From contig SVKU01000002.1 in NCBI GenBank assembly GCA_015068245.1, positions 124,001-188,000 on the forward strand: a stretch of DNA of 64,000 nucleotides, written 5' to 3'. Made by a program: the position numbers and the translations under genes. Position 1 is the stretch's first letter. Each line of letters opens with the position of its first letter. The DNA is from Oscillospiraceae bacterium (GTDB lineage Bacteria > Bacillota > Clostridia > Oscillospirales > Oscillospiraceae). A model generated the notes under the pieces. It was not told the origin of the DNA. It saw only the letters and a program-made list of their open reading frames with translations, and ran no database searches. This document shows, piece after piece, positions 1 to 64,000 of the stretch.

Positions 1-203
1 GCGGGCTCGGGTGCGGGTGCTGCGTAAACCGGCTCAGGTGCAGGTGCGGGTTCAGGTGCTGGTACAGCATAAACCGGTGCAGGTGCAGGTTCGGGTGCAG
101 CTACGGGTGCAGGTGTCGGTGCAGATACTATTTTCTGACCGCATTCAGTACAGAACTTGATTCCTTCAGAAAGCTGTGCGCCGCAATTAGGACAGAATTT
201 CAT
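1..203 (-). CDS. Zinc-ribbon protein with Pro/Ala/Glu repeats (3' part outside window)
   Basis: The first 67 residues of a protein that runs off the left edge are visible. The ATG at 201-203 lies seven bases behind AAGGAGG. Residues 4-7 (CPNC) and 18-21 (CTEC) form a classic double-Cys zinc ribbon. This is followed by a low-complexity stretch of Pro-Ala-Pro-Glu units interrupted by Val-Tyr-Ala, which looks like a flexible linker. The gene precedes nothing else in the window but continues the minus-strand series of zinc-ribbon and membrane-stress genes that follows. The C-terminal domain is unseen, so no function is assigned. Zinc-ribbon plus linker proteins of this kind usually carry a membrane or SPFH-like domain further on. 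Confidence 0.8.
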   Translation of the reverse strand, partial: MKFCPNCGAQLSEGIKFCTECGQKIVSAPTPAPVAAPEPAPAPVYAVPAPEPAPAPEPVYAAPAPEP

Positions 204-245
204 TTCTCTTCCTCCTTGAAATGGTGTTTAAGTTGCTTGTATAAT

Positions 246-1022
246 TTAGAACTTTCCGGATCTGCCGGAGCCTCCGCCTCCGCTTCGGGAGGTTGAACTG
301 CCGGAACCGGAAGATGATTCAATTTTTCTTCGTGTTTCGGTGGTGTGAGTATATTGGTCACGTTTTTGTGTCAGTTCAAGCGCACCGACAACGTAGGAAT
401 TGGCATCGGTTTGGGTGCGGACACTTTTCATTCCTGCTCTCAAAATGAGGCATATGATAAGCGCAATGATAAAAGAGACGCCCACAGCAGGAAGTATCAA
501 ATAAATTGGATTCCCACGGACAGGTTCTCCTAAGGCTGCCAAAGCAAGATAGTCTCTGCAGGTAGAAACATATGCTTCAAATCCGCCAAACCAGTCGTTT
601 TCACCGAAATAGGGCAAAAATTCCTCTTCCAGCATGATCTGACCGGTCATGTTGAAGGCGTATTCCGCATCGTCACCGTAGACAAACAGGGCATAGTCCC
701 GTTCATACATACTGAGCAGCAGAATAAGACCGTTTCTTTCCTCACCTTTGCCCAGGGTGTATTCGTGGTAAATGTCGTATGTAACCTCGAAAACATCGTC
801 GGATCCAAACTCCGTGAAATCATCCACCGTGACTATGTACACGCCGCACTGATACTTTGTGGACACAGCATCACACAGTTCTTCCAGCTCGATCCATTCA
901 TCATAGGTCAGCAAACCGGCATCGTCAGTTACGTAACTCAGCTGTTCTTCCGCCTGTACGGGAACAAGAAGAAGGGCAGACAAAAGCACAATCAGCAGAA
1001 GTATTGATAATTTACGTTTCAT
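246..1022 (-). CDS. TPM-domain membrane protein (YdjH-like)
   Basis: The 258-aa protein has a cleavable-looking signal peptide (residues 1-24, ending VQA). An extracytoplasmic TPM domain (about 28-165) contains the conserved TDDAGLL start and NGLILLLS core. One membrane helix spans about 173-196, and a short cytoplasmic tail ends in the Ser/Gly-rich GGSGRSGKF typical of the family. The start has AAGGAGGTGCGAC upstream. TPM proteins are membrane-anchored. In Bacillus the homologue YdjH works with a zinc-ribbon membrane protein and an SPFH protein that tether the phage-shock protein PspA; all three partner types occur here within 8 kb. No PspA gene is seen in the window. The role in envelope stress is inferred from family and context. 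Confidence 0.88.
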   Translation of the reverse strand: MKRKLSILLLIVLLSALLLVPVQAEEQLSYVTDDAGLLTYDEWIELEELCDAVSTKYQCGVYIVTVDDFTEFGSDDVFEVTYDIYHEYTLGKGEERNGLILLLSMYERDYALFVYGDDAEYAFNMTGQIMLEEEFLPYFGENDWFGGFEAYVSTCRDYLALAALGEPVRGNPIYLILPAVGVSFIIALIICLILRAGMKSVRTQTDANSYVVGALELTQKRDQYTHTTETRRKIESSSGSGSSTSRSGGGGSGRSGKF

Positions 1023-1033
1023 GTCGCACCTCC

Positions 1034-2137
1034 TTACTGCAGCAGCATAATCAGTGCGGAACTGATCACGCTGAGTGCGGCTGTAAGGCCGAAAAGAGTT
1101 CCCCAGAACTTCTTTCGGTCAACGGGGAGGTCGCCTACCATTCTGCCTGTCTGGCCGTTCATGGCAAACAGGAAGTCTTTCCCCTGCCATTTTGTGTTCA
1201 GCATCCATACGGGGAGAAGTGCATAGTGTACCTTTCCCCGTTTCAGATGCAGATTCTTACCTGTGTTAACAACCGTGGCGTAGCCCACAACGGTTTTGGC
1301 CAGTTCGTTTTCCAGCGTTTGCTCGCAGCGGGTATCGGCACGCTGGGAGCAGTCATCCGCACTCTGGTCATATTTGTCTGCAAGGAATCCCGGGAGGTAT
1401 GCAGTAGAAAAGGGCTTCAGTTCGGAATAATCGAAAGGTTCGATGGAGTCCATATGCCCGTCGGGCATTTTGGTGGAGGCGTCCACGGGGACCTTTTCAA
1501 AACCGATGGAGCCTGCACGGGACACATAAAAGTGGTCCGTTTTCGTTATCTCATAGTCCCCTCTTTTCATCCGGCGAACAACGGTAGCGTTGTAGCTGGC
1601 TGTGCCTGCCGCCTCACCGTCGTAAAGCCAGAAAGGAACGTAGACTCCCTGAATCTGTTGAATATGGTTTTGATCCGAAAATGCTTTCGGCAGGAAGAAT
1701 TTGCCCTTGTAGTGCTTTTTAAGAGCCGCTACAGCGGCGTCTTTATCCATTTTGAAAGGAATAATAAAGTCCGGTTTCAGCGCTCCGCTGAACTGACCGG
1801 GAACTATTGTGGGGTTGCCGCAATAAGGGCAGCTTGTGGCAGCAGTTGAAGCGTCGCAAATAAGTTCCGCACAGCAGGATGGACAGCTGTAGGTCTTTAA
1901 TTCGGCTGCCGTTTCGCCCCAGTCGCTGTTAAGATTGCCGGTATCCCATTTGGTGTCTCCGGTGTTTTGGGCAGCTGCTGCCGCAGCAGCTTCTTCTTTC
2001 GCTTGATAGAGAGCTTCGATGTCGGCAGGCTCGTAAACAGATTCGCAGTATTCACATTTCAGTTTTCCCGTTTCGGGCGAAAACTGCAGCGGACCTGTAC
2101 AGGCCGGACATTGATAGTTAGTGATTTGGGTTGCCAT
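1034..2137 (-). CDS. Zinc-ribbon membrane protein (YdjG-like)
   Basis: This 367-aa protein carries an N-terminal zinc ribbon (C10, C13, C28, C31). An Ala-rich linker is followed by a second CPSC...CPYC ribbon at about residues 84-108. A beta-rich middle domain and a single C-terminal membrane helix (about 348-366) complete it. It matches the architecture of Bacillus YdjG, sometimes mis-annotated as a PriA-like helicase because of the ribbons; no helicase motif is present. It ends 11 bases before the TPM gene, so the two are probably co-transcribed. It is separated from the LRR gene behind it by a strong 17-bp hairpin at 2173-2210. A role in a membrane-stress complex is inferred. Confidence 0.85.
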   Translation of the reverse strand: MATQITNYQCPACTGPLQFSPETGKLKCEYCESVYEPADIEALYQAKEEAAAAAAAQNTGDTKWDTGNLNSDWGETAAELKTYSCPSCCAELICDASTAATSCPYCGNPTIVPGQFSGALKPDFIIPFKMDKDAAVAALKKHYKGKFFLPKAFSDQNHIQQIQGVYVPFWLYDGEAAGTASYNATVVRRMKRGDYEITKTDHFYVSRAGSIGFEKVPVDASTKMPDGHMDSIEPFDYSELKPFSTAYLPGFLADKYDQSADDCSQRADTRCEQTLENELAKTVVGYATVVNTGKNLHLKRGKVHYALLPVWMLNTKWQGKDFLFAMNGQTGRMVGDLPVDRKKFWGTLFGLTAALSVISSALIMLLQ

Positions 2138-2172
2138 TCATCATTCTCCTACGCAGGACTGCGTTATTTTTT

Positions 2173-2210
2173 CACAGCACTGTCCGAAGAAATCTTCGGA
2201 CAGTGCTGTG
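2173..2210. other. Perfect 17-bp hairpin without U-tract
   Basis: Arms 2173-2189 and 2194-2210 are perfectly complementary around an AAAT loop. On the minus strand, where the flanking genes are transcribed, the stem is followed by GAAAAAATAACG rather than a U-run, so it does not look like a normal terminator. It sits between the LRR lipoprotein stop and the YdjG-like start and could be an mRNA processing or stability element. Confidence 0.6.
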
Positions 2211-2235
2211 AATTCATTGCTTATTGGTTTTTACA

Positions 2236-4842
2236 CTACCGAAGGCTGTAGTATTCAAATACAGCGGTTTCGGGTAATCCGCAGTCGCGGAGTGACTGTT
2301 CCGTTGCGGCACGCTGGTCGTCGGTAAGGCATGCAGGGATGTGGACGGTAACGCCGTCGGGTATGCCTGCAAAGGTGTCTGCGCTGTAATATCCGTAACC
2401 AATGTCTTCGGAGATGAGGGTATTGAACCAGATATCGGTCAGGGCTTCACAGCCTTCAAGTATTTTGCTGCCGGTGCCCGTCCAGTAGTTGCCGGGGAAG
2501 TAAATAACCGCGACATCGGAGCCTGCAAATGCGCCGTCAGCAATGCCAAAAGGCTGCACAGAGTACCAGAACGGATCGTCATAGATCATTACAAAGTTGG
2601 GTAAGCTCAGTGCTGTGGGAGCGTTTTCAACACCGGTGATAATGTCGCCTTCGACAATAAAGTTTGCGGTTTCCGAAGGCAGGAAAGACTGGCCGGAGCC
2701 TATCCAGGCGATTTCATCCATGCCGATGGAGGCAAGATAGCTGTCCAAACCGGCGGCTTCGTCAACGGTAGCGTCTACGGGCAGATAAGCCTGATAGGTA
2801 ACACCTTGAGCATCAAGGCTGCCCTGGATATTAGCGGTATCATAAACATTGTCCAGATACAGATCCTGGACCCAGAAAGCAGTGTAGTCCGGGAACACAA
2901 ATTTGTCTGCATCATTGATGAGCAGATAGTCGCAGTCAATGGCGTTTTCGCCCAGCTCAACGGCGGGATTCTGAATTACCACATAGGCGGCGTCATAAAT
3001 TGCGTAGCTTTCGATTGTGGTTACGCTTTCGGGGATGACCAGTACATCAAGAGTGGTGCTGCTGAAGCAGCCTTCGGGAATGACTTCAAGGCCTTCGCCC
3101 ATGGTTATGTTCAGATAACCCATGTTGGTGAAGCAGTAAGGTGCTATGTATCTGACGGTGGAGGGAAGTTCAAGGGACATAAGATTCTGGCAGTAGGAGA
3201 ATGCACCCTGGCCAAGAGCTTCCAAATCCTCGGGAAGGTTGATCTCGGTAGCTGCGCAGCCATTGAAGATATAGTCGCCGGAAATATCAGCACCCACAGC
3301 GAAGGAAATGGTGTCAAAGGTGCTTTCCTTGAAGCAGTTGTAGCTGTACTCGGCTCCGGAGCCTGTGAAGGAGCCTGTGCCGGAGCCCTGGAAGGCAGAA
3401 CCGCCAACAAAGGCAAGGGAGTCGGGCAGAACAACGTCTTTCAGGTTAGGACAGTCGCGGAATGCGCTGATTCCGATTTCCATGAGGGTGCTGGGGAACA
3501 CTACGGTTTCCAGATTGGTGCAGCCCTCAAAGGCACAGGTGCCGATGGTGGTAACGCCTTCGGGAATGACCACGGAGGTGATGGTGGTGTTGTCCTTAAA
3601 AGCGTTCATTTCGATGCCCACGGTGTCGTAACCGCCGATGGAAGCGGGAATCTCGATTTCGGAGTCGCTACCGGTGTATTCGTTGACAAAGCCCACATAG
3701 CTGGTAAAGCCGTCAACGCTGCCGGTTCCGGGAGCCTGATAACCGTTGGGGTCAATTTCCATGGATTCCACAATGCCGGTAAACAAGTCACCTTCGAGGA
3801 AAGCAATATAGTCATCGGGCGTATAGCCTCTCATGTTCATGAAGATGCTCAGGCAGCGGCTGTCGCTGAAATCAGAGTACATCTGCATGGTGTAATATAC
3901 GCTTTCGTCATCGCCCTTTTCTTCAACGGTGCAGTAAAAATCTCTGCCGCCGACAGTGGTGGTAAACTGTTCTCCCTCCCTGTAGGAAAGAGCTTCGGCA
4001 GGGTCTGCGGGAGTGGAGCTGATGAAGTTGATGCCGCCGCTGAGTTCGGTGCCGCGGAAAGCAGTAACAAGACCGGTACCGCTTTCAAGAACTTCCCAAC
4101 GTGCCGGGAATGTGGCGGTGATGCCGCCGCCGGTTTTCACAACACCGTCAGGTGTGGCAATAACTTCAAAGTTGTTGAGGACGGCACGGACATGGCGGAG
4201 ATAGAGGATCTCATAAATATTGGTGTCAACTGTGGGGTTCTGGGTCTCCAGACGGACATGCATACCATACCAGGGACCTACCAGGGTTTCTCCGTATTCG
4301 ATGTGAATGTCTACAGCGGGAGTATCCACCCTGTTTTCGGGATGCAGCCAGCCGGGGAGGATATTGTTTGCCCATACTCTGGCGGGGAAACCTGCCAGAG
4401 TGGTGGGAATATCCTGAGACCAGTCCTGCTTTATGGAGTCATCGCCATAGTACAGGTTGCTTTCAGCCCAGCTGAGGGAGTATTCTCCGCGAATAAACGG
4501 CTCAAACCACATTACCCATGTGCCGTCGTCACTGCTGACACGAATGCTGGCATTATTGTCGGTGCCTTCTTCTTCGACGGCGGTAACGCCTTCGGGAAGG
4601 TTCAGGGTCAGGTTTGCGTTTTCAAAAGTTACGGGAGTCAGTTCAAGAGTACCGGTATCACCGGGGATGGGAGAGGAAGCGTCGAGTGTGTTGGAAGAAG
4701 GTACTTCCTCCACATAGGGAGCTTCGGCATTGGGGCTATCGGTGCCGGGATCGTTCGCGGCATCCTTGATAGTATCGCCCTGGCATGCTGCCATGGACAG
4801 CAGCATGCATAGGATCAACAAAACAGTTAATGTCTTTTTCAT
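2236..4842 (-). CDS. BspA-type leucine-rich-repeat lipoprotein
   Basis: The 868-aa protein begins with a lipoprotein signal (MLLSMAAC; C20 is the predicted lipidated residue). A region of roughly 330 residues follows with no clear family. From about residue 375 onward comes a run of LRR_5/BspA repeats of the type VVIPEGVTTIGTCAFEGC, repeated with variations such as LELPSTVRYIAPYCF and LVIPESVTTIESYAI. BspA-like repeats commonly serve surface binding or adhesion in gut Clostridia. The protein would sit on the outer face of the membrane. It is embedded in the zinc-ribbon/TPM/SPFH gene group, suggesting a surface sensor or ligand-binding partner, which is inference. The start has AAGGAG about 11 bases upstream. 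Confidence 0.9.
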   Translation of the reverse strand: MKKTLTVLLILCMLLSMAACQGDTIKDAANDPGTDSPNAEAPYVEEVPSSNTLDASSPIPGDTGTLELTPVTFENANLTLNLPEGVTAVEEEGTDNNASIRVSSDDGTWVMWFEPFIRGEYSLSWAESNLYYGDDSIKQDWSQDIPTTLAGFPARVWANNILPGWLHPENRVDTPAVDIHIEYGETLVGPWYGMHVRLETQNPTVDTNIYEILYLRHVRAVLNNFEVIATPDGVVKTGGGITATFPARWEVLESGTGLVTAFRGTELSGGINFISSTPADPAEALSYREGEQFTTTVGGRDFYCTVEEKGDDESVYYTMQMYSDFSDSRCLSIFMNMRGYTPDDYIAFLEGDLFTGIVESMEIDPNGYQAPGTGSVDGFTSYVGFVNEYTGSDSEIEIPASIGGYDTVGIEMNAFKDNTTITSVVIPEGVTTIGTCAFEGCTNLETVVFPSTLMEIGISAFRDCPNLKDVVLPDSLAFVGGSAFQGSGTGSFTGSGAEYSYNCFKESTFDTISFAVGADISGDYIFNGCAATEINLPEDLEALGQGAFSYCQNLMSLELPSTVRYIAPYCFTNMGYLNITMGEGLEVIPEGCFSSTTLDVLVIPESVTTIESYAIYDAAYVVIQNPAVELGENAIDCDYLLINDADKFVFPDYTAFWVQDLYLDNVYDTANIQGSLDAQGVTYQAYLPVDATVDEAAGLDSYLASIGMDEIAWIGSGQSFLPSETANFIVEGDIITGVENAPTALSLPNFVMIYDDPFWYSVQPFGIADGAFAGSDVAVIYFPGNYWTGTGSKILEGCEALTDIWFNTLISEDIGYGYYSADTFAGIPDGVTVHIPACLTDDQRAATEQSLRDCGLPETAVFEYYSLR

Positions 4843-4867
4843 GGTCGTTTGTCTCCTTGTTTCATAT

Positions 4868-5422
4868 TCACTGAACAGTTTCTTCGTAAAACAGTGTTTT
4901 CAAAGCGTTCATGGCATCAAGGGATAAAAGATTTTCATCGTTGTTATATGCGGATATCCATTCGCCCGAGGCATAATCCACCGTCAGGTCGGTTCCGTAC
5001 ATATCGGGCAGACCTTTTGTTTCGGAGTAAATGCCGTTGAGTTGTGCCAGATCATACTCGGCGACGATCTCCTGCAGCTTTTGCATAAGGGATGCATCAG
5101 CGTCAAAGCTTATGTCTGTGCCGTCGCTGCTTGAGCTGTAACGGCAGGTGACGATACCGTCTTTCAGCGTGGCATTCAGTTCATAAACACTGTTGTCCAA
5201 ATCTCCGGGCTCGTCATAAGCCAGAGTGGAGAAACAGCACCAAAATGACACAATTTCCGTAGATTCAATGGTTTTGGGTGCACTGTCGTCCGTCTGTGTT
5301 GTGGTGTATCCGTCTTCCTCGATTTCCGGAACTGTATCATCAACAGCACGAAGGTTTGAACATCCGACCATTAAAATCACCAGCAGTATCAGAACAACAA
5401 TGAGTAACATCTTATTATTCAT
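4868..5422 (-). CDS. Small lipoprotein of unknown function
   Basis: The 184-aa start was chosen at the ATG at 5420-5422 (MNNKMLLIVV), because an upstream in-frame extension would overlap the preceding gene. A hydrophobic helix is followed by LVILMVGC, a good lipobox. The mature part is acidic and contains no family I recognise; it includes the phrases SFDADASLMQKLQEI and TDLTVDYASGEWIS. The gene starts five bases after the stop of the DUF4428-type zinc-ribbon gene and is probably co-transcribed with it. It may be an extracytoplasmic accessory component of the same cluster. Confidence 0.8.
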   Translation of the reverse strand: MNNKMLLIVVLILLVILMVGCSNLRAVDDTVPEIEEDGYTTTQTDDSAPKTIESTEIVSFWCCFSTLAYDEPGDLDNSVYELNATLKDGIVTCRYSSSSDGTDISFDADASLMQKLQEIVAEYDLAQLNGIYSETKGLPDMYGTDLTVDYASGEWISAYNNDENLLSLDAMNALKTLFYEETVQ

Positions 5423-5427
5423 TGCAA

Positions 5428-6201
5428 TCAGCCGTTTACGGCACCGCCGCAATATTCGCAGCAGCCGCTGACATCGGGAGTAGTGGTGGCACCGCAATAC
5501 GGGCAGGTAACTGCTGCTTTGGGAGCAGCTGCAGCTTTAGCTTCGTCACGGGCACGCTGACGTTCCTGAGTCAGCACTTCTTTGATTTCTTTGCCCATAT
5601 CTTCATATTCCCTGTATTCGTGGTTGAGTCTGGGATTGGGCTTGCGAATTGCAGGCACGGCAGTTCCGTTGGTGGTTTCAACGGAAGAAGAATTCAGCCG
5701 GAACCGCATCTCATCAAAGTAAGGATGGTTTACACGGATGACCATGTTAAAGTCATAGCTGTAATTGTAGCGGGGAGGATTGTAGCTCACGCTGTTGCCT
5801 TCGTTGTCCTCGCGCATTTCTTCGTCGGCGTCTTCTTCAATATCCAGCTCACAGCCGGTGACCTGAGTGAAGTCAAGTACGTCAGGATTGGCTTCTTCGA
5901 GCTTTCTGGCGTCAGTGACCATAAACTTGCAGGCATCTTCATCCAGCAGAACCTTGGTATCGTCGCCCAAAGAGCGAGTGATATTGAAAGCGGCTACAGC
6001 TTCGCGGTTTTTTTCGCGGTAAGCCAGCTGCTGCTCGATTTCGGCAACAGTGCTGCTTCGTCTGTCTTCAAACCAGGGAGAGAGCTTTTTTGCACATTCC
6101 TTGCACATATTGCCGTCTTCCAGTTTGCGGTTGCCAAGCAAGCCTATTTCGCCGCCGCATATTGAACATTCTTTTTTCTTAAAAGCATCAAATAAACCCA
6201 T
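5428..6201 (-). CDS. Double zinc-ribbon protein, DUF4428-like N-terminus
   Basis: The 257-aa cytoplasmic protein has the ATG at 6199-6201, preferred over an in-frame TTG two codons earlier because GAGGAGAG then sits at normal distance. Residues C12, C15, C33 and C36 form an N-terminal treble-clef/zinc-knuckle element typical of DUF4428. An SPFH-cluster style alpha/beta middle region follows. The C-terminal CPYCGATT...CEYCGG forms a second ribbon. A charged segment of Glu/Arg/Ala before the last ribbon resembles a helical linker. The opening MGLFDAFKKK resembles the opening of the neighbouring 8201-8800 protein, suggesting related targeting. The specific function is unknown. Confidence 0.85.
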   Translation of the reverse strand: MGLFDAFKKKECSICGGEIGLLGNRKLEDGNMCKECAKKLSPWFEDRRSSTVAEIEQQLAYREKNREAVAAFNITRSLGDDTKVLLDEDACKFMVTDARKLEEANPDVLDFTQVTGCELDIEEDADEEMREDNEGNSVSYNPPRYNYSYDFNMVIRVNHPYFDEMRFRLNSSSVETTNGTAVPAIRKPNPRLNHEYREYEDMGKEIKEVLTQERQRARDEAKAAAAPKAAVTCPYCGATTTPDVSGCCEYCGGAVNG

Positions 6202-6203
6202 TT

Positions 6204-6731
6204 TCAACTCTCCTCATTCAAATTTGTTTCGTCTATCAACGCTGCCAGTTCTTCAAGCAGCTGCTCCAGTGCAGTGGTTTGATCGCTGTGGGGGCAGTCA
6301 TATTCGATCGACAGAAGCTCATCACCCGTTTCAAAAACAAGCGTGAGCCTGCGGGTCAGGTGTCCGTCAACTGTCGGATGTCGTGAGCTGATTATGCGCT
6401 TCAGCAATGATGGCTTTTTTACCTCTTCAAGCAGAGGACGCAGATCGTTGACAGCCGCTTCCACGGCGTTCCATTGTTCTTCGGTGATGGGTACGTTTTC
6501 GCTGGACAGCTGATCCCAACTGACAGAACGGTCTGTGAAATACCGAGCGGTTGTTATTTCTTCGGGACAGATATCCATATAAAGCTGTGCACCCCACACT
6601 GATCCATGAGTGCGGTTAAAAATCACCCGAACAGGTGTTTCGTCAATGATGTTTTTTTCTGCGCAGCCACCCAGCGAAATGAGCATCGGTATCAGCAGCA
6701 GGCCCAGAATAACTCTTGCTTTCATAATCAA
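6204..6731 (-). CDS. Putative lipoprotein
   Basis: The protein is about 175 aa with an N-terminal hydrophobic helix and the lipobox SLGGC. Either the TTG at 6729-6731 or the ATG at 6723-6725 could initiate translation; GAGG is closer to the proper distance from the TTG. The mature part contains a Trp/Glu-rich segment (EEQWNAVEAAVNDLRPLLEE) and an acidic C-terminus, with no family recognised. It ends at the start of the DUF4428-like gene and follows the SPFH gene by nine bases, so it belongs to the same operon. Confidence 0.78.
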   Translation of the reverse strand: MIMKARVILGLLLIPMLISLGGCAEKNIIDETPVRVIFNRTHGSVWGAQLYMDICPEEITTARYFTDRSVSWDQLSSENVPITEEQWNAVEAAVNDLRPLLEEVKKPSLLKRIISSRHPTVDGHLTRRLTLVFETGDELLSIEYDCPHSDQTTALEQLLEELAALIDETNLNEES

Positions 6732-6739
6732 ATCACGCC

Positions 6740-8161
6740 TCAGACCATGTCTCCGTCATCGAAGGGGTCGCCGCATTCGGGACAGAATTTGGGAGGCTTA
6801 ACGCCCTTTTCGGGTTCCCAACCGCATTTGTCGCACTTGTATTGAGGAACGCCTGCAGGCTTTTTGGCACCACATTCAGGACAGAACTTGCCTTTGTTTA
6901 CGGCACCGCAGGAACAGGTCCAGCCCTCAGGCTGTTCGGGCTTTTTGGTACCGCATTCGGGGCAGAATTTGCCGGTAACGGCTGCTCCGCAATTGGGACA
7001 GGTCCAGCCATCGGCAGGCTTGGGTTCAGGTTTCTTGCTGCCGCATTCGGGGCAGAATTTGCCGGTGGCGGTGGCACCGCAGGAGCATTTCCAACCTTCT
7101 GCGGCAGGTGCGGCAGGGGCAGCGGGTGCGGCAGGTGCCTGCTGTTGCTGCTGACCCATGGCAAAGAGGTTCTGGGCGTTCATACCGCCGCCTGCGTTCA
7201 TGGCCATGCCCATACCCAAAAATCCTGTCATAGCTCCGCCTTCGTTGGCTGCTGCAGTTTTCATGGCTTCTGCCTGAGCGGTTACCAGCGTTGCAGCTGC
7301 CATGGTGGGATCTGAATAGAAAATGCTGGATTCCATTTCGCGGATCTTCTTCTCGGACTCCTCATCGGGACGAATGGAGGAAATACCGAAGGATACGATC
7401 TCAAGACCGCGAAGATCACGCCATTTGTTGGAAAGAACTTCGTTAAGAGCATCGGCCATTTCCATGGTGTACATGGTCAGGTCGGAATAGATAATGCCCT
7501 GCTGAGCAATTTTGCCGAAAGCGGGAGACAAGGCAGTAAGCAGCTCGGTTTTCATCTGGCTTTCGATGTTATCGCGGGTATATGCCTGCTCAACATTGCT
7601 GCATACGTTGGTGTAGAACAGCAGCGGGTTGGAGATGCGGTAGCTGTATTCGCCGAAGCAGCGGATGCCGATGGTGAGTCTGCGGGACATGGATTTGTCA
7701 ATGAGTGCGCTGATGGAAATGGGGGCGGGAGTGCCGTACTTGTTGCCCATCAGCTCTTTGGTGTTGAAATAATAAACCCTCTGATCCATGGGAGCTTCAC
7801 CGCCAAAGGTGAAACGCTTGCCGATATTCTGGAATACAGACTTTACGCTGTCGCCCAGTTCGCCGGTAAAGATGGATGGCTCAGTGGCTGAATCGTATGT
7901 ATATTCGCCGGGTTCGGCACAGACATCAACGACCTTGCCCTGTTCGACGATAAGCATACACTGACCGTCAGCAACGGCTATAACAGAACCGTTGCTTATG
8001 ATGTTGTCGCTTCCTCTGGTATTGGAAGAACGTCCGGAAGCACGTTTCTGGCCTTTGACAGCCAGAACGTCGACAGGAAGTGAATCGCAATAAAAATAAT
8101 CTTTCCACTGGTCGGCAAGTACACCGCCGGCAGAACCCAATGCTGCTTTAATAAGACCCAT
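6740..8161 (-). CDS. SPFH/virion-core-like protein with four zinc ribbons (YdjI-like)
   Basis: The 473-aa protein has its start at the ATG at 8159-8161, eight bases behind GGAG. Residues 1-290 match the SPFH (stomatin/flotillin-like) family often named virion core protein, with the LPVDVLAVKGQKRAS and IGIRCFGEYSYRI signatures. A Gln/Ala/Pro linker follows (about 335-355). The protein ends in four tandem zinc ribbons of the form CSCG-N-FCPECG (about 358-465). Bacillus YdjI, the closest family concept, has the SPFH part and links PspA to the membrane with YdjG and YdjH. Four ribbons is more than usual and may increase partner binding. Membrane association is expected through the SPFH domain. 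Confidence 0.9.
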   Translation of the reverse strand: MGLIKAALGSAGGVLADQWKDYFYCDSLPVDVLAVKGQKRASGRSSNTRGSDNIISNGSVIAVADGQCMLIVEQGKVVDVCAEPGEYTYDSATEPSIFTGELGDSVKSVFQNIGKRFTFGGEAPMDQRVYYFNTKELMGNKYGTPAPISISALIDKSMSRRLTIGIRCFGEYSYRISNPLLFYTNVCSNVEQAYTRDNIESQMKTELLTALSPAFGKIAQQGIIYSDLTMYTMEMADALNEVLSNKWRDLRGLEIVSFGISSIRPDEESEKKIREMESSIFYSDPTMAAATLVTAQAEAMKTAAANEGGAMTGFLGMGMAMNAGGGMNAQNLFAMGQQQQQAPAAPAAPAAPAAEGWKCSCGATATGKFCPECGSKKPEPKPADGWTCPNCGAAVTGKFCPECGTKKPEQPEGWTCSCGAVNKGKFCPECGAKKPAGVPQYKCDKCGWEPEKGVKPPKFCPECGDPFDDGDMV

Positions 8162-8200
8162 GATCAATACTCCTTCTATTTCATTTTCTCTGAATTCCTG

Positions 8201-8800
8201 TTATGCCCAGGGATCCTCTTCCGCAGGCACTCTGATATCCGAAAGGCACTGGATCTCGTTGAGGAACCACTGTCCGGTGGATGGTTTTTTCCGCATCTTG
8301 ATTCCTCTTGGCGAGTCTGCCCCGGCACTGGTAACATAGAGCGTTGCCCAGTTTTCATCGGGGTAAGAATAGGGGTTTTCGGATACGCTTATTGTGTAAG
8401 GCAATTCTGGTGTATATCCGTTGGCAACAGTGGCTCCGTTGAAGAATGAGCGCACCTTATAGCCCTTGCCTTCCAGGCGTTCACGGATGAACTGCTTTTC
8501 ATATGTGCTGACTTCTCCGGGACCTTTCAGGAAATCAAGCATTTCCATTGTTGCCTGAACGTCCTGTTCATAATGGCACAGCACGGCAATGGTCAGCGCT
8601 GCCGTTTTGAAAGGCGAATCCAAGGTCGCCTCCGGAAGCGCCTGAAGCTGAGCAGCATCGGTGGGCAGTGTGCTGAAAGTGAAGCTTTCACTTCGATTTT
8701 TTGAATTTCCCACACTTTTTGCCGCTCTGCTTACTGCGTTTACAGCTTCTTTTTTCACCGAAGAAACTGCTGCGTTTTTGAGTTGGTCAAACAAACCCAT
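8201..8800 (-). CDS. Uncharacterised cytoplasmic protein
   Basis: The 199-aa start is placed at the ATG at 8798-8800, six bases behind AGGGGGG. It begins MGLFDQLKNAAVSSVKKEA, an amphipathic helix, followed by a compact alpha/beta region ending in DPWA. No domain is recognised with confidence. It is the first gene of the minus-strand series running to the left end and lies 39 bases upstream of the SPFH gene. The shared MGLFD/MGLI opening with two neighbours suggests a common N-terminal membrane-peripheral helix in this cluster, which is inference. Confidence 0.8.
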   Translation of the reverse strand: MGLFDQLKNAAVSSVKKEAVNAVSRAAKSVGNSKNRSESFTFSTLPTDAAQLQALPEATLDSPFKTAALTIAVLCHYEQDVQATMEMLDFLKGPGEVSTYEKQFIRERLEGKGYKVRSFFNGATVANGYTPELPYTISVSENPYSYPDENWATLYVTSAGADSPRGIKMRKKPSTGQWFLNEIQCLSDIRVPAEEDPWA

Positions 8801-9339
8801 TAATATCCCCCCTGTTATTTTGCTCATTATTTTAAGTATTCTTAAAAAAAATGAATTCTGGCGAGCTTCATACTCCGCCGGACTTTAAATCAATTTTATT
8901 GAATCACAGTTCAAATGTCACCACACCTGTATTTTGAAAAGTGTGGGAAACCATTTCATTTTTTCTGTTTGGTGTGGGAAAAAGTGTGGGGTGGGTAGTT
9001 GTTGGAGTTTTTATATACCGGTGGGCTATGGCGACAATATTTCTGTGTTGTCAGTGCTAGAGTCCACAGAATATTTCCCATGAAAACCCATTTGTATTTC
9101 AAAAGAATAAATGAACCGCCTCGCTTGCCGGTTCTCATAAACAAAGGCGATTCCTGCATCAGTGCGGAATCGCCTTTTCTATGTTATTCAGTACCTGACG
9201 TTCCTTTACAAGCACGATAACAATAGCACACAGAAGCCAAGTCCTATCAGCTTTGGGGGTTCCGGAATATGCTTTTTCTGTTTTGTTCCAACTGATGTTT
9301 TTCGGCTTTTTCAACCGGCATTGTTACTTCATCCTTCCG
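8801..9339. other. Gene-free stretch between the stress cluster and the acyl-CoA ligase
   Basis: No credible coding region is present. It holds a small palindrome TTTTAAG-TATT-CTTAAAA at 8830-8847 (about 30 bases upstream of the 8800 gene, a possible operator). Three close GTGTGGG direct repeats lie between about 8940 and 8992. A hairpin followed by a T-run is at 9143-9179. Otherwise nothing is recognisable. Confidence 0.5.
9143..9179. terminator. Hairpin terminator, probably for the acyl-CoA ligase operon
   Basis: Perfect 12-bp arms (9143-9154 and 9166-9177) enclose an 11-base loop. T-runs flank it on both strands (CCTTTT on plus, CCTTTG on minus). It is about 160 bases past the minus-strand ligase stop and is the only terminator-like structure there. 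Confidence 0.6.
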
Positions 9340-11061
9340 CTATTCCTGACTGCTCAGCTTGTTCAGTTCTTCCTCTTCAAGAACGCGGTAAGCAACCTTT
9401 CCGACCAAAGTTTTAGGCATTTCTTCCCGGAACTCAATGTCATACGGCATGGCATATTTGGCTACGTTCTTTTTGCAATGGTCAAATATGGCCTGTTTTG
9501 TCTCTTCGGTAGGTTCAACTCCGGGAGCCAGCTTGACAAAGGCTTTGACCTTCTGCATTTTGTAGGCATCCGGAACGCCTATAACACAGCTCATCTGCAC
9601 ATACTCATGGGCATCCAGAATGTTTTCCATCTGACCGGGATAGACATTGTATCCCGAGGTGATTATCATGCGTTTGGCACGTCCCTTGAAGTACACAAAG
9701 CCCTGCTCGTCCATCGTACCCAGATCACCGGTATAGACCCAGGTCAGGCCATCACTGTGAGTTCGCAAAGTTTCGGCAGTTTCCTCAGAATGGTTCATGT
9801 ATCCCTTCATAACGGTAGGTCCCGCCAGAAGGATCTCCCCTTCTTCGCCGTACGGTACTTCCTTATCGGTGCCGGGCTCAACAATTTTGATATAAGTGTC
9901 GGAAAAAGGCAGGCCTATGCTTCCTTCTTTTGCCATATGGGACGGAGTCAGGCAGCACGCCGTAACCGTTTCGGTGGTGCCGTATCCTTCACGCACCTGA
10001 ATCACTGCTTTGTGGTCATACAGGAATTTGTCGAATTTTTTCTTCAGCTCAATGGACAGAGAATCTCCTCCCGAGAACACTCCCTTAAGGCAACTCAGAT
10101 CAGCTCCATCCATAGATGGAAGTCTGAGCAGTGCCTCATAAAGTGTCGGTACACCGGCAATAAAATTACAGCGGTGCTTAACGATGAGCTTTGCATAGCT
10201 TTCCGGCGTAAAGCGAGGCACCAGAATGCATCTCCCGCCCTGGGTCAGCATGGTGTGGATACACACGCCAAGTCCGAACCCATGGAACAGCGGCATGGCT
10301 GCCAGCATTTTATCGCCGGGACGGAACATCTGATTGGCCGCTATTACCTGCTGACTGAGCGCATTGAAGTTTTTGTTTGTCAGCACGATACCCTTTGTGG
10401 TCCCGGTTGTTCCTCCGGAATAGAGTATTACCGCAGGATCATTCGACTTCCGCTCCACCTTATAGTTGTAGAAGCAGTACCGGCTGAGTTTCATGAACTC
10501 CGACCAGCGAATGACCGGAGCATCCTCAGGTATTTTTTCTATCTTTCGGCCTTCCGTCAGCATATATCCGGCTTTGATAGGTTTTGACAAAGCGTCCTTT
10601 ATGCTGGCAATGACCAGATTGACCACCTTTGTATTCTGGCGCACCCGTTCAAACTTGTGATAAAACTGATCAAGCGTGACAGCCGTTATACTTTGGGATT
10701 CATTGAGATAAAACTCTATTTCCTTTTCCGCCGACAGCGGATGGATCATGTTTGCAATGCCGCCCACAAGGTTCACCGCATAAAACATATAAATGGCCTG
10801 GGGACAGTTGGGCATAGCGATAGTTACCCTGTCTCCCTCACGGATGCCAATGGTTTTAAGTGCTTTGGCACAGGTTTCGATTTCCTGAACCATTTTGCGG
10901 TATGTGACAGGCTTTCCCATAAAATCGAAAGCTAAATAGTCTGGATACTTGCTTGACACCTGTTCCACCATTTCAAACATGGATCCTTCGAAATAGTCAA
11001 GGTGCATGGGTACATCTCCCATATGGTCTTTCCACGGAGTTTTTGCCGTAATGCTGTTCAT
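9340..11061 (-). CDS. AMP-forming acyl-CoA synthetase (fatty-acid-CoA ligase family)
   Basis: The 573-aa ANL-superfamily enzyme activates a carboxylic acid with ATP to an acyl-adenylate and then an acyl thioester. Visible motifs are the P-loop YSGGTTGTTKGI, the A5 motif EGYGTTET, the A7/A8 region YTGDLGTMDEQGF...RAKRMIITSGYNVYP, and the C-terminal catalytic lysine in PKTLVGKVAYR. Length and motif order fit medium/long-chain acyl-CoA ligases. The start lies in the tail of the acyltransferase-like gene upstream, so the two are co-translated. Together with the neighbouring lipid kinase, acyltransferase and phosphatase this suggests activation of a fatty acid for membrane or surface lipid modification. 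Substrate is unknown. Confidence 0.93.
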   Translation of the reverse strand: MNSITAKTPWKDHMGDVPMHLDYFEGSMFEMVEQVSSKYPDYLAFDFMGKPVTYRKMVQEIETCAKALKTIGIREGDRVTIAMPNCPQAIYMFYAVNLVGGIANMIHPLSAEKEIEFYLNESQSITAVTLDQFYHKFERVRQNTKVVNLVIASIKDALSKPIKAGYMLTEGRKIEKIPEDAPVIRWSEFMKLSRYCFYNYKVERKSNDPAVILYSGGTTGTTKGIVLTNKNFNALSQQVIAANQMFRPGDKMLAAMPLFHGFGLGVCIHTMLTQGGRCILVPRFTPESYAKLIVKHRCNFIAGVPTLYEALLRLPSMDGADLSCLKGVFSGGDSLSIELKKKFDKFLYDHKAVIQVREGYGTTETVTACCLTPSHMAKEGSIGLPFSDTYIKIVEPGTDKEVPYGEEGEILLAGPTVMKGYMNHSEETAETLRTHSDGLTWVYTGDLGTMDEQGFVYFKGRAKRMIITSGYNVYPGQMENILDAHEYVQMSCVIGVPDAYKMQKVKAFVKLAPGVEPTEETKQAIFDHCKKNVAKYAMPYDIEFREEMPKTLVGKVAYRVLEEEELNKLSSQE

Positions 11062-11062
11062 G

Positions 11063-11926
11063 TTAATAATCCACCTCGCAATTCAACGGCAGTTCCAGAA
11101 GTTCCGGGTTTTCCAGCAGAGTACGGAGCAGCCGGACAGTTTTTGAATAATAATATCCGTCGGCAAGACGTTCGTCGATAGTCAGGCCAAGGTCAACGCT
11201 TTCCCTCATTTCCACGCTGCCGTTTTCATCGTAAAAGGGGCGTTTCTTTATCTCGCCTATTACGCAGAACACGGAACAGGTACCCCAGTTGGTAAGATGG
11301 TGATACCCGGCGTGAAGTCCGATGGAGCCAAGATTCGACAGAACCACAGACGAATAAAAGGGATCTGTCGCAATAATTCCACCGGGCATCCACCCGTGTC
11401 TGTCGAGAAAACGTGCGCCGACGCCCACCAGCTTGATAACAAATCTCGGCAATTTCTTCACGAAATCCATGCTGGCGGTTGAAGGGTCTTTTTCTTCACT
11501 GCGGCAGAAAGATATCTGCCTGTAAATCTCATTGTGAATGGAATCAATATTCTCTTCGCCCGTGGTGGCGATCTTCGCCAGAGCCTCATCGCCATCGTCG
11601 GCAAACAGTTTTTTTACGGTAAATGAAGCTGTGACCTCATTGCGCTGATACATACTTTTGTTGGCGATAAATCTATTCATCTTGGGTCGCAAAGTGATGG
11701 TCTTCAGCATCGCTGTGACCATGATCTGGAACAGGTTGTACGCATATTCGGGGTTATCCGCATTTTTCTTTTCCAGATATGTATTGATGTTTGTAAGGTC
11801 AATGCGTTCGCTGATAAACGCCTCATTGTCGCATCGATTGGGATACATCAGCGGCATAATGGTATGCATGGAACTGATGTTTTTCAAATATGTTCCGTCT
11901 TTTCGGTCGCCCATTCTTTTACCCAT
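11063..11926 (-). CDS. E2/CAT-like acyltransferase lacking the usual catalytic His
   Basis: The 287-aa protein resembles the catalytic domain of 2-oxoacid dehydrogenase E2 and chloramphenicol acetyltransferases, without any lipoyl or subunit-binding domain. The family C-terminal motif DHRxxDG appears as DERLADG (residues 251-257), so the catalytic His is Glu252 while Asp256 remains. The stop is one base from the start of the acyl-CoA ligase. Similar ligase plus E2-like pairs are known in Clostridia, where the pair is thought to transfer an activated acyl group. With His replaced, it may be a structural or allosteric partner or use different chemistry. A regulator box (12016-12032) and a TATATT -10 element lie upstream. 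Confidence 0.85.
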   Translation of the reverse strand: MGKRMGDRKDGTYLKNISSMHTIMPLMYPNRCDNEAFISERIDLTNINTYLEKKNADNPEYAYNLFQIMVTAMLKTITLRPKMNRFIANKSMYQRNEVTASFTVKKLFADDGDEALAKIATTGEENIDSIHNEIYRQISFCRSEEKDPSTASMDFVKKLPRFVIKLVGVGARFLDRHGWMPGGIIATDPFYSSVVLSNLGSIGLHAGYHHLTNWGTCSVFCVIGEIKKRPFYDENGSVEMRESVDLGLTIDERLADGYYYSKTVRLLRTLLENPELLELPLNCEVDY

Positions 11927-11999
11927 AATCCTTCTCCTTCTCTCTGATAACCAAAGCGCACCTGCAGGCAGCCGGTCACTTTTTCAGTTATACATTTTG

Positions 12000-12032
12000 A
12001 ATATAATCAATATCTCTAAACTCAAAATAAAC
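12000..12032 (-). promoter_or_regulatory. Regulator box plus -10 upstream of the acyltransferase/ligase operon
   Basis: Read on the minus strand, 12032-12016 is GTTTATTTTGAGTTTAG, two half-sites with 11-bp period. Exactly ten bases later comes TATATT (12005-12000). The same arrangement occurs before the lipid kinase and the PlsC-like gene. An OmpR-type activator overlapping a weak -35 is the natural reading. Confidence 0.6.
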
Positions 12033-12050
12033 TTCTAACAAAATAATACA

Positions 12051-12100
12051 ACAGGGAGCGGCAAAACGCAAAGGTTTTGACGCTCCCTGTTGGTTTTTTA
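12051..12100 (-). terminator. Terminator of gtrA-like gene
   Basis: Outer arms ACAGGGAGCG/CGCTCCCTGT (12051-12060, 12081-12090) and inner arms CAAAAC/GTTTTG form a long stem directly after the GtrA stop. The minus strand continues TGTATTATTTTG. A T-rich run on the plus side makes it potentially bidirectional. Confidence 0.75.
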
Positions 12101-12502
12101 TCATTTCTTTAGCGTGTTTTCTTTTCCCCTGTAGACAACAAATTTGCAAAACAGGAATTCCAGCACGAAGTTGCAGATCATGGTTATCGCAAGGATCAGA
12201 AAATCATTTACACCATGGCTTTCCGCCAAATCCCCAAGATATGTGGACAGTGGAGTAAATACAAGATAAAACCCAAACACCTTAGCCATTGCCGCAGGAA
12301 TGTTTGCGGCGGATTTGAAGGTGTATCTTCTGTTCAGCGTGAAATTCCACAAAATGGATGCACACAAGGATATCAGATACGGTATCCAGTAATCCTTTAT
12401 GAATATTTCAAGGATCGCAAACAGCCCTATCTGGATCACTCCGGCAGAAATTGAAAACAGCGTAAACTTTACAGCCTGCCAAACGGATTGTTTTTGTTTC
12501 AT
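12101..12502 (-). CDS. GtrA family membrane protein
   Basis: The 133-aa protein has four predicted membrane helices (about 10-32, 37-55, 72-92 and 98-118) and the GtrA signatures WNFTLNRRYTF near the middle and FCKFVVYR at the end. GtrA proteins help flip or present polyprenyl-linked sugars in surface-polymer glycosylation. Here it is downstream of a histidine kinase and within a lipid-modification cluster. The start has GGGGGAGG upstream. A regulator box (12565-12581) overlaps the 3' end of the kinase gene just upstream, so gtrA may be transcribed separately as well as from the two-component operon. Confidence 0.9.
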   Translation of the reverse strand: MKQKQSVWQAVKFTLFSISAGVIQIGLFAILEIFIKDYWIPYLISLCASILWNFTLNRRYTFKSAANIPAAMAKVFGFYLVFTPLSTYLGDLAESHGVNDFLILAITMICNFVLEFLFCKFVVYRGKENTLKK

Positions 12503-12564
12503 TTTTTCCTCCCCCTTATTGTTATCCTTCGTTTTTCCTTGTTATTCCGGTTTGTACGCTGATT

Positions 12565-12581
12565 CTAAACTCAAACTAAAC
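12565..12581 (-). promoter_or_regulatory. Regulator box upstream of gtrA-like gene
   Basis: On the minus strand it reads GTTTAGTTTGAGTTTAG, the most perfect copy of the repeated box, with two identical GTTTAG half-sites 11 bases apart. It overlaps the stop codon of the histidine kinase gene. Unlike the other three copies there is no -10 element at a distance of ten; TACAAA lies at a distance of eight. Confidence 0.5.
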
Positions 12582-13646
12582 CCTTTGCAGCTTTGGCAGT
12601 TCTACGGTAAATGTGGTCTTACCGCTCCCGCTCTCAACACCGACTTCACCACCGTGCAGTCCAACGACACTTTTAACTATTGCAAGGCCAATGCCGTTTC
12701 CTTCGGAGGCATGAGATTCGTCTGCCTGATAGAATTTGTTGAATATCCGCTTATGGAACTCGGGCGGTATGTCACCCCCGTAATTGGCAACAGATACCCG
12801 CAGTGTCTGTTCCATTTCTTCAATCTTCAGCTCGATATCTCCATAGTCCGGCGAAAACTTCACCGCATTATCCAGCAGGTTTATCCAAACCTGTTTAAGC
12901 AGTTCCTCATTTGCCTCGATGTTATGCTCTTTCATATCAATACCAATGTCAAGGTTCTTTTTTTCCCATTTTTCAACCAAAAGAAGTACACTGTCCCGCA
13001 GCTGTTCAGATAGATTGAATGTTGTTACATCCGTCAGAATTGTCTGGTTTTCTATTCTGGTCAGATTCAGCACGTTGGTCGCCATCTGAGAGAGCCGAAC
13101 AGACTCTTCCTCAATAATACCAAGGTACTCGGTTCTTTCCTGTTCACTCAGGTTGCCCCGTTTAAGCAACTTGGCAAAGCCCGTTATGGACACAATAGGT
13201 GTCTTGAACTCGTGGGAAAAATTGTTGATAAAGTCGCTTCGCAGCATTTCCGTGCTTTCCAGCTCAGTGGCCATCCGGTTAAAGCTGTCTGTAAACTCAG
13301 CGACGGTTGAGTGCTTGCCCCAAAACCTGCCAAAATCTATGCGCGCCCGGTAATCACCTGCTGCCAGACGATTCATCTGATTGATTATTCTGTTTATCGG
13401 CTTCATCGGTATCTTGCCGAACACGAAGGTCATGCCCGCTCCGATAACAAGAGCTGCCAAACCAAAAATAATGATCACCCTTGCCGCAGACGGGACGGTA
13501 TTGTCAGGGCCTGTCAGTATTTCAAAACGTATCAGCACGTAAATCACAAAGCCGACCACAATAAGGGTCACAAGCATAAAACACAGCACCAGGGCCGTAA
13601 ACAAAAGCGTCAGGGCTAATCTGTGCTGGCGTTCCTGTTTTTTCAT
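12576..13646 (-). CDS. Sensor histidine kinase (HAMP-HisKA-HATPase)
   Basis: The 356-aa protein has two membrane helices (about 10-34 and 52-72) with only a short extracytoplasmic loop. A HAMP linker follows, then HisKA with the H-box NNFSHEFKTPIVSITGF (phospho-acceptor His in SHEFKTP). HATPase_c has the N-box QVWINLLDNAVKFSP and G-boxes GNGIGLAIV. The short loop places it among intramembrane-sensing kinases that commonly monitor the envelope. It lies 51 bases downstream of the response regulator and in the same direction. The start has a strong GAGGAGAG site. Confidence 0.94.
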   Translation of the reverse strand: MKKQERQHRLALTLLFTALVLCFMLVTLIVVGFVIYVLIRFEILTGPDNTVPSAARVIIIFGLAALVIGAGMTFVFGKIPMKPINRIINQMNRLAAGDYRARIDFGRFWGKHSTVAEFTDSFNRMATELESTEMLRSDFINNFSHEFKTPIVSITGFAKLLKRGNLSEQERTEYLGIIEEESVRLSQMATNVLNLTRIENQTILTDVTTFNLSEQLRDSVLLLVEKWEKKNLDIGIDMKEHNIEANEELLKQVWINLLDNAVKFSPDYGDIELKIEEMEQTLRVSVANYGGDIPPEFHKRIFNKFYQADESHASEGNGIGLAIVKSVVGLHGGEVGVESGSGKTTFTVELPKLQRV

Positions 13647-13697
13647 TTCTCTCTCCTCACATCAAAAGATGCACCCCCCGATTTTCATCGAGCAGCT

Positions 13698-14372
13698 TTA
13701 GACATTCTTTATCGCTTTATACCCCAAACCACGGACGGATACTATCTCAAACTCGTTCCATCCCTCAAACCGTTTTCTCAGCCTGCCAATGTGAACAGTC
13801 ACCGTTTCCCAACCCGTATTGCTTTCTGCTCCCCAGATCTCATCCATAAGCTGGATGCGGGTAAATATCTTTCCGGGGTAGGAAAGCAGCTTGTACAAAA
13901 GCATAAACTCTTTTTGGGGAAGTTCCTGTGTTTCTCCTCCACGGGAAACCGTAAACGCATCATAATCAAGCACAACACTCCCTACAGTCAGCCTGCGTTC
14001 GCTGGCTATCTGTGCCCTGCGCAAAAGAGCCTTGATGCGAAGAAGCATCTCTTCTTCGTCGATGGGCTTTGTAATGTAATCATCGGTTCCCACAATAAAG
14101 CCTCTGCGTTTGTCTTCCGGGAGCTGTTTGGCAGATATCATCAGGATAGGCAAATTGTTTTGGTTTTCCCTAAGGTTCTGCGTAAACTCATAACCGTCCA
14201 TTTTGGGCATCATAACATCAAGAACCACCAGGTCGATATGTTCCCGGTCCATGATATCCAGCGCAGCTTCTCCGTTCTCCGCTGTGAAAACAGTGTATTT
14301 TTCAGCCTCCAGAACGGCTTTTAACAAAATGCGTGTATTTTTATCGTCATCAACAACCAGTATCCGAAACAT
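13698..14372 (-). CDS. OmpR/PhoB-family response regulator
   Basis: The 224-aa start is at the ATG at 14370-14372 (MFRILVVDDD), six bases behind GAGGTG; a longer in-frame extension has no ribosome site. The receiver domain shows the acidic pair DD, the phospho-Asp in VVLDVMMPKMDG and the Lys in TDDYITKP. The C-terminal winged helix (about 128-222) has the trans_reg_C pattern LPQKEFMLLYKLLSYPGKIFTR...TVTVHIGRLRKR. It is the partner of the downstream kinase. OmpR-type regulators bind direct repeats with 11-bp spacing; boxes of that form precede all four transcription units of this cluster. Confidence 0.94.
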   Translation of the reverse strand: MFRILVVDDDKNTRILLKAVLEAEKYTVFTAENGEAALDIMDREHIDLVVLDVMMPKMDGYEFTQNLRENQNNLPILMISAKQLPEDKRRGFIVGTDDYITKPIDEEEMLLRIKALLRRAQIASERRLTVGSVVLDYDAFTVSRGGETQELPQKEFMLLYKLLSYPGKIFTRIQLMDEIWGAESNTGWETVTVHIGRLRKRFEGWNEFEIVSVRGLGYKAIKNV

Positions 14373-14413
14373 CCAAGTCACCTCATTTATCTGTACTGCC
14401 GTGCGCAGCGGTC

Positions 14414-15304
14414 TCAATCTTTGCAGCACACCCGAACTGCACGGTGCAGGCATTCAACATTTATGTGCTTTTTGCCGCTCTCTTTTTCTCCGTCCAGTGT
14501 CCAGTCCATATTTTCAGGCGCATCAATACTCAGTCCGTCCGTTTTTACAAAGGTCAGCATACTGCAATTGTAGGTCTGGTGTCTCAGTGCCTGGACACAT
14601 TCCGTAAGCTCCGAAATATCCCTCGGTGTGCGGATAAGCAAAAGCTCAAGCTTGCCGTCACAAAGATCCACCCAGTCTTCCGAAATCGTAAGAATTCCAC
14701 CCACACTGGTGGAATTGCTTATGGCTCCGAAAATATAATCATCTTCCATAACCGTTCCGTCTGACAGTCGGAACCGGACACGGCTTGGTTTCAGCTGAGA
14801 AAGTTCCTGAATGCCGCTCAGAATATACGCTGCATGGCCAAGAGCGTTTTTCAGTCCCTGAGGGGTTGAATAGCTGGTTTTTGTAAACGCACCGAACGAG
14901 GCAACATAGGTAAAGTATCTTTCCTCAAAGTAACCCACATCAAGGTACATTTCGTTTTCGGCAGCAATCACTTCGGCGGCTTGCGCCAGATCCGACGGTA
15001 TTCTCAGGCTGGAAGCAAAATCGTTGGTGGATCCCGCCGGGATATAGCCGATAGGTACATCTGTACCGCTTTTCAGCACGCCGGAAACCGTTTCGTTGAA
15101 GGTCCCGTCACCGCCGCATCCTACGATCATATCCACCTGAGGTGCATATTGGATCACCGCTTGCTCACCGTCACCCTGTCCCTCGGTGATGTGTGTAATC
15201 ACTTCATATCCTGCCCGGTTGAAAACGCTTATGATCTCCGCCAGATGTTTTTTTGCTTTTCTTTGTCCCGCACAGGGATTCACAACGAGCAACAGCTTTT
15301 TCAT
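14414..15304 (-). CDS. Diacylglycerol-kinase-family lipid kinase (YegS/BmrU-like)
   Basis: The 296-aa protein begins with VVNPCAGQRKA, and the nucleotide-binding GCGGDGTFNE motif (about residues 61-70) followed by PIGYIPAGSTNDFA is diagnostic of the DAGK catalytic domain. The C-terminal beta-rich domain fits the YegS/DgkB group. These enzymes phosphorylate diacylglycerol, sphingoid or related lipids at the inner membrane face. It is the first gene of the operon with the two-component system. A copy of the regulator box plus a TATTAT -10 element lies about 80-110 bases upstream. The combination implies envelope signals control recycling or modification of diacylglycerol, which is inference. 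Confidence 0.92.
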   Translation of the reverse strand: MKKLLLVVNPCAGQRKAKKHLAEIISVFNRAGYEVITHITEGQGDGEQAVIQYAPQVDMIVGCGGDGTFNETVSGVLKSGTDVPIGYIPAGSTNDFASSLRIPSDLAQAAEVIAAENEMYLDVGYFEERYFTYVASFGAFTKTSYSTPQGLKNALGHAAYILSGIQELSQLKPSRVRFRLSDGTVMEDDYIFGAISNSTSVGGILTISEDWVDLCDGKLELLLIRTPRDISELTECVQALRHQTYNCSMLTFVKTDGLSIDAPENMDWTLDGEKESGKKHINVECLHRAVRVCCKD

Positions 15305-15379
15305 AGCGCAAACTCCTTTTGTCCTGTTCGCAAATTGCAGAATCGCCCATCATGGCATTCCTTTCCGAACATATCAGAA

Positions 15380-15412
15380 ATAATAACGTTTTTTTCTAAA
15401 CTGAATCGAAAC
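15380..15412 (-). promoter_or_regulatory. Regulator box plus -10 upstream of the lipid-kinase/two-component operon
   Basis: The minus strand reads GTTTCGATTCAGTTTAG (15412-15396), then ten bases, then TATTAT (15385-15380). It lies back to back with the plus-strand copy at 15429-15445 in the divergent spacer. This would make the two-component system autoregulated. Confidence 0.6.
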
Positions 15413-15428
15413 AAACGCAAGGCATAAA

Positions 15429-15461
15429 GTTTTGTTTCAGTTTATATTTGAGGGGTAATCT
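15429..15461 (+). promoter_or_regulatory. Regulator box plus -10 upstream of the PlsC-like/PAP2 operon
   Basis: It reads GTTTTGTTTCAGTTTAT (15429-15445), then ten bases, then TAATCT (15456-15461). The orientation is towards the plus-strand genes, mirroring the minus-strand copy 17 bases away. Confidence 0.6.
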
Positions 15462-15491
15462 GTATGTACTCCCTATGAAAGGACGGAGCAT

Positions 15492-16265
15492 ATGGAAAAA
15501 AGCACATCTCTATTATACAGAACAATCAGGGGTCTGGTAAAGCTTTTCTATCCCAAAATTGAAGTGGTGGGGGCTGAAAAACTGCCTGACGAGCCCTTTA
15601 TTGTTGTGGGTAATCACTGTCAGATGAACGGTCCCATCGCCTGCGAACTGTATTTCCCGGGCAGCCGATACATCTGGTGCGCCGGTCAGATGATGCATTT
15701 GAAAGAAGTTCCGGCATACGCTTTTCAGGACTTTTGGTCAAAAAAGCCCAAACGGATCCGCTGGTTTTACAGGTTTCTTTCGTACATCATCGCTCCCTTT
15801 TCCGTATGCGTATTCAATAACGCTCACACAATTCCTGTATACAGGGATGCACGGCTTATGACCACATTCCGAACCTCCATCGAGAAGCTGGAACAAGGCT
15901 CAAGCCTTATCATTTTCCCCGAACACGACAAACCGTATAACAATATCATATGCGAGTTTCAGGACAAGTTTATCGACATCGCCCGTCTTCATTACAAAAA
16001 GACCGGCAAAGAAGCCTGCTTTGTTCCCCTTTACCTTGCTCCCGATCTCAGGCAAATGCATATCGGTGAAGCAATACGTTTTAATGCCGATGCTCCCATC
16101 AAGGAAGAGCGTCAGCGCATATGCAGCCGTCTGATGGCAGAAATCACGAGTATGGCTTACTCTCTGCCGGAACACAAAGTTGTTCCATATAACAATGTCC
16201 CCAAAAGGCTTTATCTTTCCAACATTCCCGGCGAGGCAAACGAAAATGAAACGACCTGTTGTTAA
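15492..16265 (+). CDS. PlsC-like 1-acylglycerol-3-phosphate acyltransferase family protein
   Basis: The 257-aa protein has the lysophospholipid-acyltransferase fold. The block IVVGNHCQMNGP (residues 37-48) corresponds to the NHx4D motif, but the Asp position is Gly47. The third block LIIFPEHDKPYNN replaces the usual FPEGTRS. An IPVYRD-like second block is present (TIPVYRDARLM). The altered motifs suggest an unusual acyl acceptor or weak activity. It overlaps the following PAP2 gene by 20 bases, so the two are co-translated. A regulator box sits upstream. Likely inner-membrane associated. The family call is firm, the reaction uncertain. Confidence 0.82.
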   Translation: MEKSTSLLYRTIRGLVKLFYPKIEVVGAEKLPDEPFIVVGNHCQMNGPIACELYFPGSRYIWCAGQMMHLKEVPAYAFQDFWSKKPKRIRWFYRFLSYIIAPFSVCVFNNAHTIPVYRDARLMTTFRTSIEKLEQGSSLIIFPEHDKPYNNIICEFQDKFIDIARLHYKKTGKEACFVPLYLAPDLRQMHIGEAIRFNADAPIKEERQRICSRLMAEITSMAYSLPEHKVVPYNNVPKRLYLSNIPGEANENETTCC

Positions 16266-16920
16266 TTATAAAGAATTCAGCCTGAGCAAAATAAACGAAC
16301 CGCAATTCTCCCACCTGAAATATCTTTGGGGATGGATAGGATACTTCATTCTTTTCTTCCTTACCGAAAGATTCATTCCTGCAGAAAAGTGCTCTCCTAT
16401 CCACTGTGCGTTGGATGACATGATACCTTTCTGCGAGTATTTCGCCATCGCATATGTATTCTGGTATGTTCTGATAGTCGTTTCTCTGCTGTATTTTGCG
16501 CTGTATGATCCTTCTTTCTTTAAGCAGCTGATGACGTATATTATAGTTACTCAAGTCGTGGCGATAACCATATACGTTTTATTCCCCAGCAGGCAGGATC
16601 TGCGGCCGGAAGTTTTTCCCAGAGACAATATCCTTACCCGTCTCATGGGTTTCATATACAGCGTAGACACCAATACAGGTGTGTGTCCGTCCTTGCATGT
16701 TTCCTACTCTTTAGGCATTGCCTCAACCTGGCTGAAATATAAGGACTCATCAAAGCTGTGGAAATGCTTTGTGGTAGTGGCAGTGGTGCTCATTTGTATG
16801 TCCGTGGCTTTTGTCAAGCAGCACTCTGTATTGGATATCGCTGCCGCCGTCCCGGTTTGCCTGCTGGCAGAGATAATTGCTTTCGGCAAAAGCTATTGGA
16901 CACACAGGTTAAGGCAATAA
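16246..16920 (+). CDS. PAP2-superfamily membrane phosphatase
   Basis: The 224-aa start is at the ATG at 16246, inside the end of the preceding gene, nine bases after GAGG. There are about six membrane helices. PAP2 catalytic motifs are visible as CPSLHVSYSLG (the PSxxH block) and VKQHSVLDI (His and Asp of the third block). The first, KxxxxxxRP block is degenerate. Members dephosphorylate phosphatidic acid, undecaprenyl pyrophosphate or related lipids on the outer membrane face. Coupled with an acyltransferase and a lipid kinase it could complete a phosphatidate/diacylglycerol cycle. Confidence 0.88.
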   Translation: MKRPVVNYKEFSLSKINEPQFSHLKYLWGWIGYFILFFLTERFIPAEKCSPIHCALDDMIPFCEYFAIAYVFWYVLIVVSLLYFALYDPSFFKQLMTYIIVTQVVAITIYVLFPSRQDLRPEVFPRDNILTRLMGFIYSVDTNTGVCPSLHVSYSLGIASTWLKYKDSSKLWKCFVVVAVVLICMSVAFVKQHSVLDIAAAVPVCLLAEIIAFGKSYWTHRLRQ

Positions 16921-17285
16921 TCATAACTGCCCAATAAACCGTATGTTTGGCTACTAATTGAGTTTTCCGGAATTCTTGTCTAACCCCTATTACCACCGCC
17001 GTCATCGCCGACGGCGGTAGCGGGAAAAAGGTTGTTGGGAGTGTTTATTGGGTGCTGATGTTAAGCACTGGGGTGGTATCGGTATTGCTGTGATCTCACC
17101 ATCGAAATGCTCTCTGAAAACCATAGCAAATTTTGCTTCATCACACCTGCGCTGTCGAGTTTGATGCCTAAAAAGAACTGAAAAGAACGGTTTAAAAACA
17201 ATTAAGGCTGAGAAGCAACAATGACGTTACTTCTCAGCTATAGACAATGAAAAAGGCTGTTGCGAAAGCAACAGCCTTTTGATTG
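16921..17285. other. Gene-free spacer with hairpins
   Basis: No coding region is seen. It contains a GC-rich 9-bp hairpin at 16995-17018 (ACCGCCGTC/GACGGCGGT) about 75 bases past the PAP2 stop. A second stem GCTGAGAAG/CTTCTCAGC is at 17207-17238, and the rny terminator at 17252-17279. The middle part shows no recognisable structure. Confidence 0.5.
17252..17279 (-). terminator. rny terminator
   Basis: Perfect 12-bp arms AAAGGCTGTTGC/GCAACAGCCTTT around GAAA are followed on the minus strand by TTTTTCATTG, just after the rny stop codon. Confidence 0.85.
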
Positions 17286-18842
17286 TTATTTTGCGTAATC
17301 CACAGCCTTGGTCTCACGGATAATGTTGACCTTGATCTGGCCGGGGTATTCCAGCTCGTCTTCCAGTTTCTTGGCGATATCACGAGCCAACAGGATCATG
17401 CTGTCCTCGGTAACCTCTTCGGGCTTGACCATGATTCGAACCTCACGACCTGCCTGAATGGCGTAAGACTTGTCAACTCCGGGGAAGGAGCCGGTGATCT
17501 CTTCAAGTTTTTCAAGACGCTTGATGTAGTTTTCCAGATTTTCACGACGTGCACCGGGACGTGCAGCGGAAATGGCGTCTGCCGCCTGAACAAGGCAAGC
17601 GATAACAGTCTTTGCTTCCACGTCGCCATGATGGGCTTCGATAGCGTGAATGACCTGGGGAGATTCCTTATACTTTCTGGCAAGTTCCACACCGATGGAA
17701 ACATGGGAGCCTTCCATTTCGTGGTCAACAGCCTTGCCAAGGTCATGCAGCAGGCCGGCACGCTTTGCCAGAGTAACATCTTCGCCCAGTTCAGCAGCCA
17801 TAAGGCCTGCGATATGAGCAACTTCTATGGAGTGGTTGAGCACGTTCTGACCATAGCTGGTGCGGTATTTCTGGCGTCCCAGCAGTTTGACCAGTTCTCC
17901 GTGGAGGCCATGGATACCTGTTTCGAAAGTAGCTCTTTCGCCTTCGGACTTGATGGTGTGTTCCACCTCACGGCGGGATTTTTCATACATTTCCTCAATG
18001 CGGGTGGGGTGGATACGGCCGTCGGCAATGAGTTTTTCAAGAGTCAGGCGGGCGATTTCACGACGCACAGGATCAAAGCCGGAAAGGGTGATAGCTTCGG
18101 GAGTATCGTCGATAATAAGGTCAACACCGGTAAGGGTCTCGATGGAGCGGATATTTCGGCCTTCACGACCGATGATACGGCCCTTCATTTCGTCGTTGGG
18201 CAGGGGAACAACAGAAACGGTGGTTTCTGCAGCGTGGTCGGCAGCGCAGCGCTGGATAGCAGTTGCTATAATTTCACGGGCACGCTGATCGGACTCTTCT
18301 TTCAGCTGAGTTTCGATCTCCATGATCTTCATAGCGGTTTCGTGACGAACTTCAGCTTCTACATTCTTAATGATGTATTCTTTGGCTTCTTCAACGGTGA
18401 AGCCGGAGATTTTTTCGAGCATTTTCAGCTGGCTGGCCTTTATATCCTTGACCTCCTGGTTCAAAGCATCGGCATTTGCCAGTTTCTTGTTGAGGGATTC
18501 CTCTTTTTTCTCGATTGCTTCGGTCTTTTTGTCCAGGTTTTCTTCTTTCTGCTGCAGGCGGCGTTCCTGCTTCTGGACATCTGACCTGCGTTCTTTAAGC
18601 TCTTTTTCAGCCTCAGAACGATTCTTGTGGATCTCTTCCTTTGCCTCCAGCAGCATTTCACGCTGCTTGCTTTCGGCGTTCTTGATGGATTCGTTGATTA
18701 TGCGTTTAGCTTCTTCTTCCGCACTGGATATCTCTTTTTCAGCAACCCGCTTGCGATAGTTGACCGCAATGGGAAACATAATCAAAGCACCTATAACTAA
18801 ACCGGCCAAAGCCGAAAGGATCGCTATTAATGTGGGTGACAT
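17286..18842 (-). CDS. rny: Ribonuclease Y
   Basis: The 518-aa protein has the full Rny layout: an N-terminal membrane anchor (about 4-26), a long coiled coil rich in Glu, Lys and Arg (about 30-200), a KH domain with [15 protein letters not shown], and an HD domain with the metal-binding pair LLHDLGKA and the downstream HHGD. It initiates mRNA decay as a membrane-bound endoribonuclease in Gram-positive bacteria. Length matches the family closely. It is a monocistronic unit with its own terminator. The ribosome site AAAGGAGG is 12 bases upstream of the ATG, rather far but with no better alternative. Confidence 0.97.
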
Positions 18843-19124
18843 GTCGGGCTATTACCTCCTTTACAATATATATTAAAGAAAACACGGCGCCGCATCGATC
18901 AAAATGGAGCGACACCGGATTATTCCGATTTTATTCTAATTCTCCCAAGGCTTTATGTCAAGCAAAAACCTGTAAATATATTAATAAACAGTTAATATTT
19001 TTAAAGTATTTTTGCCAAATTCCACACTGTGCACACATATTTTAATTCTCTTTGCGTTCATATGTCGGTGGTTTGCCGAATAGATATATACTGCACTTAC
19101 TGTACTGAGGAAGGATTGATATAC

Positions 19125-20303
19125 ATGCGAAGGCGACGGCTGCGATACTACCGGCGTCAAAACAGCGAGTTTGCAGCAATGCTGTCTATGCTTATCTGCT
19201 TTGTGTCCGTAATACGGCTATTATGCTCGCTGGGAATTGGTGCCGCACTGGATACGGCGCTTATCAAGTTGGGCAGCAACGGAGGTTTTGTCAATGGCGC
19301 ACTTGAAGCTCAGATCGGCAGCATATCCGGGAGCTATGAAAAGGCCCTTACGTCCGCGTCCTCTCTTGCGGCTGCTGCTATGGCTGAAAAGGCAGTTCCG
19401 CCCCAGCAGGAACAGCAGCAGCCAACATCTGATGCGGAAATAGTATCTCCCGCACCCAAGGCAGACATTGTTCTGCGCAACGAGCCTGAAAATCAGTCGC
19501 CGGAAATGTCATACGAACCGGCTTCTGAACAATTACATTCCATCACCTTCACCCGAAAAGATGCCGACAGCATAGAATACACCAACGCCACGGCTTATAC
19601 CCCCGACGATCTTGCTCTGCTGACCGAACCTCTGGAAATAGATTTCTCTGTTTCGGGTCCGTTGGTACTTATCGTCCACACCCACACCTGCGAAGCATAT
19701 ACTCAGGAATATCTCGACCAGTACGATCCTTCCGACAGCTGGCGTACCACCGACCAGAGCTGCAACATCGTGGCCGTGGGTGATGAGCTGGAAAGGGTAC
19801 TGCAGGACGCGGGCATAGGTGTTATCCACGACACTACGGTCAACGATTATCCAGCATATACAGGCTCCTACACGAGAACTTTTGAGGTCATCGAACGCAA
19901 TCTGGAGCAATATCCGTCCATACAGATAGTTATCGACCTCCACCGGGATTCGGGTGTAAGCGAATCCGGCGAGGCTGTGGCCACATACTATGACAACAAC
20001 GGCGAAACAACTTCTCAGGTGATGCTGGTTGTGGGTACCGACGAAGGCGGCCTGCCCCATGAAAACTGGCGCGAGAATCTGAAACTTGCATTGGCTCTGC
20101 AGGCAACCGCCAACGCCGATCACCCCGGGCTTATGCGTCCCATAAACCTGCGTCAGGAACGCTTTAATCAGCACGCCACCTGCGGTTCACTGATAGTGGA
20201 AGCCGGTTTTGCGGGCAATACTTTATCGGAAGCGAAGGCTGCAATACGTCTGTTCGGCGAGAGTTTTTGCCGTTTTATACTCAGCCACCAAGAAAGTCAA
20301 TAA
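19125..20303 (+). CDS. spoIIP: Stage II sporulation protein P
   Basis: The 392-aa start is at the ATG at 19125 behind GAGGAAGGA. The protein has a basic N-terminus and one membrane helix (about 16-38). A Pro/Gln/Glu-rich linker leads to the SpoIIP catalytic domain with VLIVHTHTCEAY and VIDLHRDSG, the conserved metal/catalytic regions. SpoIIP is the amidase of the DMP peptidoglycan hydrolase complex (with SpoIID and SpoIIM) needed for engulfment, so its presence supports an endospore-forming lineage. SpoIID and SpoIIM are not in the window. No recognisable sporulation-sigma promoter is claimed. Confidence 0.93.
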   Translation: MRRRRLRYYRRQNSEFAAMLSMLICFVSVIRLLCSLGIGAALDTALIKLGSNGGFVNGALEAQIGSISGSYEKALTSASSLAAAAMAEKAVPPQQEQQQPTSDAEIVSPAPKADIVLRNEPENQSPEMSYEPASEQLHSITFTRKDADSIEYTNATAYTPDDLALLTEPLEIDFSVSGPLVLIVHTHTCEAYTQEYLDQYDPSDSWRTTDQSCNIVAVGDELERVLQDAGIGVIHDTTVNDYPAYTGSYTRTFEVIERNLEQYPSIQIVIDLHRDSGVSESGEAVATYYDNNGETTSQVMLVVGTDEGGLPHENWRENLKLALALQATANADHPGLMRPINLRQERFNQHATCGSLIVEAGFAGNTLSEAKAAIRLFGESFCRFILSHQESQ

Positions 20304-20358
20304 GGAATTTTCCCCAAAGAATGACGATGTTTTTCTACATCCTGCACATAATAAATTG

Positions 20359-20387
20359 TTGACGATGGGAAGTCGATGTGATATATT
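20359..20387 (+). promoter_or_regulatory. Sigma-A-type promoter for the small membrane protein gene
   Basis: TTGACG (20359-20364), 17 bases, TATATT (20382-20387), followed by an AGGGGGG ribosome site and the TTG start at 20423. Confidence 0.7.
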
Positions 20388-20422
20388 TACTTTACGAGAT
20401 AACTACATAGGGGGGAACATTT

Positions 20423-20776
20423 TTGGATACCAGTTTTGACAAGTATAATAAAGAGTTTGCTGAGCAACAGAAATCTGGTTTTAAAGAAACATTGTGCATG
20501 GTTATGACCTATTTCTGGATCGTGCTCGGCCTCGGAATTTGCGTACTCGCACTCGTCAATGCCATTCCTCAGCTGATCGAGAACGGCAAATCTTCTTACA
20601 TCTACTTCTGCCTGCTTTCCCTGATCTTCGGTCTGTTTGGCATTAGCTTCGCCAGCAAGGCAAAGCAGGGCGGCGAATGGCGTAAGAAATATACCATCCC
20701 CGCCATCATCAATGGCGTCGTTATTGGTCTTTCTTCTTTTGTTCTTTACGTCCTGCCTTACATGTTCGACAAATAA
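20423..20776 (+). CDS. Small hypothetical membrane protein
   Basis: The 117-aa protein starts at TTG (20423), eight bases after GGGGGG; no ATG in frame is better placed. Three membrane helices are predicted (about 25-48, 58-77 and 92-113) with a basic cytoplasmic loop (KAKQGGEWRKKY). Own promoter and own terminator make it a single-gene unit. The codon choice is GC-ending and clean, suggesting reasonable expression. No family is recognised. Confidence 0.82.
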   Translation: MDTSFDKYNKEFAEQQKSGFKETLCMVMTYFWIVLGLGICVLALVNAIPQLIENGKSSYIYFCLLSLIFGLFGISFASKAKQGGEWRKKYTIPAIINGVVIGLSSFVLYVLPYMFDK

Positions 20777-20785
20777 GAACAATAA

Positions 20786-20817
20786 AAAACGCACTGCTTA
20801 GGCAGTGCGTTTTTTTA
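20786..20817 (+). terminator. Rho-independent terminator
   Basis: Arms ACGCACTGC/GCAGTGCGT around TTAG are followed by TTTTTTA, ten bases after the stop of the 117-aa membrane protein. Confidence 0.9.
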
Positions 20818-20851
20818 TGTCAAAAAAGACCGACAGGCTTGATACAGCTAT

Positions 20852-21508
20852 TTATTTTGCTGCCTCCAGTGCGGCAATGGCACAGCTTATCATTTCATCG
20901 TCGGGCTCGGCAGTGGTAAGTTTCTGTGCCCATCTGCCGGGCGCCGTCAGTTTCTCTGCCAGCTTACTTTCCCCTCGCCATGCCTTGCGATTCAGTTCGT
21001 AGCTAAGCCCCATCGCCAAAACCATGGCCGCCAGTTCCAGGTTTTCGCGTTTCCGGGGTTCCATACTCTTAGGCAGTGCTGCTGTCATAAGTGACTGCGC
21101 CAAAACTGCTGTTACCGCCACAGATGTTCCGCAGCGAGGGTGGATCCGACTATGCTGTTTTACATTTTCCACCGTCAGTTCCTGCCCCTGTTCGTAGCAG
21201 GCTATGGTCTTATGCTCTGCACCATGGTATTTTCTCAGTTTTGTTATGTAGGGTCCTTTTTTATCAGCTTCTTTGCCGGATTTTATCAGCTGTGCGGTGG
21301 TGGACGCACCGTCAATTACCGCTTTCCCGATCGCTGCCAAACCCCTGACTACCGGAGTTTTGGGGAGCTGCCCTCCGTTTTGGTTATCCCAGGTTTTAAC
21401 ATATATCCCGCCGTCCGCTTTTTTGAATGCGGCGGCGTTTCTTTTTCCTCTCATCAGCACTCCCATGGGGAATGCCTGCCCACCAACAGTGGTTATATTG
21501 TTTGACAT
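20852..21508 (-). CDS. DUF1385-family membrane-associated protein
   Basis: The 218-aa protein uses the ATG at 21506-21508 (MSNNITTVGG), which is eight bases from AAAGGA, rather than the upstream ATG pair. The DUF1385 signatures GGQAFPMGVLMRG and KYHGAEHKTIACYE...HPRCGTSVAV are present. The family typically has about 300 residues with several membrane helices; this one is shorter, lacking the long hydrophobic C-terminal half and ending in a soluble tail. Function of the family is unknown, and related proteins are annotated as metal-dependent enzymes. Transcription is divergent from the AEC permease. Confidence 0.87.
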   Translation of the reverse strand: MSNNITTVGGQAFPMGVLMRGKRNAAAFKKADGGIYVKTWDNQNGGQLPKTPVVRGLAAIGKAVIDGASTTAQLIKSGKEADKKGPYITKLRKYHGAEHKTIACYEQGQELTVENVKQHSRIHPRCGTSVAVTAVLAQSLMTAALPKSMEPRKRENLELAAMVLAMGLSYELNRKAWRGESKLAEKLTAPGRWAQKLTTAEPDDEMISCAIAALEAAK

Positions 21509-21566
21509 GGCCATCATCCTTTATTCTTTCTGCTTCGATAATATCAGACTTTTGCCGTCAAATCAA

Positions 21567-21595
21567 TTGAACACCACGAAATATTGTGCTATGAT
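21567..21595 (+). promoter_or_regulatory. Promoter of the AEC permease gene
   Basis: TTGAAC (21567-21572), 17 bases, TATGAT (21590-21595), 37 bases before the ATG. Confidence 0.7.
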
Positions 21596-21631
21596 TTAGC
21601 TTGTGCAAATTACTGTTCCGGAGATATCCAT

Positions 21632-22573
21632 ATGAATATTCTTGATCTTGCTCTTGAGTTTGCCCTTTTGGTATTTGTGGGCATTTTTATAATACGCGCC
21701 AAAATCGTTGACCAAAGCTTTCTGAAAAATATGTCTCGCTTCGTAATGAAAGTGGCTTTACCCTGCATGATTTTCAACTCCATTCGTGCTCAGCACTTTG
21801 GTGGAGATTTTAAAGAACTGTTCGTAATTATCGGTCTGGCACTTATCATACTGGCAGCTCTTGCTGTTACCGGAACCGTGTACTGGCTGGTTACCGGCAG
21901 AACTCTCTTTGGTCGCTGCGTCATTTTCTCCACAATGTTCAGCAACTACACTTATATCGGCATGGCTGTTGTGGAAAAAATGTTCGATGCCTCAGGGCTT
22001 TTTGTATACACGGTTTTCACCCTGCCGATCCGCCTTGTTTTTTATGCGGCACCGTCTTTTTTGATGAAAAGCAGCAGCAAAACCGAGGGGAAGAAAACCT
22101 TTAAAGAACGCATCTCCCCTTTCATTTCTCCACCGACAGTGGCGGTTGCCATCGGGCTTGTGTTCTACTTTTCCGGCATTGGACTTCCAACCTTTATCGA
22201 CTCCACTTTGAAAACCATCGGTTCTCTGGCTTCGCCTCTGGGCATGCTCATCTGTGGCATGAGTCTTGCCGGAGTATCTGTCAAATCTTTGTCTGCCCTT
22301 AAAAACCCCATTGGTATGGTGCTTGTGCGCAACTTTATCGCTCCCGCCGTGGTCATCGTTGTTCTTTACCTGCTGCCGGTGGAAAGCTATATTGCTCAGG
22401 CTGTAGCCATTTACGGCTGTGTTCCCGTGCCGTCGCTTATAACTGCCTTTGCCATGGGCGCCGGGTGCTCGGACGAGGTCTGCCGGGACTGTTCCGCCGG
22501 TGTGCTTATATCCACCCTGCTCAGCATACTTACCCTGCCCATGTGGGTATCGGTAGTATTTGCGGTGTTGTAA
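21632..22573 (+). CDS. AEC-family (auxin efflux carrier-like) transporter
   Basis: The 313-aa start is at the ATG at 21632 behind GGAGATATC. The protein has ten predicted membrane helices in two halves of five, with the family features of a MSRFVMKVALPCMIFNSI first repeat and VRNFIAPAVVIV in the second. Bacterial AEC proteins export or import organic acids such as malate or malonate. A basic loop (KSSSKTEGKKTFKE) separates the halves. It is a single-gene unit with its own promoter and a terminator shared with the convergent kor operon. Substrate cannot be deduced. Confidence 0.9.
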   Translation: MNILDLALEFALLVFVGIFIIRAKIVDQSFLKNMSRFVMKVALPCMIFNSIRAQHFGGDFKELFVIIGLALIILAALAVTGTVYWLVTGRTLFGRCVIFSTMFSNYTYIGMAVVEKMFDASGLFVYTVFTLPIRLVFYAAPSFLMKSSSKTEGKKTFKERISPFISPPTVAVAIGLVFYFSGIGLPTFIDSTLKTIGSLASPLGMLICGMSLAGVSVKSLSALKNPIGMVLVRNFIAPAVVIVVLYLLPVESYIAQAVAIYGCVPVPSLITAFAMGAGCSDEVCRDCSAGVLISTLLSILTLPMWVSVVFAVL

Positions 22574-22579
22574 AACAAA

Positions 22580-22616
22580 AAAGCTGTCATCCCGATGATA
22601 TTGGGATGACAGCTTT
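22580..22616. terminator. Bidirectional terminator between AEC permease and korC
   Basis: Perfect 14-bp arms AAAGCTGTCATCCC/GGGATGACAGCTTT around a 9-base loop lie between two convergent genes, with A/T runs outside on both sides. Confidence 0.88.
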
Positions 22617-22629
22617 AGTTTTAAATGAT

Positions 22630-23163
22630 TCAGTCTTTCAGATAAACATGCAGGGCTTCAAGGTTGATGGGAAGAAGCTTTGCCTTTGCACCGGTGAATG
22701 CCTTGTGCTCAAGGATATACTCTACGCTTTCCTTGGAAACCACCTTGGTAGCATTAACGATGGCACCAAGGATGACGATGTTGGCGCACTTTTCGTTGCC
22801 CAGTTCCTTGGCGATATCGTTGGCAGCGATGTCGTGAACATTGATATCACTGCGATCGGAGGACTTGCCAACGGTGGAGGAATTGATGAACAGATGGCCG
22901 CCGGGAACGACGGTATTCTCAAACTTGTCCAGAGAGGGCAGGTTCATAGCCAGGATCATGTCTGCCTCGTTGACGATGGGGCAGGCAATGGACTTATCAG
23001 AAACGACTACTGTGCAGTTGGCGGTACCGCCGCGCATTTCGGGGCCGTAGGAAGGCAGGTATGTAACTTCCTTGCCTTCGTGCATGGCAGCATATGCGAT
23101 TATCTGGCCTACCAGCAGGTTGCCCTGACCGCCGGAGCCTGCGAATATCATTTTATATTTCAT
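22630..23163 (-). CDS. korC: 2-oxoacid:ferredoxin oxidoreductase, gamma subunit
   Basis: The 177-aa gamma-type subunit carries the GSGGQGNLLVGQIIAYAA opening and SYGPEMRGGTANCTVVVSD motif. It is the last gene of a four-gene korDABC set whose products together oxidatively decarboxylate a 2-oxoacid to acyl-CoA while reducing ferredoxin. Gene order and subunit sizes (73, 359, 248 and 177 aa) fit 2-oxoglutarate or branched-chain 2-oxoacid ferredoxin oxidoreductases. Which of these is the substrate cannot be settled by sight. It starts three bases after korB ends. Confidence 0.92.
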   Translation of the reverse strand: MKYKMIFAGSGGQGNLLVGQIIAYAAMHEGKEVTYLPSYGPEMRGGTANCTVVVSDKSIACPIVNEADMILAMNLPSLDKFENTVVPGGHLFINSSTVGKSSDRSDINVHDIAANDIAKELGNEKCANIVILGAIVNATKVVSKESVEYILEHKAFTGAKAKLLPINLEALHVYLKD

Positions 23164-23166
23164 AGC

Positions 23167-23913
23167 TTATTTCATCCCTTCAGGAGTTTTCAGATTTCCA
23201 AGAGGATAGTAAGGAATCATGTTTTCAGCCAGCCACTTGGTGGCATCGTAGGGAGTTTTGCCCCAGTTGGTAGGACAGGTAGACAGGATCTCAACAAAGG
23301 AGAAGCCAAGACGCTGCTTCTGAACTTCAAGAGCCTTGTGGATGACTTTTTTTGCGTTACGAACATGGGCAGGAGTATCCAGCGCAACACGTTCTACAAA
23401 TACAGCACCTTCGATGGTGGCAATAAGTTCAGCCATGCGCAGGGGCTTGCCTGCCTGTTCAACGGTACGGCCTTCCACCGCAGTGGTAGCCTTCTGTCCG
23501 ATGAGGGTGGTGGGAGCCATCTGACCGCCGGTCATGCCGTAAATGGCGTTGTTGATGAAGAAAGTTGTAAACTTCTCGCCACGGTGGGCAGCGTGAACGA
23601 TCTCGCCGGCACCGATGGAAGCCAGGTCACCGTCGCCCTGATAGGTGAAAACGGTCTTGTCGGGATGTACTCTGCGAATGCCGGAAGCAACAGCGGGAGC
23701 TCTGCCGTGGGCGGATTCGCACATATCTATGTTCATAAACTGATGAGCCACGATGCTGCAGCCGATGGGAGATACGCCGACAGTGGATTCCAGTTCGCCG
23801 CGTTCTTCCAGACATTCCATGATAAGGCGGTGAGCGATACCGTGGGTGCAGCCGGGGCAGTAGCTTGTATCAACAGGCAGGAGGCCTCTGGTTACTTTGA
23901 ATACGCTTTCCAT
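23167..23913 (-). CDS. korB: 2-oxoacid:ferredoxin oxidoreductase, beta (TPP-binding) subunit
   Basis: The 248-aa beta subunit has the thiamine pyrophosphate site GDGDLASIGAGE...NNAIYGMTGGQ. CPGCTHG (near residue 21) and a further Cys in PIGCSI are typical of this subunit. The ATG overlaps the korA stop by one base (TAATG), implying translational coupling. In the complex it binds TPP and contacts the ferredoxin subunit. Confidence 0.94.
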   Translation of the reverse strand: MESVFKVTRGLLPVDTSYCPGCTHGIAHRLIMECLEERGELESTVGVSPIGCSIVAHQFMNIDMCESAHGRAPAVASGIRRVHPDKTVFTYQGDGDLASIGAGEIVHAAHRGEKFTTFFINNAIYGMTGGQMAPTTLIGQKATTAVEGRTVEQAGKPLRMAELIATIEGAVFVERVALDTPAHVRNAKKVIHKALEVQKQRLGFSFVEILSTCPTNWGKTPYDATKWLAENMIPYYPLGNLKTPEGMK

Positions 23914-24992
23914 TATTTCAGTCCCTCCAGAATCTTAAGAGTCTTTTCCACGACCTCGATGGAGGTGGGTACGATACCGCCGGTGCGGTGAATGAGTTCA
24001 ACAGGCAGACGTCCCTGAACGCCCATTTTGACATCGTGGATCATCTGGCCCATGCTCAACTCAACGGAAATAACAGCCTTGGTGTTGGCACTGATTTTTT
24101 CAAATGCTTCATAGGGGAAGGGCCACAGGCTCTTGGGACGGATCATGCCGGCTTTGATACCCTTTTCGCGGAGCATTTCCATGGATTCCATAACAAGGCG
24201 GGCAACGGTTCCGAAAGCTACGAATACGACCTCTGCATCTTCCAGATCATATGCTTCGTAATCCACCAGTTCCTTTTCCATGATGCCGTATTTTTCAAAC
24301 AGCTTTTCAACATGGTTTTCCAGGTCGTCTGGCTGCAGACGCAGGGACTTGATGACGCTTCTGGGCTTTTTGCCGGTGTTGCCGGAAATGGCCCAGGGTT
24401 TTTCTTCGGGAATCATTTCGGAAGTCAGGCGGGGTTTTTCTTCGGGCAGAACAACGGGTTCCATCATCTGACCCATCATACCGTCGGCCAGAACCATAAC
24501 AGGATTGCGGTACTTTTCGGCTATGGCAAAGGCGTTATAGATCATGTCGATAGCTTCCTGAGTGGTTGCGGGAGCAAATACGGGTACCTGGTAGTCACCG
24601 TTGCCGCCGCCTCTGGTAGCCTGGAAATAGTCGGCCTGACCGGGCTGGATACCGCCGACACCGGGGCCGCCTCTGGAAGCATTGAGGAAAACTGCGGGAA
24701 CCTCGGCAGAGCACATGAAGCTGATACCTTCCTGCATCAGTGCAATACCAGGAGATGAAGAGGAAATGAACACACGGCCGCCTGCAGCAGCTGCACCATA
24801 AGCCATGTTGACAGCAGCCAGTTCGCTTTCTGCCTGAATAAATGCACCACCGCGCTTTTTAAGCTCGTGGGACATGTATTCGGGGATCTCGTTCTGGGGA
24901 GTGATGGGATAACCGAAATAGAAACCGGCACCGCCACGGATAGCAGCTTCGGCAAAAGCCTCGTTGCCTTTCATAAGTACCTTTTCACTCAT
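23913..24992 (-). CDS. korA: 2-oxoacid:ferredoxin oxidoreductase, alpha subunit
   Basis: The 359-aa alpha subunit (VorB/KorA type) shows FGYPITPQNEIPEYM at the N-terminus, the ESELAAVNMAYGAAAAGGR region and SRGGPGVGGIQPGQADY, all hallmark segments. The C-terminal part carries the domain ending VIRPKSLWPFP-like (MIRPKSLWPFPYE). It provides substrate and CoA binding. It begins directly behind the ferredoxin gene in the order D-A-B-C common in Clostridia. Confidence 0.94.
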   Translation of the reverse strand: MSEKVLMKGNEAFAEAAIRGGAGFYFGYPITPQNEIPEYMSHELKKRGGAFIQAESELAAVNMAYGAAAAGGRVFISSSSPGIALMQEGISFMCSAEVPAVFLNASRGGPGVGGIQPGQADYFQATRGGGNGDYQVPVFAPATTQEAIDMIYNAFAIAEKYRNPVMVLADGMMGQMMEPVVLPEEKPRLTSEMIPEEKPWAISGNTGKKPRSVIKSLRLQPDDLENHVEKLFEKYGIMEKELVDYEAYDLEDAEVVFVAFGTVARLVMESMEMLREKGIKAGMIRPKSLWPFPYEAFEKISANTKAVISVELSMGQMIHDVKMGVQGRLPVELIHRTGGIVPTSIEVVEKTLKILEGLK

Positions 24993-25214
24993 TTAAGCTT
25001 CCTCCTTCCAGATGTTGATGCACCAGTCGGGGCACATGGTGGCACAGGTGGAGCATCCGATACATGCATCCATATCGGTGATGGATGCGGGGTGATAGCC
25101 CTTGGCGTTTGTGATGGTCTGATCAAGGACTATGATCTTCTTGGGGCAGAAGCTCACGCAGAGCTCACAGCCCTTACATTTGTCAATGTTGAATTCAACC
25201 TTGAATTTTGCCAT
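24993..25214 (-). CDS. korD: 2[4Fe-4S] ferredoxin subunit of the oxidoreductase
   Basis: The 73-aa protein has two clusters of four cysteines, CKGCELCVSFCPKK and CIGCSTCATMCPDW, each completing a [4Fe-4S] centre. It is the electron-accepting delta subunit, first gene of the kor operon, with AAAGGAGAAG before the ATG. Confidence 0.94.
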   Translation of the reverse strand: MAKFKVEFNIDKCKGCELCVSFCPKKIIVLDQTITNAKGYHPASITDMDACIGCSTCATMCPDWCINIWKEEA

Positions 25215-25252
25215 TATATTCTTCTCCTTTAATGGATGATCTACAATACTGG

Positions 25253-25373
25253 TTAATAATTAAAAATTAATAATTAATAGTTACCGTGGTTCTAAACCAC
25301 TCACTCGGAATCGCAGGTATATTAATTATTACTTATTAATTATTAATTGGACAACGGGTAATTGGACAACGGG
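25253..25373. repeat. AT-rich inverted-repeat element
   Basis: TAATTAATAATTAA-type arms (about 25253-25278 and 25320-25348) are imperfect inverted repeats. They enclose a GTGGTT-CTA-AACCAC hairpin (25286-25300). The right end carries a 14-bp direct repeat AATTGGACAACGGG (25345-25358, 25360-25373). It lies in the spacer between korD and the MinD-like gene. The architecture matches the element at 36718-36840: AT-rich arms around short GC hairpins. No transposase is present. Confidence 0.65.
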
Positions 25374-25407
25374 AAAGTTTATTCGGATCACAGAAGTTGG
25401 ATTAAGA

Positions 25408-26112
25408 TTAAACCTTTTTATCCAACCAGCTTTCACGCATGAACATGCCTATGGTGAACAACTCAAACTCTGCTCCCGCTTTATCACGAAGTGCTTTTAC
25501 CTCTTCCGTCAAATGTTCCGGAGCGGTAACCGCCAGCAGAGGTTTGCCCAGTCTTTCACACAGCTTTGATGTAAACTCCCAGCCGTCAATAACGTCCTGA
25601 GCTGTGGTATAGCGGATAAAGTGAGCGTTGCTGACGATGCCGGTTATGGTAAGCCCGGTTTCCGCTTCGATTCTGCGGATATGGTTTTCTGCCCCCTCAA
25701 GGGTCGATGTTTCGGGACGATTCTTGTTTACGATGCATATAAGCTCACAGTCGTCACTCCGAAAGTACTTCATGAACTGATGCATTATCCTTGCACCGGA
25801 ATCGTCGCCTCCAACGTCCACCACAACGGTGGTTTCCTTATCCTCCAAAGGTGCCTTTATTCCGGCATCGATAGCAGGAAGTTCTGCGGTTATCTCAGTA
25901 CCGTAATGGCTGCCGTACACAGCAATCCCCAGGTCATTGAGCTGCTGTTTGCGTTCCCTGCTGCGGAAGTAGGGGTTGGCGATATCCAGGTCGCAAATAG
26001 CCAGCTTTTTCATACCGCCCATGGCAAGGCTATGTACAAGGCTCACGGAAAATTCCGTTTTGCCGCTGCCATAGTGGCCCACCACTGCAATTATGCGTTT
26101 GTCTGTTATCAA
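25408..26112 (-). CDS. MinD/ParA-like P-loop ATPase
   Basis: The 234-aa protein starts at TTG (26110-26112) seven bases behind GGAGG. The Walker A motif is GHYGSGKTEFS, a Walker B-like strand ends VVVDVGGDDSG, and CDLDIANPYFRSRE follows the switch region seen in CobQ/MinD-type ATPases. The family is frequently encoded beside 2-oxoacid:ferredoxin oxidoreductase genes in Clostridia, as here, suggesting a role in maturation or regulation, but I know of no proven reaction. It is oriented like korDABC and separated from it by an AT-rich repeat element. Confidence 0.88.
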   Translation of the reverse strand: MITDKRIIAVVGHYGSGKTEFSVSLVHSLAMGGMKKLAICDLDIANPYFRSRERKQQLNDLGIAVYGSHYGTEITAELPAIDAGIKAPLEDKETTVVVDVGGDDSGARIMHQFMKYFRSDDCELICIVNKNRPETSTLEGAENHIRRIEAETGLTITGIVSNAHFIRYTTAQDVIDGWEFTSKLCERLGKPLLAVTAPEHLTEEVKALRDKAGAEFELFTIGMFMRESWLDKKV

Positions 26113-26234
26113 AGCCTCACCTCCGTCAATGCAAATTTGTATAATAACGTATTATAACTCCTGCACCAAATCATGTCAATGAAACAAGGTGCTAAAAGTA
26201 CATATTTCGACAATCAGCTTCATATTCTTCATGC

Positions 26235-26263
26235 TTGTACGGCGGAAGATTTTCAAGTATAAT
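26235..26263 (+). promoter_or_regulatory. Promoter of beta-helix gene 1
   Basis: TTGTAC (26235-26240), 17 bases, TATAAT (26258-26263), 37 bases upstream of the ATG. The leader contains GAAAGGAAGTACAAA, matched almost exactly by the leader of its paralogue at 44520. Confidence 0.75.
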
Positions 26264-26300
26264 TGATTCGGAAAACATTGAATGAAAGGAAGTACAAACA

Positions 26301-27773
26301 ATGTCAAAAATCAAAGGCGTATCTGTTGAACTGCTTGAAAAACAGCCTTTTAAAATGCCCACTCTTGAAGAAATGCTTGCTTCAATGGGTGAGGGCGGTG
26401 GCCCTGGCGGTCCCGGTGGTCCGGGCGGTCCGGGCGGTCCCGGTGGTCCCGGTGGTCCGGGTGGACCCGGTGGCGGACCGGGAGGCCCTCCCGGCATGGG
26501 CAACCAGACAAAAGGTACTCCCACCGTACTCATCAAAAACGGTGAACTGGTGGAAGATGCCATGCAGAATCAGTTTATCTACGGCGGCGAATTCTATGAC
26601 GGCTATGCGTCCGATGTTCGCATCTGCACTTATGACGGCGATGTGGGCGGCATTTTCGCCACCGGCAAAGGCAGCTATGAGATAGACGGCATTACCGTCA
26701 GCAAAACCGGCAAAGGCGCAGGTCTGGGCACCGAGCGTGCAGGTATTGCCTCTTATGACCACGCCAATCTCACTGTCCGCAACGCCAACATCTACTGCAA
26801 CGGCCAGGCTTCGGTCTGTTCCTCCGCAGAGGAATACAGCTGCCTTAGAGTTTACAACTCCACCCTCATCTCCATGGGTGCCCCCTTTGGCGACGATGCT
26901 CCCGGCGGCAGCGTAGGTTCACCCCCTGCTGCTTTGGAGATCACCGGCAACACCCGCACTCACTGCACTCAGTCCAACTCCTACAGTTATTTTTACGACA
27001 GCACTATCATCGGTGACGGCTGGGCTGCCCTGTCCACCGACGGTTCCATGGGCTTCGTCCATCTCGAGGCTGACGGCTGCAAAGTCATTACCACCAAGGG
27101 CGGTTACGGCACCTATGCCGACGGCTGCTGCCATAACTTCTTCCACAACTGCGATTTCGACGTAGCTCACATGGCAGGCATCATGGCCGGTGAATGTGAC
27201 ATCACCTACAAAAACTCCGTATTCAAATGCGGCACTTACTTCAATATGATCCACTGCGTCATGGGCATGAAAGAAGAGGTCGGCGTGCTTAAGGTTCTGG
27301 GCTGCGACGTCCGCTGCCAAAAAGCTGCAATGATCGTCAAGAGTCAGAACGCAGAGATTACTCTTGACCGAACCAATCTGCTCACCGACGAAGGCGTGCT
27401 GGTACATTCCATCGTCAATGATGACCCCAACGCCACCAAAACCGGCGGTGCCAGGGTATACGGTATCCGTGTACATCTGAAAAACGGCAGCTATATGGGC
27501 GATATCGTCCACGAAGATACCGACCGTGATATGCACGTTTTCATCGATGGCAATACCACTCTGCTGGGCGCTCTGAAAAAGAGCTTCCTGCACATAGAAG
27601 AAGGCGGCAAGTGGGTTGCCACTGCCGATTCCGACATCGTTATCGTTGACGAACTTGATCTCGACTCCATCGACGCTGCTCCCCACGTTACAATTTCCGC
27701 TTTCGGCGGCGAAACCGGCGAATTCACTCTGGCTTCCGGCGGCAAGCTGATTGTAAGCTCCGAGCATAAATGA
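26301..27773 (+). CDS. GGP-tract right-handed beta-helix protein 1
   Basis: The 490-aa protein has no signal peptide. Residues 1-29 are a short lead segment, residues 30-67 are a Gly-Gly-Pro tract with nine Pro-Gly-Gly type units, and the rest is a repetitive beta-solenoid. Typical rungs are ASYDHANLTVRNANIYC, FYDSTIIGDGWAALSTDG and GGYGTYADGCCHNFFHNC. It is a close paralogue of the protein at 43063-44520 and more distantly of 51064-53184 and 29515-32178. Codons in the tract alternate among GGC, GGT, GGA, CCC, CCG and CCT, so the amino-acid pattern is maintained at protein level. No catalytic motif is obvious; a pectate-lyase-like fold is possible. It probably acts in the cytoplasm unless exported non-classically. 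Confidence 0.88.
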   Translation: MSKIKGVSVELLEKQPFKMPTLEEMLASMGEGGGPGGPGGPGGPGGPGGPGGPGGPGGGPGGPPGMGNQTKGTPTVLIKNGELVEDAMQNQFIYGGEFYDGYASDVRICTYDGDVGGIFATGKGSYEIDGITVSKTGKGAGLGTERAGIASYDHANLTVRNANIYCNGQASVCSSAEEYSCLRVYNSTLISMGAPFGDDAPGGSVGSPPAALEITGNTRTHCTQSNSYSYFYDSTIIGDGWAALSTDGSMGFVHLEADGCKVITTKGGYGTYADGCCHNFFHNCDFDVAHMAGIMAGECDITYKNSVFKCGTYFNMIHCVMGMKEEVGVLKVLGCDVRCQKAAMIVKSQNAEITLDRTNLLTDEGVLVHSIVNDDPNATKTGGARVYGIRVHLKNGSYMGDIVHEDTDRDMHVFIDGNTTLLGALKKSFLHIEEGGKWVATADSDIVIVDELDLDSIDAAPHVTISAFGGETGEFTLASGGKLIVSSEHK

Positions 27774-28249
27774 TTATTTAAATCGCTGTTCAGATCAAAT
27801 GGTCGCTTTGCGGCACATCAACATTTCCAAAGGAAATAATCACCCGGCGAAGCTGAATTTCGCCACGAAGTGTTTCCACCTTTGCTCAGCAAAGATTTCG
27901 TTGAAAGAGTCCCGGACAAAAGGGAGTTGGTCATAGGGGTATGACCAACTCCCAGCGATATAGATTTGCTTTGCAAATCTGTGATATACGCCGATAGCGT
28001 GTGATATAGGCTTCGCCTGTGATATATTTTCTGCGAAAATATTGATGAAAAGGACGATATCCGAGGATATCGTCCTTTAAAATTCAAATCATCACGAAGT
28101 GATACATCAACATGCCGCAGGCATATATCACATTGCGTCAGCAATATTTCACATTTCCAACGGAAATATTCCACTTTCCCGTTGGGGAAAATATCATTGG
28201 AGGTTGCGAAAATCCTTTTTCGCAACCTCCTTAGTCCGGGACTTTTTCA
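27774..28249. other. Gene-free stretch occupied by a hairpin array
   Basis: No coding region is supported. The stretch from about 27823 consists almost wholly of short palindromes; its core is described at 27908-28243. The left part (27823-27893) adds ATTTCC-AAA-GGAAAT, GGCGAA-N7-TTCGCC and TTTGC-TCA-GCAAA stems. Confidence 0.7.
27908..28243. repeat. 336-bp array of about a dozen mini-hairpins with terminal inverted repeats
   Basis: Ends AGTCCCGGAC (27908-27917) and GTCCGGGACT (28234-28243) are perfect inverted repeats. Between them lie palindromes at 27922-27953, 27962-27980, 27989-27999, 28008-28018, 28026-28040, 28049-28078, 28091-28103, 28112-28124, 28132-28145, 28153-28167, 28175-28190 and 28199-28230. 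Several are separated by a TGATATA-like spacer. The stems differ in sequence, so pairing rather than sequence is repeated. No protein is encoded. It resembles a non-autonomous palindromic element and is not a CRISPR array. Confidence 0.85.
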
Positions 28250-29107
28250 TTACAGGTCGTATCCGCAGTCTTCCTTGACTTTGCGGCGGTAAGCTGCTCT
28301 GATTTTTGCCAGAGTTTCGGGGTCTTTGCCGCCCACAGGCTTGCCGTCGATCTCGCTGACATTGGAGCAAAGATTGCTGGAGGAAGAAACGATGATCTCA
28401 TCTGCTTCAAACAGTTCTTCCAGCATGTATTCTTCTTCCACAACAGGAATGCCTTCCTGGTTGCACAGGGCAATAAGGTGTTTTCTTGTGATGCCGGGCA
28501 GGATAAGGTTATCCAGCGGTGCGGTTTTGAAAACGCCGTCTTTCAGGAAGCTGATATTACTGTGGGAACACTCGGTAACACGGCCGTTGCGGTGCAGAAC
28601 GGTTTCGCCTACGCCCGCATCGTGAGCCTGCTGATTGTAAAGCACGTTGGGCAGCAGGTTCAGTGTCTTGATGTTGCAGTAATAGAATCTCTTGTCTTCG
28701 GCAGTGATGAGCTTATAAACAGTTTCAATGGGAGTGGGAGTTTTGGGGCTGATCATAACCCAGAAGCTGGCACCGGTCTCGGCTCCGGAGAAGGCGTGGT
28801 TGCGCATACCTGCGCCGCGGGTTACCTGCCAGTATACAAAATTGACTTCGCTTTCCATCAAACCGACCAGTTCGATGAGTTTGGCTTTCATCTCTGCCTT
28901 TTCCATGGGAGGCTCAATGCTGATAAGTCTCATGCTGTTGTAGCATCGGTCAAGATGCTCGTCAAGTCCCAGCATACGTCCGTTGAAAGACAGGCAGGCT
29001 TCGTAAATACCGTCGCCAAAATAGCAACCTCTGTCCAGCATGGGTACCTGCATTTCTCTGATTGGGGAAATTTTACCGTTGTAATAAGCAAGGTCTGTGT
29101 ACTTCAT
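28250..29107 (-). CDS. dat: D-amino-acid transaminase (class IV PLP aminotransferase)
   Basis: The 285-aa protein has the class IV signatures LDRGCYFGDGIYEA and the PLP lysine region IKTLNLLPNVLYNQQAHDAG, followed by ETVLHRNGRVTECSHSN. The pattern and length fit D-alanine aminotransferase, which interconverts D-alanine and D-glutamate for peptidoglycan, rather than branched-chain aminotransferase. The start has AAGGAG. A small gene of unknown function lies immediately upstream (5 bases) and is probably co-transcribed. Branched-chain or 4-amino-4-deoxychorismate lyase activities are less likely alternatives. Confidence 0.88.
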   Translation of the reverse strand: MKYTDLAYYNGKISPIREMQVPMLDRGCYFGDGIYEACLSFNGRMLGLDEHLDRCYNSMRLISIEPPMEKAEMKAKLIELVGLMESEVNFVYWQVTRGAGMRNHAFSGAETGASFWVMISPKTPTPIETVYKLITAEDKRFYYCNIKTLNLLPNVLYNQQAHDAGVGETVLHRNGRVTECSHSNISFLKDGVFKTAPLDNLILPGITRKHLIALCNQEGIPVVEEEYMLEELFEADEIIVSSSSNLCSNVSEIDGKPVGGKDPETLAKIRAAYRRKVKEDCGYDL

Positions 29108-29112
29108 TGTAA

Positions 29113-29337
29113 CTACTCCTTATCTTTATCGATCCATTCAAAACTTGAATAGTAATATACATATGTTTCTTTAATTGATTCCCGGGCTTCTTCCTCGGTC
29201 ATGAAAGGAAAGTCGGTGTAGGTATTACCGTCGCTGTCTATAACGACAAAACCGTATTCCTGCCCCTCAACTGCCAGATATACTTCCTCTTCAAAGGGCA
29301 TATCCCCGGGCACAAACTTTGCCACCCAGCTTGCCAT
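29113..29337 (-). CDS. Small acidic hypothetical protein
   Basis: The 74-aa protein has a strong ribosome site (GGAGGTGG) before its ATG and ends five bases from the dat start. It is acidic and aromatic, with GQEYGFVVIDSDGNTYTDFPF in the middle suggesting a small beta-sheet domain. No family is recognised. The tight spacing implies it is translated with the D-amino-acid transaminase. Confidence 0.75.
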   Translation of the reverse strand: MASWVAKFVPGDMPFEEEVYLAVEGQEYGFVVIDSDGNTYTDFPFMTEEEARESIKETYVYYYSSFEWIDKDKE

Positions 29338-29439
29338 GGTGCTCCACCTCCGGAATATTCATGTTTAGATTATACTCCATTTAATTGTGAATGAAAAGGT
29401 AAATTTGCACGATTTTAACCACGTTCAACCATGTCCAAA

Positions 29440-29468
29440 TTGACAGATATGTCATGGAGTGATATGAT
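29440..29468 (+). promoter_or_regulatory. Near-consensus promoter of the SLH/beta-helix gene
   Basis: Perfect TTGACA (29440-29445), 17 bases, TATGAT (29463-29468), 46 bases before the ATG. The near-consensus match agrees with strongly biased codons in the gene, so high expression is expected. Confidence 0.88.
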
Positions 29469-29514
29469 ATCCTTGTTGAAACTACAACAATATTTCTGAA
29501 AGTGAGTGCAAAAA

Positions 29515-32178
29515 ATGAAGAAACTTATTTCTGTTATTCTCGTTATTGCTATGCTCGCTGCATGCGTGACCGCTTTTGCAGCCGGACCTATGCCCGGTGG
29601 TCCCGGAGGTCCCGGTGGTATGCCCGGCGGTGCTGCGGCAGAACCCTTTGAGTATGACGAAACTGCTCAGGCTCAGATTTACGAATTTGACGGCCTGACC
29701 ATTACCGGCGTTGAATATGTTGACGCCACCAAGACCGACAGCCAGTTGGTCTCCACCATCACCAAAATCGTCTACGAAGGCGGCGAGATCGCTGTTGACA
29801 GCGAAAAGTACAACGCCATCATGACCGTAGACGGCGCCCACGAGGACATCAAGCCCGGTACTTACGAAGGCGCAGTCGTTATCGAACTCATCAACAAGAT
29901 GGGTTCCCAGAGCGGCTTTTCCAAGTTTGACGGCGCAGGCGTCGTTATGACTTACTACAACACCGCTGCAGCAGTTGTTGCAAACAACAAGCTCCAGAAG
30001 GGCTACTCCGCCTCCTCTGCTCTTATCGGCGGCGAAACCACCGATACTGAGTCCAAGGGCGTTAAGTTTGATTCCAACGGCAGCTTCTTCAGCGGCTACT
30101 ATGTAACCGACTCCGAATACACCATTTCCGACCTTCAGATGAGCCTCCAGGGCTACGGCGGCGACGACTTCCAGGGCTGGGGCGCCGGCATCGTTGTCAC
30201 CAACAACGGCAACCTCACTCTGAATGACTCCATCATCGCCACCAAGGGCGTTATCCGTACCGGCATCTGGGTTGGCGGCACCGCTTCCCGCCTTACCGCT
30301 ACCGACGTTATCGTCACCGCTTTTAACGACGATGCCGCCGTGGCTTACAGCCTTGAAGACAACTATGCCGTTCCCATGATGGAAAAGGTTCCCTTTGCTC
30401 TTGGCCTTTCCGGCAATATCCGTGCCACCAATGTTCTGGGCTCCGGCTCCGCTGAATACATCAACTCCATCGTTGTTTCCAACGTCTGGGGCTCCCTCAG
30501 CACCGACTCCGGCCGTGCCGGCACTGAAGCTCTTATTGTAAGAGATACTCTGTCCGGCATCGGTACTCTCGAGCTTGCTCAGGAAGGCAAGGAATACACT
30601 GCCACCAAGACCGTCAACGATGTCACCTATGGTTTCACCGTTGGCACTCCCGAAACCAAGTCCTCCGGCTATGTCGCCTATGCTGACGCCGGCGTAAGAG
30701 ACTCCTTCTACGGTGTTCAGTTCTATGCTCCCGACTATATCGGCATCATGGCTTCCGGCACCTCCAACATGCACTTTGACGAAAACTGCTACGGTTACTC
30801 CGGCCGTGCAGGCTTCCTTATCCACCAGAACCAGGGTACTGCCGCAAACGGCGGCGGTCTGTACATCAACGGCGGTAAGTACGACGTTGAGGATCAGTTT
30901 ATCCTTGTTAAGGGCGGCTCCATCAACGGCTCCTACACCAAGACCAACGTTGAAGTAGACGGTGCCGAAGTCGACATCTTTGGCGACAATGCTCAGTCCG
31001 GCGTATTCTTCCAGCTGATGCAGAACGACGATGCAGGCAGCCCCGGTGCTACCGAATACACCATCGACGATCTGACCTATGCCGAAATCCTTGCCACCAA
31101 ACCCAGCAAGACCGTTGATCCCACCACCGGCACTTTCTCCAACATGACCATCAACGGCGACATTTACAACTCCATGTCCCGTTCCAAGCAGGATCTGGTC
31201 GTCACCCTCGACAATGTCAAGATGAACGGCAAGGTTTCTTCTGCTTACCAGTATCACGTTGACGAAAACGGCGAAACCGTTAACGACAAGGTTATCCAGT
31301 CCGTCACCTGCTTCGATACCGCATGGAACACCGATTACCTGTACATGGGTCGTATCGTCAATGTTCCCACTCCCGCTGTTCACAACGCTGTTAACCTGAC
31401 TCTGAAAAACGGTACCGTTTGGACCGTAGACGGTGTCAACTACCTCAGCAAGCTGGTCATCGACGAAACCTCCTCTATCGTTGCCGAAGATCTCCATGTC
31501 TCTGTCAACGGTCAGGAAGTTGAACTCAAGGCCGGCACCTATGAAGGTGCAATCATCGTTGCCAACGGCGAGATTCCTGTTTCCTTCGCCGATGTTGTTG
31601 AAGGCGCATGGTTCCAGGAATATGTAATGGCTCTGGTTGAAAAGGGCGTAGTCAGCGGTTATCCCGACGGCACCTACAGACCCAACGGCGATGTCACCTA
31701 CGGCGAAGCTCTTAAGCTGGTCGCTCTGGCTGCAGGTCTGCCCGAACAGGCTGCCACCGCTGCTCACTGGGCAGGCGGCTATCTGAACCTGGCTGTTGCC
31801 GCAGGCATCTTCGAAGCCGATATCGATCTGAACGCAGCTATCACCAGAGCTGACGTTGCAAAGATCGCCGCCACCCTGCTGAAGTACGAAGCCAAGGATG
31901 CCTCCCCCTTCGCAGACACTGACGACAAATATGCCGTTGCTCTCTACGAAGCCGGCATCATCGACGGCTATCTGGCAGAGGACGGCACCCGTACCTTCCA
32001 GCCCGAAGCCACCATCAAGCGCAGCGAAGTCGCCAAGATCATCTACGTCATGATGGGTCTGGACGAAGCTCCCGTTGAGGAAGCACCTGTTGAAGAAGCT
32101 CCCGAAGCTCCTGCTGAGGAAGTTTCTGCCGCGGAACCTCCCGTTGAAGGTGCTCCCGAACCTCCTCCTGCCCAGTAA
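29515..32178 (+). CDS. Secreted GGP-containing beta-helix protein with SLH domains
   Basis: The 887-aa protein starts at the ATG at 29515; an in-frame GTG three codons earlier is less likely. An N-terminal signal has a possible lipobox LAAC (C17) or signal peptidase I site (AFA). A short GGP tract follows (residues 24-39), then a beta-solenoid of about 650 residues (TDSEYTISDLQMSLQG, NNGNLTLNDSIIATKG). Three SLH-type repeats follow, with FADVVEGAWFQEYV, GYLNLAVAAGIF and FADTDDKYAVALYEAGIIDGY. The tail is an EEAPVEEAP repeat resembling the linker of the solute-binding protein at 57564. SLH domains anchor proteins to secondary cell-wall polymers, so this is the surface member of the family. Confidence 0.92.
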   Translation: MKKLISVILVIAMLAACVTAFAAGPMPGGPGGPGGMPGGAAAEPFEYDETAQAQIYEFDGLTITGVEYVDATKTDSQLVSTITKIVYEGGEIAVDSEKYNAIMTVDGAHEDIKPGTYEGAVVIELINKMGSQSGFSKFDGAGVVMTYYNTAAAVVANNKLQKGYSASSALIGGETTDTESKGVKFDSNGSFFSGYYVTDSEYTISDLQMSLQGYGGDDFQGWGAGIVVTNNGNLTLNDSIIATKGVIRTGIWVGGTASRLTATDVIVTAFNDDAAVAYSLEDNYAVPMMEKVPFALGLSGNIRATNVLGSGSAEYINSIVVSNVWGSLSTDSGRAGTEALIVRDTLSGIGTLELAQEGKEYTATKTVNDVTYGFTVGTPETKSSGYVAYADAGVRDSFYGVQFYAPDYIGIMASGTSNMHFDENCYGYSGRAGFLIHQNQGTAANGGGLYINGGKYDVEDQFILVKGGSINGSYTKTNVEVDGAEVDIFGDNAQSGVFFQLMQNDDAGSPGATEYTIDDLTYAEILATKPSKTVDPTTGTFSNMTINGDIYNSMSRSKQDLVVTLDNVKMNGKVSSAYQYHVDENGETVNDKVIQSVTCFDTAWNTDYLYMGRIVNVPTPAVHNAVNLTLKNGTVWTVDGVNYLSKLVIDETSSIVAEDLHVSVNGQEVELKAGTYEGAIIVANGEIPVSFADVVEGAWFQEYVMALVEKGVVSGYPDGTYRPNGDVTYGEALKLVALAAGLPEQAATAAHWAGGYLNLAVAAGIFEADIDLNAAITRADVAKIAATLLKYEAKDASPFADTDDKYAVALYEAGIIDGYLAEDGTRTFQPEATIKRSEVAKIIYVMMGLDEAPVEEAPVEEAPEAPAEEVSAAEPPVEGAPEPPPAQ

Positions 32179-32191
32179 TTGAACATAAACT

Positions 32192-32224
32192 AAAGGAGAC
32201 CGGTTATCCGGTCTCCTTTTTATC
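32192..32224 (+). terminator. Terminator of the SLH/beta-helix gene
   Basis: Arms AAAGGAGACCGG/CCGGTCTCCTTT around TTAT are followed by TTTAT, 14 bases past the stop. It also lies at the end of the convergent XRE gene. Confidence 0.9.
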
Positions 32225-32423
32225 GTTTCTTATCTGTCAGTCCAAGCAAATAATCCACACTGACATTGTATAGTTTCGACAGCTTTATCAAAACCTGTGT
32301 AGGAATGTCATTTTCGCCTGTTTCGTATTTGGAATAGCCTGTTTGAGACATATCGAGATATTTTGCTACCTGCGTTTGGTTCATATCGGCATCTTCCCGC
32401 AAATCCCGCAGTCTGGGGTACAT
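32220..32423 (-). CDS. XRE-family HTH repressor
   Basis: The 67-aa start is at the ATG at 32421-32423 (MYPRLRDL), eight bases behind GGAGG. A single helix-turn-helix domain fills the protein, with the recognition region QTQVAKYLDMSQTGYSKYETGE and the end VSVDYLLGLTDKK, typical of one-domain Cro/C1-type regulators. It is transcribed divergently from a 78-aa gene. The spacer holds a 17-bp inverted repeat that overlaps both predicted promoters, so it probably represses itself and its neighbour. Confidence 0.9.
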   Translation of the reverse strand: MYPRLRDLREDADMNQTQVAKYLDMSQTGYSKYETGENDIPTQVLIKLSKLYNVSVDYLLGLTDKKR

Positions 32424-32451
32424 AATCATCGCCTCCGGTGTCAGTATCCCA

Positions 32452-32493
32452 TAATCTGAAACAGGTTATTGATTTTTAACCTATTTCAGATTA
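32452..32493. promoter_or_regulatory. Operator palindrome with overlapping divergent promoters
   Basis: TAATCTGAAACAGGTTA (32452-32468) and TAACCTATTTCAGATTA (32477-32493) are inverted repeats with one mismatch and an 8-base centre. On plus, TTGATT (32469-32474), 17 bases, TAAAAT (32492-32497) forms a promoter. On minus, TTAAAA, 17 bases, GATTAT forms another. A dimeric HTH repressor bound here would block both. Confidence 0.8.
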
Positions 32494-32515
32494 AAATACC
32501 TATGAGGCGATTTGA

Positions 32516-32752
32516 ATGAAACTTGAATACTCTATTCTGATGGAAATAATCAACAAAAAAGACCTTGTAATATCGATCCCCGAATGGGATAACGAATCCA
32601 TAGCAGAGGCTATCAACAAGGTATCTGTGTGCTCACTCGAAAAGATATGCGAAATAATCAACACAGTGGATTGCTCCGATGCAGATCGAATAGAGCAAAT
32701 CGTATCCGTGTTGGAACTGATTGGACTTGGCCCTTTTTTCAGGTTTGATTAA
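32516..32752 (+). CDS. Small hypothetical protein divergent from XRE repressor
   Basis: The 78-aa protein has its ATG at 32516 behind GAGGCGA. It is helical and acidic (KVSVCSLEKICEIINTVDCSDADRIEQIV) and shows no recognised domain or membrane segment. It is controlled by the palindromic operator. Small partners of single-domain XRE regulators are often antitoxin- or phage-type accessory proteins, but nothing here proves that. Confidence 0.72.
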   Translation: MKLEYSILMEIINKKDLVISIPEWDNESIAEAINKVSVCSLEKICEIINTVDCSDADRIEQIVSVLELIGLGPFFRFD

Positions 32753-32918
32753 ACCCCCAAGACACTCTTTATGCTTTTATGACTCATTTGACCAAATTGC
32801 TTTTGTTATTGCCTCTCTTATGTACTTGAGGTGACACATTTAATTCCTCCCGAATACATTGTAATGCCGTTACTTTCGCATAATATGTTATCAGTAAGAT
32901 TATTATGGAGGTTTCCCT

Positions 32919-33815
32919 TTGAAAAGAAACGGTATTCGCAGGGCAGCGGCAATTATTCTTCTGACAGCAGCAATACTTCTCCTCTGCGGTTTTTATATTC
33001 CTGCATTTGCCGGACGTTCCAACAGTGGTTTTCTCCACGGTGTAGGTGAATACGCCGGCGGGCATCTGCTGGACTACGTTTACTATGAGCCGGAAGGCCG
33101 AGGCAGCTATCCTCTTGTTATCTGGCTCCACGGTCTTGGTCACGGCAAATTTCCCGGTGACCAGCTCAACGGCAACGAAATTGAAAACTGGTCAACCCGG
33201 GAATACCAGTCCAGATTTGATAATGCAGGCGGTGCATACATTCTCTGCCCTCGCTGTCCGGAAAACAACGACGTGACCTGGTGGTCAGCAGGCATGGAAG
33301 AAGCGTTGATGGCACTTATAGAAGAATTCATCGAGGAGCATACCAATGTAGACACCGACCGTATATACATCGGCGGCTTTTCCCTGGGCGGTTATATGAC
33401 ACTGGAAATGTGCAAGGCCTATCCCGATTATTTTGCAGCCGCATTCCCCGTGTGTCCGGCTGTCCAGCCATGGAACTCCGATCTCAGTCAGCTGTCGGAT
33501 ATGCCGGTCTGGCTCACCACTTCCACTCTTGACCGCACCGTACCGTACCGTATGGTGTCTGACTTTTGGGACAATCTGATGGAAGTTTCCAACGTGTCCG
33601 CCGATTGCCGCATTTCCCTGTTGGGTCAGGTGCGCAGCCCTGACGGAAGAAAGCTTTCCAATAACCACTATTCGTGGTACGCCGTAACGTCCGATATGTT
33701 TACAACGAAAAAACAGACCTATTTCAGCATGAAAACCTTTGACGGCAACGGCAACGAAATAGAGTTTAGCTTCCCCGACGGCATGATATCCTGGCTGTCG
33801 GGCCATACAAAATAA
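32919..33815 (+). CDS. Secreted alpha/beta-hydrolase (esterase, LpqC/feruloyl-esterase-like)
   Basis: The 298-aa protein starts at TTG (32919), seven bases from GGAGG. A signal anchor/peptide covers about residues 7-32. The hydrolase core has the oxyanion segment LVIWLHGLGHGKF, the nucleophile elbow GGFSLGGYM (catalytic Ser), the Asp in TTSTLDRTVPY and the His in NNHYSWYAV. It resembles polyhydroxybutyrate-depolymerase/feruloyl-esterase type enzymes acting outside the cell. Its position among beta-helix and glycosidase genes suggests action on plant or mucin polymers, which is inference. Confidence 0.88.
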   Translation: MKRNGIRRAAAIILLTAAILLLCGFYIPAFAGRSNSGFLHGVGEYAGGHLLDYVYYEPEGRGSYPLVIWLHGLGHGKFPGDQLNGNEIENWSTREYQSRFDNAGGAYILCPRCPENNDVTWWSAGMEEALMALIEEFIEEHTNVDTDRIYIGGFSLGGYMTLEMCKAYPDYFAAAFPVCPAVQPWNSDLSQLSDMPVWLTTSTLDRTVPYRMVSDFWDNLMEVSNVSADCRISLLGQVRSPDGRKLSNNHYSWYAVTSDMFTTKKQTYFSMKTFDGNGNEIEFSFPDGMISWLSGHTK

Positions 33816-33818
33816 ACA

Positions 33819-33863
33819 GAAATCCCCTTCTTAAAACAAAGTGTGTTTCAAGAAGGGGATTTC
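33819..33863. terminator. Hairpin between convergent hydrolase and cyclophilin genes
   Basis: Arms GAAATCCCCTTCTT/AAGAAGGGGATTTC (33819-33832, 33850-33863) start four bases after the hydrolase stop. It has no clean T-run but should act as terminator in both directions. It forms the left half of a repeat element. Confidence 0.65.
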
Positions 33864-33912
33864 TCCATTGCTCAGCAAGCTGATCAGCGTTTCGCAATGT
33901 TCGAAATGACAG
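33819..33912. repeat. Partial copy of the CTGTCATT-CGAAC repeat element
   Basis: The right part (GGGGATTTCTCCATTGC ... GCAATGTTCGAAATGACAG, 33854-33912) aligns with the reverse complement of the element at 44667-44773, including the end GTTCG-ATGACAG and the GGGGATT-CTCCATTGC block. The middle differs, and the left end carries another stem instead of the matching terminus. Confidence 0.7.
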
Positions 33913-33919
33913 ATATGTT

Positions 33920-34489
33920 TTAGTCAACAACCGTTATCTTCTCAATAATGGGTCTGTCTGCTCTGAGGGTAGTGCCGTTGCTGTCCTGAACAGGAGTGTT
34001 TTCGCATATTTCATCAACTATCTCCATGCCCTCGGTAACGTAACCGAAGCAGGCATACTGACCATCAAGGAAAGTGCTGTCCTGATGGACAATAAAGAAC
34101 TGAGAGCTGGCACCGTTCATATCATTGGAACGCGCCATGGATATGGCTCCTCTGGTATGAGACAAAGTGTTGGTGACACCGTTGGCAGCAAACTCGCCCT
34201 TGATGGTATCTTCAGAACCGCCGGTGCCGTTGCCGAGAGGGTCACCGCCCTGCATCATGAATCCATTGATTATGCGATGGAATCCAAGGCCGTCGTAAAA
34301 ACCGTCTTTCGCCAGTTTCATGAAATTGCCCACAGTTATGGGGGCTGCGTCACCGTTAAGTTCAACCTTGATAACGCCCATGTCTCTTATTTCGATCTCC
34401 ACATGATGGATGCCGGTCTCCTTTGCTCCGCAGCCTGCAAAACAAAGAATCATGGCAGCAGCGAGCACAAATGCAAAAAGTCTTTTCAT
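33920..34489 (-). CDS. Cyclophilin-type peptidyl-prolyl isomerase lipoprotein
   Basis: The 189-aa start is at the ATG at 34487-34489 behind GGAGATAAA. A lipobox MILCFAGC follows the signal. The cyclophilin domain has the catalytic and binding blocks GLGFHRIINGFMMQGGDP (Arg in FHR), SQFFIVHQDS and YACFGYV. It would help fold exported proteins at the membrane surface. It is monocistronic and divergent from the GGP-tract flavoenzyme. Confidence 0.93.
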   Translation of the reverse strand: MKRLFAFVLAAAMILCFAGCGAKETGIHHVEIEIRDMGVIKVELNGDAAPITVGNFMKLAKDGFYDGLGFHRIINGFMMQGGDPLGNGTGGSEDTIKGEFAANGVTNTLSHTRGAISMARSNDMNGASSQFFIVHQDSTFLDGQYACFGYVTEGMEIVDEICENTPVQDSNGTTLRADRPIIEKITVVD

Positions 34490-34517
34490 TTTATCTCCTT
34501 GTAACAAGTTCATTTTT

Positions 34518-34547
34518 CTGTACAAAAGGTTCGTACAGTGCTATAAT
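34518..34547 (+). promoter_or_regulatory. Promoter with inverted repeat, GGP-tract flavoenzyme gene
   Basis: TGTACA (34519-34524), 17 bases, TATAAT (34542-34547). CTGTAC (34518-34523) and GTACAG (34533-34538) form an inverted repeat inside the promoter, a likely operator. Confidence 0.6.
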
Positions 34548-34591
34548 CAATTATAGCTACATTGAAAAGAAAAGCAAGGAGGAATTCAATC

Positions 34592-36670
34592 GTGCCCAAG
34601 TATTACAAGCATCTTTTTTCCCCGCTGAAGATCAACAACACCGTACTCAAATCCCGTCTGAGCTTCCCCTGCGCACCTGTTCACTTCCTTAACGGCCCTG
34701 AAGAGTGGCCCTCAGAAGGTTATATGACCTTCTACACCAACATGGCCAAAAACGGCTGCGCCTATATCAACATGGGCGAATGGAACAACAAAACCCAGCG
34801 CACAGAAGGCAACGACGACAGCATCAGAATGCAGTATTTCAACACCGACAACCCTGCTCTTGAAAACTACATTTCCCAGCTGGCTGACGATGTCCGCGCA
34901 TTTGGCAGCTACCTGTGTCTTGGCGCCACCGGCCCCGAATACCCCGAGGGCTACAGCTTCTCCGGCGGTCCCGCCATGGGCGGTGCTCCCGGTTCCGAAC
35001 CCAAGATGACCAAAATGGCTACCACCGAAATGGTCTACGAAGCCATTGAAAATTATGCTCAGAAAATGCTCAAATATAAAAAGATGGGCTATGGCCTTGC
35101 CACCGTCAGCGTAGGCATGGGCCCCGGCAAGAAAAAAGCCGGCGGCGCAGGCGGTCCCGGTGGACCCGGTGGTCCCGGCGGTGAAGGACCCGGAGGACCT
35201 GGCGGCCCCGGTGGTGGACCCGGTGGTCCCGGCGGTCCCGGAATGCAGATGGGCCGTACCGACGAATGGGCAGATCAGGACAAGTACCAGAAGGCTCAGC
35301 TGCAGCGTGTCAAGGAAGTCTGCGGCAAGGACTTCCTGCTGGAGACCATCGTTGCAGGCGACGGCATGATGAGCCCCGAGGAACTGGGCGAACTGTCCAA
35401 GGAATACGAAGGTCTGGTAGATATCTGGACCCTCCGCGAAGCTGACATTGCTTCTTCCCATCCCACCAGCTTTACCTTCAAAAAGGGCGAACACCCCGTT
35501 ATCGGCTATGCCCGCCGCATGAAAGCCACCGGCACCAAGGCCATCATTTCCGTCAACGGCGGTTTCCAGGATCTTGACGAATGCGACGCTTACATAGCCA
35601 ACGGCGACTGCGATATGATCTCCATGGGTCGTGCATGGTTTGCCGATCCCGAATACGGCAAAAAAGCTCAGGAAGGTCGCGCAGACGACGTTACTCCCTG
35701 CCTGTGGTGCAACAAATGTCACGGCACCATGTCCGCTCCCTGGCTCACTTTCTGCTCCGTCAACCCCGTAATGGGCAACGAACACAAGCTCCATCGTATG
35801 TTCTCTGCCGAGACCACTCCCAGAAAAGTCGCAGTTATCGGCGGCGGCACCGCAGGCATGACAGCTGCCATCTACGCTGCGCGCCGTGGCCACGATGTAA
35901 CCCTTTACGAAAAGACCGATTATCTCGGCGGTCAGCTGTATCACGCCGAAGTTGCAGACTTCAAGTGGACCATCAAGGACTTCCGCGACTGGCAGGTGCG
36001 TCAGCTGGATAAGCTGGGTGTTAAAGTTATTATGAACTGCGCACCCACTCCCGAAATGATCGAAGCCGAAGGCTTCTACGCCGCCATCGCATGCACCGGC
36101 GCTGTTCCCAATGTTCCCAAGTTTGCTCAGGACGAAAACGGAAAACTCAAGGCCGGTCTTACCACCTGCGTCGACGTTTTCAAAAACGGCGAAGACAAGC
36201 TGGGTAAGAAGGTCGTTATCGTCGGCGGCAGCGAAACCGGTATCGAAACCGCTATGTACCTTGGTCAGGCAGGTCACGATGTAACCGTGCTGACCCGTCA
36301 GAACGAAGTGGCTCACGATGCTCCCAAGCTCCACTATATCACCATGAGCTGGGTAGACCCCACCGCCCCCGGATTTATGGGTGTTAAGCCCGAATGGGAA
36401 AAACCCAAATACAACGGCATCAAGTCCGTTGTCGAAGTCACCACCAAGGCTGTTACCGCAAATTCCGTAACCTACTGCGATAAAGACGGTAACGAGACCA
36501 CCATCGAGTGCGACAGCGTTGTTATCTGCGGCGGTATGGTTCCCTGTCAGGAAGAAGCAATTCAGTATGCCGATTCCGTCAACTTCTTCTATATGGCCGG
36601 CGACTGCGAAGCCATCGGCAACATTCAGAAGTGCACCAGAAGCGGTTACTCCAAGGCAATGCAGATCTAA
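34592..36670 (+). CDS. Old-Yellow-Enzyme/2,4-dienoyl-CoA-reductase type flavoenzyme with GGP tract
   Basis: The 692-aa start is at GTG 34592, nine bases behind AAGGAGG. The layout follows BaiCD/FadH-like enzymes: an N-terminal TIM barrel (1-350), a [4Fe-4S] site C370-x2-C373-x2-C376-x11-C388, and FAD/NAD(P) domains with VAVIGGGTAGM and VIVGGSETG. A Gly-Gly-Pro tract (about 183-217) sits exactly where homologues have the HxxH/Y substrate motif and FLSPLxN loop. Here the aligned residues are SVGM and the downstream RTDEW remains. A second G/P-rich stretch is at about 117-137. The classical catalytic pair is therefore missing, so the reaction is open; the reductase half looks intact. Confidence 0.9.
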   Translation: MPKYYKHLFSPLKINNTVLKSRLSFPCAPVHFLNGPEEWPSEGYMTFYTNMAKNGCAYINMGEWNNKTQRTEGNDDSIRMQYFNTDNPALENYISQLADDVRAFGSYLCLGATGPEYPEGYSFSGGPAMGGAPGSEPKMTKMATTEMVYEAIENYAQKMLKYKKMGYGLATVSVGMGPGKKKAGGAGGPGGPGGPGGEGPGGPGGPGGGPGGPGGPGMQMGRTDEWADQDKYQKAQLQRVKEVCGKDFLLETIVAGDGMMSPEELGELSKEYEGLVDIWTLREADIASSHPTSFTFKKGEHPVIGYARRMKATGTKAIISVNGGFQDLDECDAYIANGDCDMISMGRAWFADPEYGKKAQEGRADDVTPCLWCNKCHGTMSAPWLTFCSVNPVMGNEHKLHRMFSAETTPRKVAVIGGGTAGMTAAIYAARRGHDVTLYEKTDYLGGQLYHAEVADFKWTIKDFRDWQVRQLDKLGVKVIMNCAPTPEMIEAEGFYAAIACTGAVPNVPKFAQDENGKLKAGLTTCVDVFKNGEDKLGKKVVIVGGSETGIETAMYLGQAGHDVTVLTRQNEVAHDAPKLHYITMSWVDPTAPGFMGVKPEWEKPKYNGIKSVVEVTTKAVTANSVTYCDKDGNETTIECDSVVICGGMVPCQEEAIQYADSVNFFYMAGDCEAIGNIQKCTRSGYSKAMQI

Positions 36671-36672
36671 AT

Positions 36673-36717
36673 AAAGAAGTGCTGCAAAAACTCGTTGAGT
36701 TTTTGCAGCACTTCTTT
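36673..36717 (+). terminator. Terminator of the GGP-tract flavoenzyme gene
   Basis: Perfect 21-bp arms (36673-36693, 36697-36717) around GTT, three bases past the stop. Internal A/T runs make the end of the stem T-rich. Confidence 0.85.
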
Positions 36718-36840
36718 AAGTAATAAGTAATAGTGAAAAGCGAAGAAGTAAGGTATTTGGCCGCAGGCCAAATGAATTGGACTATGTTCGGCTTTGCCGA
36801 ACTCATCACCTATTCACTATTACCTATTACTTATTACCTA
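36718..36840. repeat. AT-rich inverted-repeat element with inner hairpins
   Basis: AAGTAATAAGTAATAGTGAA (36718-36737) is repeated in inverse at about 36812-36839 with a 7-base extra unit. Inside are ATTTGGCC-GCA-GGCCAAAT and GTTCGGC-TTT-GCCGAAC stems. It is located between two terminators, so insertion is harmless to both genes. Same architecture as 25253-25373. Confidence 0.7.
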
Positions 36841-36866
36841 AAAAAACCCGGCTCTTTCGAGCCGGG
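36841..36866 (-). terminator. Terminator of the opp operon
   Basis: Arms CCCGGCTC/GAGCCGGG around TTTC, preceded on plus by AAAAAA, which is the U-run on the minus strand. Located 19 bases past the oppA stop. Confidence 0.9.
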
Positions 36867-36884
36867 ATTTTTATGTAACTGCAA

Positions 36885-38651
36885 TTATTCAGCAGCGATG
36901 GTGGTGTACATGAAGTACTTGTAACCCAGGGGGTTGCAGAAGAAGCCGTCTACCTTCTCGCTGAGCATGAAGTTGTCAGTGTAGAAGTAGATGGGAACGA
37001 TGCAGCCGGTAGCCATGAGCATATCTTCGGCGATGTGCATCAGTTCATAACGCTTTGCGCTGTCGGTTTCACCCTTGATGGTGGAAATCAGAACATCATA
37101 GGTTTCTGCCCATGTGCCATCCTCGACCTTTACGTCGTAGCCCAGAGCGGTGAGGTCCAGATCGTACATAGCCAGAGCTTCGTGAGCGCCCTTGCCGAAC
37201 TGAACGTCGTTGTTGCCGGATTCGGTAGTCCACATATCCAGGAAGCAGATGGGATCGTTGTAGTCAGCGACCCAACCGTTACGGGCGATGGAGTATTCAC
37301 CGTTCTTACGGGTGTTCAGGAAGGTGTTCCATTCCTGGTTTTCCAGGTTCATGGTGATGCCAACAGCAGACAGAGCGCCGGCCAGGTATTCGCCGATAGC
37401 CTTGTGGTTGTCAGCGGTGTTGTACAGATAGGTCAGGGTGGGGAAGTTGGTGAACTTCTCGCCGTCCCAATCGTAGTACTTCTTCAGGGTTTCAACAGCG
37501 GAGTTGAAGTTGGCTTCGATGGCTTCTTCGGAAACATCATAGTAACCATAGAAGTCGTTGGTGCCGGAGTTCTGATAGAACTCGGAACCGTCGGGCTCAG
37601 TCATACCCATGGCAACGAAGGAGGAAGCAGGAACTTCACCGGCCTGGGAAATATTCTTAACAATGTGGTTACGGTCGAAGAACAGGCCGATGGCAGCACG
37701 GATCTCAGCCTTGGCTGCTTCAGCTTCTTCACCGGTCAGATCGCTGCCTTCGGGCAGGATCTCTTCGTTGACGTTCCAGCAGACATAGTAGGTGCCGATC
37801 TGGCCGACAACAGTGTATTCGTTGGGATAATCCTTTTCAAGAGCAGAGATCTCGTTTACGGGTACGCCGTCGATCATGAGCCAGTCGCCATTCTTGTAGT
37901 TGGTCAGCATGTTGTTTTCGTCATCGGACAGGTAGCACTTGATCTCGTCCATGGTGACGGAAGCAGCATCGTAGTAGTTAGCGTTCTTGGTGAGGGTGAT
38001 AACGCTGTCATGCTCCCAAGCGGTGATGGTGTAAGCACCGTTGCAGACGTAAGTAGCAGGCTCGGTAGCCCAGGCTTCGCTGGAAACAACATCTTCACGT
38101 ACGGGGAAGTAGGTGGGGAATGCCAGCAGCTCGTTCCAGTAAGCAACAGCGTTGTTCAGGGTAACTTCAAGAGTCTTGTCGTCGATGGCGGTAACAGCCA
38201 GCTCATCGGGATAGCCCTTGACCTGTTCGAACATGTAGCCGTAGTCGGCACCCAGTTCGGTGGAGGCAGCGCGCTTCCATGCGAAAGCAAAGTCACCGGC
38301 GGTGACGTCTTTGCCGTCGGACCACTTCAGGCCGTCGCGCAGGGTGTAGGTGTAGGTGACAGTGCCGTCTTCGTTGACAACGCCTTCAGGCAGTTCAGCA
38401 GCAGAGTCAGCTACGATGACCAGGTTGCCGTTTTCGTCCTGAGCCCATTTGGCCAGGCCGGAGAACAGATGGGAAACCATGGTGGCGCCATCAACGGCAG
38501 AGTTCAGAGCGGGGTCCAGAGTGTCGGGCTCGGAAGCCAGGCAGATGGACAGAGAGGAAGCAGCTGCTTCCTCGGCCTTTTCAGTGCTGCCGCAAGCTGC
38601 GAGGGACAGACACATGACAAGAGCCAGAACCAGTGCGAGGATCTTTTTCAT
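36885..38651 (-). CDS. oppA: Oligopeptide ABC transporter substrate-binding lipoprotein
   Basis: The 588-aa family 5 solute-binding protein has the lipobox LSLAAC and EPDTLDPALNSAVDGATM near the start, the typical SBP_bac_5 region. Further conserved segments are YTYTLRDGLKWSDGKDVTAGDFAFAWKRA (shown in parts) and NNDVQFG near the end. It captures peptides outside the membrane for OppBCDF. It is the last gene of oppBCDFA, 87 bases after oppF, with a strong AGGAAGGA site and heavily biased codons, as expected for an abundant binding protein. Confidence 0.94.
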   Translation of the reverse strand: MKKILALVLALVMCLSLAACGSTEKAEEAAASSLSICLASEPDTLDPALNSAVDGATMVSHLFSGLAKWAQDENGNLVIVADSAAELPEGVVNEDGTVTYTYTLRDGLKWSDGKDVTAGDFAFAWKRAASTELGADYGYMFEQVKGYPDELAVTAIDDKTLEVTLNNAVAYWNELLAFPTYFPVREDVVSSEAWATEPATYVCNGAYTITAWEHDSVITLTKNANYYDAASVTMDEIKCYLSDDENNMLTNYKNGDWLMIDGVPVNEISALEKDYPNEYTVVGQIGTYYVCWNVNEEILPEGSDLTGEEAEAAKAEIRAAIGLFFDRNHIVKNISQAGEVPASSFVAMGMTEPDGSEFYQNSGTNDFYGYYDVSEEAIEANFNSAVETLKKYYDWDGEKFTNFPTLTYLYNTADNHKAIGEYLAGALSAVGITMNLENQEWNTFLNTRKNGEYSIARNGWVADYNDPICFLDMWTTESGNNDVQFGKGAHEALAMYDLDLTALGYDVKVEDGTWAETYDVLISTIKGETDSAKRYELMHIAEDMLMATGCIVPIYFYTDNFMLSEKVDGFFCNPLGYKYFMYTTIAAE

Positions 38652-38738
38652 TTAAAGATTCCTTCCTTTCATGTTGATATTTTTCAATATGCGCATATTA
38701 CCCAAAGGGCACTAAACGCACACATATTGACATATGGA

Positions 38739-39725
38739 TCAGTTGATTTCGTCGACCCTGTGGCATGCCACAAAATGGCCGGACGAGACTTCTTTGAATT
38801 CAGGCATTTCCTGAGCACATTTTTCCTGAGCGTAGGGACAGCGGGTGCGGAACGGGCATCCGGAGGGTGCGTTCAGCGGGCTTGGAATGTCACCTTCCAG
38901 CATGATTCGCTGATTAGCACGGGCAATCTTGGGATCGGGTACAGGTACTGCAGAAAGCAGAGATTTGGAGTAGGGGTGCAGGGGGTGATCGTAAATCTCA
39001 GCTGCGTCTGCCAGTTCAACCATTTTGCCAAGGTACATAACCGCTATGCGGTCGGAAATATGGCGCACTACCAGCAGGTCGTGGGCAATGAACAGGTAGG
39101 TCAGTCCCAGCTTTTCCTGCAGTTCATCGAACATATTGATGACCTGTGCCTGAATGGAAACGTCCAGTGCGGAAACGGGTTCGTCACACACGATGAAATC
39201 GGGGTTAACTGCCAGCGCACGGGCTATGCCGATTCGCTGACGCTGACCGCCGGAGAACTCGTGGGCATAACGGGCAGCATGTTCGCTGTTGAGGCCGACA
39301 TGGCTCATCAGTTCGAGGATACGTTCCTGACGTTCGGCCTTGGTGGAGTACATCTTGTGCACGTCCAGAGGTTCACCGATAATATCGGCAACGGTCATTC
39401 TGGGGTTCAGGGAAGAATAGGGATCCTGAAATACCATGGTAGCCTTTTTGCGGAACTCGGCAATATCCTGCTTGGTTTCCAGCTTTTTGCCGTTATACCA
39501 GACTTCGCCGCCGGTAGGCTTGTAAAGATGGAGGATAGTGCGGCCAACGGTGGTTTTACCGCAGCCGGATTCGCCAACAAGGCCGAGAGTTTCGCCCTTA
39601 TTGATGGTGAAGGAAACGCCGTCAACAGCTTTCAGGGGCTTTGTTTTGAAAGCGCCCATATTGATATCGAAATACTGCTTGAGATCCTTGACTTCCAGCA
39701 AGGGCTGCTTAATGATCTCACTCAC
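38739..39725 (-). CDS. oppF: Peptide ABC transporter ATP-binding protein (OppF type)
   Basis: The 328-aa ABC ATPase has Walker [12 protein letters not shown], signature [15 protein letters not shown], Walker B FIVCDEP and the C-terminal oligopeptide extension with [11 protein letters not shown] and HFVACH, the cysteines that coordinate a Fe-S cluster in OppD/F-type ATPases. The GTG start overlaps the oppD stop by four bases (GTGA), a translational coupling signature. Confidence 0.95.
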
Positions 39726-40732
39726 CGGTCGTCACCTCCTTCAAGCGTTATGGTACCGTTTTCAAGTCCCTTTTTGACATTCATCCAGCAGGCTGCCTGG
39801 TGGTTTTCGTTTATCTGCATACGCTCACAGCGCTGAGAAAGGCATATCTTCATTGCTGCGTCACAGCGGGGAGTGAACGGGCATCCCTCAGGCATATTCA
39901 GCAGGTCGATGGGAGTACCGGAAATGGGCTGCAGCTTTGTGCCTGCGGTATCGGCACTTGGAATGGATCGCAGCAGGCCCTTGGTGTATTCGTGGCAGGG
40001 GTTGTAGAAAATCTCATCTGCAGTACCCTGTTCGCAAATAGAGCCGGCATACATAACGATAACTTCGTCACACATCTGTGCCACAACGCCAAGGTCGTGG
40101 GTTATCATGATTATTGCCATGCCCAGTTCTTCCTGCAGGGACTTCATAAGCTCAAGTATCTGAGCCTGAATGGTAACGTCCAATGCTGTGGTAGGCTCGT
40201 CTGCAATAAGAATATCGGGTTCGCAGGCCAGCGCCATGGCTATCATGATTCGCTGACGCATGCCGCCGGAAAACTCATGGGGATACTGTTTCATACGTTT
40301 TTCCGGCTCGTTGATGTTAACAAGGCGCAGCATCTCGATGGCTCGCTGCTCAGCCTCTTTTTTATTGCGGTCGGTATGGAGGGTGATAGCCTCCATCAGC
40401 TGATGACCGATGGTATAGGTTGGGTTGAGGGAGGTCATGGGGTCCTGGAAAATGATAGATATTTTGTTGCCGCGGACGGTTTTCATGACCTTTTCACCGG
40501 CGTTTACCAGTTCCTGACCGTCCAGCTTGATGGAGCCGGAAACGATCTTGCCGGTAGATGCCAGAATCTGCATAATGGAATAAGCGGTAACGGACTTACC
40601 GGAACCGGATTCGCCAACGATGCCAAGAACTTTTCCCTTATCGAGATTAAAGGACACGCCGTTGACGGCCTTTACTTCACCGGCATCGGTAAAGAAGGAG
40701 GTATGCAGATCGTTTACTTCAAGCAAATGCAT
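39722..40732 (-). CDS. oppD: Peptide ABC transporter ATP-binding protein (OppD type)
   Basis: The 336-aa ATPase has Walker [12 protein letters not shown], signature [15 protein letters not shown], Walker [15 protein letters not shown] and the oligopeptide C-terminal domain with CPFTPRC...CLSQRC...AACW. It partners with OppF beneath the OppBC channel. It lies 18 bases after oppC. Confidence 0.95.
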
Positions 40733-40750
40733 TTTTCATACTCTCCTTTC

Positions 40751-41815
40751 TTAACTGTTGAGTTTGGGGTCAAAGGCATCCCGAAGACCGTCGCCAAACA
40801 GGTTCAGAGAAAGAACGATAAGAGAAATAACGATAGCGGGAATGACCAGACGGTAGGAATAAGAGCTGATACCGTTAAGAGCATCTGACGCAAGACTGCC
40901 CAGTGAAGGCATGGGAGCATTGACACCCAGGCCAAGGAAAGACAGGAAGCTTTCGGTAAAAATTGCGTTGGGGATCTGCAAAGCCGTGGAAATAATGACC
41001 ACGCTGATGCTGTTGGGGATAAGGTGCTTTGTAATTATCCAGAACCCCTTTGCTCCGGAAGCCCGGGCAGCAAGAACATATTCCTGCTCCTTCAGGGAAA
41101 GAATCTGGCCTCGGATCTGGCGGGACATGGATACCCAATACAGCAAAGCAAAAACAACGAAAAGACTTATCATGTTTGCACCAAGCTTTTCGAACACGGT
41201 ACCTGCTATAACAGCTTCCAGACCGGTGCCCAGCACGGCTGCCAGCAATATGACCATCAGCATATCGGGCAAAGAATAGATAACATCAACGATACGCATG
41301 ATGACCAGGTCTACCTTGCCGCCGCAATAGCCTGCAACGGAACCCATAAGCATGCCAATGGCAAGAACTATCAGGCTGGCAAAGAAACCAACCGCCAGAG
41401 AAATACGGGTGCCGTATACAACACGAATAAAGTAATCACGTCCGGCAGCGTCTGTACCGAAAATATGAGGAAACACCTTTTCTCCCGCTTCGATACGTTC
41501 CAGCTCTGTTTCGCCGTATTCAAAGGGCGAAAGATTGGCGTAAGATGCGTCAACAGGCTTGCCGGGAGTGATGCCCAGCTGAGCATCATAAGAATAGGGC
41601 CAGAACATGGGGATGATTATGGCAGACAGTGTTATCAAAACAATAACTATAAAGGAAACGGTTGCCACTTTGTTCTTAAGCAGACGCTTTACACCATCTT
41701 TGAAAAAGGTGGTGGATTCACGCATCTGCACCATGTATTCCTTTTCCGCCTCAGTGGCGGGTTCAAACACGCTCAGATCCGTATGGAGACTGAACTTTTT
41801 CTTATTGATATCCAT
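40751..41815 (-). CDS. oppC: Peptide ABC transporter permease (OppC type)
   Basis: The 354-aa start is at the ATG at 41813-41815 (MDINKKKF), five bases from GGAGG. There is an N-terminal cytoplasmic segment and six membrane helices. A long extracellular insert after helix 1 (PYSYDAQLGI...FGTDAAGRDYF) is typical of OppC/DppC. The EAA-loop region is AARASGAKGFWIITKHLIPN. Confidence 0.93.
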   Translation of the reverse strand: MDINKKKFSLHTDLSVFEPATEAEKEYMVQMRESTTFFKDGVKRLLKNKVATVSFIVIVLITLSAIIIPMFWPYSYDAQLGITPGKPVDASYANLSPFEYGETELERIEAGEKVFPHIFGTDAAGRDYFIRVVYGTRISLAVGFFASLIVLAIGMLMGSVAGYCGGKVDLVIMRIVDVIYSLPDMLMVILLAAVLGTGLEAVIAGTVFEKLGANMISLFVVFALLYWVSMSRQIRGQILSLKEQEYVLAARASGAKGFWIITKHLIPNSISVVIISTALQIPNAIFTESFLSFLGLGVNAPMPSLGSLASDALNGISSYSYRLVIPAIVISLIVLSLNLFGDGLRDAFDPKLNS

Positions 41816-41828
41816 TGCAGCCTCCTTA

Positions 41829-42758
41829 TTACTCAAGATTGATTCGGGGGTCGACTACCTTATAAAGGATGTCGCTTATCATGTTCATTATAACTATAAG
41901 AGATGCCAGAACAATGGTGGTGCCCATTATCATGGGATAATCACGGTCGGTTATGCTGCTTACAAAAGCACGTCCGATTCCGGGCACGGCAAATATCTGC
42001 TCAACCACCAGAGAACCCGTGACGATATATGCCAGCATGGGGCCAAAGTAGGTGATGACGGGGATCAGTGCATTCTTCAGCGCATGACCGAAAATAATCT
42101 TGCTGCCCGACACACCCTTGGCCTTGGCAGTGCGGATATAGTCCTGGCCGAGAACATCAAGCATGGAAGAGCGGGTCAAACGGGTTATGTTGGCCATGGG
42201 TGACAGGGACAGGGTTATAATGGGCAGTATCAGGCCGCCCTCTGCGGCACCGTTGGCAGGTACCAACCGCAGCGTTATGGAGAAAAGTATCAACAGCAGC
42301 GAACCCATGATAAAAGAAGGCATGGAAATGCATGCAGTGGTAAACACCATGACGATACGGTCGATGAGTTTGTTGCGTCTCAGCGCCGCAACCGCGCCCA
42401 GCACAACGCCCAGCACAAGGGCAATAGCTGCTGCGGACACACCCAGTTTGGCAGAGGTCTTCATGCCGTCACCGATAACGGTTATAACATCACGTCCACG
42501 CTGTTTCAGCGAGGGACCGAAGTCAAATTTTGTCACGATATCTTTCAGGTATGTAAAATACTGCTCCATCAGCGGTTTATCCAGACCGTATTTGGCTTCA
42601 AGAGCCGCCTGAGCTTCGGGGGTAATGGCCTTTTCAGACATAAAGGGTCCGCCGGGAACCGCCCTTGAAACGAAAAACGTTACCGTGATGACCACCCACA
42701 CCGTGAGTATCGCCAGAACGATACGTTTCAGAATATAAAACAGGTTTTTGGAATTCAT
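41829..42758 (-). CDS. oppB: Peptide ABC transporter permease (OppB type)
   Basis: The 309-aa start is at the ATG at 42756-42758 (MNSKNLF), with AGAGGTG upstream. Six membrane helices are predicted. The DppB/OppB features are VTFFVSRAVPGGPF at the N-terminus and the EAA loop RTAKAKGVSGSKIIFGHALKN. First gene of oppBCDFA, preceded by a promoter at 42909-42937 and a leader of about 140 bases with strong palindromes. Confidence 0.94.
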   Translation of the reverse strand: MNSKNLFYILKRIVLAILTVWVVITVTFFVSRAVPGGPFMSEKAITPEAQAALEAKYGLDKPLMEQYFTYLKDIVTKFDFGPSLKQRGRDVITVIGDGMKTSAKLGVSAAAIALVLGVVLGAVAALRRNKLIDRIVMVFTTACISMPSFIMGSLLLILFSITLRLVPANGAAEGGLILPIITLSLSPMANITRLTRSSMLDVLGQDYIRTAKAKGVSGSKIIFGHALKNALIPVITYFGPMLAYIVTGSLVVEQIFAVPGIGRAFVSSITDRDYPMIMGTTIVLASLIVIMNMISDILYKVVDPRINLE

Positions 42759-42794
42759 TGATCGCACCTCTCGATTATTTATGAAAACACCTTC

Positions 42795-42873
42795 ATCTTT
42801 TTGCGCTGCAAAAAGATTGCAAGGGTCGACCCTTGCACACCGCTTCGCTAAGTTTTCGCTAAGAACGCGGTCG
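42795..42873 (-). repeat. Palindrome cluster in the opp leader
   Basis: ATCTTTTTGC-GCT-GCAAAAAGAT (42795-42817) is followed directly by a perfect 20-bp palindrome centred on GTCGAC (42818-42837). A doubled CTTCGCTAAG/TTTCGCTAAG repeat lies at about 42843-42863. It is within the predicted 5' leader of oppB and could fold into stacked hairpins. It may be a mobile palindromic element or an attenuator. Confidence 0.6.
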
Positions 42874-42908
42874 GTGATTAATAATATCCGAAAAACAAAA
42901 ACTAATCT

Positions 42909-42937
42909 ATTTTACAATTTATTTTGCTAAAACGCAA
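42909..42937 (-). promoter_or_regulatory. opp operon promoter
   Basis: On the minus strand TTGCGT (42937-42932), 17 bases, TAAAAT (42914-42909). Confidence 0.7.
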
Positions 42938-43004
42938 GAGCAATTTGACGGAAAATGCAAGTATTTGTGGTATTTAATTCATTTTCCACCTTTCTCTGCA
43001 CGAA

Positions 43005-43040
43005 AAAACGCCAGAGAGCGGCGTAATACCGCTCTCCGGC
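43005..43040 (-). terminator. Terminator of beta-helix gene 2
   Basis: GCCGGAGAGCGG/CCGCTCTCTGGC stem (one unpaired change) around a 7-base loop, followed on the minus strand by GTTTTTTCG. Located 23 bases after the stop at 43063. Confidence 0.85.
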
Positions 43041-43062
43041 ACTAAAAATTATCACAGTTCAA

Positions 43063-44520
43063 TTACACAACTTTCAAAATTCCGCCGGAAGCAAGAGTGT
43101 ATTCGCCCGCTTCCGCACCCTTGGCTGTAATGGTCACGCCTGCAGGCGCATCGATTTTGTCAACATCGATGCTGCCCATGAATACCACATCGGAATCCTT
43201 GTCGGCATACCAGCTGCTTTCACCGTCCATTTTGACGATTGCGCCGCCGGTGACAGCCCCCTTGAGTCTGGAGTTTTCAAAGTAAACCACCATGCGGCGT
43301 TCAGTATCGCCATGAATAATATCGTTTTCGGTGTCCATATTGCGAAGCTTTACATGGATACCGTAAACCACGTCGCTGCCAACCTTTGCAGCCATGGGAT
43401 CATCGTTGACTCTGGAACGAACCAGAACGCCCGCAAGAGATTCGATCTTTGCACCATCGAAAAGGATATCGGCATTTTCGCTCTTGACGATGACTGCACA
43501 GTCTCTTGTGCGGATATCACCGCCAACAACGTCAAGTCCGCTGACCTGGGTGTTGGAGCCGCCCACAACGTGGATAAGTGCCAGATAGCTGCCGCACTTT
43601 GCCTTGCAGTCGCAGAACTTAACATCAGCTTCGCCGGCAATGATGGCGCCCATGTTGGCAACTTCAAGATCGCAGCGATTCAGAACGCAGTGGCACATGG
43701 TGTCGGCATAGGTACCGTATCCGGAACGGGTGGTAATGACCTTGCAGTCGTTGGCTTCCAGATAAACTCTGTCTCCGCCGGCGTCGGTGGAAAGAGCTGC
43801 CCAGCTGTCAGCAATTATGGTGGAATTATAGAAATAGGTTTCAGAATCCATTACTGTACAGTGGGTACGCATGTTGCCTTCGATTTCAAGATAAACGGGC
43901 GGCTTTGCCATGCCGGGGCCCATGACCCATGTAACTTCCTTAACATCGACAGGCCAGGGATCGCCGTGGGATACCAGCATGGAGTCGTAAACCTTGAGCA
44001 GGGAGTTGCCGCCGCAGGAAGTGGCACAGCGAAGTTTGCCGTCCATATTGATGAAGCAGTTTTTCAGTGTCAGCTTGCCGTGGTCTTCAACAGATGCGCC
44101 GGAGATCTTGCCGCCAAGACCCGCACCTTCGCCGGACAGCTTGATAACAGCATTGGACAGGGTAAAGTCGCTGCCTTCACCGGAAACATAAACGCCGCCG
44201 ATGGCACTGTTGGAGGAAAGCACCTCCACCATATCGCCTTCGTTGTCGGAAACAGTGCCGGCCAACAAGGCTGCCCCTGTCTCTTCGGAAGCAGGCAGAA
44301 GCTTTCCGTCTTTTATTTCAACACATGCAAAAGTGGGCTTTTGCTCCATCATGCCTTCAGGTCCGGGACCGCCGGGTCCGCCGGGACCTTCTCCGCCCGG
44401 GCCACCGGGGCCACCGGGACCACCAGGACCTCCAGGGCCGCCTTCGCCTTCGGGATGGGGCTGCATTTTAACATAAGGGCTTCTTACATATTCTTCATTA
44501 GGTATTCCGTTAATTATCAT
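43063..44520 (-). CDS. GGP-tract right-handed beta-helix protein 2
   Basis: The 485-aa start is at the ATG at 44518-44520 (MIINGIPNEE) behind GGAAAGGAAG; a longer frame has no ribosome site. It has no signal peptide. The Gly-Gly-Pro tract is at residues 25-57, interrupted by EGPGG. The beta-solenoid is parallel to that of protein 1, with shared rungs such as GNMRTHCTVMDSETYFYNST, WAALSTDAGG and SGYGTYADTMCHC, so the two are duplicates. Even the leader (GAAAGGAAGTACAAA) is conserved. Many cysteines lie in the rungs, fitting a reducing cytoplasmic location. It is transcribed as a single gene between the opp operon and the M20 hydrolase. Confidence 0.88.
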   Translation of the reverse strand: MIINGIPNEEYVRSPYVKMQPHPEGEGGPGGPGGPGGPGGPGGEGPGGPGGPGPEGMMEQKPTFACVEIKDGKLLPASEETGAALLAGTVSDNEGDMVEVLSSNSAIGGVYVSGEGSDFTLSNAVIKLSGEGAGLGGKISGASVEDHGKLTLKNCFINMDGKLRCATSCGGNSLLKVYDSMLVSHGDPWPVDVKEVTWVMGPGMAKPPVYLEIEGNMRTHCTVMDSETYFYNSTIIADSWAALSTDAGGDRVYLEANDCKVITTRSGYGTYADTMCHCVLNRCDLEVANMGAIIAGEADVKFCDCKAKCGSYLALIHVVGGSNTQVSGLDVVGGDIRTRDCAVIVKSENADILFDGAKIESLAGVLVRSRVNDDPMAAKVGSDVVYGIHVKLRNMDTENDIIHGDTERRMVVYFENSRLKGAVTGGAIVKMDGESSWYADKDSDVVFMGSIDVDKIDAPAGVTITAKGAEAGEYTLASGGILKVV

Positions 44521-44557
44521 TTTGTACTTCCTTTCCTTTTCTTGTTCACATGGTATT

Positions 44558-44586
44558 AGATTATCACAAATCCGATACCACCGCAA
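44558..44586 (-). promoter_or_regulatory. Promoter of beta-helix gene 2
   Basis: On the minus strand TTGCGG (44586-44581), 17 bases, TAATCT (44563-44558), 37 bases before the ATG. Confidence 0.65.
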
Positions 44587-44666
44587 TTGTCATAACCTGC
44601 GTTTCGCAGTCAAATAAGTACATCCCCGGCAGTCCATATTATTGCTGCCGCGATCCTAAAAATAAG

Positions 44667-44773
44667 CTGTCATTCCGAACATTGAGAGGTCAGCTCCGCT
44701 GACCTTGCAATGGAGGAATCCCCATCTTAAGCAGGGATATCTCCGCCGGTAAAACCGGCGTTCGAGATGACAG
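44667..44773. repeat. 107-bp MITE-like element with CTGTCAT-CGAAC ends
   Basis: Ends CTGTCATTCCGAAC (44667-44680) and GTTCGAGATGACAG (44760-44773) are inverted repeats with two mismatches. Inside are AGGTCAGC-TCC-GCTGACCT and CGCCGGT-AAA-ACCGGCG stems and a GGGGATTCCTCCATTGC block on the minus strand. A related partial copy is at 33819-33912. It lies between two minus-strand genes. Confidence 0.8.
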
Positions 44774-44780
44774 TTTATCT

Positions 44781-45929
44781 TTATTCACCAATCTCCAGCA
44801 GTCTGCGATACACTTCAACGCCTACCAACAGCACATCTTCATCAAAATCAAATCGGCAGTTGTGGAGGGGCTGATCGTTCTTGCCGCCCTGAATACCGAG
44901 CCACATGAATACCCCGGGAATCTGCTGCTGATAGCAGGCAAAATCCTCGGCAGCCATGGCAGGCTCAACAAGCACAATATCTTCCATGCCGGTGTAGGTA
45001 TACAGATCCTCCACCATGGAGCGGGGATTTTCCACGCTGGGATACTGGATTCGCTCGTAAACCTCAAACTTTGCTCCGGTGGCCAGGGCAACACCCTCTG
45101 TCATGGCATGTATCCTTGCCATCAGATTGTCGTAAACCTCCGATGAAAACACACGCAAAGTGCCGTTCATCTCCACCCTGTCGGCAATGACGTTTCTTGC
45201 GCTGCCGCCGGTAATGCGGCCGATAGTGAGCAGTGCGTCCTGGTGCGGGTCAACACTGCGGGTAATTGCGCTTTGCAGCATGGTTATAAGTTCGGCTGAT
45301 GCAACTATGGCATCGACCCCCATCTGCGGGCTGGCACCGTGGGCACTAACACCCTGTGCATAAATATCGAACTCGCAGCTTCTGGCCATCATATGACCCC
45401 AGCGGATACCGATTTTTCCCTTGGGCACCGTGGGCCACAGATGGATACCGTAAATGCGGTCTATGCAGGGGTCTTCCAGTGCGCCGTCCTCTATCATGGC
45501 AGCGGCTCCGCCCCAACCTTCTTCTGCAGGCTGGAACAGAAGCACTACGTTGTACTTCAGCTCACTGCGATGTTTTGCAATCAGCTGCGCCAGTGCCAGC
45601 AGCATTGTCATGTGTCCGTCATGGCCGCAGCCGTGCATTTTCCCCACATGGGACGAAACGTAATCTGTTTCGTTCTGCTCCAGCACGTTCAGTCCGTCCA
45701 TATCCGCCCTGAATCCAACGGTCTCCTGTGCATTTTCGGCATACCAAACCGCCTTGATGCCGGTGTCAGCCAGCGAATCCAGCACATCCGGCTGCAGTTT
45801 TTCCAGTTCGTCCATGATATATTGATGGGTCTTGTACAGTTCAAACCCCACTTCGGGGATCCTGTGCAGGGCTCGTCTTGTTTTTACGGCGTAGTCAAGC
45901 AGCGCCGCAACTTCATCATGAATCAGCAT
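44781..45929 (-). CDS. M20-family amidohydrolase (N-acyl-amino-acid/aminobenzoyl-glutamate type)
   Basis: The 382-aa metallo-hydrolase has HRIPEVGFELYKTHQYI at the start, the metal ligands in KMHGCGHDGHMTMLL and FQPAEEGWGGAAAMIEDG, a dimerisation domain with GVSAHGASPQMGVDAI, and the last metal ligand region in PLHNCRFDFDED. Members remove acyl groups from amino acids or peptides. It lies downstream of a FAD protein and GH3 gene on the same strand (29 bases) and next to the opp operon, which suggests processing of imported peptides or acyl-amino acids. Confidence 0.93.
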   Translation of the reverse strand: MLIHDEVAALLDYAVKTRRALHRIPEVGFELYKTHQYIMDELEKLQPDVLDSLADTGIKAVWYAENAQETVGFRADMDGLNVLEQNETDYVSSHVGKMHGCGHDGHMTMLLALAQLIAKHRSELKYNVVLLFQPAEEGWGGAAAMIEDGALEDPCIDRIYGIHLWPTVPKGKIGIRWGHMMARSCEFDIYAQGVSAHGASPQMGVDAIVASAELITMLQSAITRSVDPHQDALLTIGRITGGSARNVIADRVEMNGTLRVFSSEVYDNLMARIHAMTEGVALATGAKFEVYERIQYPSVENPRSMVEDLYTYTGMEDIVLVEPAMAAEDFACYQQQIPGVFMWLGIQGGKNDQPLHNCRFDFDEDVLLVGVEVYRRLLEIGE

Positions 45930-45958
45930 ATTAAATATCCTTTTTCTCTTTATCCGTG

Positions 45959-47347
45959 TTATACCAGCTTTCGACCCATAAGGACACCCATAACAGATGC
46001 CATCATCAGTCCTCTTGTCCAGCCGCTGGAATCGCCAAGGCAGTGAAGCCCCTCAACATTGGTGTTGAAATCCTCGTCCATCTTGACACGGTTGGAATAG
46101 AACTTCAGTTCGGGAGAATACAGCAAGGTTTCGTTTGCCGCAAAACCCGGAACAACATAATCCACTGCTTTAATGAAATTTATAATGTTAATCATCGCCC
46201 TGTAAGGCATGGCTGCGGTGATATCCCCCGCAACGGCATCGGGCAGAGTGGGACGCACATTGGACTGGCTCAGTTCCTTTTCCCATGTACGCTTGCCGTC
46301 CAGAATATCACCAAATCTCTGGACAAGGATATGACCCGCTCCAAGCATATTTGTCAGTTCGCCGATCTTCTGGGCATATGCAATGGGTTGGTTGAAAGGA
46401 TAGGAAAAGTTATGGGAGCACAGTATGGCCAGGTTTGTGTTGTTGGACTTGGTATCCTTGAAAGAATGTCCGTTGACCACAGCCAAATCGTTGTCGTAAT
46501 TCTCCTGACTTACGAAGCCTCCGGGATTCTGGCAGAAAGTACGCACCTTGTTCTTGAAAGGCTGGGGATAACCGATGAGTTTGGATTCGTACAATACCTT
46601 GTTGACGGTTTCCATTATCTCGTTTCGGACTTCCACACGGACACCTATATCAACGGTTCCGGGCTGATGAGCGATGCTGTATTCTGCGCATATCTTTTCC
46701 AGCCAGTCGGCGCCTCTTCGTCCGGTAGCAACAACGGTGTGGGCAGCGGTCAGCTCTTTGGTATCCTTACCGTCGGTGATACGGACGCCCTTGCAGCAGC
46801 CATCTTCCAGTATAAGGTCGGTGCACTCCCAACCGAATATCAGCTCCACACCGTTTTCCTGCAGATACTGCTCAATGCGGTAATAGATATCCTGAGCTTT
46901 TTCGGTGCCCATATGGCGTATGGGGCAGTCCACCAGCTTCAAGCCTGCGTGAATGGCACGTTTTCTTATTTCCTTGACTTCTTCCGGGTCTCCAACGCCT
47001 TCCACATGGGTATCGGCTCCGAACTCCAGATAAATACCATCGGTATAGTCAATGGTGTCCTGAGCAAGATTTTCACCAATAAGGCTTGGCAAGTCTCCGC
47101 CTACCTCATAGCTGAGAGAAAGCTTTCCATCGGAAAAAGCTCCCGCTCCGGAAAATCCGGTGGTTATGTGGCAGTAGGGCTTGCAGTTCATGCACTGACC
47201 GGTTTTTGCCTTGGGGCAGGCTCTTTTTTCCACAGCTCTGCCCTTTTCGATTATGGTTATTTTCTTTTTGCTTCCTTTGCGGAGCATTTCCACTGCGGTA
47301 AATATTCCCGCAGGTCCCGCTCCCACAATTACTACGTTATCTGACAT
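45959..47347 (-). CDS. FAD-dependent oxidoreductase of the COG2509 type
   Basis: The 462-aa protein has the Rossmann motif VVIVGAGPAGIFTAVEML and a Cys-rich segment ACPKAKTGQCMNCKPYCHITTGFSGAGAFSDGKL (residues about 44-77, shown here as its key cysteines C44, C52, C55 and C59). The C-terminal GDSSGWTRGLMMASVMG is typical of uncharacterised FAD-dependent dehydrogenases widespread in Firmicutes. Substrate is unknown. It starts 16 bases after the GH3 stop and is likely co-transcribed with the M20 gene behind it. Confidence 0.9.
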   Translation of the reverse strand: MSDNVVIVGAGPAGIFTAVEMLRKGSKKKITIIEKGRAVEKRACPKAKTGQCMNCKPYCHITTGFSGAGAFSDGKLSLSYEVGGDLPSLIGENLAQDTIDYTDGIYLEFGADTHVEGVGDPEEVKEIRKRAIHAGLKLVDCPIRHMGTEKAQDIYYRIEQYLQENGVELIFGWECTDLILEDGCCKGVRITDGKDTKELTAAHTVVATGRRGADWLEKICAEYSIAHQPGTVDIGVRVEVRNEIMETVNKVLYESKLIGYPQPFKNKVRTFCQNPGGFVSQENYDNDLAVVNGHSFKDTKSNNTNLAILCSHNFSYPFNQPIAYAQKIGELTNMLGAGHILVQRFGDILDGKRTWEKELSQSNVRPTLPDAVAGDITAAMPYRAMINIINFIKAVDYVVPGFAANETLLYSPELKFYSNRVKMDEDFNTNVEGLHCLGDSSGWTRGLMMASVMGVLMGRKLV

Positions 47348-47362
47348 ATTTATCTCCTGACA

Positions 47363-49939
47363 TTATTTCTGAGGAAGTTTAAAAATTACATTGAGAATAT
47401 GGCACACGGACCTTTCCAGCATAGCACGGGTGACACTCATCTGCTTTTTGGCTTCGCCCTTTGATACCACAGGCTCGTCGCTTTCAACACCGTCTATTAT
47501 TGCCTGAATACTGGACTTTCCGCCGGGCTGGATCATATCGTTTCCTGCATACATGCTCATGGCAGGACTGGACTGTCCACCGCCCCAGTCGGTCATAATA
47601 AGCCCGCCGAATCCCCATTCATCTCTGGCAATAGCGGTACACAAATCATAGTTGTCGGCTGCCGGTACACCGTTGATGTCGTTGTATGAGGTCATTATAG
47701 CCAGAGGTGCTGCTTTTCTGACTGCCAGTTCAAATCCTTTGAGATAAATCTCTCTCAGAGCACGCTGTTCAACCACGGAGTTGGAGTTTGTACGCTGGTT
47801 TTCCTGGCTGTTGCAGGCAAAATGCTTCAGCGTAACGCCTACACCTCTGGACTGAACTCCCTCGGTAATAGCAGCAGCCACAAGACCGGTAAGTCTGGGA
47901 TCTTCGGAATAGTATTCAAAGTTTCTTCCGCAGAAGGGGTGGCGATGGATGTTCATACCGGGAGCAAGCCACAGATCCACCTTGTATTCCAGCATTTCCA
48001 GACCCACGGCAGCGCCTACGGACCGGATAAGCTCTTCGTCCCAGCTGGATGCCAGCAAAGTGCCTACAGGGAAAGCCGTGCAGTTCTGACGTTTTACAAC
48101 TTCGCCTTCTTCGTCTTTGATCTCACGGGTGATGCGAACACCTGCCGGGCCGTCGGCAAGAATGATCCGGCGGATACCGTACTTCTCGCTCATGTCCACA
48201 GTCTGACCTGCGGCACCGGGTACGGAGTTGGGTTCGCCCATATCCATACCGCCAACACCCATATGGGAGGCTTCGCCATCGCCGTCGGGCTTGGGCATGT
48301 TTTCGAATATATCTGCGGGCATGGCCGTCATATCCATACCTGTGCCGCAGCAAAGCGCCGCCATTTCCTCAACTGTCATCTGGGCAACGACATTGGCAAC
48401 GGTGCACTTGCCTTCGCGAACATCGTCAAGAGTCAGCAGTTCGTCACCGGCGGGCACACAGCCCTTGAACTGACCGCTGTAACGGACAGTCTTTTCCTTG
48501 AAAGTCTTGGAACTGAGGCGGACAGCCATTTTTGCCGCAGCTTCCAGCTGTGCGTTTTCTTCTTCGTAAGTGTAGGGAGTTGCTCCCTGTTTGGTAATGG
48601 GGTTGAAATCGGGGCTGTCTGTTCTGGGCATACGGCCGGACAGGATAAGGGTCTTTACCTCACGGTCGATGTAAACGGCTCCCACAACATAAGTGTCTCT
48701 CGAGCTTCTGCCCGCACGAATATAGTAATGACCGCTTTCGAGGATATAGGCAAAATCCTGCTCACTGTAGGAAGCCATATCCGCCACGTCGAAAGTAACG
48801 CTCAATTCCTGGCTTTCACCGGGTGCAAGCAGACCTGTCTTTGCAAAGCCCGCCAGTTCCTGATACGGTTTTTCCAGCTTGCCGTCGGGAGCGGAGAAAT
48901 AAACCTCCAGCACATCCTTGCCGCTGTATTCTTCGCTGACGTTGCAGACTGTGGCTTTAACGGTTATTTTTCCGCTTTCAACTTCCATGGCGCAGGCAGT
49001 GGTTTCAAACTCTGCGTAGGAAAGGCCATAACCAAAGGGGAAAGTAACGTCCACACCAAAGGTATCAAAATAACGGTAGCCTACAAATACGCCTTCTTCA
49101 TAATTGATATAGCACTGTTCTTCAACAGCTCCCGGACCGCCGGGTCCGGGACCCATGGCAGGAAATACCAGACCGTTTTTCTTATGGGTACCGAAGTTGC
49201 GGTAAGAGGGGTAATCTTCAATATGCTTTGCCCAGCTGTCTGTAAGTTTGCCGGAGGGGGTTACGGCACCGCAAAGCACATCTGCCACAGCATGGCCACC
49301 CTCCTGTCCGGGCAGAGATGTAAACAAAACCGCCTTGAACCGATCATCGATGAAAGAAGAATCTATAACACCGGAAGTGTTCAGCAGCAGCACCACGTTT
49401 TCAAAGTGCCTGCAAACCTCAGCTATCATTTCCTCTTCATCGTCCTGCAGGAAGTAGTCACCTTTTTTACCGGGCATGTCGGCACCCTCGCCTGCAATAC
49501 GGGAAATGACGATAATTGCGGCCCTGTTGCGCTCCGCAGCCAGTTCAACATTGACGATACTGATGGGCATCTGGTCCTCGGAGAAAACATCGGGAGTAAG
49601 GAAGCTCACTTCCTTTTTAGGGTGATTCGCTGCCCATGCTTCATACTTGGAAGCCACAAGACGGTCCACTTCCAGTGCTTCACAGGCTGTAAGCCCTTCG
49701 AGAATATTCACATTTCGGACGTTGTTGACTTCACCGGAGCCGGTACCGCCCTTAATGGTATAAATCTGTCCTATACCAAAGACAGCAACGGGGTATTTGC
49801 CCTCATCAGCCTTAAGCGGCAAAAGATTGTCTTCATTTTTCAGCAGAACCATACTTTCGGCAGCCGCCATACGGGAAACCTGAGCACAGAAGTTTTCCCG
49901 GGCAGTACCGGTAAGCAGAGTATTTCTGACAGTAGCCAT
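47363..49939 (-). CDS. Family 3 glycoside hydrolase with swapped domain order
   Basis: The 858-aa start is at the ATG at 49937-49939 behind GAGGTGG. The usual C-terminal GH3 domain and fibronectin-III-like domain come first: TSLPGQEGGHAVADVL with the probable acid/base Glu, then EVYFSAPDGK. The TIM barrel with IMTDWGGG (nucleophile Asp) and LKHFACNSQENQRT follows, an order known for some ruminococcal beta-glucosidases. A short insert MGPGPGGPGAV precedes YEEGVFVGYRYFD, and a Gly/Met/Asp-rich insert (about 550-585) starts the barrel domain. No signal peptide is present, so it acts on imported oligosaccharides or glycosides. Divergent from noc. Confidence 0.92.
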   Translation of the reverse strand: MATVRNTLLTGTARENFCAQVSRMAAAESMVLLKNEDNLLPLKADEGKYPVAVFGIGQIYTIKGGTGSGEVNNVRNVNILEGLTACEALEVDRLVASKYEAWAANHPKKEVSFLTPDVFSEDQMPISIVNVELAAERNRAAIIVISRIAGEGADMPGKKGDYFLQDDEEEMIAEVCRHFENVVLLLNTSGVIDSSFIDDRFKAVLFTSLPGQEGGHAVADVLCGAVTPSGKLTDSWAKHIEDYPSYRNFGTHKKNGLVFPAMGPGPGGPGAVEEQCYINYEEGVFVGYRYFDTFGVDVTFPFGYGLSYAEFETTACAMEVESGKITVKATVCNVSEEYSGKDVLEVYFSAPDGKLEKPYQELAGFAKTGLLAPGESQELSVTFDVADMASYSEQDFAYILESGHYYIRAGRSSRDTYVVGAVYIDREVKTLILSGRMPRTDSPDFNPITKQGATPYTYEEENAQLEAAAKMAVRLSSKTFKEKTVRYSGQFKGCVPAGDELLTLDDVREGKCTVANVVAQMTVEEMAALCCGTGMDMTAMPADIFENMPKPDGDGEASHMGVGGMDMGEPNSVPGAAGQTVDMSEKYGIRRIILADGPAGVRITREIKDEEGEVVKRQNCTAFPVGTLLASSWDEELIRSVGAAVGLEMLEYKVDLWLAPGMNIHRHPFCGRNFEYYSEDPRLTGLVAAAITEGVQSRGVGVTLKHFACNSQENQRTNSNSVVEQRALREIYLKGFELAVRKAAPLAIMTSYNDINGVPAADNYDLCTAIARDEWGFGGLIMTDWGGGQSSPAMSMYAGNDMIQPGGKSSIQAIIDGVESDEPVVSKGEAKKQMSVTRAMLERSVCHILNVIFKLPQK

Positions 49940-50140
49940 AGTAATTACCACCTCTTATTTAAATCTCAATATCTACACGTTTATACATCTATATAATATC
50001 CTAACATCGGACGTGTTTCAACTACAAATTGATTGCGGTCATGCTTTTCTTCTGCGACAGCTTTCCCTATAATGCACATTCCCAAGGGTATACAATGGTA
50101 AACATAATATGGAAAATTTTTACATTATGAGGTGAAGCAA

Positions 50141-50944
50141 ATGGAGACTTTCAGAAAGCGGTCCTTTTTTGAAAACAACCGTGTTGTATACGTTCCCGTT
50201 CGGGACATAACCCCCAATCCGGATCAGCCGAGAAAGGTATTTGACCGTCAGGCTTTGGAGGAGTTGGCAGACAGCATCAGGAGATACGGTATAATCCAAC
50301 CTCTCTCTGTCAGAAAAAAGGGTAAGGGCTACGAGCTTGTGGCAGGAGAACGCCGGCTCAGAGCAGCCATGATGGCAGGGCTCAGTGATATTCCCTGCAT
50401 CGTCCTGACAGTGGACAGCCAGCAGTCCGGCATGATAGCACTGGTTGAGAATCTTCAGCGCAGAGACCTTGACTTTATCGAAGAAGCACAGGGACTTGCC
50501 CGGCTTATGAAGCTGTATGGCCTCAGCCAGGAGCAAGCTGCCGCAAGGGTGGGAAAATCCCAGTCGGCAGTAGCCAACAAGCTGCGTCTGCTGAAACACT
50601 CCCAACGGATACTGCAGACTATGCGGGATAACAATCTTTCCGAACGGCATGCCAGAGCCCTGTTGCGCATTGACGAAGAGGGCGACAGATGGCAAGCATT
50701 GCAGCACATAATCGCCAACGATCTGACAGTGGCGAAAACCGAGCAGTATATCGATTCACTGTTGGCTGTTTCTGATGAAAGACCCACCGGCCAGACCAGA
50801 ACACTTCTTTTAAAGGACGTTCGTTTTTTCCTGAACTCGATAAAAAACAACCTGCGCACCATACAGGACGCAGGTATTCCGGCCGATATGCAGCGCAGCG
50901 AAACCGACGAAGCCGTGGTGCTGACCATCACCATCGGGAAGTAG
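50141..50944 (+). CDS. noc: ParB-family nucleoid occlusion-type protein
   Basis: The 267-aa start is at the ATG at 50141 (METFRKRS) behind GAGGTG. The ParB N-terminal CTPase domain shows DITPNPDQPRKVFD and GERRLRAAMMAG, the CTP-binding box. A KorB-like HTH (SQEQAAARVGKSQSAVANKLRLL) follows, then a C-terminal dimerisation region. No ParA partner adjoins it, which favours Noc over Spo0J. The protein spreads on DNA from parS-like sites and links division to chromosome position. The assignment between Noc and a second ParB is moderately sure. Confidence 0.85.
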   Translation: METFRKRSFFENNRVVYVPVRDITPNPDQPRKVFDRQALEELADSIRRYGIIQPLSVRKKGKGYELVAGERRLRAAMMAGLSDIPCIVLTVDSQQSGMIALVENLQRRDLDFIEEAQGLARLMKLYGLSQEQAAARVGKSQSAVANKLRLLKHSQRILQTMRDNNLSERHARALLRIDEEGDRWQALQHIIANDLTVAKTEQYIDSLLAVSDERPTGQTRTLLLKDVRFFLNSIKNNLRTIQDAGIPADMQRSETDEAVVLTITIGK

Positions 50945-50986
50945 GGTACATATGTGCCCTTATGCTACAGCAGTGCTCCCCCACAC

Positions 50987-51015
50987 TTGACATCGGTTTT
51001 TCTTTGTCATAAAAT
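50987..51015 (+). promoter_or_regulatory. Promoter of beta-helix gene 3
   Basis: Perfect TTGACA (50987-50992), 17 bases, TAAAAT (51010-51015), 48 bases before the ATG. Confidence 0.8.
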
Positions 51016-51063
51016 CAGTATGTATATTTATAAATATTGATAGAATGAAAGGAAAAGGAAAAC

Positions 51064-53184
51064 ATGGATGTTAAAAAGCTCAGCACATGGCTTCTTGACG
51101 GCGTTGAAGTACCCGAAGGTACTGCAGGTGCTGTCAAATACGAAACCGATGCCATCGCACCCGAAACCGGTCTTTATGCAGGCGGCATGACCAAGGGCAG
51201 CGCCGACTACCGTACCGCTCTGTTCGTAGACGGCGGCAAGATCGCTGAAAACCAGTCCGTCACCGCTGCCATCGTCGGTGGCTCCTACGATAGCGCAAAG
51301 TTGGAAGGCGGCGTTATCAAATCCGAAAACAAGCACTTCAACGGCGTTATGATCAACGACACCGACTATTCCGTCAAGGGTCTGACCATGGTCGCTCAGG
51401 GCTCCGGCGGCAACGACTTCAAAGGCTTCGGCGCAGGTATCGCCTGCTACGGCAAGTCCAATGTTGTTGTCGACGGCTATGCATTCGACGGTGCCGGTGC
51501 TATCCGCCACGGTGTTTTTGCCGGCGGCACCAAGCCCGAAGACAAACTGACCGTTACTGTTAAGAATTCTTTTGTCAAGTCCAACGGCTCCAAATACGAA
51601 AACGCTGCCGAAGGCATGTCCGGCTGCCCCTGGATGCTGGGCATCAGCAACGACGGTCACGCCAGAGCTACCATGATCGACGGTTATGCCGACGTTACCT
51701 ATGAAAGCGACATCCTTCTCAGCGACGGTTGGGGCGTTCTGTCCATCGACGACACCGGCGACACTGTAAAGTGGGGCGAATACTCCATCGACCTCAAGGT
51801 CAAAAACAGTGTTGTGGACGTTACTACCGAAAGTTCCTCCGACCCCAGCTGCTATGCCACCTATTCCATCGGCGGTTGCTTCAACAAGTTCTATGGCTGT
51901 ACCGTGGGCAATGCTGCCGATTCCGAAGCCTACAAGGCTCTGAAGGCTGCCATGAAAGACACCTGCGTCAGCTATGACTATGCCACCAAGAAATACGGCA
52001 TGACCTATGCCGCTGTTGTTGCCAACGAACACGCCAGCGCAGGCTGGTATGACGGCTGCAACGTCACCACCAAATACGGTGTCATGTACCACAAGACCGC
52101 CAACGTCCGTTGGGCTCCCGGCACCGAAAGCGAATTTGCTCCCTGCGGTGTTACCGAAGTCAAGAACTCCACCTTCAATACCTACGGCGCTGCCTTCCTG
52201 GTAAAGGCCTGCGTACCCGTTATCGAAGTTGAAAACTCCAAGTTCAATTCCGAAAAGGGTGTTATCGTCCAGCTGATGGTCTGCGACGACCCCGGCATGG
52301 GTAACCCCGCTTACGCCGAAAGCGTAGACACTTCCGCTCCCGTGGAAGCCGATCCCAAGTACAATCCCTATGACTACAACCTGAGAAACCAGACCTTCTT
52401 CCGCAAGTTCAACGTCAACGGCTTCGTGGGCGACGTTCAGGCCAGCTTCAAGGACTGCAAGGGCGAGACTGCTCTGAAGGGCAACTTCTTCAACAGCATC
52501 ACTGTTGAAACCGAAGGCGAAGGCATGAAATGGTGGGGTCAGAACCTGATCCTCAGCTTCGACAACTGCGAAATCGAAGGTGCCTGCTCCTCCTCCACCG
52601 CACTCCACGACGAATATTCCTTCTTCACCGCCAAGGCAGACAACGAATACGGCGCCATCGCCATCAATGCCGACGGTTATGAAATCAAGGGCAATTGGGA
52701 AAAGCCCAAGAGCAAGATGCCCGGCCCCATGCCCGACATGGGCGATATGCCCGGTGGCCCCGGTGGTCCCGGCGGTCCCGACATGGGTGGTGGCCCCGGT
52801 GGTCCCGGCGGTATGCCTGATATGGGCGGCATGATGCCCATGATGATGGCTGAACCCGCATGGGCTTTCACTCCCGAGCTGGATGAAAACGGCAACGTTA
52901 TCGTTATCGGTACCGAAAAGCTCACCGCCGATAAGGGTCACATCATTTCCACCGATGCAACTCTACTGGGCAACCTGAGCAACACCGCTTCCCCCACCGT
53001 CAACAACGGCGTTTGGGTAGCTCTGAAGAACGGTTCCGTTTGGACTCCCGTAGGTGACAGCTTCATCAGCAGGCTGGAAGTCGAATCCGGCTGCGAAATC
53101 AAGGGCACCGTCCTTATGGACGGCGCAGAAGTCGCTGTTGAACCCGGTAAGGTCTACACCGGCAAGATCCTTGTAAAAGGCTAA
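51064..53184 (+). CDS. Large beta-helix protein with internal Met/Gly/Pro tract
   Basis: The 706-aa protein has no signal peptide and a GAAAGGAAAAGG ribosome site. A long beta-solenoid shares rungs with the other three members (DGGKIAENQSVTAAIVGGSY, SDGWGVLSIDDTGD, CYATYSIGGCFNKFYGC). The low-complexity tract (about residues 555-595) mixes GGPGGPGG with Met-Pro-Asp-Met units. A short solenoid cap follows, with a C-terminal domain that parallels the pre-SLH part of the 29515 protein (VWVALKNGSVWTPVGDSFIS versus TLKNGTVWTVDGVNYLS). Codon use is extremely biased to C-ending codons, suggesting high expression. Possible cytoplasmic counterpart of the surface protein. Confidence 0.88.
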   Translation: MDVKKLSTWLLDGVEVPEGTAGAVKYETDAIAPETGLYAGGMTKGSADYRTALFVDGGKIAENQSVTAAIVGGSYDSAKLEGGVIKSENKHFNGVMINDTDYSVKGLTMVAQGSGGNDFKGFGAGIACYGKSNVVVDGYAFDGAGAIRHGVFAGGTKPEDKLTVTVKNSFVKSNGSKYENAAEGMSGCPWMLGISNDGHARATMIDGYADVTYESDILLSDGWGVLSIDDTGDTVKWGEYSIDLKVKNSVVDVTTESSSDPSCYATYSIGGCFNKFYGCTVGNAADSEAYKALKAAMKDTCVSYDYATKKYGMTYAAVVANEHASAGWYDGCNVTTKYGVMYHKTANVRWAPGTESEFAPCGVTEVKNSTFNTYGAAFLVKACVPVIEVENSKFNSEKGVIVQLMVCDDPGMGNPAYAESVDTSAPVEADPKYNPYDYNLRNQTFFRKFNVNGFVGDVQASFKDCKGETALKGNFFNSITVETEGEGMKWWGQNLILSFDNCEIEGACSSSTALHDEYSFFTAKADNEYGAIAINADGYEIKGNWEKPKSKMPGPMPDMGDMPGGPGGPGGPDMGGGPGGPGGMPDMGGMMPMMMAEPAWAFTPELDENGNVIVIGTEKLTADKGHIISTDATLLGNLSNTASPTVNNGVWVALKNGSVWTPVGDSFISRLEVESGCEIKGTVLMDGAEVAVEPGKVYTGKILVKG

Positions 53185-53193
53185 TCAAAATAT

Positions 53194-53228
53194 AAATCGG
53201 CAAGGCTTAATGCCTTGCCGATTTTATT
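53194..53228 (+). terminator. Terminator of beta-helix gene 3
   Basis: Arms AAATCGGCAAGGC/GCCTTGCCGATTT around TTAAT, followed by TATTTTG, nine bases after the stop. Confidence 0.9.
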
Positions 53229-53317
53229 TTGATAGGGGTTAGCGGTTAGGATTTATGGGTTAGGAGTGCTGTCGTTTCGAATACCAGCGATACCGAAAAA
53301 GGCAACGTACTTTTCAA

Positions 53318-54766
53318 TTATGATGGGTCTCCCACAATGCCTACAAACAGAGACAGTTGCCCCACGCCTGATGATATTACAAAGATGAACGGGCGATCAA
53401 GCGTCATGTCGCAATAGCCCTTTTCTTCCACAAAGGCTTCGCCTGCGGCAACTTCCAACATCACAAAAGATGCAGCGGTGCAGCCATTTTCATCTATTGT
53501 CACTCGGGTGGACTGGGTGGCTTTGTCCAGATACAGCGGCATACTGCTGAGGGGAGAAAAGTCTGCTCTGTCCCTTTCAAAGGCCTGTGTTATTCCCATT
53601 TCCTGAAGCTGTGGTTTCAGGTCGGCGGTATACTCGATATCAAATTTTGGAATTGCCCAGCGTATCTCACCGTAAATGGTTTCAGGGCTTTTCGAAAGCA
53701 GCTCATCCAGCACTCCGTTTTCCAAAAGCTGCTGAGGCGAAACACCGTCATCCGGGCGGATAAACAGCATACTGCCTCCTTGGGCAAACCTTATCCTCGC
53801 TGCATTGTAGCCATCTGCGGCAACAAAGTCTCCATCGGTGGTACGGTACATATAATCACAGGTCACTTCTGTTCCGTCCTGCTTGACAAACTGTCCGCTT
53901 TGGGTTTGGTCCGCATTGAACTTCCAATCCCACTGGTCGCAAAAATACAGGGTGGATAACTGCATCAGTGCATTTGCATCGCCATTGTCATTGGTCAAAG
54001 CTGTTTCAATGTCTGCAACCTGCTTTTCAAGCATTCCGCCTGTGCTCTCATTGAGCCAGGTTTGCACAGTTTCGTCCATTTCATCAGAACCGAACTCCCC
54101 CTCGTACACGGAGGTGAAATACTCGTCTGCAAGGATACTGATGGGCTGATCGGCAAACTCCAATCCCTCGTTGAGCCACAGCGAACTTGATGGAATTATG
54201 CTCGTAACTCCATCGTCAGTATACAAGCTGCGCCACAGTGCATTGCTTTGATTTCGGATAAGTTCTGCATCCGAACTGCCGATAAGGTCATATATCTGCT
54301 GTCGGGTATTTCCATCAGTCACCTCGCTGAGTCCGGCTAGGGACATATAAAGACTCAGCGGAGAAAAAACAGTGTTTTCGCTGTCGCTTTCCAGCAAAAT
54401 CTGTGCTGCCGCAGAGTTGGAAAAACTGCCAAGGTTATTCAAATACTCTCTGTCAGGGCTATCCTTTTTGATCTCCATCAGCTGTTGTTCCGCCTTGTCC
54501 CAAACAGCCTGATAGTCCTCCCAAACCTTATTCCACTGCTCATCGGTAAAGCTGTCAGTGTCCATATCAGCAGTAAAAACAGCGTAATCCACCAGTTCAG
54601 GGTACTCGGGATAAACCGCCTCCTTCACTGCATAAGCTGCCAGTTTGGATCCGGTCTCTTGTTGAGGTGCGGCGGATATATCTTGTTGCTCATTTGTCCG
54701 CGCTGCGCATCCGGCAGCAGGCAGCATAAGCACAACACCAAGCAACAAAGCAATGAATCTTTTCAT
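53318..54766 (-). CDS. Serpin-family lipoprotein
   Basis: The 482-aa protein has the lipobox MLPAAGC and a linker of about 100 residues, then the serpin fold: NTVFSPLSLYMSLAGLSEVTDGNT at the start and IPKFDIEYTADLKPQLQEMG in sheet A. The hinge/reactive loop is RVTIDENGCTAASFVMLEV, followed by LDRPFIFVI. The small residues T-A-A-S after the hinge Gly fit an inhibitory serpin, though Cys at a hinge position is unusual. It would sit on the membrane surface and trap serine or cysteine proteases from host or competitors. Surface protease protection of neighbouring exported proteins is inference. Single gene, AAGGAGG eight bases upstream. Confidence 0.9.
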   Translation of the reverse strand: MKRFIALLLGVVLMLPAAGCAARTNEQQDISAAPQQETGSKLAAYAVKEAVYPEYPELVDYAVFTADMDTDSFTDEQWNKVWEDYQAVWDKAEQQLMEIKKDSPDREYLNNLGSFSNSAAAQILLESDSENTVFSPLSLYMSLAGLSEVTDGNTRQQIYDLIGSSDAELIRNQSNALWRSLYTDDGVTSIIPSSSLWLNEGLEFADQPISILADEYFTSVYEGEFGSDEMDETVQTWLNESTGGMLEKQVADIETALTNDNGDANALMQLSTLYFCDQWDWKFNADQTQSGQFVKQDGTEVTCDYMYRTTDGDFVAADGYNAARIRFAQGGSMLFIRPDDGVSPQQLLENGVLDELLSKSPETIYGEIRWAIPKFDIEYTADLKPQLQEMGITQAFERDRADFSPLSSMPLYLDKATQSTRVTIDENGCTAASFVMLEVAAGEAFVEEKGYCDMTLDRPFIFVISSGVGQLSLFVGIVGDPS

Positions 54767-54862
54767 TTCCTCGCCCTCCTTTTTTAATTCTGACGCTTAT
54801 AAATGAAAAAAGTTCCCAAATATGCAGCAAAGGCCGGCGGTACATCCGCCGGCCAAGCTTCG

Positions 54863-56935
54863 TTATATCTGACTTGCTGCTGCAAAGCCGTGCTGGACGG
54901 CGAAGTGCATGTTCTGCACCTTGAAGCAGTCGCCTATGTACTGGGTATTCTTTGCAATGCCATAGAATTCCTTCATGGCGGCAGGTCTGGGTTTTGCACC
55001 GCTGGCCATAAGCACCAGGTCGGCTTCCAGTTTCTGCTCATTGCCTTCACGGTCAATGTAGTTAACGCTGCCTTCGTCTATGGACACATATTCCTTAACT
55101 CCGCAGCACTCATGGAATGTGGGGATGGAACGCCACTTCGCCTGCACCATGCTCAGGTAATGAGGACGGTTTGCATCGGAGGCAAGGCCTCTCTGACGGC
55201 TCATAACGGTGACTTCGTGACCGTTTTCGGCAAGATACATGCCGGTGTCAACGCCTATTTCACTGCCGCCGATAACTACGATTTTTTCAGGCAGTTCTCC
55301 GGCTTTACCAAAGGCATTGAAGGCGATGTCAACATTGGCACCGTCTGCGCCGGGGATGTTTGCCTTGATGAACTCGGGGCCGATGGCAACGATCAGTTCA
55401 TCAAATCCGTATCCCTCCAGCAGTTTGCGGTCAGCCTCGGTATTTTTGAGGATCTCAACACCGTTTTTAGTCAGCTGACGTTCCATCCAGTTGACCCAAT
55501 CCTGCATAGGCCACTTAAAGGATGCGTAATTTGCGTGGATAAGCTGTCCGCCGAGAACATCGTTCTTCTCAAACAGAGTAACAGTATGTCCGCGCTGAGC
55601 AGCAGTAAGGGCCGCCTGCAATCCGGCAGGGCCGCCACCGACCACGCCTACCTTCTTTAGCTTTGTAACCGGCTTGACAAGGCGGTCAAGCTTATCTTCA
55701 ATACCGATAACAGGGTTGACGGTGCAATAAGAACGGTATTTTTCGGAAGAATTGGGTACGTGACACTTGTTGCAGCGGACGCAGGGACGGACATCGTCTC
55801 CCCGCTCCTCGATGAGCTTGGTTGCCAGATCATCTTCGCAGATAAACAGGCGTGCCGTGGATATCATATCGCACTTGTTGTCGCGAATCACAGCTTCACA
55901 GTAGTCGGGATCCAGCAGGCCGGCAGTAGCACAAACCTTCATCTTGCCGCCCCTGGAAGCTATATCAGCCTTAACAGCAGCAGCCATATCAATACAGGGG
56001 CTGGGATTCTCTCTTGTGGAGGAGTAGCCGATGGGGTGCTGAGGATCCTGTTCGCCGTGGCGAATCTGGATAACGTCGATCAATCCTTCAGCCAGCTGGG
56101 TGAAACGACAGGTGTCCGCAATGGTGATGCCGTTCTTTTCTTCGCCGGAAACGATTATTTCCATGGGGAAATCCTTGCCATAAACACCGCGCAGAGCTTC
56201 AAACAGTTCCAGCACAAAACGGCAGCGATTGTCCACAGAGCCGCCGTATTCATCTTTACGACGGTTGGTCAGGGGCGACAGGAACATGGCTCCCAGATTG
56301 TTGCGGTATGCGTGATGAATTGCAAAATAGTCAAATCCAAGCTTGGTAAACAGTTTTGACCCTTCAACAGCTGCGTCAATATAGCGGCGTATCTGATCTT
56401 TGGTCAGCACATTGACAGCCCCGGTCCTCAGCAGATTATCTGCTCTTCGTTCGGCAGGCATACGAGCCATCATCTCACGAATGCTGGGCATTTTCATTCC
56501 CGCTGGTGCGGGTCCGGGCATAGGCATGGCTCCACCATCGGCTTCAAGCTTGTCAATTATTTCTTCCAACTCGGCTTCTTCAAGCTTCAGGCCGCCGTCT
56601 ACGTTTGTCATGGCAAAAGCGCCATAATAACGCAGACCGTCCACAAGCTGACAGATGTAGTTATGGGCAGAAGTGCTGGACATGTCCATTGTCGAAAAAT
56701 GGGTGCCGTAATCGTCCACATCGCAATTTTGCTTTACACCGTTTTCCATATGGCTGACGGTAACGGCTGCAGCGCCGTTCTTTGCTCTGTTGACCAGCAG
56801 GGTTATCCACTTTTCAGTGGGAAAAGGCTCTGCACCTTGAATAAAGTGGGGAGTAGAGGGCTGGGCTGTGAGCCTTGATTTCAACATTACACCGCCAACC
56901 TCAATGGGCGAAAGCAGGTTTTGATACTTGTGCAT
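54863..56935 (-). CDS. Old-Yellow-Enzyme/BaiCD-like flavoenzyme with Met/Pro-rich insert
   Basis: The 690-aa protein has the same three-part layout as the enzyme at 34592. The FMN barrel has an intact active-site segment FAIHHAYRNNLG and LSPLTNRRKDEYGGS. The [4Fe-4S] site is C385-x2-C388-x2-C391-x12-C404, and the FAD and NAD(P) domains carry VGVVGGGPAGLQAAL and KIVVIGGSEIGVDTGM. Residues 134-151 form an insert rich in Met, Pro and Gly (GGAMPMPGPAPAGMKMP) before an extra helical segment, in the part of the barrel that is G/P-rich in the 34592 protein. Such enzymes reduce enoates, dienoyl-CoA or bile-acid/phenolic enones. A ferredoxin gene lies directly upstream on the same strand. Confidence 0.92.
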   Translation of the reverse strand: MHKYQNLLSPIEVGGVMLKSRLTAQPSTPHFIQGAEPFPTEKWITLLVNRAKNGAAAVTVSHMENGVKQNCDVDDYGTHFSTMDMSSTSAHNYICQLVDGLRYYGAFAMTNVDGGLKLEEAELEEIIDKLEADGGAMPMPGPAPAGMKMPSIREMMARMPAERRADNLLRTGAVNVLTKDQIRRYIDAAVEGSKLFTKLGFDYFAIHHAYRNNLGAMFLSPLTNRRKDEYGGSVDNRCRFVLELFEALRGVYGKDFPMEIIVSGEEKNGITIADTCRFTQLAEGLIDVIQIRHGEQDPQHPIGYSSTRENPSPCIDMAAAVKADIASRGGKMKVCATAGLLDPDYCEAVIRDNKCDMISTARLFICEDDLATKLIEERGDDVRPCVRCNKCHVPNSSEKYRSYCTVNPVIGIEDKLDRLVKPVTKLKKVGVVGGGPAGLQAALTAAQRGHTVTLFEKNDVLGGQLIHANYASFKWPMQDWVNWMERQLTKNGVEILKNTEADRKLLEGYGFDELIVAIGPEFIKANIPGADGANVDIAFNAFGKAGELPEKIVVIGGSEIGVDTGMYLAENGHEVTVMSRQRGLASDANRPHYLSMVQAKWRSIPTFHECCGVKEYVSIDEGSVNYIDREGNEQKLEADLVLMASGAKPRPAAMKEFYGIAKNTQYIGDCFKVQNMHFAVQHGFAAASQI

Positions 56936-56976
56936 TTTCTTGACCTCCTTGTATCTCCTTTAAGTTCGATATCTAA

Positions 56977-57005
56977 ATTATAATATGGTTTTCACTTTGA
57001 TGCAA
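56977..57005 (-). promoter_or_regulatory. Promoter of the second flavoenzyme gene
   Basis: On the minus strand TTGCAT (57005-57000), 17 bases, TATAAT (56982-56977), then AAGGAGG six bases before the ATG. It is just past the ferredoxin terminator. Confidence 0.7.
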
Positions 57006-57010
57006 GCAAA

Positions 57011-57044
57011 AATAAACCTGCGGCAGCTGTGCCGCAGGTTTATT
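57011..57044 (-). terminator. Terminator of the ferredoxin gene
   Basis: Perfect 15-bp arms AATAAACCTGCGGCA/TGCCGCAGGTTTATT around GCTG. The minus strand continues TTTTGCTTG. Seven bases after the ferredoxin stop. Confidence 0.85.
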
Positions 57045-57050
57045 AAAAAT

Positions 57051-57224
57051 TTATGCTTCTTCGATTGCCTCAACGGGGCAGTTTTCGTAGCACATGCCGC
57101 ACTGGATGCAGGTCTCCTGATCGATAGCACGCAGGCCGGTGGGTCCGGGAGCGATAGCTCCAACGGGACAGTTGCTTTCGCACAGGCCGCAGCCGATGCA
57201 TTCTTCGGTAATTTTGTATGCCAT
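57051..57224 (-). CDS. Small 2[4Fe-4S] ferredoxin
   Basis: The 57-aa protein begins [15 protein letters not shown] at the ATG at 57222-57224, behind GAAAGGGAATAAAACA. Two motifs, [13 protein letters not shown] and [13 protein letters not shown], give the eight cysteines of a clostridial ferredoxin, and the C-terminus is EAIEEA. The loop between the clusters reads APGPTGLRA. It lies between the second flavoenzyme gene and the RbsB-like gene, with its own terminator. It is a plausible electron donor or acceptor for the flavoenzymes or for the kor complex. Confidence 0.93.
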
Positions 57225-57563
57225 TGTTTTATTCCCTTTCTGATGCAGTTAATACTACGATTATAATCTCAACCGCTTCTGTTTTACAGTAGTAAAACGA
57301 GCATCTTGTTGCAGTTTTCGACCTTTTTCACCTGCACACCTAATGTCAAATGGAGCATTTGCAAAGATTGTCGGATTTATCATGTGGAAATCCGGCATTT
57401 TCCTCACCTTTTGCATACTTTTTTCTGAATATTTGATAAAATCTCGACTTTCTTCATTGACTGCAAGCCGATTTTAGATTATTATATTGGTTGGCGATAT
57501 GCTTGTTGTTGCTACATACAAGTATTCACCATCATTTTAATTTGCTAGAAAGGAAATGACAAG
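57225..57563. other. Divergent regulatory spacer (339 bp)
   Basis: No gene is seen. It holds a CGGATTT/AAATCCG inverted repeat at 57372-57394 and the strong promoter at 57457-57485 for the downstream importer. The remaining 100 bases beside the ferredoxin start show no clear element. Confidence 0.55.
57457..57485 (+). promoter_or_regulatory. Promoter of the RbsBAC-like importer operon
   Basis: TTGACT (57457-57462), 17 bases, TATTAT (57480-57485). It is followed by an untranslated leader of about 70 bases to the ATG at 57564. Confidence 0.82.
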
Positions 57564-58829
57564 ATGAAAAAGATCCTTGCTCTCACTCTTGCCATGCTGA
57601 TGCTCCTGGCCATGTTCGCCGGCTGCGCCAGCAAAGAAGAAGCAGCCGAAGCTCCCGCTGAAGAGTCCGCTGCTGTTGAAGAAGCTCCCGTAGAGGAAGC
57701 TCCCGCTGAAGAAGCTGCTCCTGCAGAATTCACCTGGAACGGCCAGAAGGAAGTCTGGTCCATCCTCCCCACCACCGGCGCTGAAGGTCTTGTTTGGATC
57801 AACGACGCTATGGGCGCCATCATGGAAGCTGAAGGCTTTACCTATGTAAAGAAAGACGCTCAGGGCGACCCCACCGCTCAGGTCTCCTTCGTTGAAGACG
57901 CCATCGCTGCCGGCAACGTCGGTGCTCTGATGATCGCTGCCATGTCCGTTGACATGCTGGAAGAAGTTGTTATCAAGGCTCAGGAAGCCGGCATCGCTGT
58001 TGCTATGCTGGGTGCCGAACCCACCAACTACACCATCGGCGGCTGCGTTTACACCGCTTACGAAATCACCGGTATGTTCGCTGTTCAGGCTGCTGAACAC
58101 TGGGTACAGACCTCCGGCGCCAACGTTCCCAAGAACGCTGACGGCAAGTACGAAGTTGCTATCGACACCTATTACGACATCGCTGACGGCGTTTATCGTT
58201 CCAACGCTATCCGCGGCACTGTTGAAAAGTCCGACGTCCTGGCTCTGGTTTCCGAAACCACTTCCTACGGCAACTCCGCTTACTCCACCGCTTTCGACAA
58301 CGCTTCTGACGTTCTGAACGCCAACCCCGACTGCCACATCTTCATCGCTTACGAGCCTGAAGAAGCTATGGGTGCTGCCGACGCCATCGCTGACTATGTT
58401 GGTCAGAACGGCGGCGACCTCGCCGACTACTGTGTCATCCCCTGCTACGCAGAAGACAGTGCTTTCACCGCTATGTACGAAGAAGTTGCTGCTGATCCTT
58501 CCGCCAACGCTATCAAGGGCTATGCCACCTACGGCGACCCCGCTATGCCTTACGGCGACGAAGCTGCTGAAAAGCTCGGCAAGTCCTACGCTGCTGTTGA
58601 AGCTTTCTCCAAGGAACTGATGCCCGATCTGCCCATCATCTTCCCCCCTGTTATGACCGGTCAGCATCTTGCTGAGATCCTCCTCGGCACCTGCGGCATC
58701 GAAGGCTACACCTGGAACTACGGCGAAACCTACTACGACACCATCACTGCTGTGACCGTCGACGGTTTCAACGCCACCTGGTCCATGGGCGACGAGAACC
58801 CCGCTGCTGAGTATAAGGTACTCGACTAA
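57564..58829 (+). CDS. Sugar-type ABC importer substrate-binding lipoprotein (RbsB/BMP fold)
   Basis: The 421-aa protein has a lipobox MFAGC and an EAPAEE linker (about 24-55). A type I periplasmic-binding-protein fold follows, of the Peripla_BP_4 kind, with VSFVEDAIAAGNVGALMIAAMS and the DIADGVYRSNAIRG hinge region. It is the first gene of a three-gene importer. Codons are extremely biased, consistent with an abundant binding protein. A GC hairpin after the stop (58853-58883) probably limits read-through to the ATPase gene. Ligand unknown: ribose-, xylose- or autoinducer-like molecules are all possible. Confidence 0.92.
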   Translation: MKKILALTLAMLMLLAMFAGCASKEEAAEAPAEESAAVEEAPVEEAPAEEAAPAEFTWNGQKEVWSILPTTGAEGLVWINDAMGAIMEAEGFTYVKKDAQGDPTAQVSFVEDAIAAGNVGALMIAAMSVDMLEEVVIKAQEAGIAVAMLGAEPTNYTIGGCVYTAYEITGMFAVQAAEHWVQTSGANVPKNADGKYEVAIDTYYDIADGVYRSNAIRGTVEKSDVLALVSETTSYGNSAYSTAFDNASDVLNANPDCHIFIAYEPEEAMGAADAIADYVGQNGGDLADYCVIPCYAEDSAFTAMYEEVAADPSANAIKGYATYGDPAMPYGDEAAEKLGKSYAAVEAFSKELMPDLPIIFPPVMTGQHLAEILLGTCGIEGYTWNYGETYYDTITAVTVDGFNATWSMGDENPAAEYKVLD

Positions 58830-58852
58830 TTCCCTTAACAAGTAACTGATTA

Positions 58853-58883
58853 GGGGCGGCGTAAGTCAAACTTGCGCCGCCCC
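58853..58883 (+). terminator. Intercistronic hairpin / partial terminator
   Basis: GGGGCGGCGTAAG and CTTGCGCCGCCCC (one mismatch) around TCAAA, followed by GTTTC rather than a full U-run. Its position between the binding-protein and ATPase genes fits differential expression within the operon. Confidence 0.75.
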
Positions 58884-59029
58884 GTTTCAAAGCATAGATC
58901 CGGTGACCGGCAAACACAGGCACTCAAAAGCAGCCTTTCTGTTTTTTCGCCTGTTTGACCGATTTATGCACCGGTCACCAATTCATCGATTGCCGCCGAA
59001 TCACAAATTCGGTGATGGGAGGCGCTATT

Positions 59030-60541
59030 TTGGAAAACAAACCCGTACTGTCTTTGAAAGACATTATGAAGGTCTACCCCGGCGTGGTAGCCCTGAACAA
59101 GGTTTCTATTGATTTTTATCCCGGCGAAGTTCATGCCCTTATCGGCGAAAACGGTGCCGGCAAATCTACCTTTATCAAGACCATTACCGGTGCTCATGCG
59201 CCCGACGGTGGTACCATCACTGTGGATGGAGAAACCTATAACGCCATGACTCCCGGACTTGCCCGTCAGCACGGTGTTGAATGTATTTATCAGGAGTTCA
59301 ACCTTATCGACGTGCTTTCCGCTGCAGAAAATATCTGCTACGGCGAAAAATACGGCAAGCTGGTAAATCAGAAGAAGATGCGTCAGATCGCTCAGGAAAT
59401 ATTTGACGATTTCGGCGTTGATATCAATCCCGATACTCTGGTCAGAGATCTGACCCCCGGTCATATGCAGATCGTTGAGATTGCCAAGGCCGTGTCCAAG
59501 AATGCCAGAATCCTCATTCTTGACGAGCCTACCGCTCCTCTGTCCGTGGCTGAGGTTGAGATCCTTTTCCGCATAGTCCGCAGGCTTAAAGAGCAGGGCG
59601 TTGCCATTATCTTTATCTCTCACCGACTGGACGAAGTTTTTGAACTTACTGACAGAGTATCCATTCTCCGCGACGGCGAGTACATAACCACCCTTATGAC
59701 TGCGGAGACAAACCGCGCAGAACTCATTAAATACATGGTGGGACGTGAGATGACCGCCACTTTCCCGCCCCGCAACGCCACCATCGGCGATGTTGCACTG
59801 GAACTGAAAAATCTCACCGGCAACGGTGTTAAGAACATTTCCTTTAAAGCCCACAGAGGCGAAGTCCTGGGCATTTCCGGACTGGTTGGTGCAGGACGTA
59901 CCGAAATCATGAAGGTACTGTTCGGTGCCGAACCCAAGCAGTGGGGTGAAGTTTACGTCAACGGTCAGTTGGCCGAGATCAAATCTCCCAAAGACGCCAT
60001 GCACGTCCACGGCATCTGCCTCATTCCCGAGGACAGAAAGCGTGAAGGCTGCTTCCTCAGCGAGACCATTTCCTGGAACCTTGTTTACAATGTCCTCGGC
60101 CGCATTTCCAAGGCCGGCGTTGTTGACACCAAGCAGGAAGCCGAAATAGCCGACTATTACGGAAAAGCCATGCGAATCAAGGCTCCTGACCTTAAAAACA
60201 CCAAGGTCATGACCCTTTCCGGCGGCAACCAGCAGAAGGTCGTTGTCGGCAAAGCTATGGCTACCAAGTCTGATATCATTATTTTTGACGAACCCACCCG
60301 CGGCGTTGACGTTGGCGCAAAGTATGAGATTTACGAGCTGATGAACGCCATGTGCGAGGAAGGCAAATGTGTCATCATGGTCACCTCTGACATGGAGGAA
60401 CTGCTGGGCATGTCCGACCGCATAGTGGTATTTGGCGAAAAATGTCTGGCCGGTGAGCTGGAAAAAGATCAATTCTCTCAGGAACTCATCCTGGATTTGG
60501 CCTCTACCAGTGACCGCGAAAAAGAAAATATGGGGGCTTAA
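59030..60541 (+). CDS. Sugar ABC transporter ATP-binding protein (RbsA/MglA type)
   Basis: The 503-aa protein starts at TTG (59030), seven bases from GGGAGG; upstream ATGs lack a site. Two ABC domains in tandem are seen. The first has GENGAGKSTFIK and Walker B ILILDEPTAPL, with a signature replaced by LTPGHMQIVEIAKAV. The second has a degenerate Walker A (SGLVGAGRTE) with signature LSGGNQQKVVVGKAM and IIIFDEPTRGVDVG, the normal asymmetry of this family. It partners with the 60548 permease and 57564 binding protein. Confidence 0.95.
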   Translation: MENKPVLSLKDIMKVYPGVVALNKVSIDFYPGEVHALIGENGAGKSTFIKTITGAHAPDGGTITVDGETYNAMTPGLARQHGVECIYQEFNLIDVLSAAENICYGEKYGKLVNQKKMRQIAQEIFDDFGVDINPDTLVRDLTPGHMQIVEIAKAVSKNARILILDEPTAPLSVAEVEILFRIVRRLKEQGVAIIFISHRLDEVFELTDRVSILRDGEYITTLMTAETNRAELIKYMVGREMTATFPPRNATIGDVALELKNLTGNGVKNISFKAHRGEVLGISGLVGAGRTEIMKVLFGAEPKQWGEVYVNGQLAEIKSPKDAMHVHGICLIPEDRKREGCFLSETISWNLVYNVLGRISKAGVVDTKQEAEIADYYGKAMRIKAPDLKNTKVMTLSGGNQQKVVVGKAMATKSDIIIFDEPTRGVDVGAKYEIYELMNAMCEEGKCVIMVTSDMEELLGMSDRIVVFGEKCLAGELEKDQFSQELILDLASTSDREKENMGA

Positions 60542-60547
60542 CATCCA

Positions 60548-61591
60548 ATGAAAAAATCCTTTTCTTCTTATCTTAAGGACTATATGATGGTTATCGTCCT
60601 TGTTGCCCTGCTGGCAATGTTCGGTATCCTCTGTCCCATTATCGTAGGCCGTCCCTTCCTGTCCGCAGGCAACCTGCTGAACATTCTGGGTCAGAACGCC
60701 TACATGGTCATTCTTGGTGTTGGTATTACCTTCATCATGCTGGGCGGCGGCATGGACTTGTCCACCGGCTATCTGATCTCCACCGTGGGTATTGCCATGG
60801 CTCTGATGGACGGCGCAGGTCTTCCCTTCGTTCTTACCCTTATCTGCGGCATTCTGCTGGCTGTTATCCTGTCCGGCTTCAACGGTGCTGTTTATTCCTG
60901 GCTGAAGGTCTTCCCCTTCATCATTACTCTCGCCACTCAGTATATGCTCAACGGTGCCACCTATCTGTTGTCCGGCGGTCTTTCCAAGACCTACCGCAAC
61001 CTGTCAGAAGGTTTCACTCTCCTGGGCGGTTTCAACATTCCTGTTGGTATCGGCAACCTGAAGTCCGGCGTTATCGTTATGATCGTCATGGTAGCTCTCG
61101 GTTCCTTCATTCTGAATAAGACCTACTTTGGCCGTAACGTCTACGCTCTGGGCTCCAATCCCGAAGCTGTTGCACTGTCCGGCGTCTCCGTTGCAAAAAT
61201 GCGTATTGCCATCTTTGCTCTTGCCGGTTTCTTCTTCGGCGTTGCTCAGGTCGTTAACGTTGGTAAGATCGGCTCCGTCAACAACTCCATGGGTATCGGC
61301 GCTGAATTTACCGTTATGGCAGGTGCCATGCTTGGCGGCATCAAAATGGGCGGCGGCGGCGGTAAAATGTCCAACATGGTCGTTGGCGTTCTCATTATCG
61401 CCGTTCTGAACTCCGGCATGAACTTCCTGAACCTGAACCAGTACTGGCAGTATGTTGTCCTCGGCATTGCGCTGCTGGCAGCTGTCATTATGGACACCCT
61501 GCAGACCCGTGCAGCAGCCAACGCTGCAAAGAAAGTCACCGGTTCCGCTCCTACCGAGTCCGAGCCCAAGACTCCCGTTGCTGCTCAGTAA
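60548..61591 (+). CDS. Sugar ABC transporter permease (RbsC/BPD_transp_2 family)
   Basis: The 347-aa protein has about nine to ten membrane helices and the family blocks GGGMDLSTGYLIS and LGSNPEAVALSGVSVAKMRI. A Gly-run KMGGGGGKMSN lies before the last helices and a Ser/Pro/Thr tail at the C-terminus. It starts six bases after the ATPase stop. The operon lacks a second permease, so a homodimer is expected. Confidence 0.94.
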   Translation: MKKSFSSYLKDYMMVIVLVALLAMFGILCPIIVGRPFLSAGNLLNILGQNAYMVILGVGITFIMLGGGMDLSTGYLISTVGIAMALMDGAGLPFVLTLICGILLAVILSGFNGAVYSWLKVFPFIITLATQYMLNGATYLLSGGLSKTYRNLSEGFTLLGGFNIPVGIGNLKSGVIVMIVMVALGSFILNKTYFGRNVYALGSNPEAVALSGVSVAKMRIAIFALAGFFFGVAQVVNVGKIGSVNNSMGIGAEFTVMAGAMLGGIKMGGGGGKMSNMVVGVLIIAVLNSGMNFLNLNQYWQYVVLGIALLAAVIMDTLQTRAAANAAKKVTGSAPTESEPKTPVAAQ

Positions 61592-61600
61592 TCTAAAAAC

Positions 61601-61630
61601 ATTGCGGTGCCGCAGGTGCGGCACCGCAAT
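61601..61630 (+). terminator. Hairpin after the importer operon
   Basis: ATTGCGGTGCCGC/GCGGCACCGCAAT around AGGT, followed by TATTG. The stem is strong but the U-run poor. It precedes the HAD gene by 21 bases, so some read-through is likely. Confidence 0.65.
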
Positions 61631-61651
61631 TATTGATTGAAAGGACTTTCC

Positions 61652-62302
61652 ATGAAACAACAATACATTCTGTTCGACCTTGACGGTACTCTTACCGATC
61701 CCAAAGTCGGCATCACCGGCTCCGTGGCCTACGCATTGGAATCCTTCGGAATACACGTTGAAAACCATGATGATCTGTGCTGTTTTATCGGCCCGCCTCT
61801 TCTGGATTCCTTTATGGAATACTACGGTATGGACGAAGAAACTGCCAACAAAGCCATTGCAAAATACCGGGAGAGATTCAGCGTTACCGGTCTTTTTGAA
61901 AACGAGGTTTATGATGGCATACCCGAGCTTCTGCAGCAGCTTAAGGACGTCGGCAAGACCCTCGTGATCGCCACATCAAAGCCGGCAGTGTTTTCCCAAC
62001 GGATACTGGATCACTTTGACCTGGCGAAGTATTTCTCTTTCCTGTCGGGCAGTGAGCTGGACGGCACACGCAACGATAAGGCAGAGGTAATAGCCTATGC
62101 CCTTGAGCAGTGCTGTATAAGCGATCTTTCCGATGTCGTTATGATAGGCGACAGAAAGCACGATATAATCGGCGCAAAGAAAAACGGCCTGCCCTGTATC
62201 GGAGTACTCTACGGTTATGGTGACCGGGCAGAGCACGAAGCTGCCGGCGCAGACTGTATTGCAGAAACTGTGGACGAACTGAAAAAGCTGCTTATTGGCT
62301 GA
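61652..62302 (+). CDS. HAD-superfamily hydrolase (phosphoglycolate-phosphatase-like)
   Basis: The 216-aa start is at the ATG at 61652 behind AAAGGA. HAD motif I FDLDGTLTD (nucleophile Asp), motif II VIATSKP, motif III Lys in RNDKAEV and motif IV MIGDRKHDIIGAKKNG are all present, with a helical cap between I and II. The group includes phosphoglycolate phosphatase and 5'-nucleotidase-like enzymes. Substrate not deducible. It follows the importer operon closely and may be read through from it, hinting at action on a phosphorylated product of the imported ligand. Confidence 0.9.
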   Translation: MKQQYILFDLDGTLTDPKVGITGSVAYALESFGIHVENHDDLCCFIGPPLLDSFMEYYGMDEETANKAIAKYRERFSVTGLFENEVYDGIPELLQQLKDVGKTLVIATSKPAVFSQRILDHFDLAKYFSFLSGSELDGTRNDKAEVIAYALEQCCISDLSDVVMIGDRKHDIIGAKKNGLPCIGVLYGYGDRAEHEAAGADCIAETVDELKKLLIG

Positions 62303-62317
62303 AATATGCAAAAAAAC

Positions 62318-62353
62318 ATCCGGCAATTCTCACTGAAATGAGCTTTGCCGGAT
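62318..62353. terminator. Terminator between convergent HAD and small membrane protein genes
   Basis: ATCCGGCAA/TTGCCGGAT arms with an inner CTCA/TGAG stem. A-run upstream and T-rich sequence downstream serve both directions. Confidence 0.78.
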
Positions 62354-62363
62354 TCTCTTATGC

Positions 62364-62639
62364 CTATTTTTTGCTATCTTTCTTTTTGCTGCGCAGGAAA
62401 GAAACGCAGTAGAATATGGACAACGCCATTATAGCAAGTCCCAGCAGTGCCTTCAGGTCAAAAACCACGCTGCTCATGTGGCTTACTACCACAAACAGTA
62501 TGCACACTGCCATGGTAGCAAGAGCCGCCAGCGAGTCCACTCCGTGTTGCTTGATGGATTTACCTATGAGAATGCACATGTCAACAAGAAATAATGCCGA
62601 AAAAACTATTGTTCCAATATCTGCTCCGAAAATCTCCAT
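62364..62639 (-). CDS. Small hypothetical membrane protein
   Basis: The 91-aa protein has GGAGATAATATA before its ATG. Three membrane helices are predicted (about 7-26, 34-54 and 61-81), and a basic KKKDSKK tail probably lies in the cytoplasm. It has no recognised family. It is a single gene between two convergent/divergent neighbours. Confidence 0.78.
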   Translation of the reverse strand: MEIFGADIGTIVFSALFLVDMCILIGKSIKQHGVDSLAALATMAVCILFVVVSHMSSVVFDLKALLGLAIMALSIFYCVSFLRSKKKDSKK

Positions 62640-62742
62640 TATATTATCTCCGTAACTATTTTTTATTAATTATACCATACATACCCTGCCTTGTGGTATA
62701 ATAATTGCAAAATGCCATACAAACTATCAGACAGGTGAAAAT

Positions 62743-63276
62743 ATGACAGAAAAACTTATTGAATCAGCTTTGGAAAACGGTTTCAGTGATGCAGGCATGC
62801 TGGATACGGCCACTTTGAAAACGCTGCCGGAAGTAAGGGAAATGTGCGCAGTGAACCGATGCGGAAAGTACGGGGCAAGCTGGAGCTGTCCTCCCGCTTG
62901 CGGCACCATTGAAGAACTTGAAGCAAGAATGCATCAGTACAGCAAGGGCATCATTGTTCAGACGGTTGGCGTTATGGAGGACGACTTTGATTACGAGGCC
63001 ATTGTAGACACCGACCGGCACCACAAGGAAAACCTGCAAAGGTTTACTCCCGTGGTACTTGCCCGTTTTCCCGACGCATTCCCAATGATGGCAGGCTCCT
63101 GCACCAGATGTGAAAAATGTACCTATCCCGACCTGCCCTGCAGATTCCCCGGTGAAGTATTCCCGTCCATGGAAGCCTGCGGACTGATGGTAAATCAGGT
63201 GTGCAAAGATAACGGCATGAAATACAACCACGGCAGAAACACCATTTGTTTCACGTCCTGCTATCTTACCGAATAG
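62743..63276 (+). CDS. DUF2284-family cysteine-rich metal-binding protein
   Basis: The 177-aa protein shows the family pattern CGKYGASWSCPPACG in the first half and CTRCEKCTYPDLPCRFPGE in the second, about ten cysteines in all, consistent with iron-sulfur or other metal binding. The family is widespread in anaerobes and its reaction is unknown. The last 11 bases overlap the convergent HAD gene tail to tail. Confidence 0.9.
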   Translation: MTEKLIESALENGFSDAGMLDTATLKTLPEVREMCAVNRCGKYGASWSCPPACGTIEELEARMHQYSKGIIVQTVGVMEDDFDYEAIVDTDRHHKENLQRFTPVVLARFPDAFPMMAGSCTRCEKCTYPDLPCRFPGEVFPSMEACGLMVNQVCKDNGMKYNHGRNTICFTSCYLTE

Positions 63277-63955
63277 CTCTCAGCAGCTCATCCAGCTCAG
63301 ACAGATGCCGCAGCTCATAATGGGGAACCACACCGCTCTCATTTGCTGTTTTGCGGGGATTGAACCAGATGGCAGTAATACCGGCAGCAAGTCCTCCCTT
63401 GATATCGGCAGACAGACTGTCGCCGATAATGACGGTCTCTTCCTTTGAAAAATCGGCGATGCTGTCAAACACTCGACTGAAAAACTCGGGACTGGGCTTG
63501 TCAAACCCCACTTCCTGTGATATGAAAAGTCCGGAAATATATTTTTCTATGCCGGAACTGGCAATTCGGCTGTGCTGTACAACCGCCGTACCGTTTGACA
63601 CGATATATATGCGATAGCTTTGCGACAGCCGCTGCAGGGCTTCTTCCGCTCCGTCCATAAAGTAGTGGCCTATCCCCAGCTGCTGCTCATATGTGGCTGC
63701 AGCTTCTTCGGCAGAAGCATCGAGGCCAAACTCCTCAAACAGGATCCGATATCGGCGGGGTTTCAGCTCTGCACGGGTAATCTGTCCCAGTTCCAGCAGT
63801 TTCCACTGCTCCTGGTTTATCTCGCTGTACCGCAATAATATGCGAGGCTCAGGTTCAATTCCCATCATTCGCAGAGTATTTTGAAGGGCAACACTTTCAG
63901 CTTTTTTGAAATCCAGAATTGTGTCGTCAAGGTCAAACAGCAGGTTCTTTATCAT
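63266..63955 (-). CDS. HAD-family pyrimidine 5'-nucleotidase-like phosphatase (YjjG-like)
   Basis: The 229-aa protein has LLFDLDDTILDF (motif I with DxDD), motif II IYIVSNGT, Lys in VGFDKPSPEFF and motif IV IIGDSLSADIKGG, with an alpha-helical cap between residues 15 and 90. Sequence flow and length fit the YjjG/TIGR02254 subgroup, which dephosphorylates pyrimidine nucleotides and house-cleans modified ones. The ribosome site is weak. Upstream sequence is cut by the window edge, so operon structure is unknown. Confidence 0.9.
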   Translation of the reverse strand: MIKNLLFDLDDTILDFKKAESVALQNTLRMMGIEPEPRILLRYSEINQEQWKLLELGQITRAELKPRRYRILFEEFGLDASAEEAAATYEQQLGIGHYFMDGAEEALQRLSQSYRIYIVSNGTAVVQHSRIASSGIEKYISGLFISQEVGFDKPSPEFFSRVFDSIADFSKEETVIIGDSLSADIKGGLAAGITAIWFNPRKTANESGVVPHYELRHLSELDELLRAIR

Positions 63956-64000
63956 TGGTCAGCTCAACTTTCTTATCATCTGCTGCCATTGTACCACAAA

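Follow-up and report, generated by a model that had tools for sequence, protein, structure and literature searches.

Architecture of the hairpin array

The stretch of DNA that was analysed (the window, 64,000 nucleotides) holds at positions 27922-28230 a chain of twelve hairpins, consisting of two end hairpins of 14 bp, a central hairpin of 13 bp and nine mini-hairpins of 4-8 bp. The left end hairpin is followed by four mini-hairpins with GTGATAT-type words, the central hairpin, five mini-hairpins with ATATCAC/ATTTCAC-type words and the right end hairpin, and the words that part the hairpins are mostly 7 nt long. The features of the locus are as follows.

27831-27903, minus strand: older degenerate Gut-1 array at the same terminator (34.8 bits, below gathering), followed by ATTTCGTT and the terminator
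27908-27917: left arm of the host intrinsic terminator, AGTCCCGGAC, complementary to 28234-28243; most other copies have their own locus-specific arms
27922-28230: element proper, a 309-bp gene-less palindromic hairpin array whose boundaries are common to the aligned copies (92% mean column identity)
27922-27953: left end hairpin, GGGAGTTGGTCATA(gggg)TATGACCAACTCCC, two pairs changed on both sides
27953-28030, plus strand: left half of the array, with mini-hairpins and GTGATAT spacers of 7 nt; matches Rfam Gut-1 (RF01706) at 55.3 bits
28049-28078: central hairpin of 13 bp, AAAGGACGATATC(cgag)GATATCGTCCTTT; several copies have the loop inverted (ctcg)
28120-28199, minus strand: right half of the array, with mini-hairpins and the inverted spacers ATATCAC/ATTTCAC; matches Rfam Gut-1 (RF01706) at 64.7 bits
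28199-28230: right end hairpin, GGAGGTTGCGAAAA(tcct)TTTTCGCAACCTCC, two pairs changed on both sides
28234-28247: right arm of the host terminator with its T-tract, GTCCGGGACT

The DNA fold of the array was calculated to have an energy of -96.6 kcal/mol against -38.2 kcal/mol for shuffled sequences (z -14.65, with none of 100 shuffles as low), and the outer stem was observed to be paired when the whole insert was folded. Block-shuffling the window five times gave no array of at least four hairpins. A single further chained array was flagged in the window; it is short, occupies 26392-26461 and lies within the Gly-Pro-rich stretch of an ORF. The description of about twelve palindromes standing shoulder to shoulder, given in the initial annotation, is thus borne out. 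Its statement that the stems differ while pairing is kept also holds, as 98.5% of the pair cells in ten copies are standard and four pairs are altered on both sides. The mismatches found in the stems (7 T.G, 2 C.A and 10 other) are too few to separate RNA from DNA. The ORF at 27818-28225 on the minus strand is the hairpin array itself, and the window copy has no gene for PF05635, the family of the 23S rRNA intervening-sequence protein.

Dispersal and insertion into terminators

Nine near-full copies, the window copy counted, were found in the window's own genome together with several truncated ones, and the near-full copies are 79-96% identical to that of the window. Three contigs (C1, C4 and C37) end in or beside a copy, as assembly-breaking repeats do. 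The aligned copies have 27922-28230 in common, with short A/T tails, and most of the matches stop just inside the AGTCCCGGAC arms.

The sequences AGTCCCGGAC (27908-27917) and GTCCGGGACT (28234-28243) are perfect complements and had been taken for perfect terminal inverted repeats. The complementarity is real, but these arms are not the ends of the element, being site-specific and matching a host terminator stem. In nine copies with both flanks readable, the flanks are complementary to each other and different from site to site, with A-tracts ahead of and T-tracts behind most copies (in L003, for example, CACAAAAATCCGCTGC precedes and GCAGCGGATTTTTGTG follows the element). Duplexes average -22.6 kcal/mol when formed by a copy's own flanks and -12.4 kcal/mol when the flanks are mismatched (permutation P 5e-5, nine copies), and the flank stem is weak in one of the nine (L002). 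The complementary flanks of these nine copies, of which L002 is the weak case, lead us to deduce on sequence grounds that an intrinsic terminator carries the element in its loop and that the inverted repeats are the split host stem. A canonical element bounded by terminal inverted repeats was rejected because the outer repeats are absent from most copies.

The sites were also compared between related genomes. In genus g72, four arrays of G071 were set beside the orthologous gene ends of sister species, and none of the inspected orthologues has an array. The orthologous terminator at G071:C22 (AGCGCC...GGCGCTTTTTT) is retained in G102 and G103, where it lacks the array that follows it in G071. 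The gap between lepA and hemW measures 618 and 640 bp in G012 and G061, where it holds an array and a PF05635 gene, 35 bp in G033, and 158 bp in the window genome, where it contains another palindrome; this comparison is informative in four genomes only since the two genes are non-adjacent in most others. The place and number of arrays were found to vary even among sister species. We regard the insertion of element copies as established. The search for empty sites that the initial annotation had called for has yielded array-free neighbours of orthologous genes at the four G071 sites, and its suggestion of a non-autonomous mobile element is well supported by dispersed near-identical copies at different sites and by array-free orthologous sites in sister species. 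The refuting case that it had named, a single copy with no relatives, does not hold, since the element is present in multiple copies and related elements occur in other genera.

Gut-1 as half of a mirror-image repeat

Both halves of the array match the Rfam family Gut-1 (RF01706), on opposite strands, and each exceeds its gathering score of 50 bits. In its first description (PMC2864571), Gut-1 came from human gut sequences only and was classed as certainly an RNA. We collected 156 Gut-1 matches from 22 genomes and treated neighbours as pairs if they lay within 250 bp. Thirty-six of these pairs, from nine genomes, are convergent, one is parallel and one is divergent, the last being the junction of the older array with the element in the window. 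The gap within a pair is 16-20 bp in most pairs outside the window genome and about 89 bp in most pairs inside it, where the copies have a longer centre. Because the matches occur as convergent pairs, what has been described as a stand-alone ncRNA is here one half of a mirror-image repeat, which is the simpler account of the family. The earlier proposal of an RNA with many stems corresponds to a known Rfam family, but that family is better accounted for by half of a mirror repeat. Gut-1, a catalogued orphan RNA, would in this way gain an explanation.

The loops of the mini-hairpins are strongly biased. The c(GNA)g type accounts for 56 of 90 distinct triloops of the ATTTCAC strand and the c(GNNA)g type for 37 of 70 tetraloops, compared with 2 of 30 and 1 of 39 in other hairpins of the window, and the complementary loop types are almost missing from this strand. 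Loops of the d(cGNAg) and d(cGNNAg) types are unusually stable in DNA, so the bias agrees with a fold formed in DNA, or in RNA whose sense is opposite to that of the Rfam model. Some copies have CGAG as the central loop and others have CTCG, and at the right end the loop is either TCCC or GGGA. These alternatives are probably loop inversions, as expected for copying via a hairpin.

Association with S23-type genes

Among twelve genomes, 8 of the 28 PF05635 genes have a Gut-1 array no more than 300 bp away, where 0.13 would be expected (P 1.5e-12); this value presumes a uniform background and an intergenic background weakens it, though a tenfold expectation is still well under 8. By genome, the co-occurrence of Gut-1 and PF05635 is 11/19 against 10/82. 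The usual order at the linked loci is tRNA, terminator, spacer, array and gene. The spacer word varies by locus (GTGAAAT, GTGATGT, ATGAAGC or TCGATAT) while the layout is constant. In these gene-bearing relatives the array adjoins a complete terminator and is not in its loop. In the window's genome, GTGATAT arrays were not found linked to any PF05635 gene, and the linked array there uses ATGAAGC (L213). The linked proteins match PF05635 over almost the full domain, and also match the solved homologues 2rld and 2gsc. To our knowledge, no activity has been assigned to PF05635 proteins. The link of the element to the S23 family is well supported by these observations.

A period of seven is seen at most such loci. 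In the window's family, the best period is 7 at 23 of 33 PF05635 genes, and elsewhere in the phylum it is 7 in 20 of 27 cases upstream and in 20 of 27 downstream, compared with 2/27 and 4/25 in controls. At many PF05635 loci the heptamers on one side complement those on the other, and a locus's own pairing tops all others in 11 of 27. A chain-of-hairpins metric upstream of PF05635 was not discriminating (7/33 against 7/27 for Y1 controls), and 6-mer and period tests took its place. Among the PF05635 loci that were checked, two lie in 23S rRNA and two near-identical ones within RNase P RNA. In the latter (L326 and L328), the gene at 1501-1818 with its inverted heptamers is inside an RNase P RNA at 1229-2003 on the minus strand, which is 775 bp long and spans the full 367-position model, and constitutes an IVS-like insertion outside rRNA.

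Intervening sequences (IVSs) are known to replace the tetraloop of a 23S rRNA helix by a longer stem-loop, and that of Coxiella burnetii (helix 45) carries S23p with GACAGAT heptamers ahead of the start codon (PMC4990558). The window element resembles a 23S IVS with S23p in that the loop of an RNA hairpin is replaced, the fold is a longer stem-loop, the termini are complementary, heptamers are present and the distribution is sporadic. Inverted heptamer repeats are found as GTGATAT and ATATCAC words in the two halves, interrupted by mini-hairpins, and nine copies between complementary arms replace the loop of a hairpin in the predicted transcript. Unlike the 23S IVS, the element occurs in many copies, has mini-hairpins between its heptamers and lies in the terminator of a protein gene; this site is intergenic, and the assembly gave no 23S rRNA match. 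It also has no S23-type (PF05635) ORF of its own, such genes being linked to arrays in relatives. Not every IVS carries an ORF.

Proposed origin and alternatives

We consider that the element is probably a gene-less, mobile palindromic element of the IVS/S23-protein kind which is inserted in terminator loops. It would consist of heptamer words arranged as two halves in inverted orientation, in which consecutive heptamers are parted by a mini-hairpin and which the end hairpins close. As the element folds back on itself, the split arms of the terminator could be brought together again, in the way that an IVS lengthens the tetraloop helix of 23S rRNA, and the interrupted terminators may well keep functioning. 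The copies would spread in trans, the likeliest helper being a PF05635 (S23/Avd-like four-helix) protein whose genes bear the same or equivalent heptamer arrays. We infer that gene-bearing S23 elements gave rise to the window element, that an S23-type protein may mobilise the arrays in trans and that movement would proceed via a folded single strand of DNA or RNA. PF05635 has been described as resembling Avd (PMC10053308), the protein of diversity-generating retroelements; a reverse transcriptase and template/variable repeats were not seen in an unsystematic look, and neither a reverse transcriptase nor a transposase was found tied to the arrays.

A repeat of the REP/BIME kind moved by a RAYT (Y1 HUH transposase) seems unlikely. 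The element shares with enterobacterial BIMEs its intergenic, inverted and paired hairpin units and its mosaic neighbourhoods, the window genome has two RAYT-like genes, and Y1_Tnp co-occurs with Gut-1 (15/19 against 24/82 genomes, P 1e-4). However, the units carry GTGAAAT and no GTAG foot, several RAYT-like genes bear GTAG-type palindromes of their own, and no Gut-1 units were found beside the 20 genes inspected, so that no RAYT gene flanked by the same hairpins was seen. RAYT was accordingly rejected as the helper, since a co-occurrence is seen and a physical link is absent. A MITE of a DDE transposase which happens to favour terminators is also improbable: the element is short, gene-less, dispersed and high in copy number, as a MITE would be, but neither an autonomous element with the same ends nor a target duplication was found, and it would be unusual for a MITE to be so strictly confined to complementary terminator flanks.

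That the copies are genes of a trans-acting structured ncRNA, as proposed for Gut-1 in 2010, is very unlikely. The rating of RF01706 as an RNA and the kept stems would agree with it, whereas three observations argue against it: in many genera the halves are paired on opposite strands at a small and regular distance, the place and number of copies differ between sister species, and the loop bias is on the strand opposite to the Rfam model. A non-mobile structure selected by the host for strengthening terminators is hardly credible, because near-identical sequence at unrelated terminators and its absence from orthologous sites point to copying and not to local selection, although the copies are indeed intergenic and at terminators.

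If the element is of the IVS/S23-protein kind, S23/PF05635 proteins, whose function is described as unknown, become linked to a repeat as their possible substrate and to the hairpin loop as a clear target. Period-7 inverted repeats flanking PF05635 offer a simple signature, and IVS mobility becomes testable in genomes because gene-bearing and gene-less copies are traceable across sister species. We put forward only tentatively, as somewhat less than an even prospect, that heptamer arrays and S23/Avd-like proteins form a widespread and largely unrecognised superfamily which would target or tolerate RNA hairpins, move as a folded single strand and spawn gene-less Gut-1 arrays. Its hairpin targets would be 23S rRNA, RNase P RNA and terminators next to tRNAs and protein genes.

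Other arrays and composite loci

The older degenerate Gut-1 array (window 27780-27907, minus strand) abuts the terminator of the element, and the terminator at this site therefore seems to have been hit twice. The layout in which ATTTCGTT and a terminator follow the degenerate array was also seen in other genera. Truncated copies L059, L062, L070 and L071 are joined at the central or end hairpin to a different repeat (TTTTTTGACAG... / CATTGCGAGGAGCGAAGCGACGTGG). Y1 genes with GTAG-type palindromes at L132, L133, L140 and other RAYT loci represent a separate REP system in the same genomes.

Leaders upstream of PF05635 at L193, L215, L216, L223, L225, L240, L245 and L246 contain a tRNA-CCA, a terminator and TATTCAC heptamers. 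These heptamers form a long inverted repeat, and within its loop the left arm of the terminator recurs in inverted form, together with the CCA. At L228 (G060:C47) and L222 (G012:C3), pieces of the terminator and array are directly repeated on either side of the PF05635 gene.
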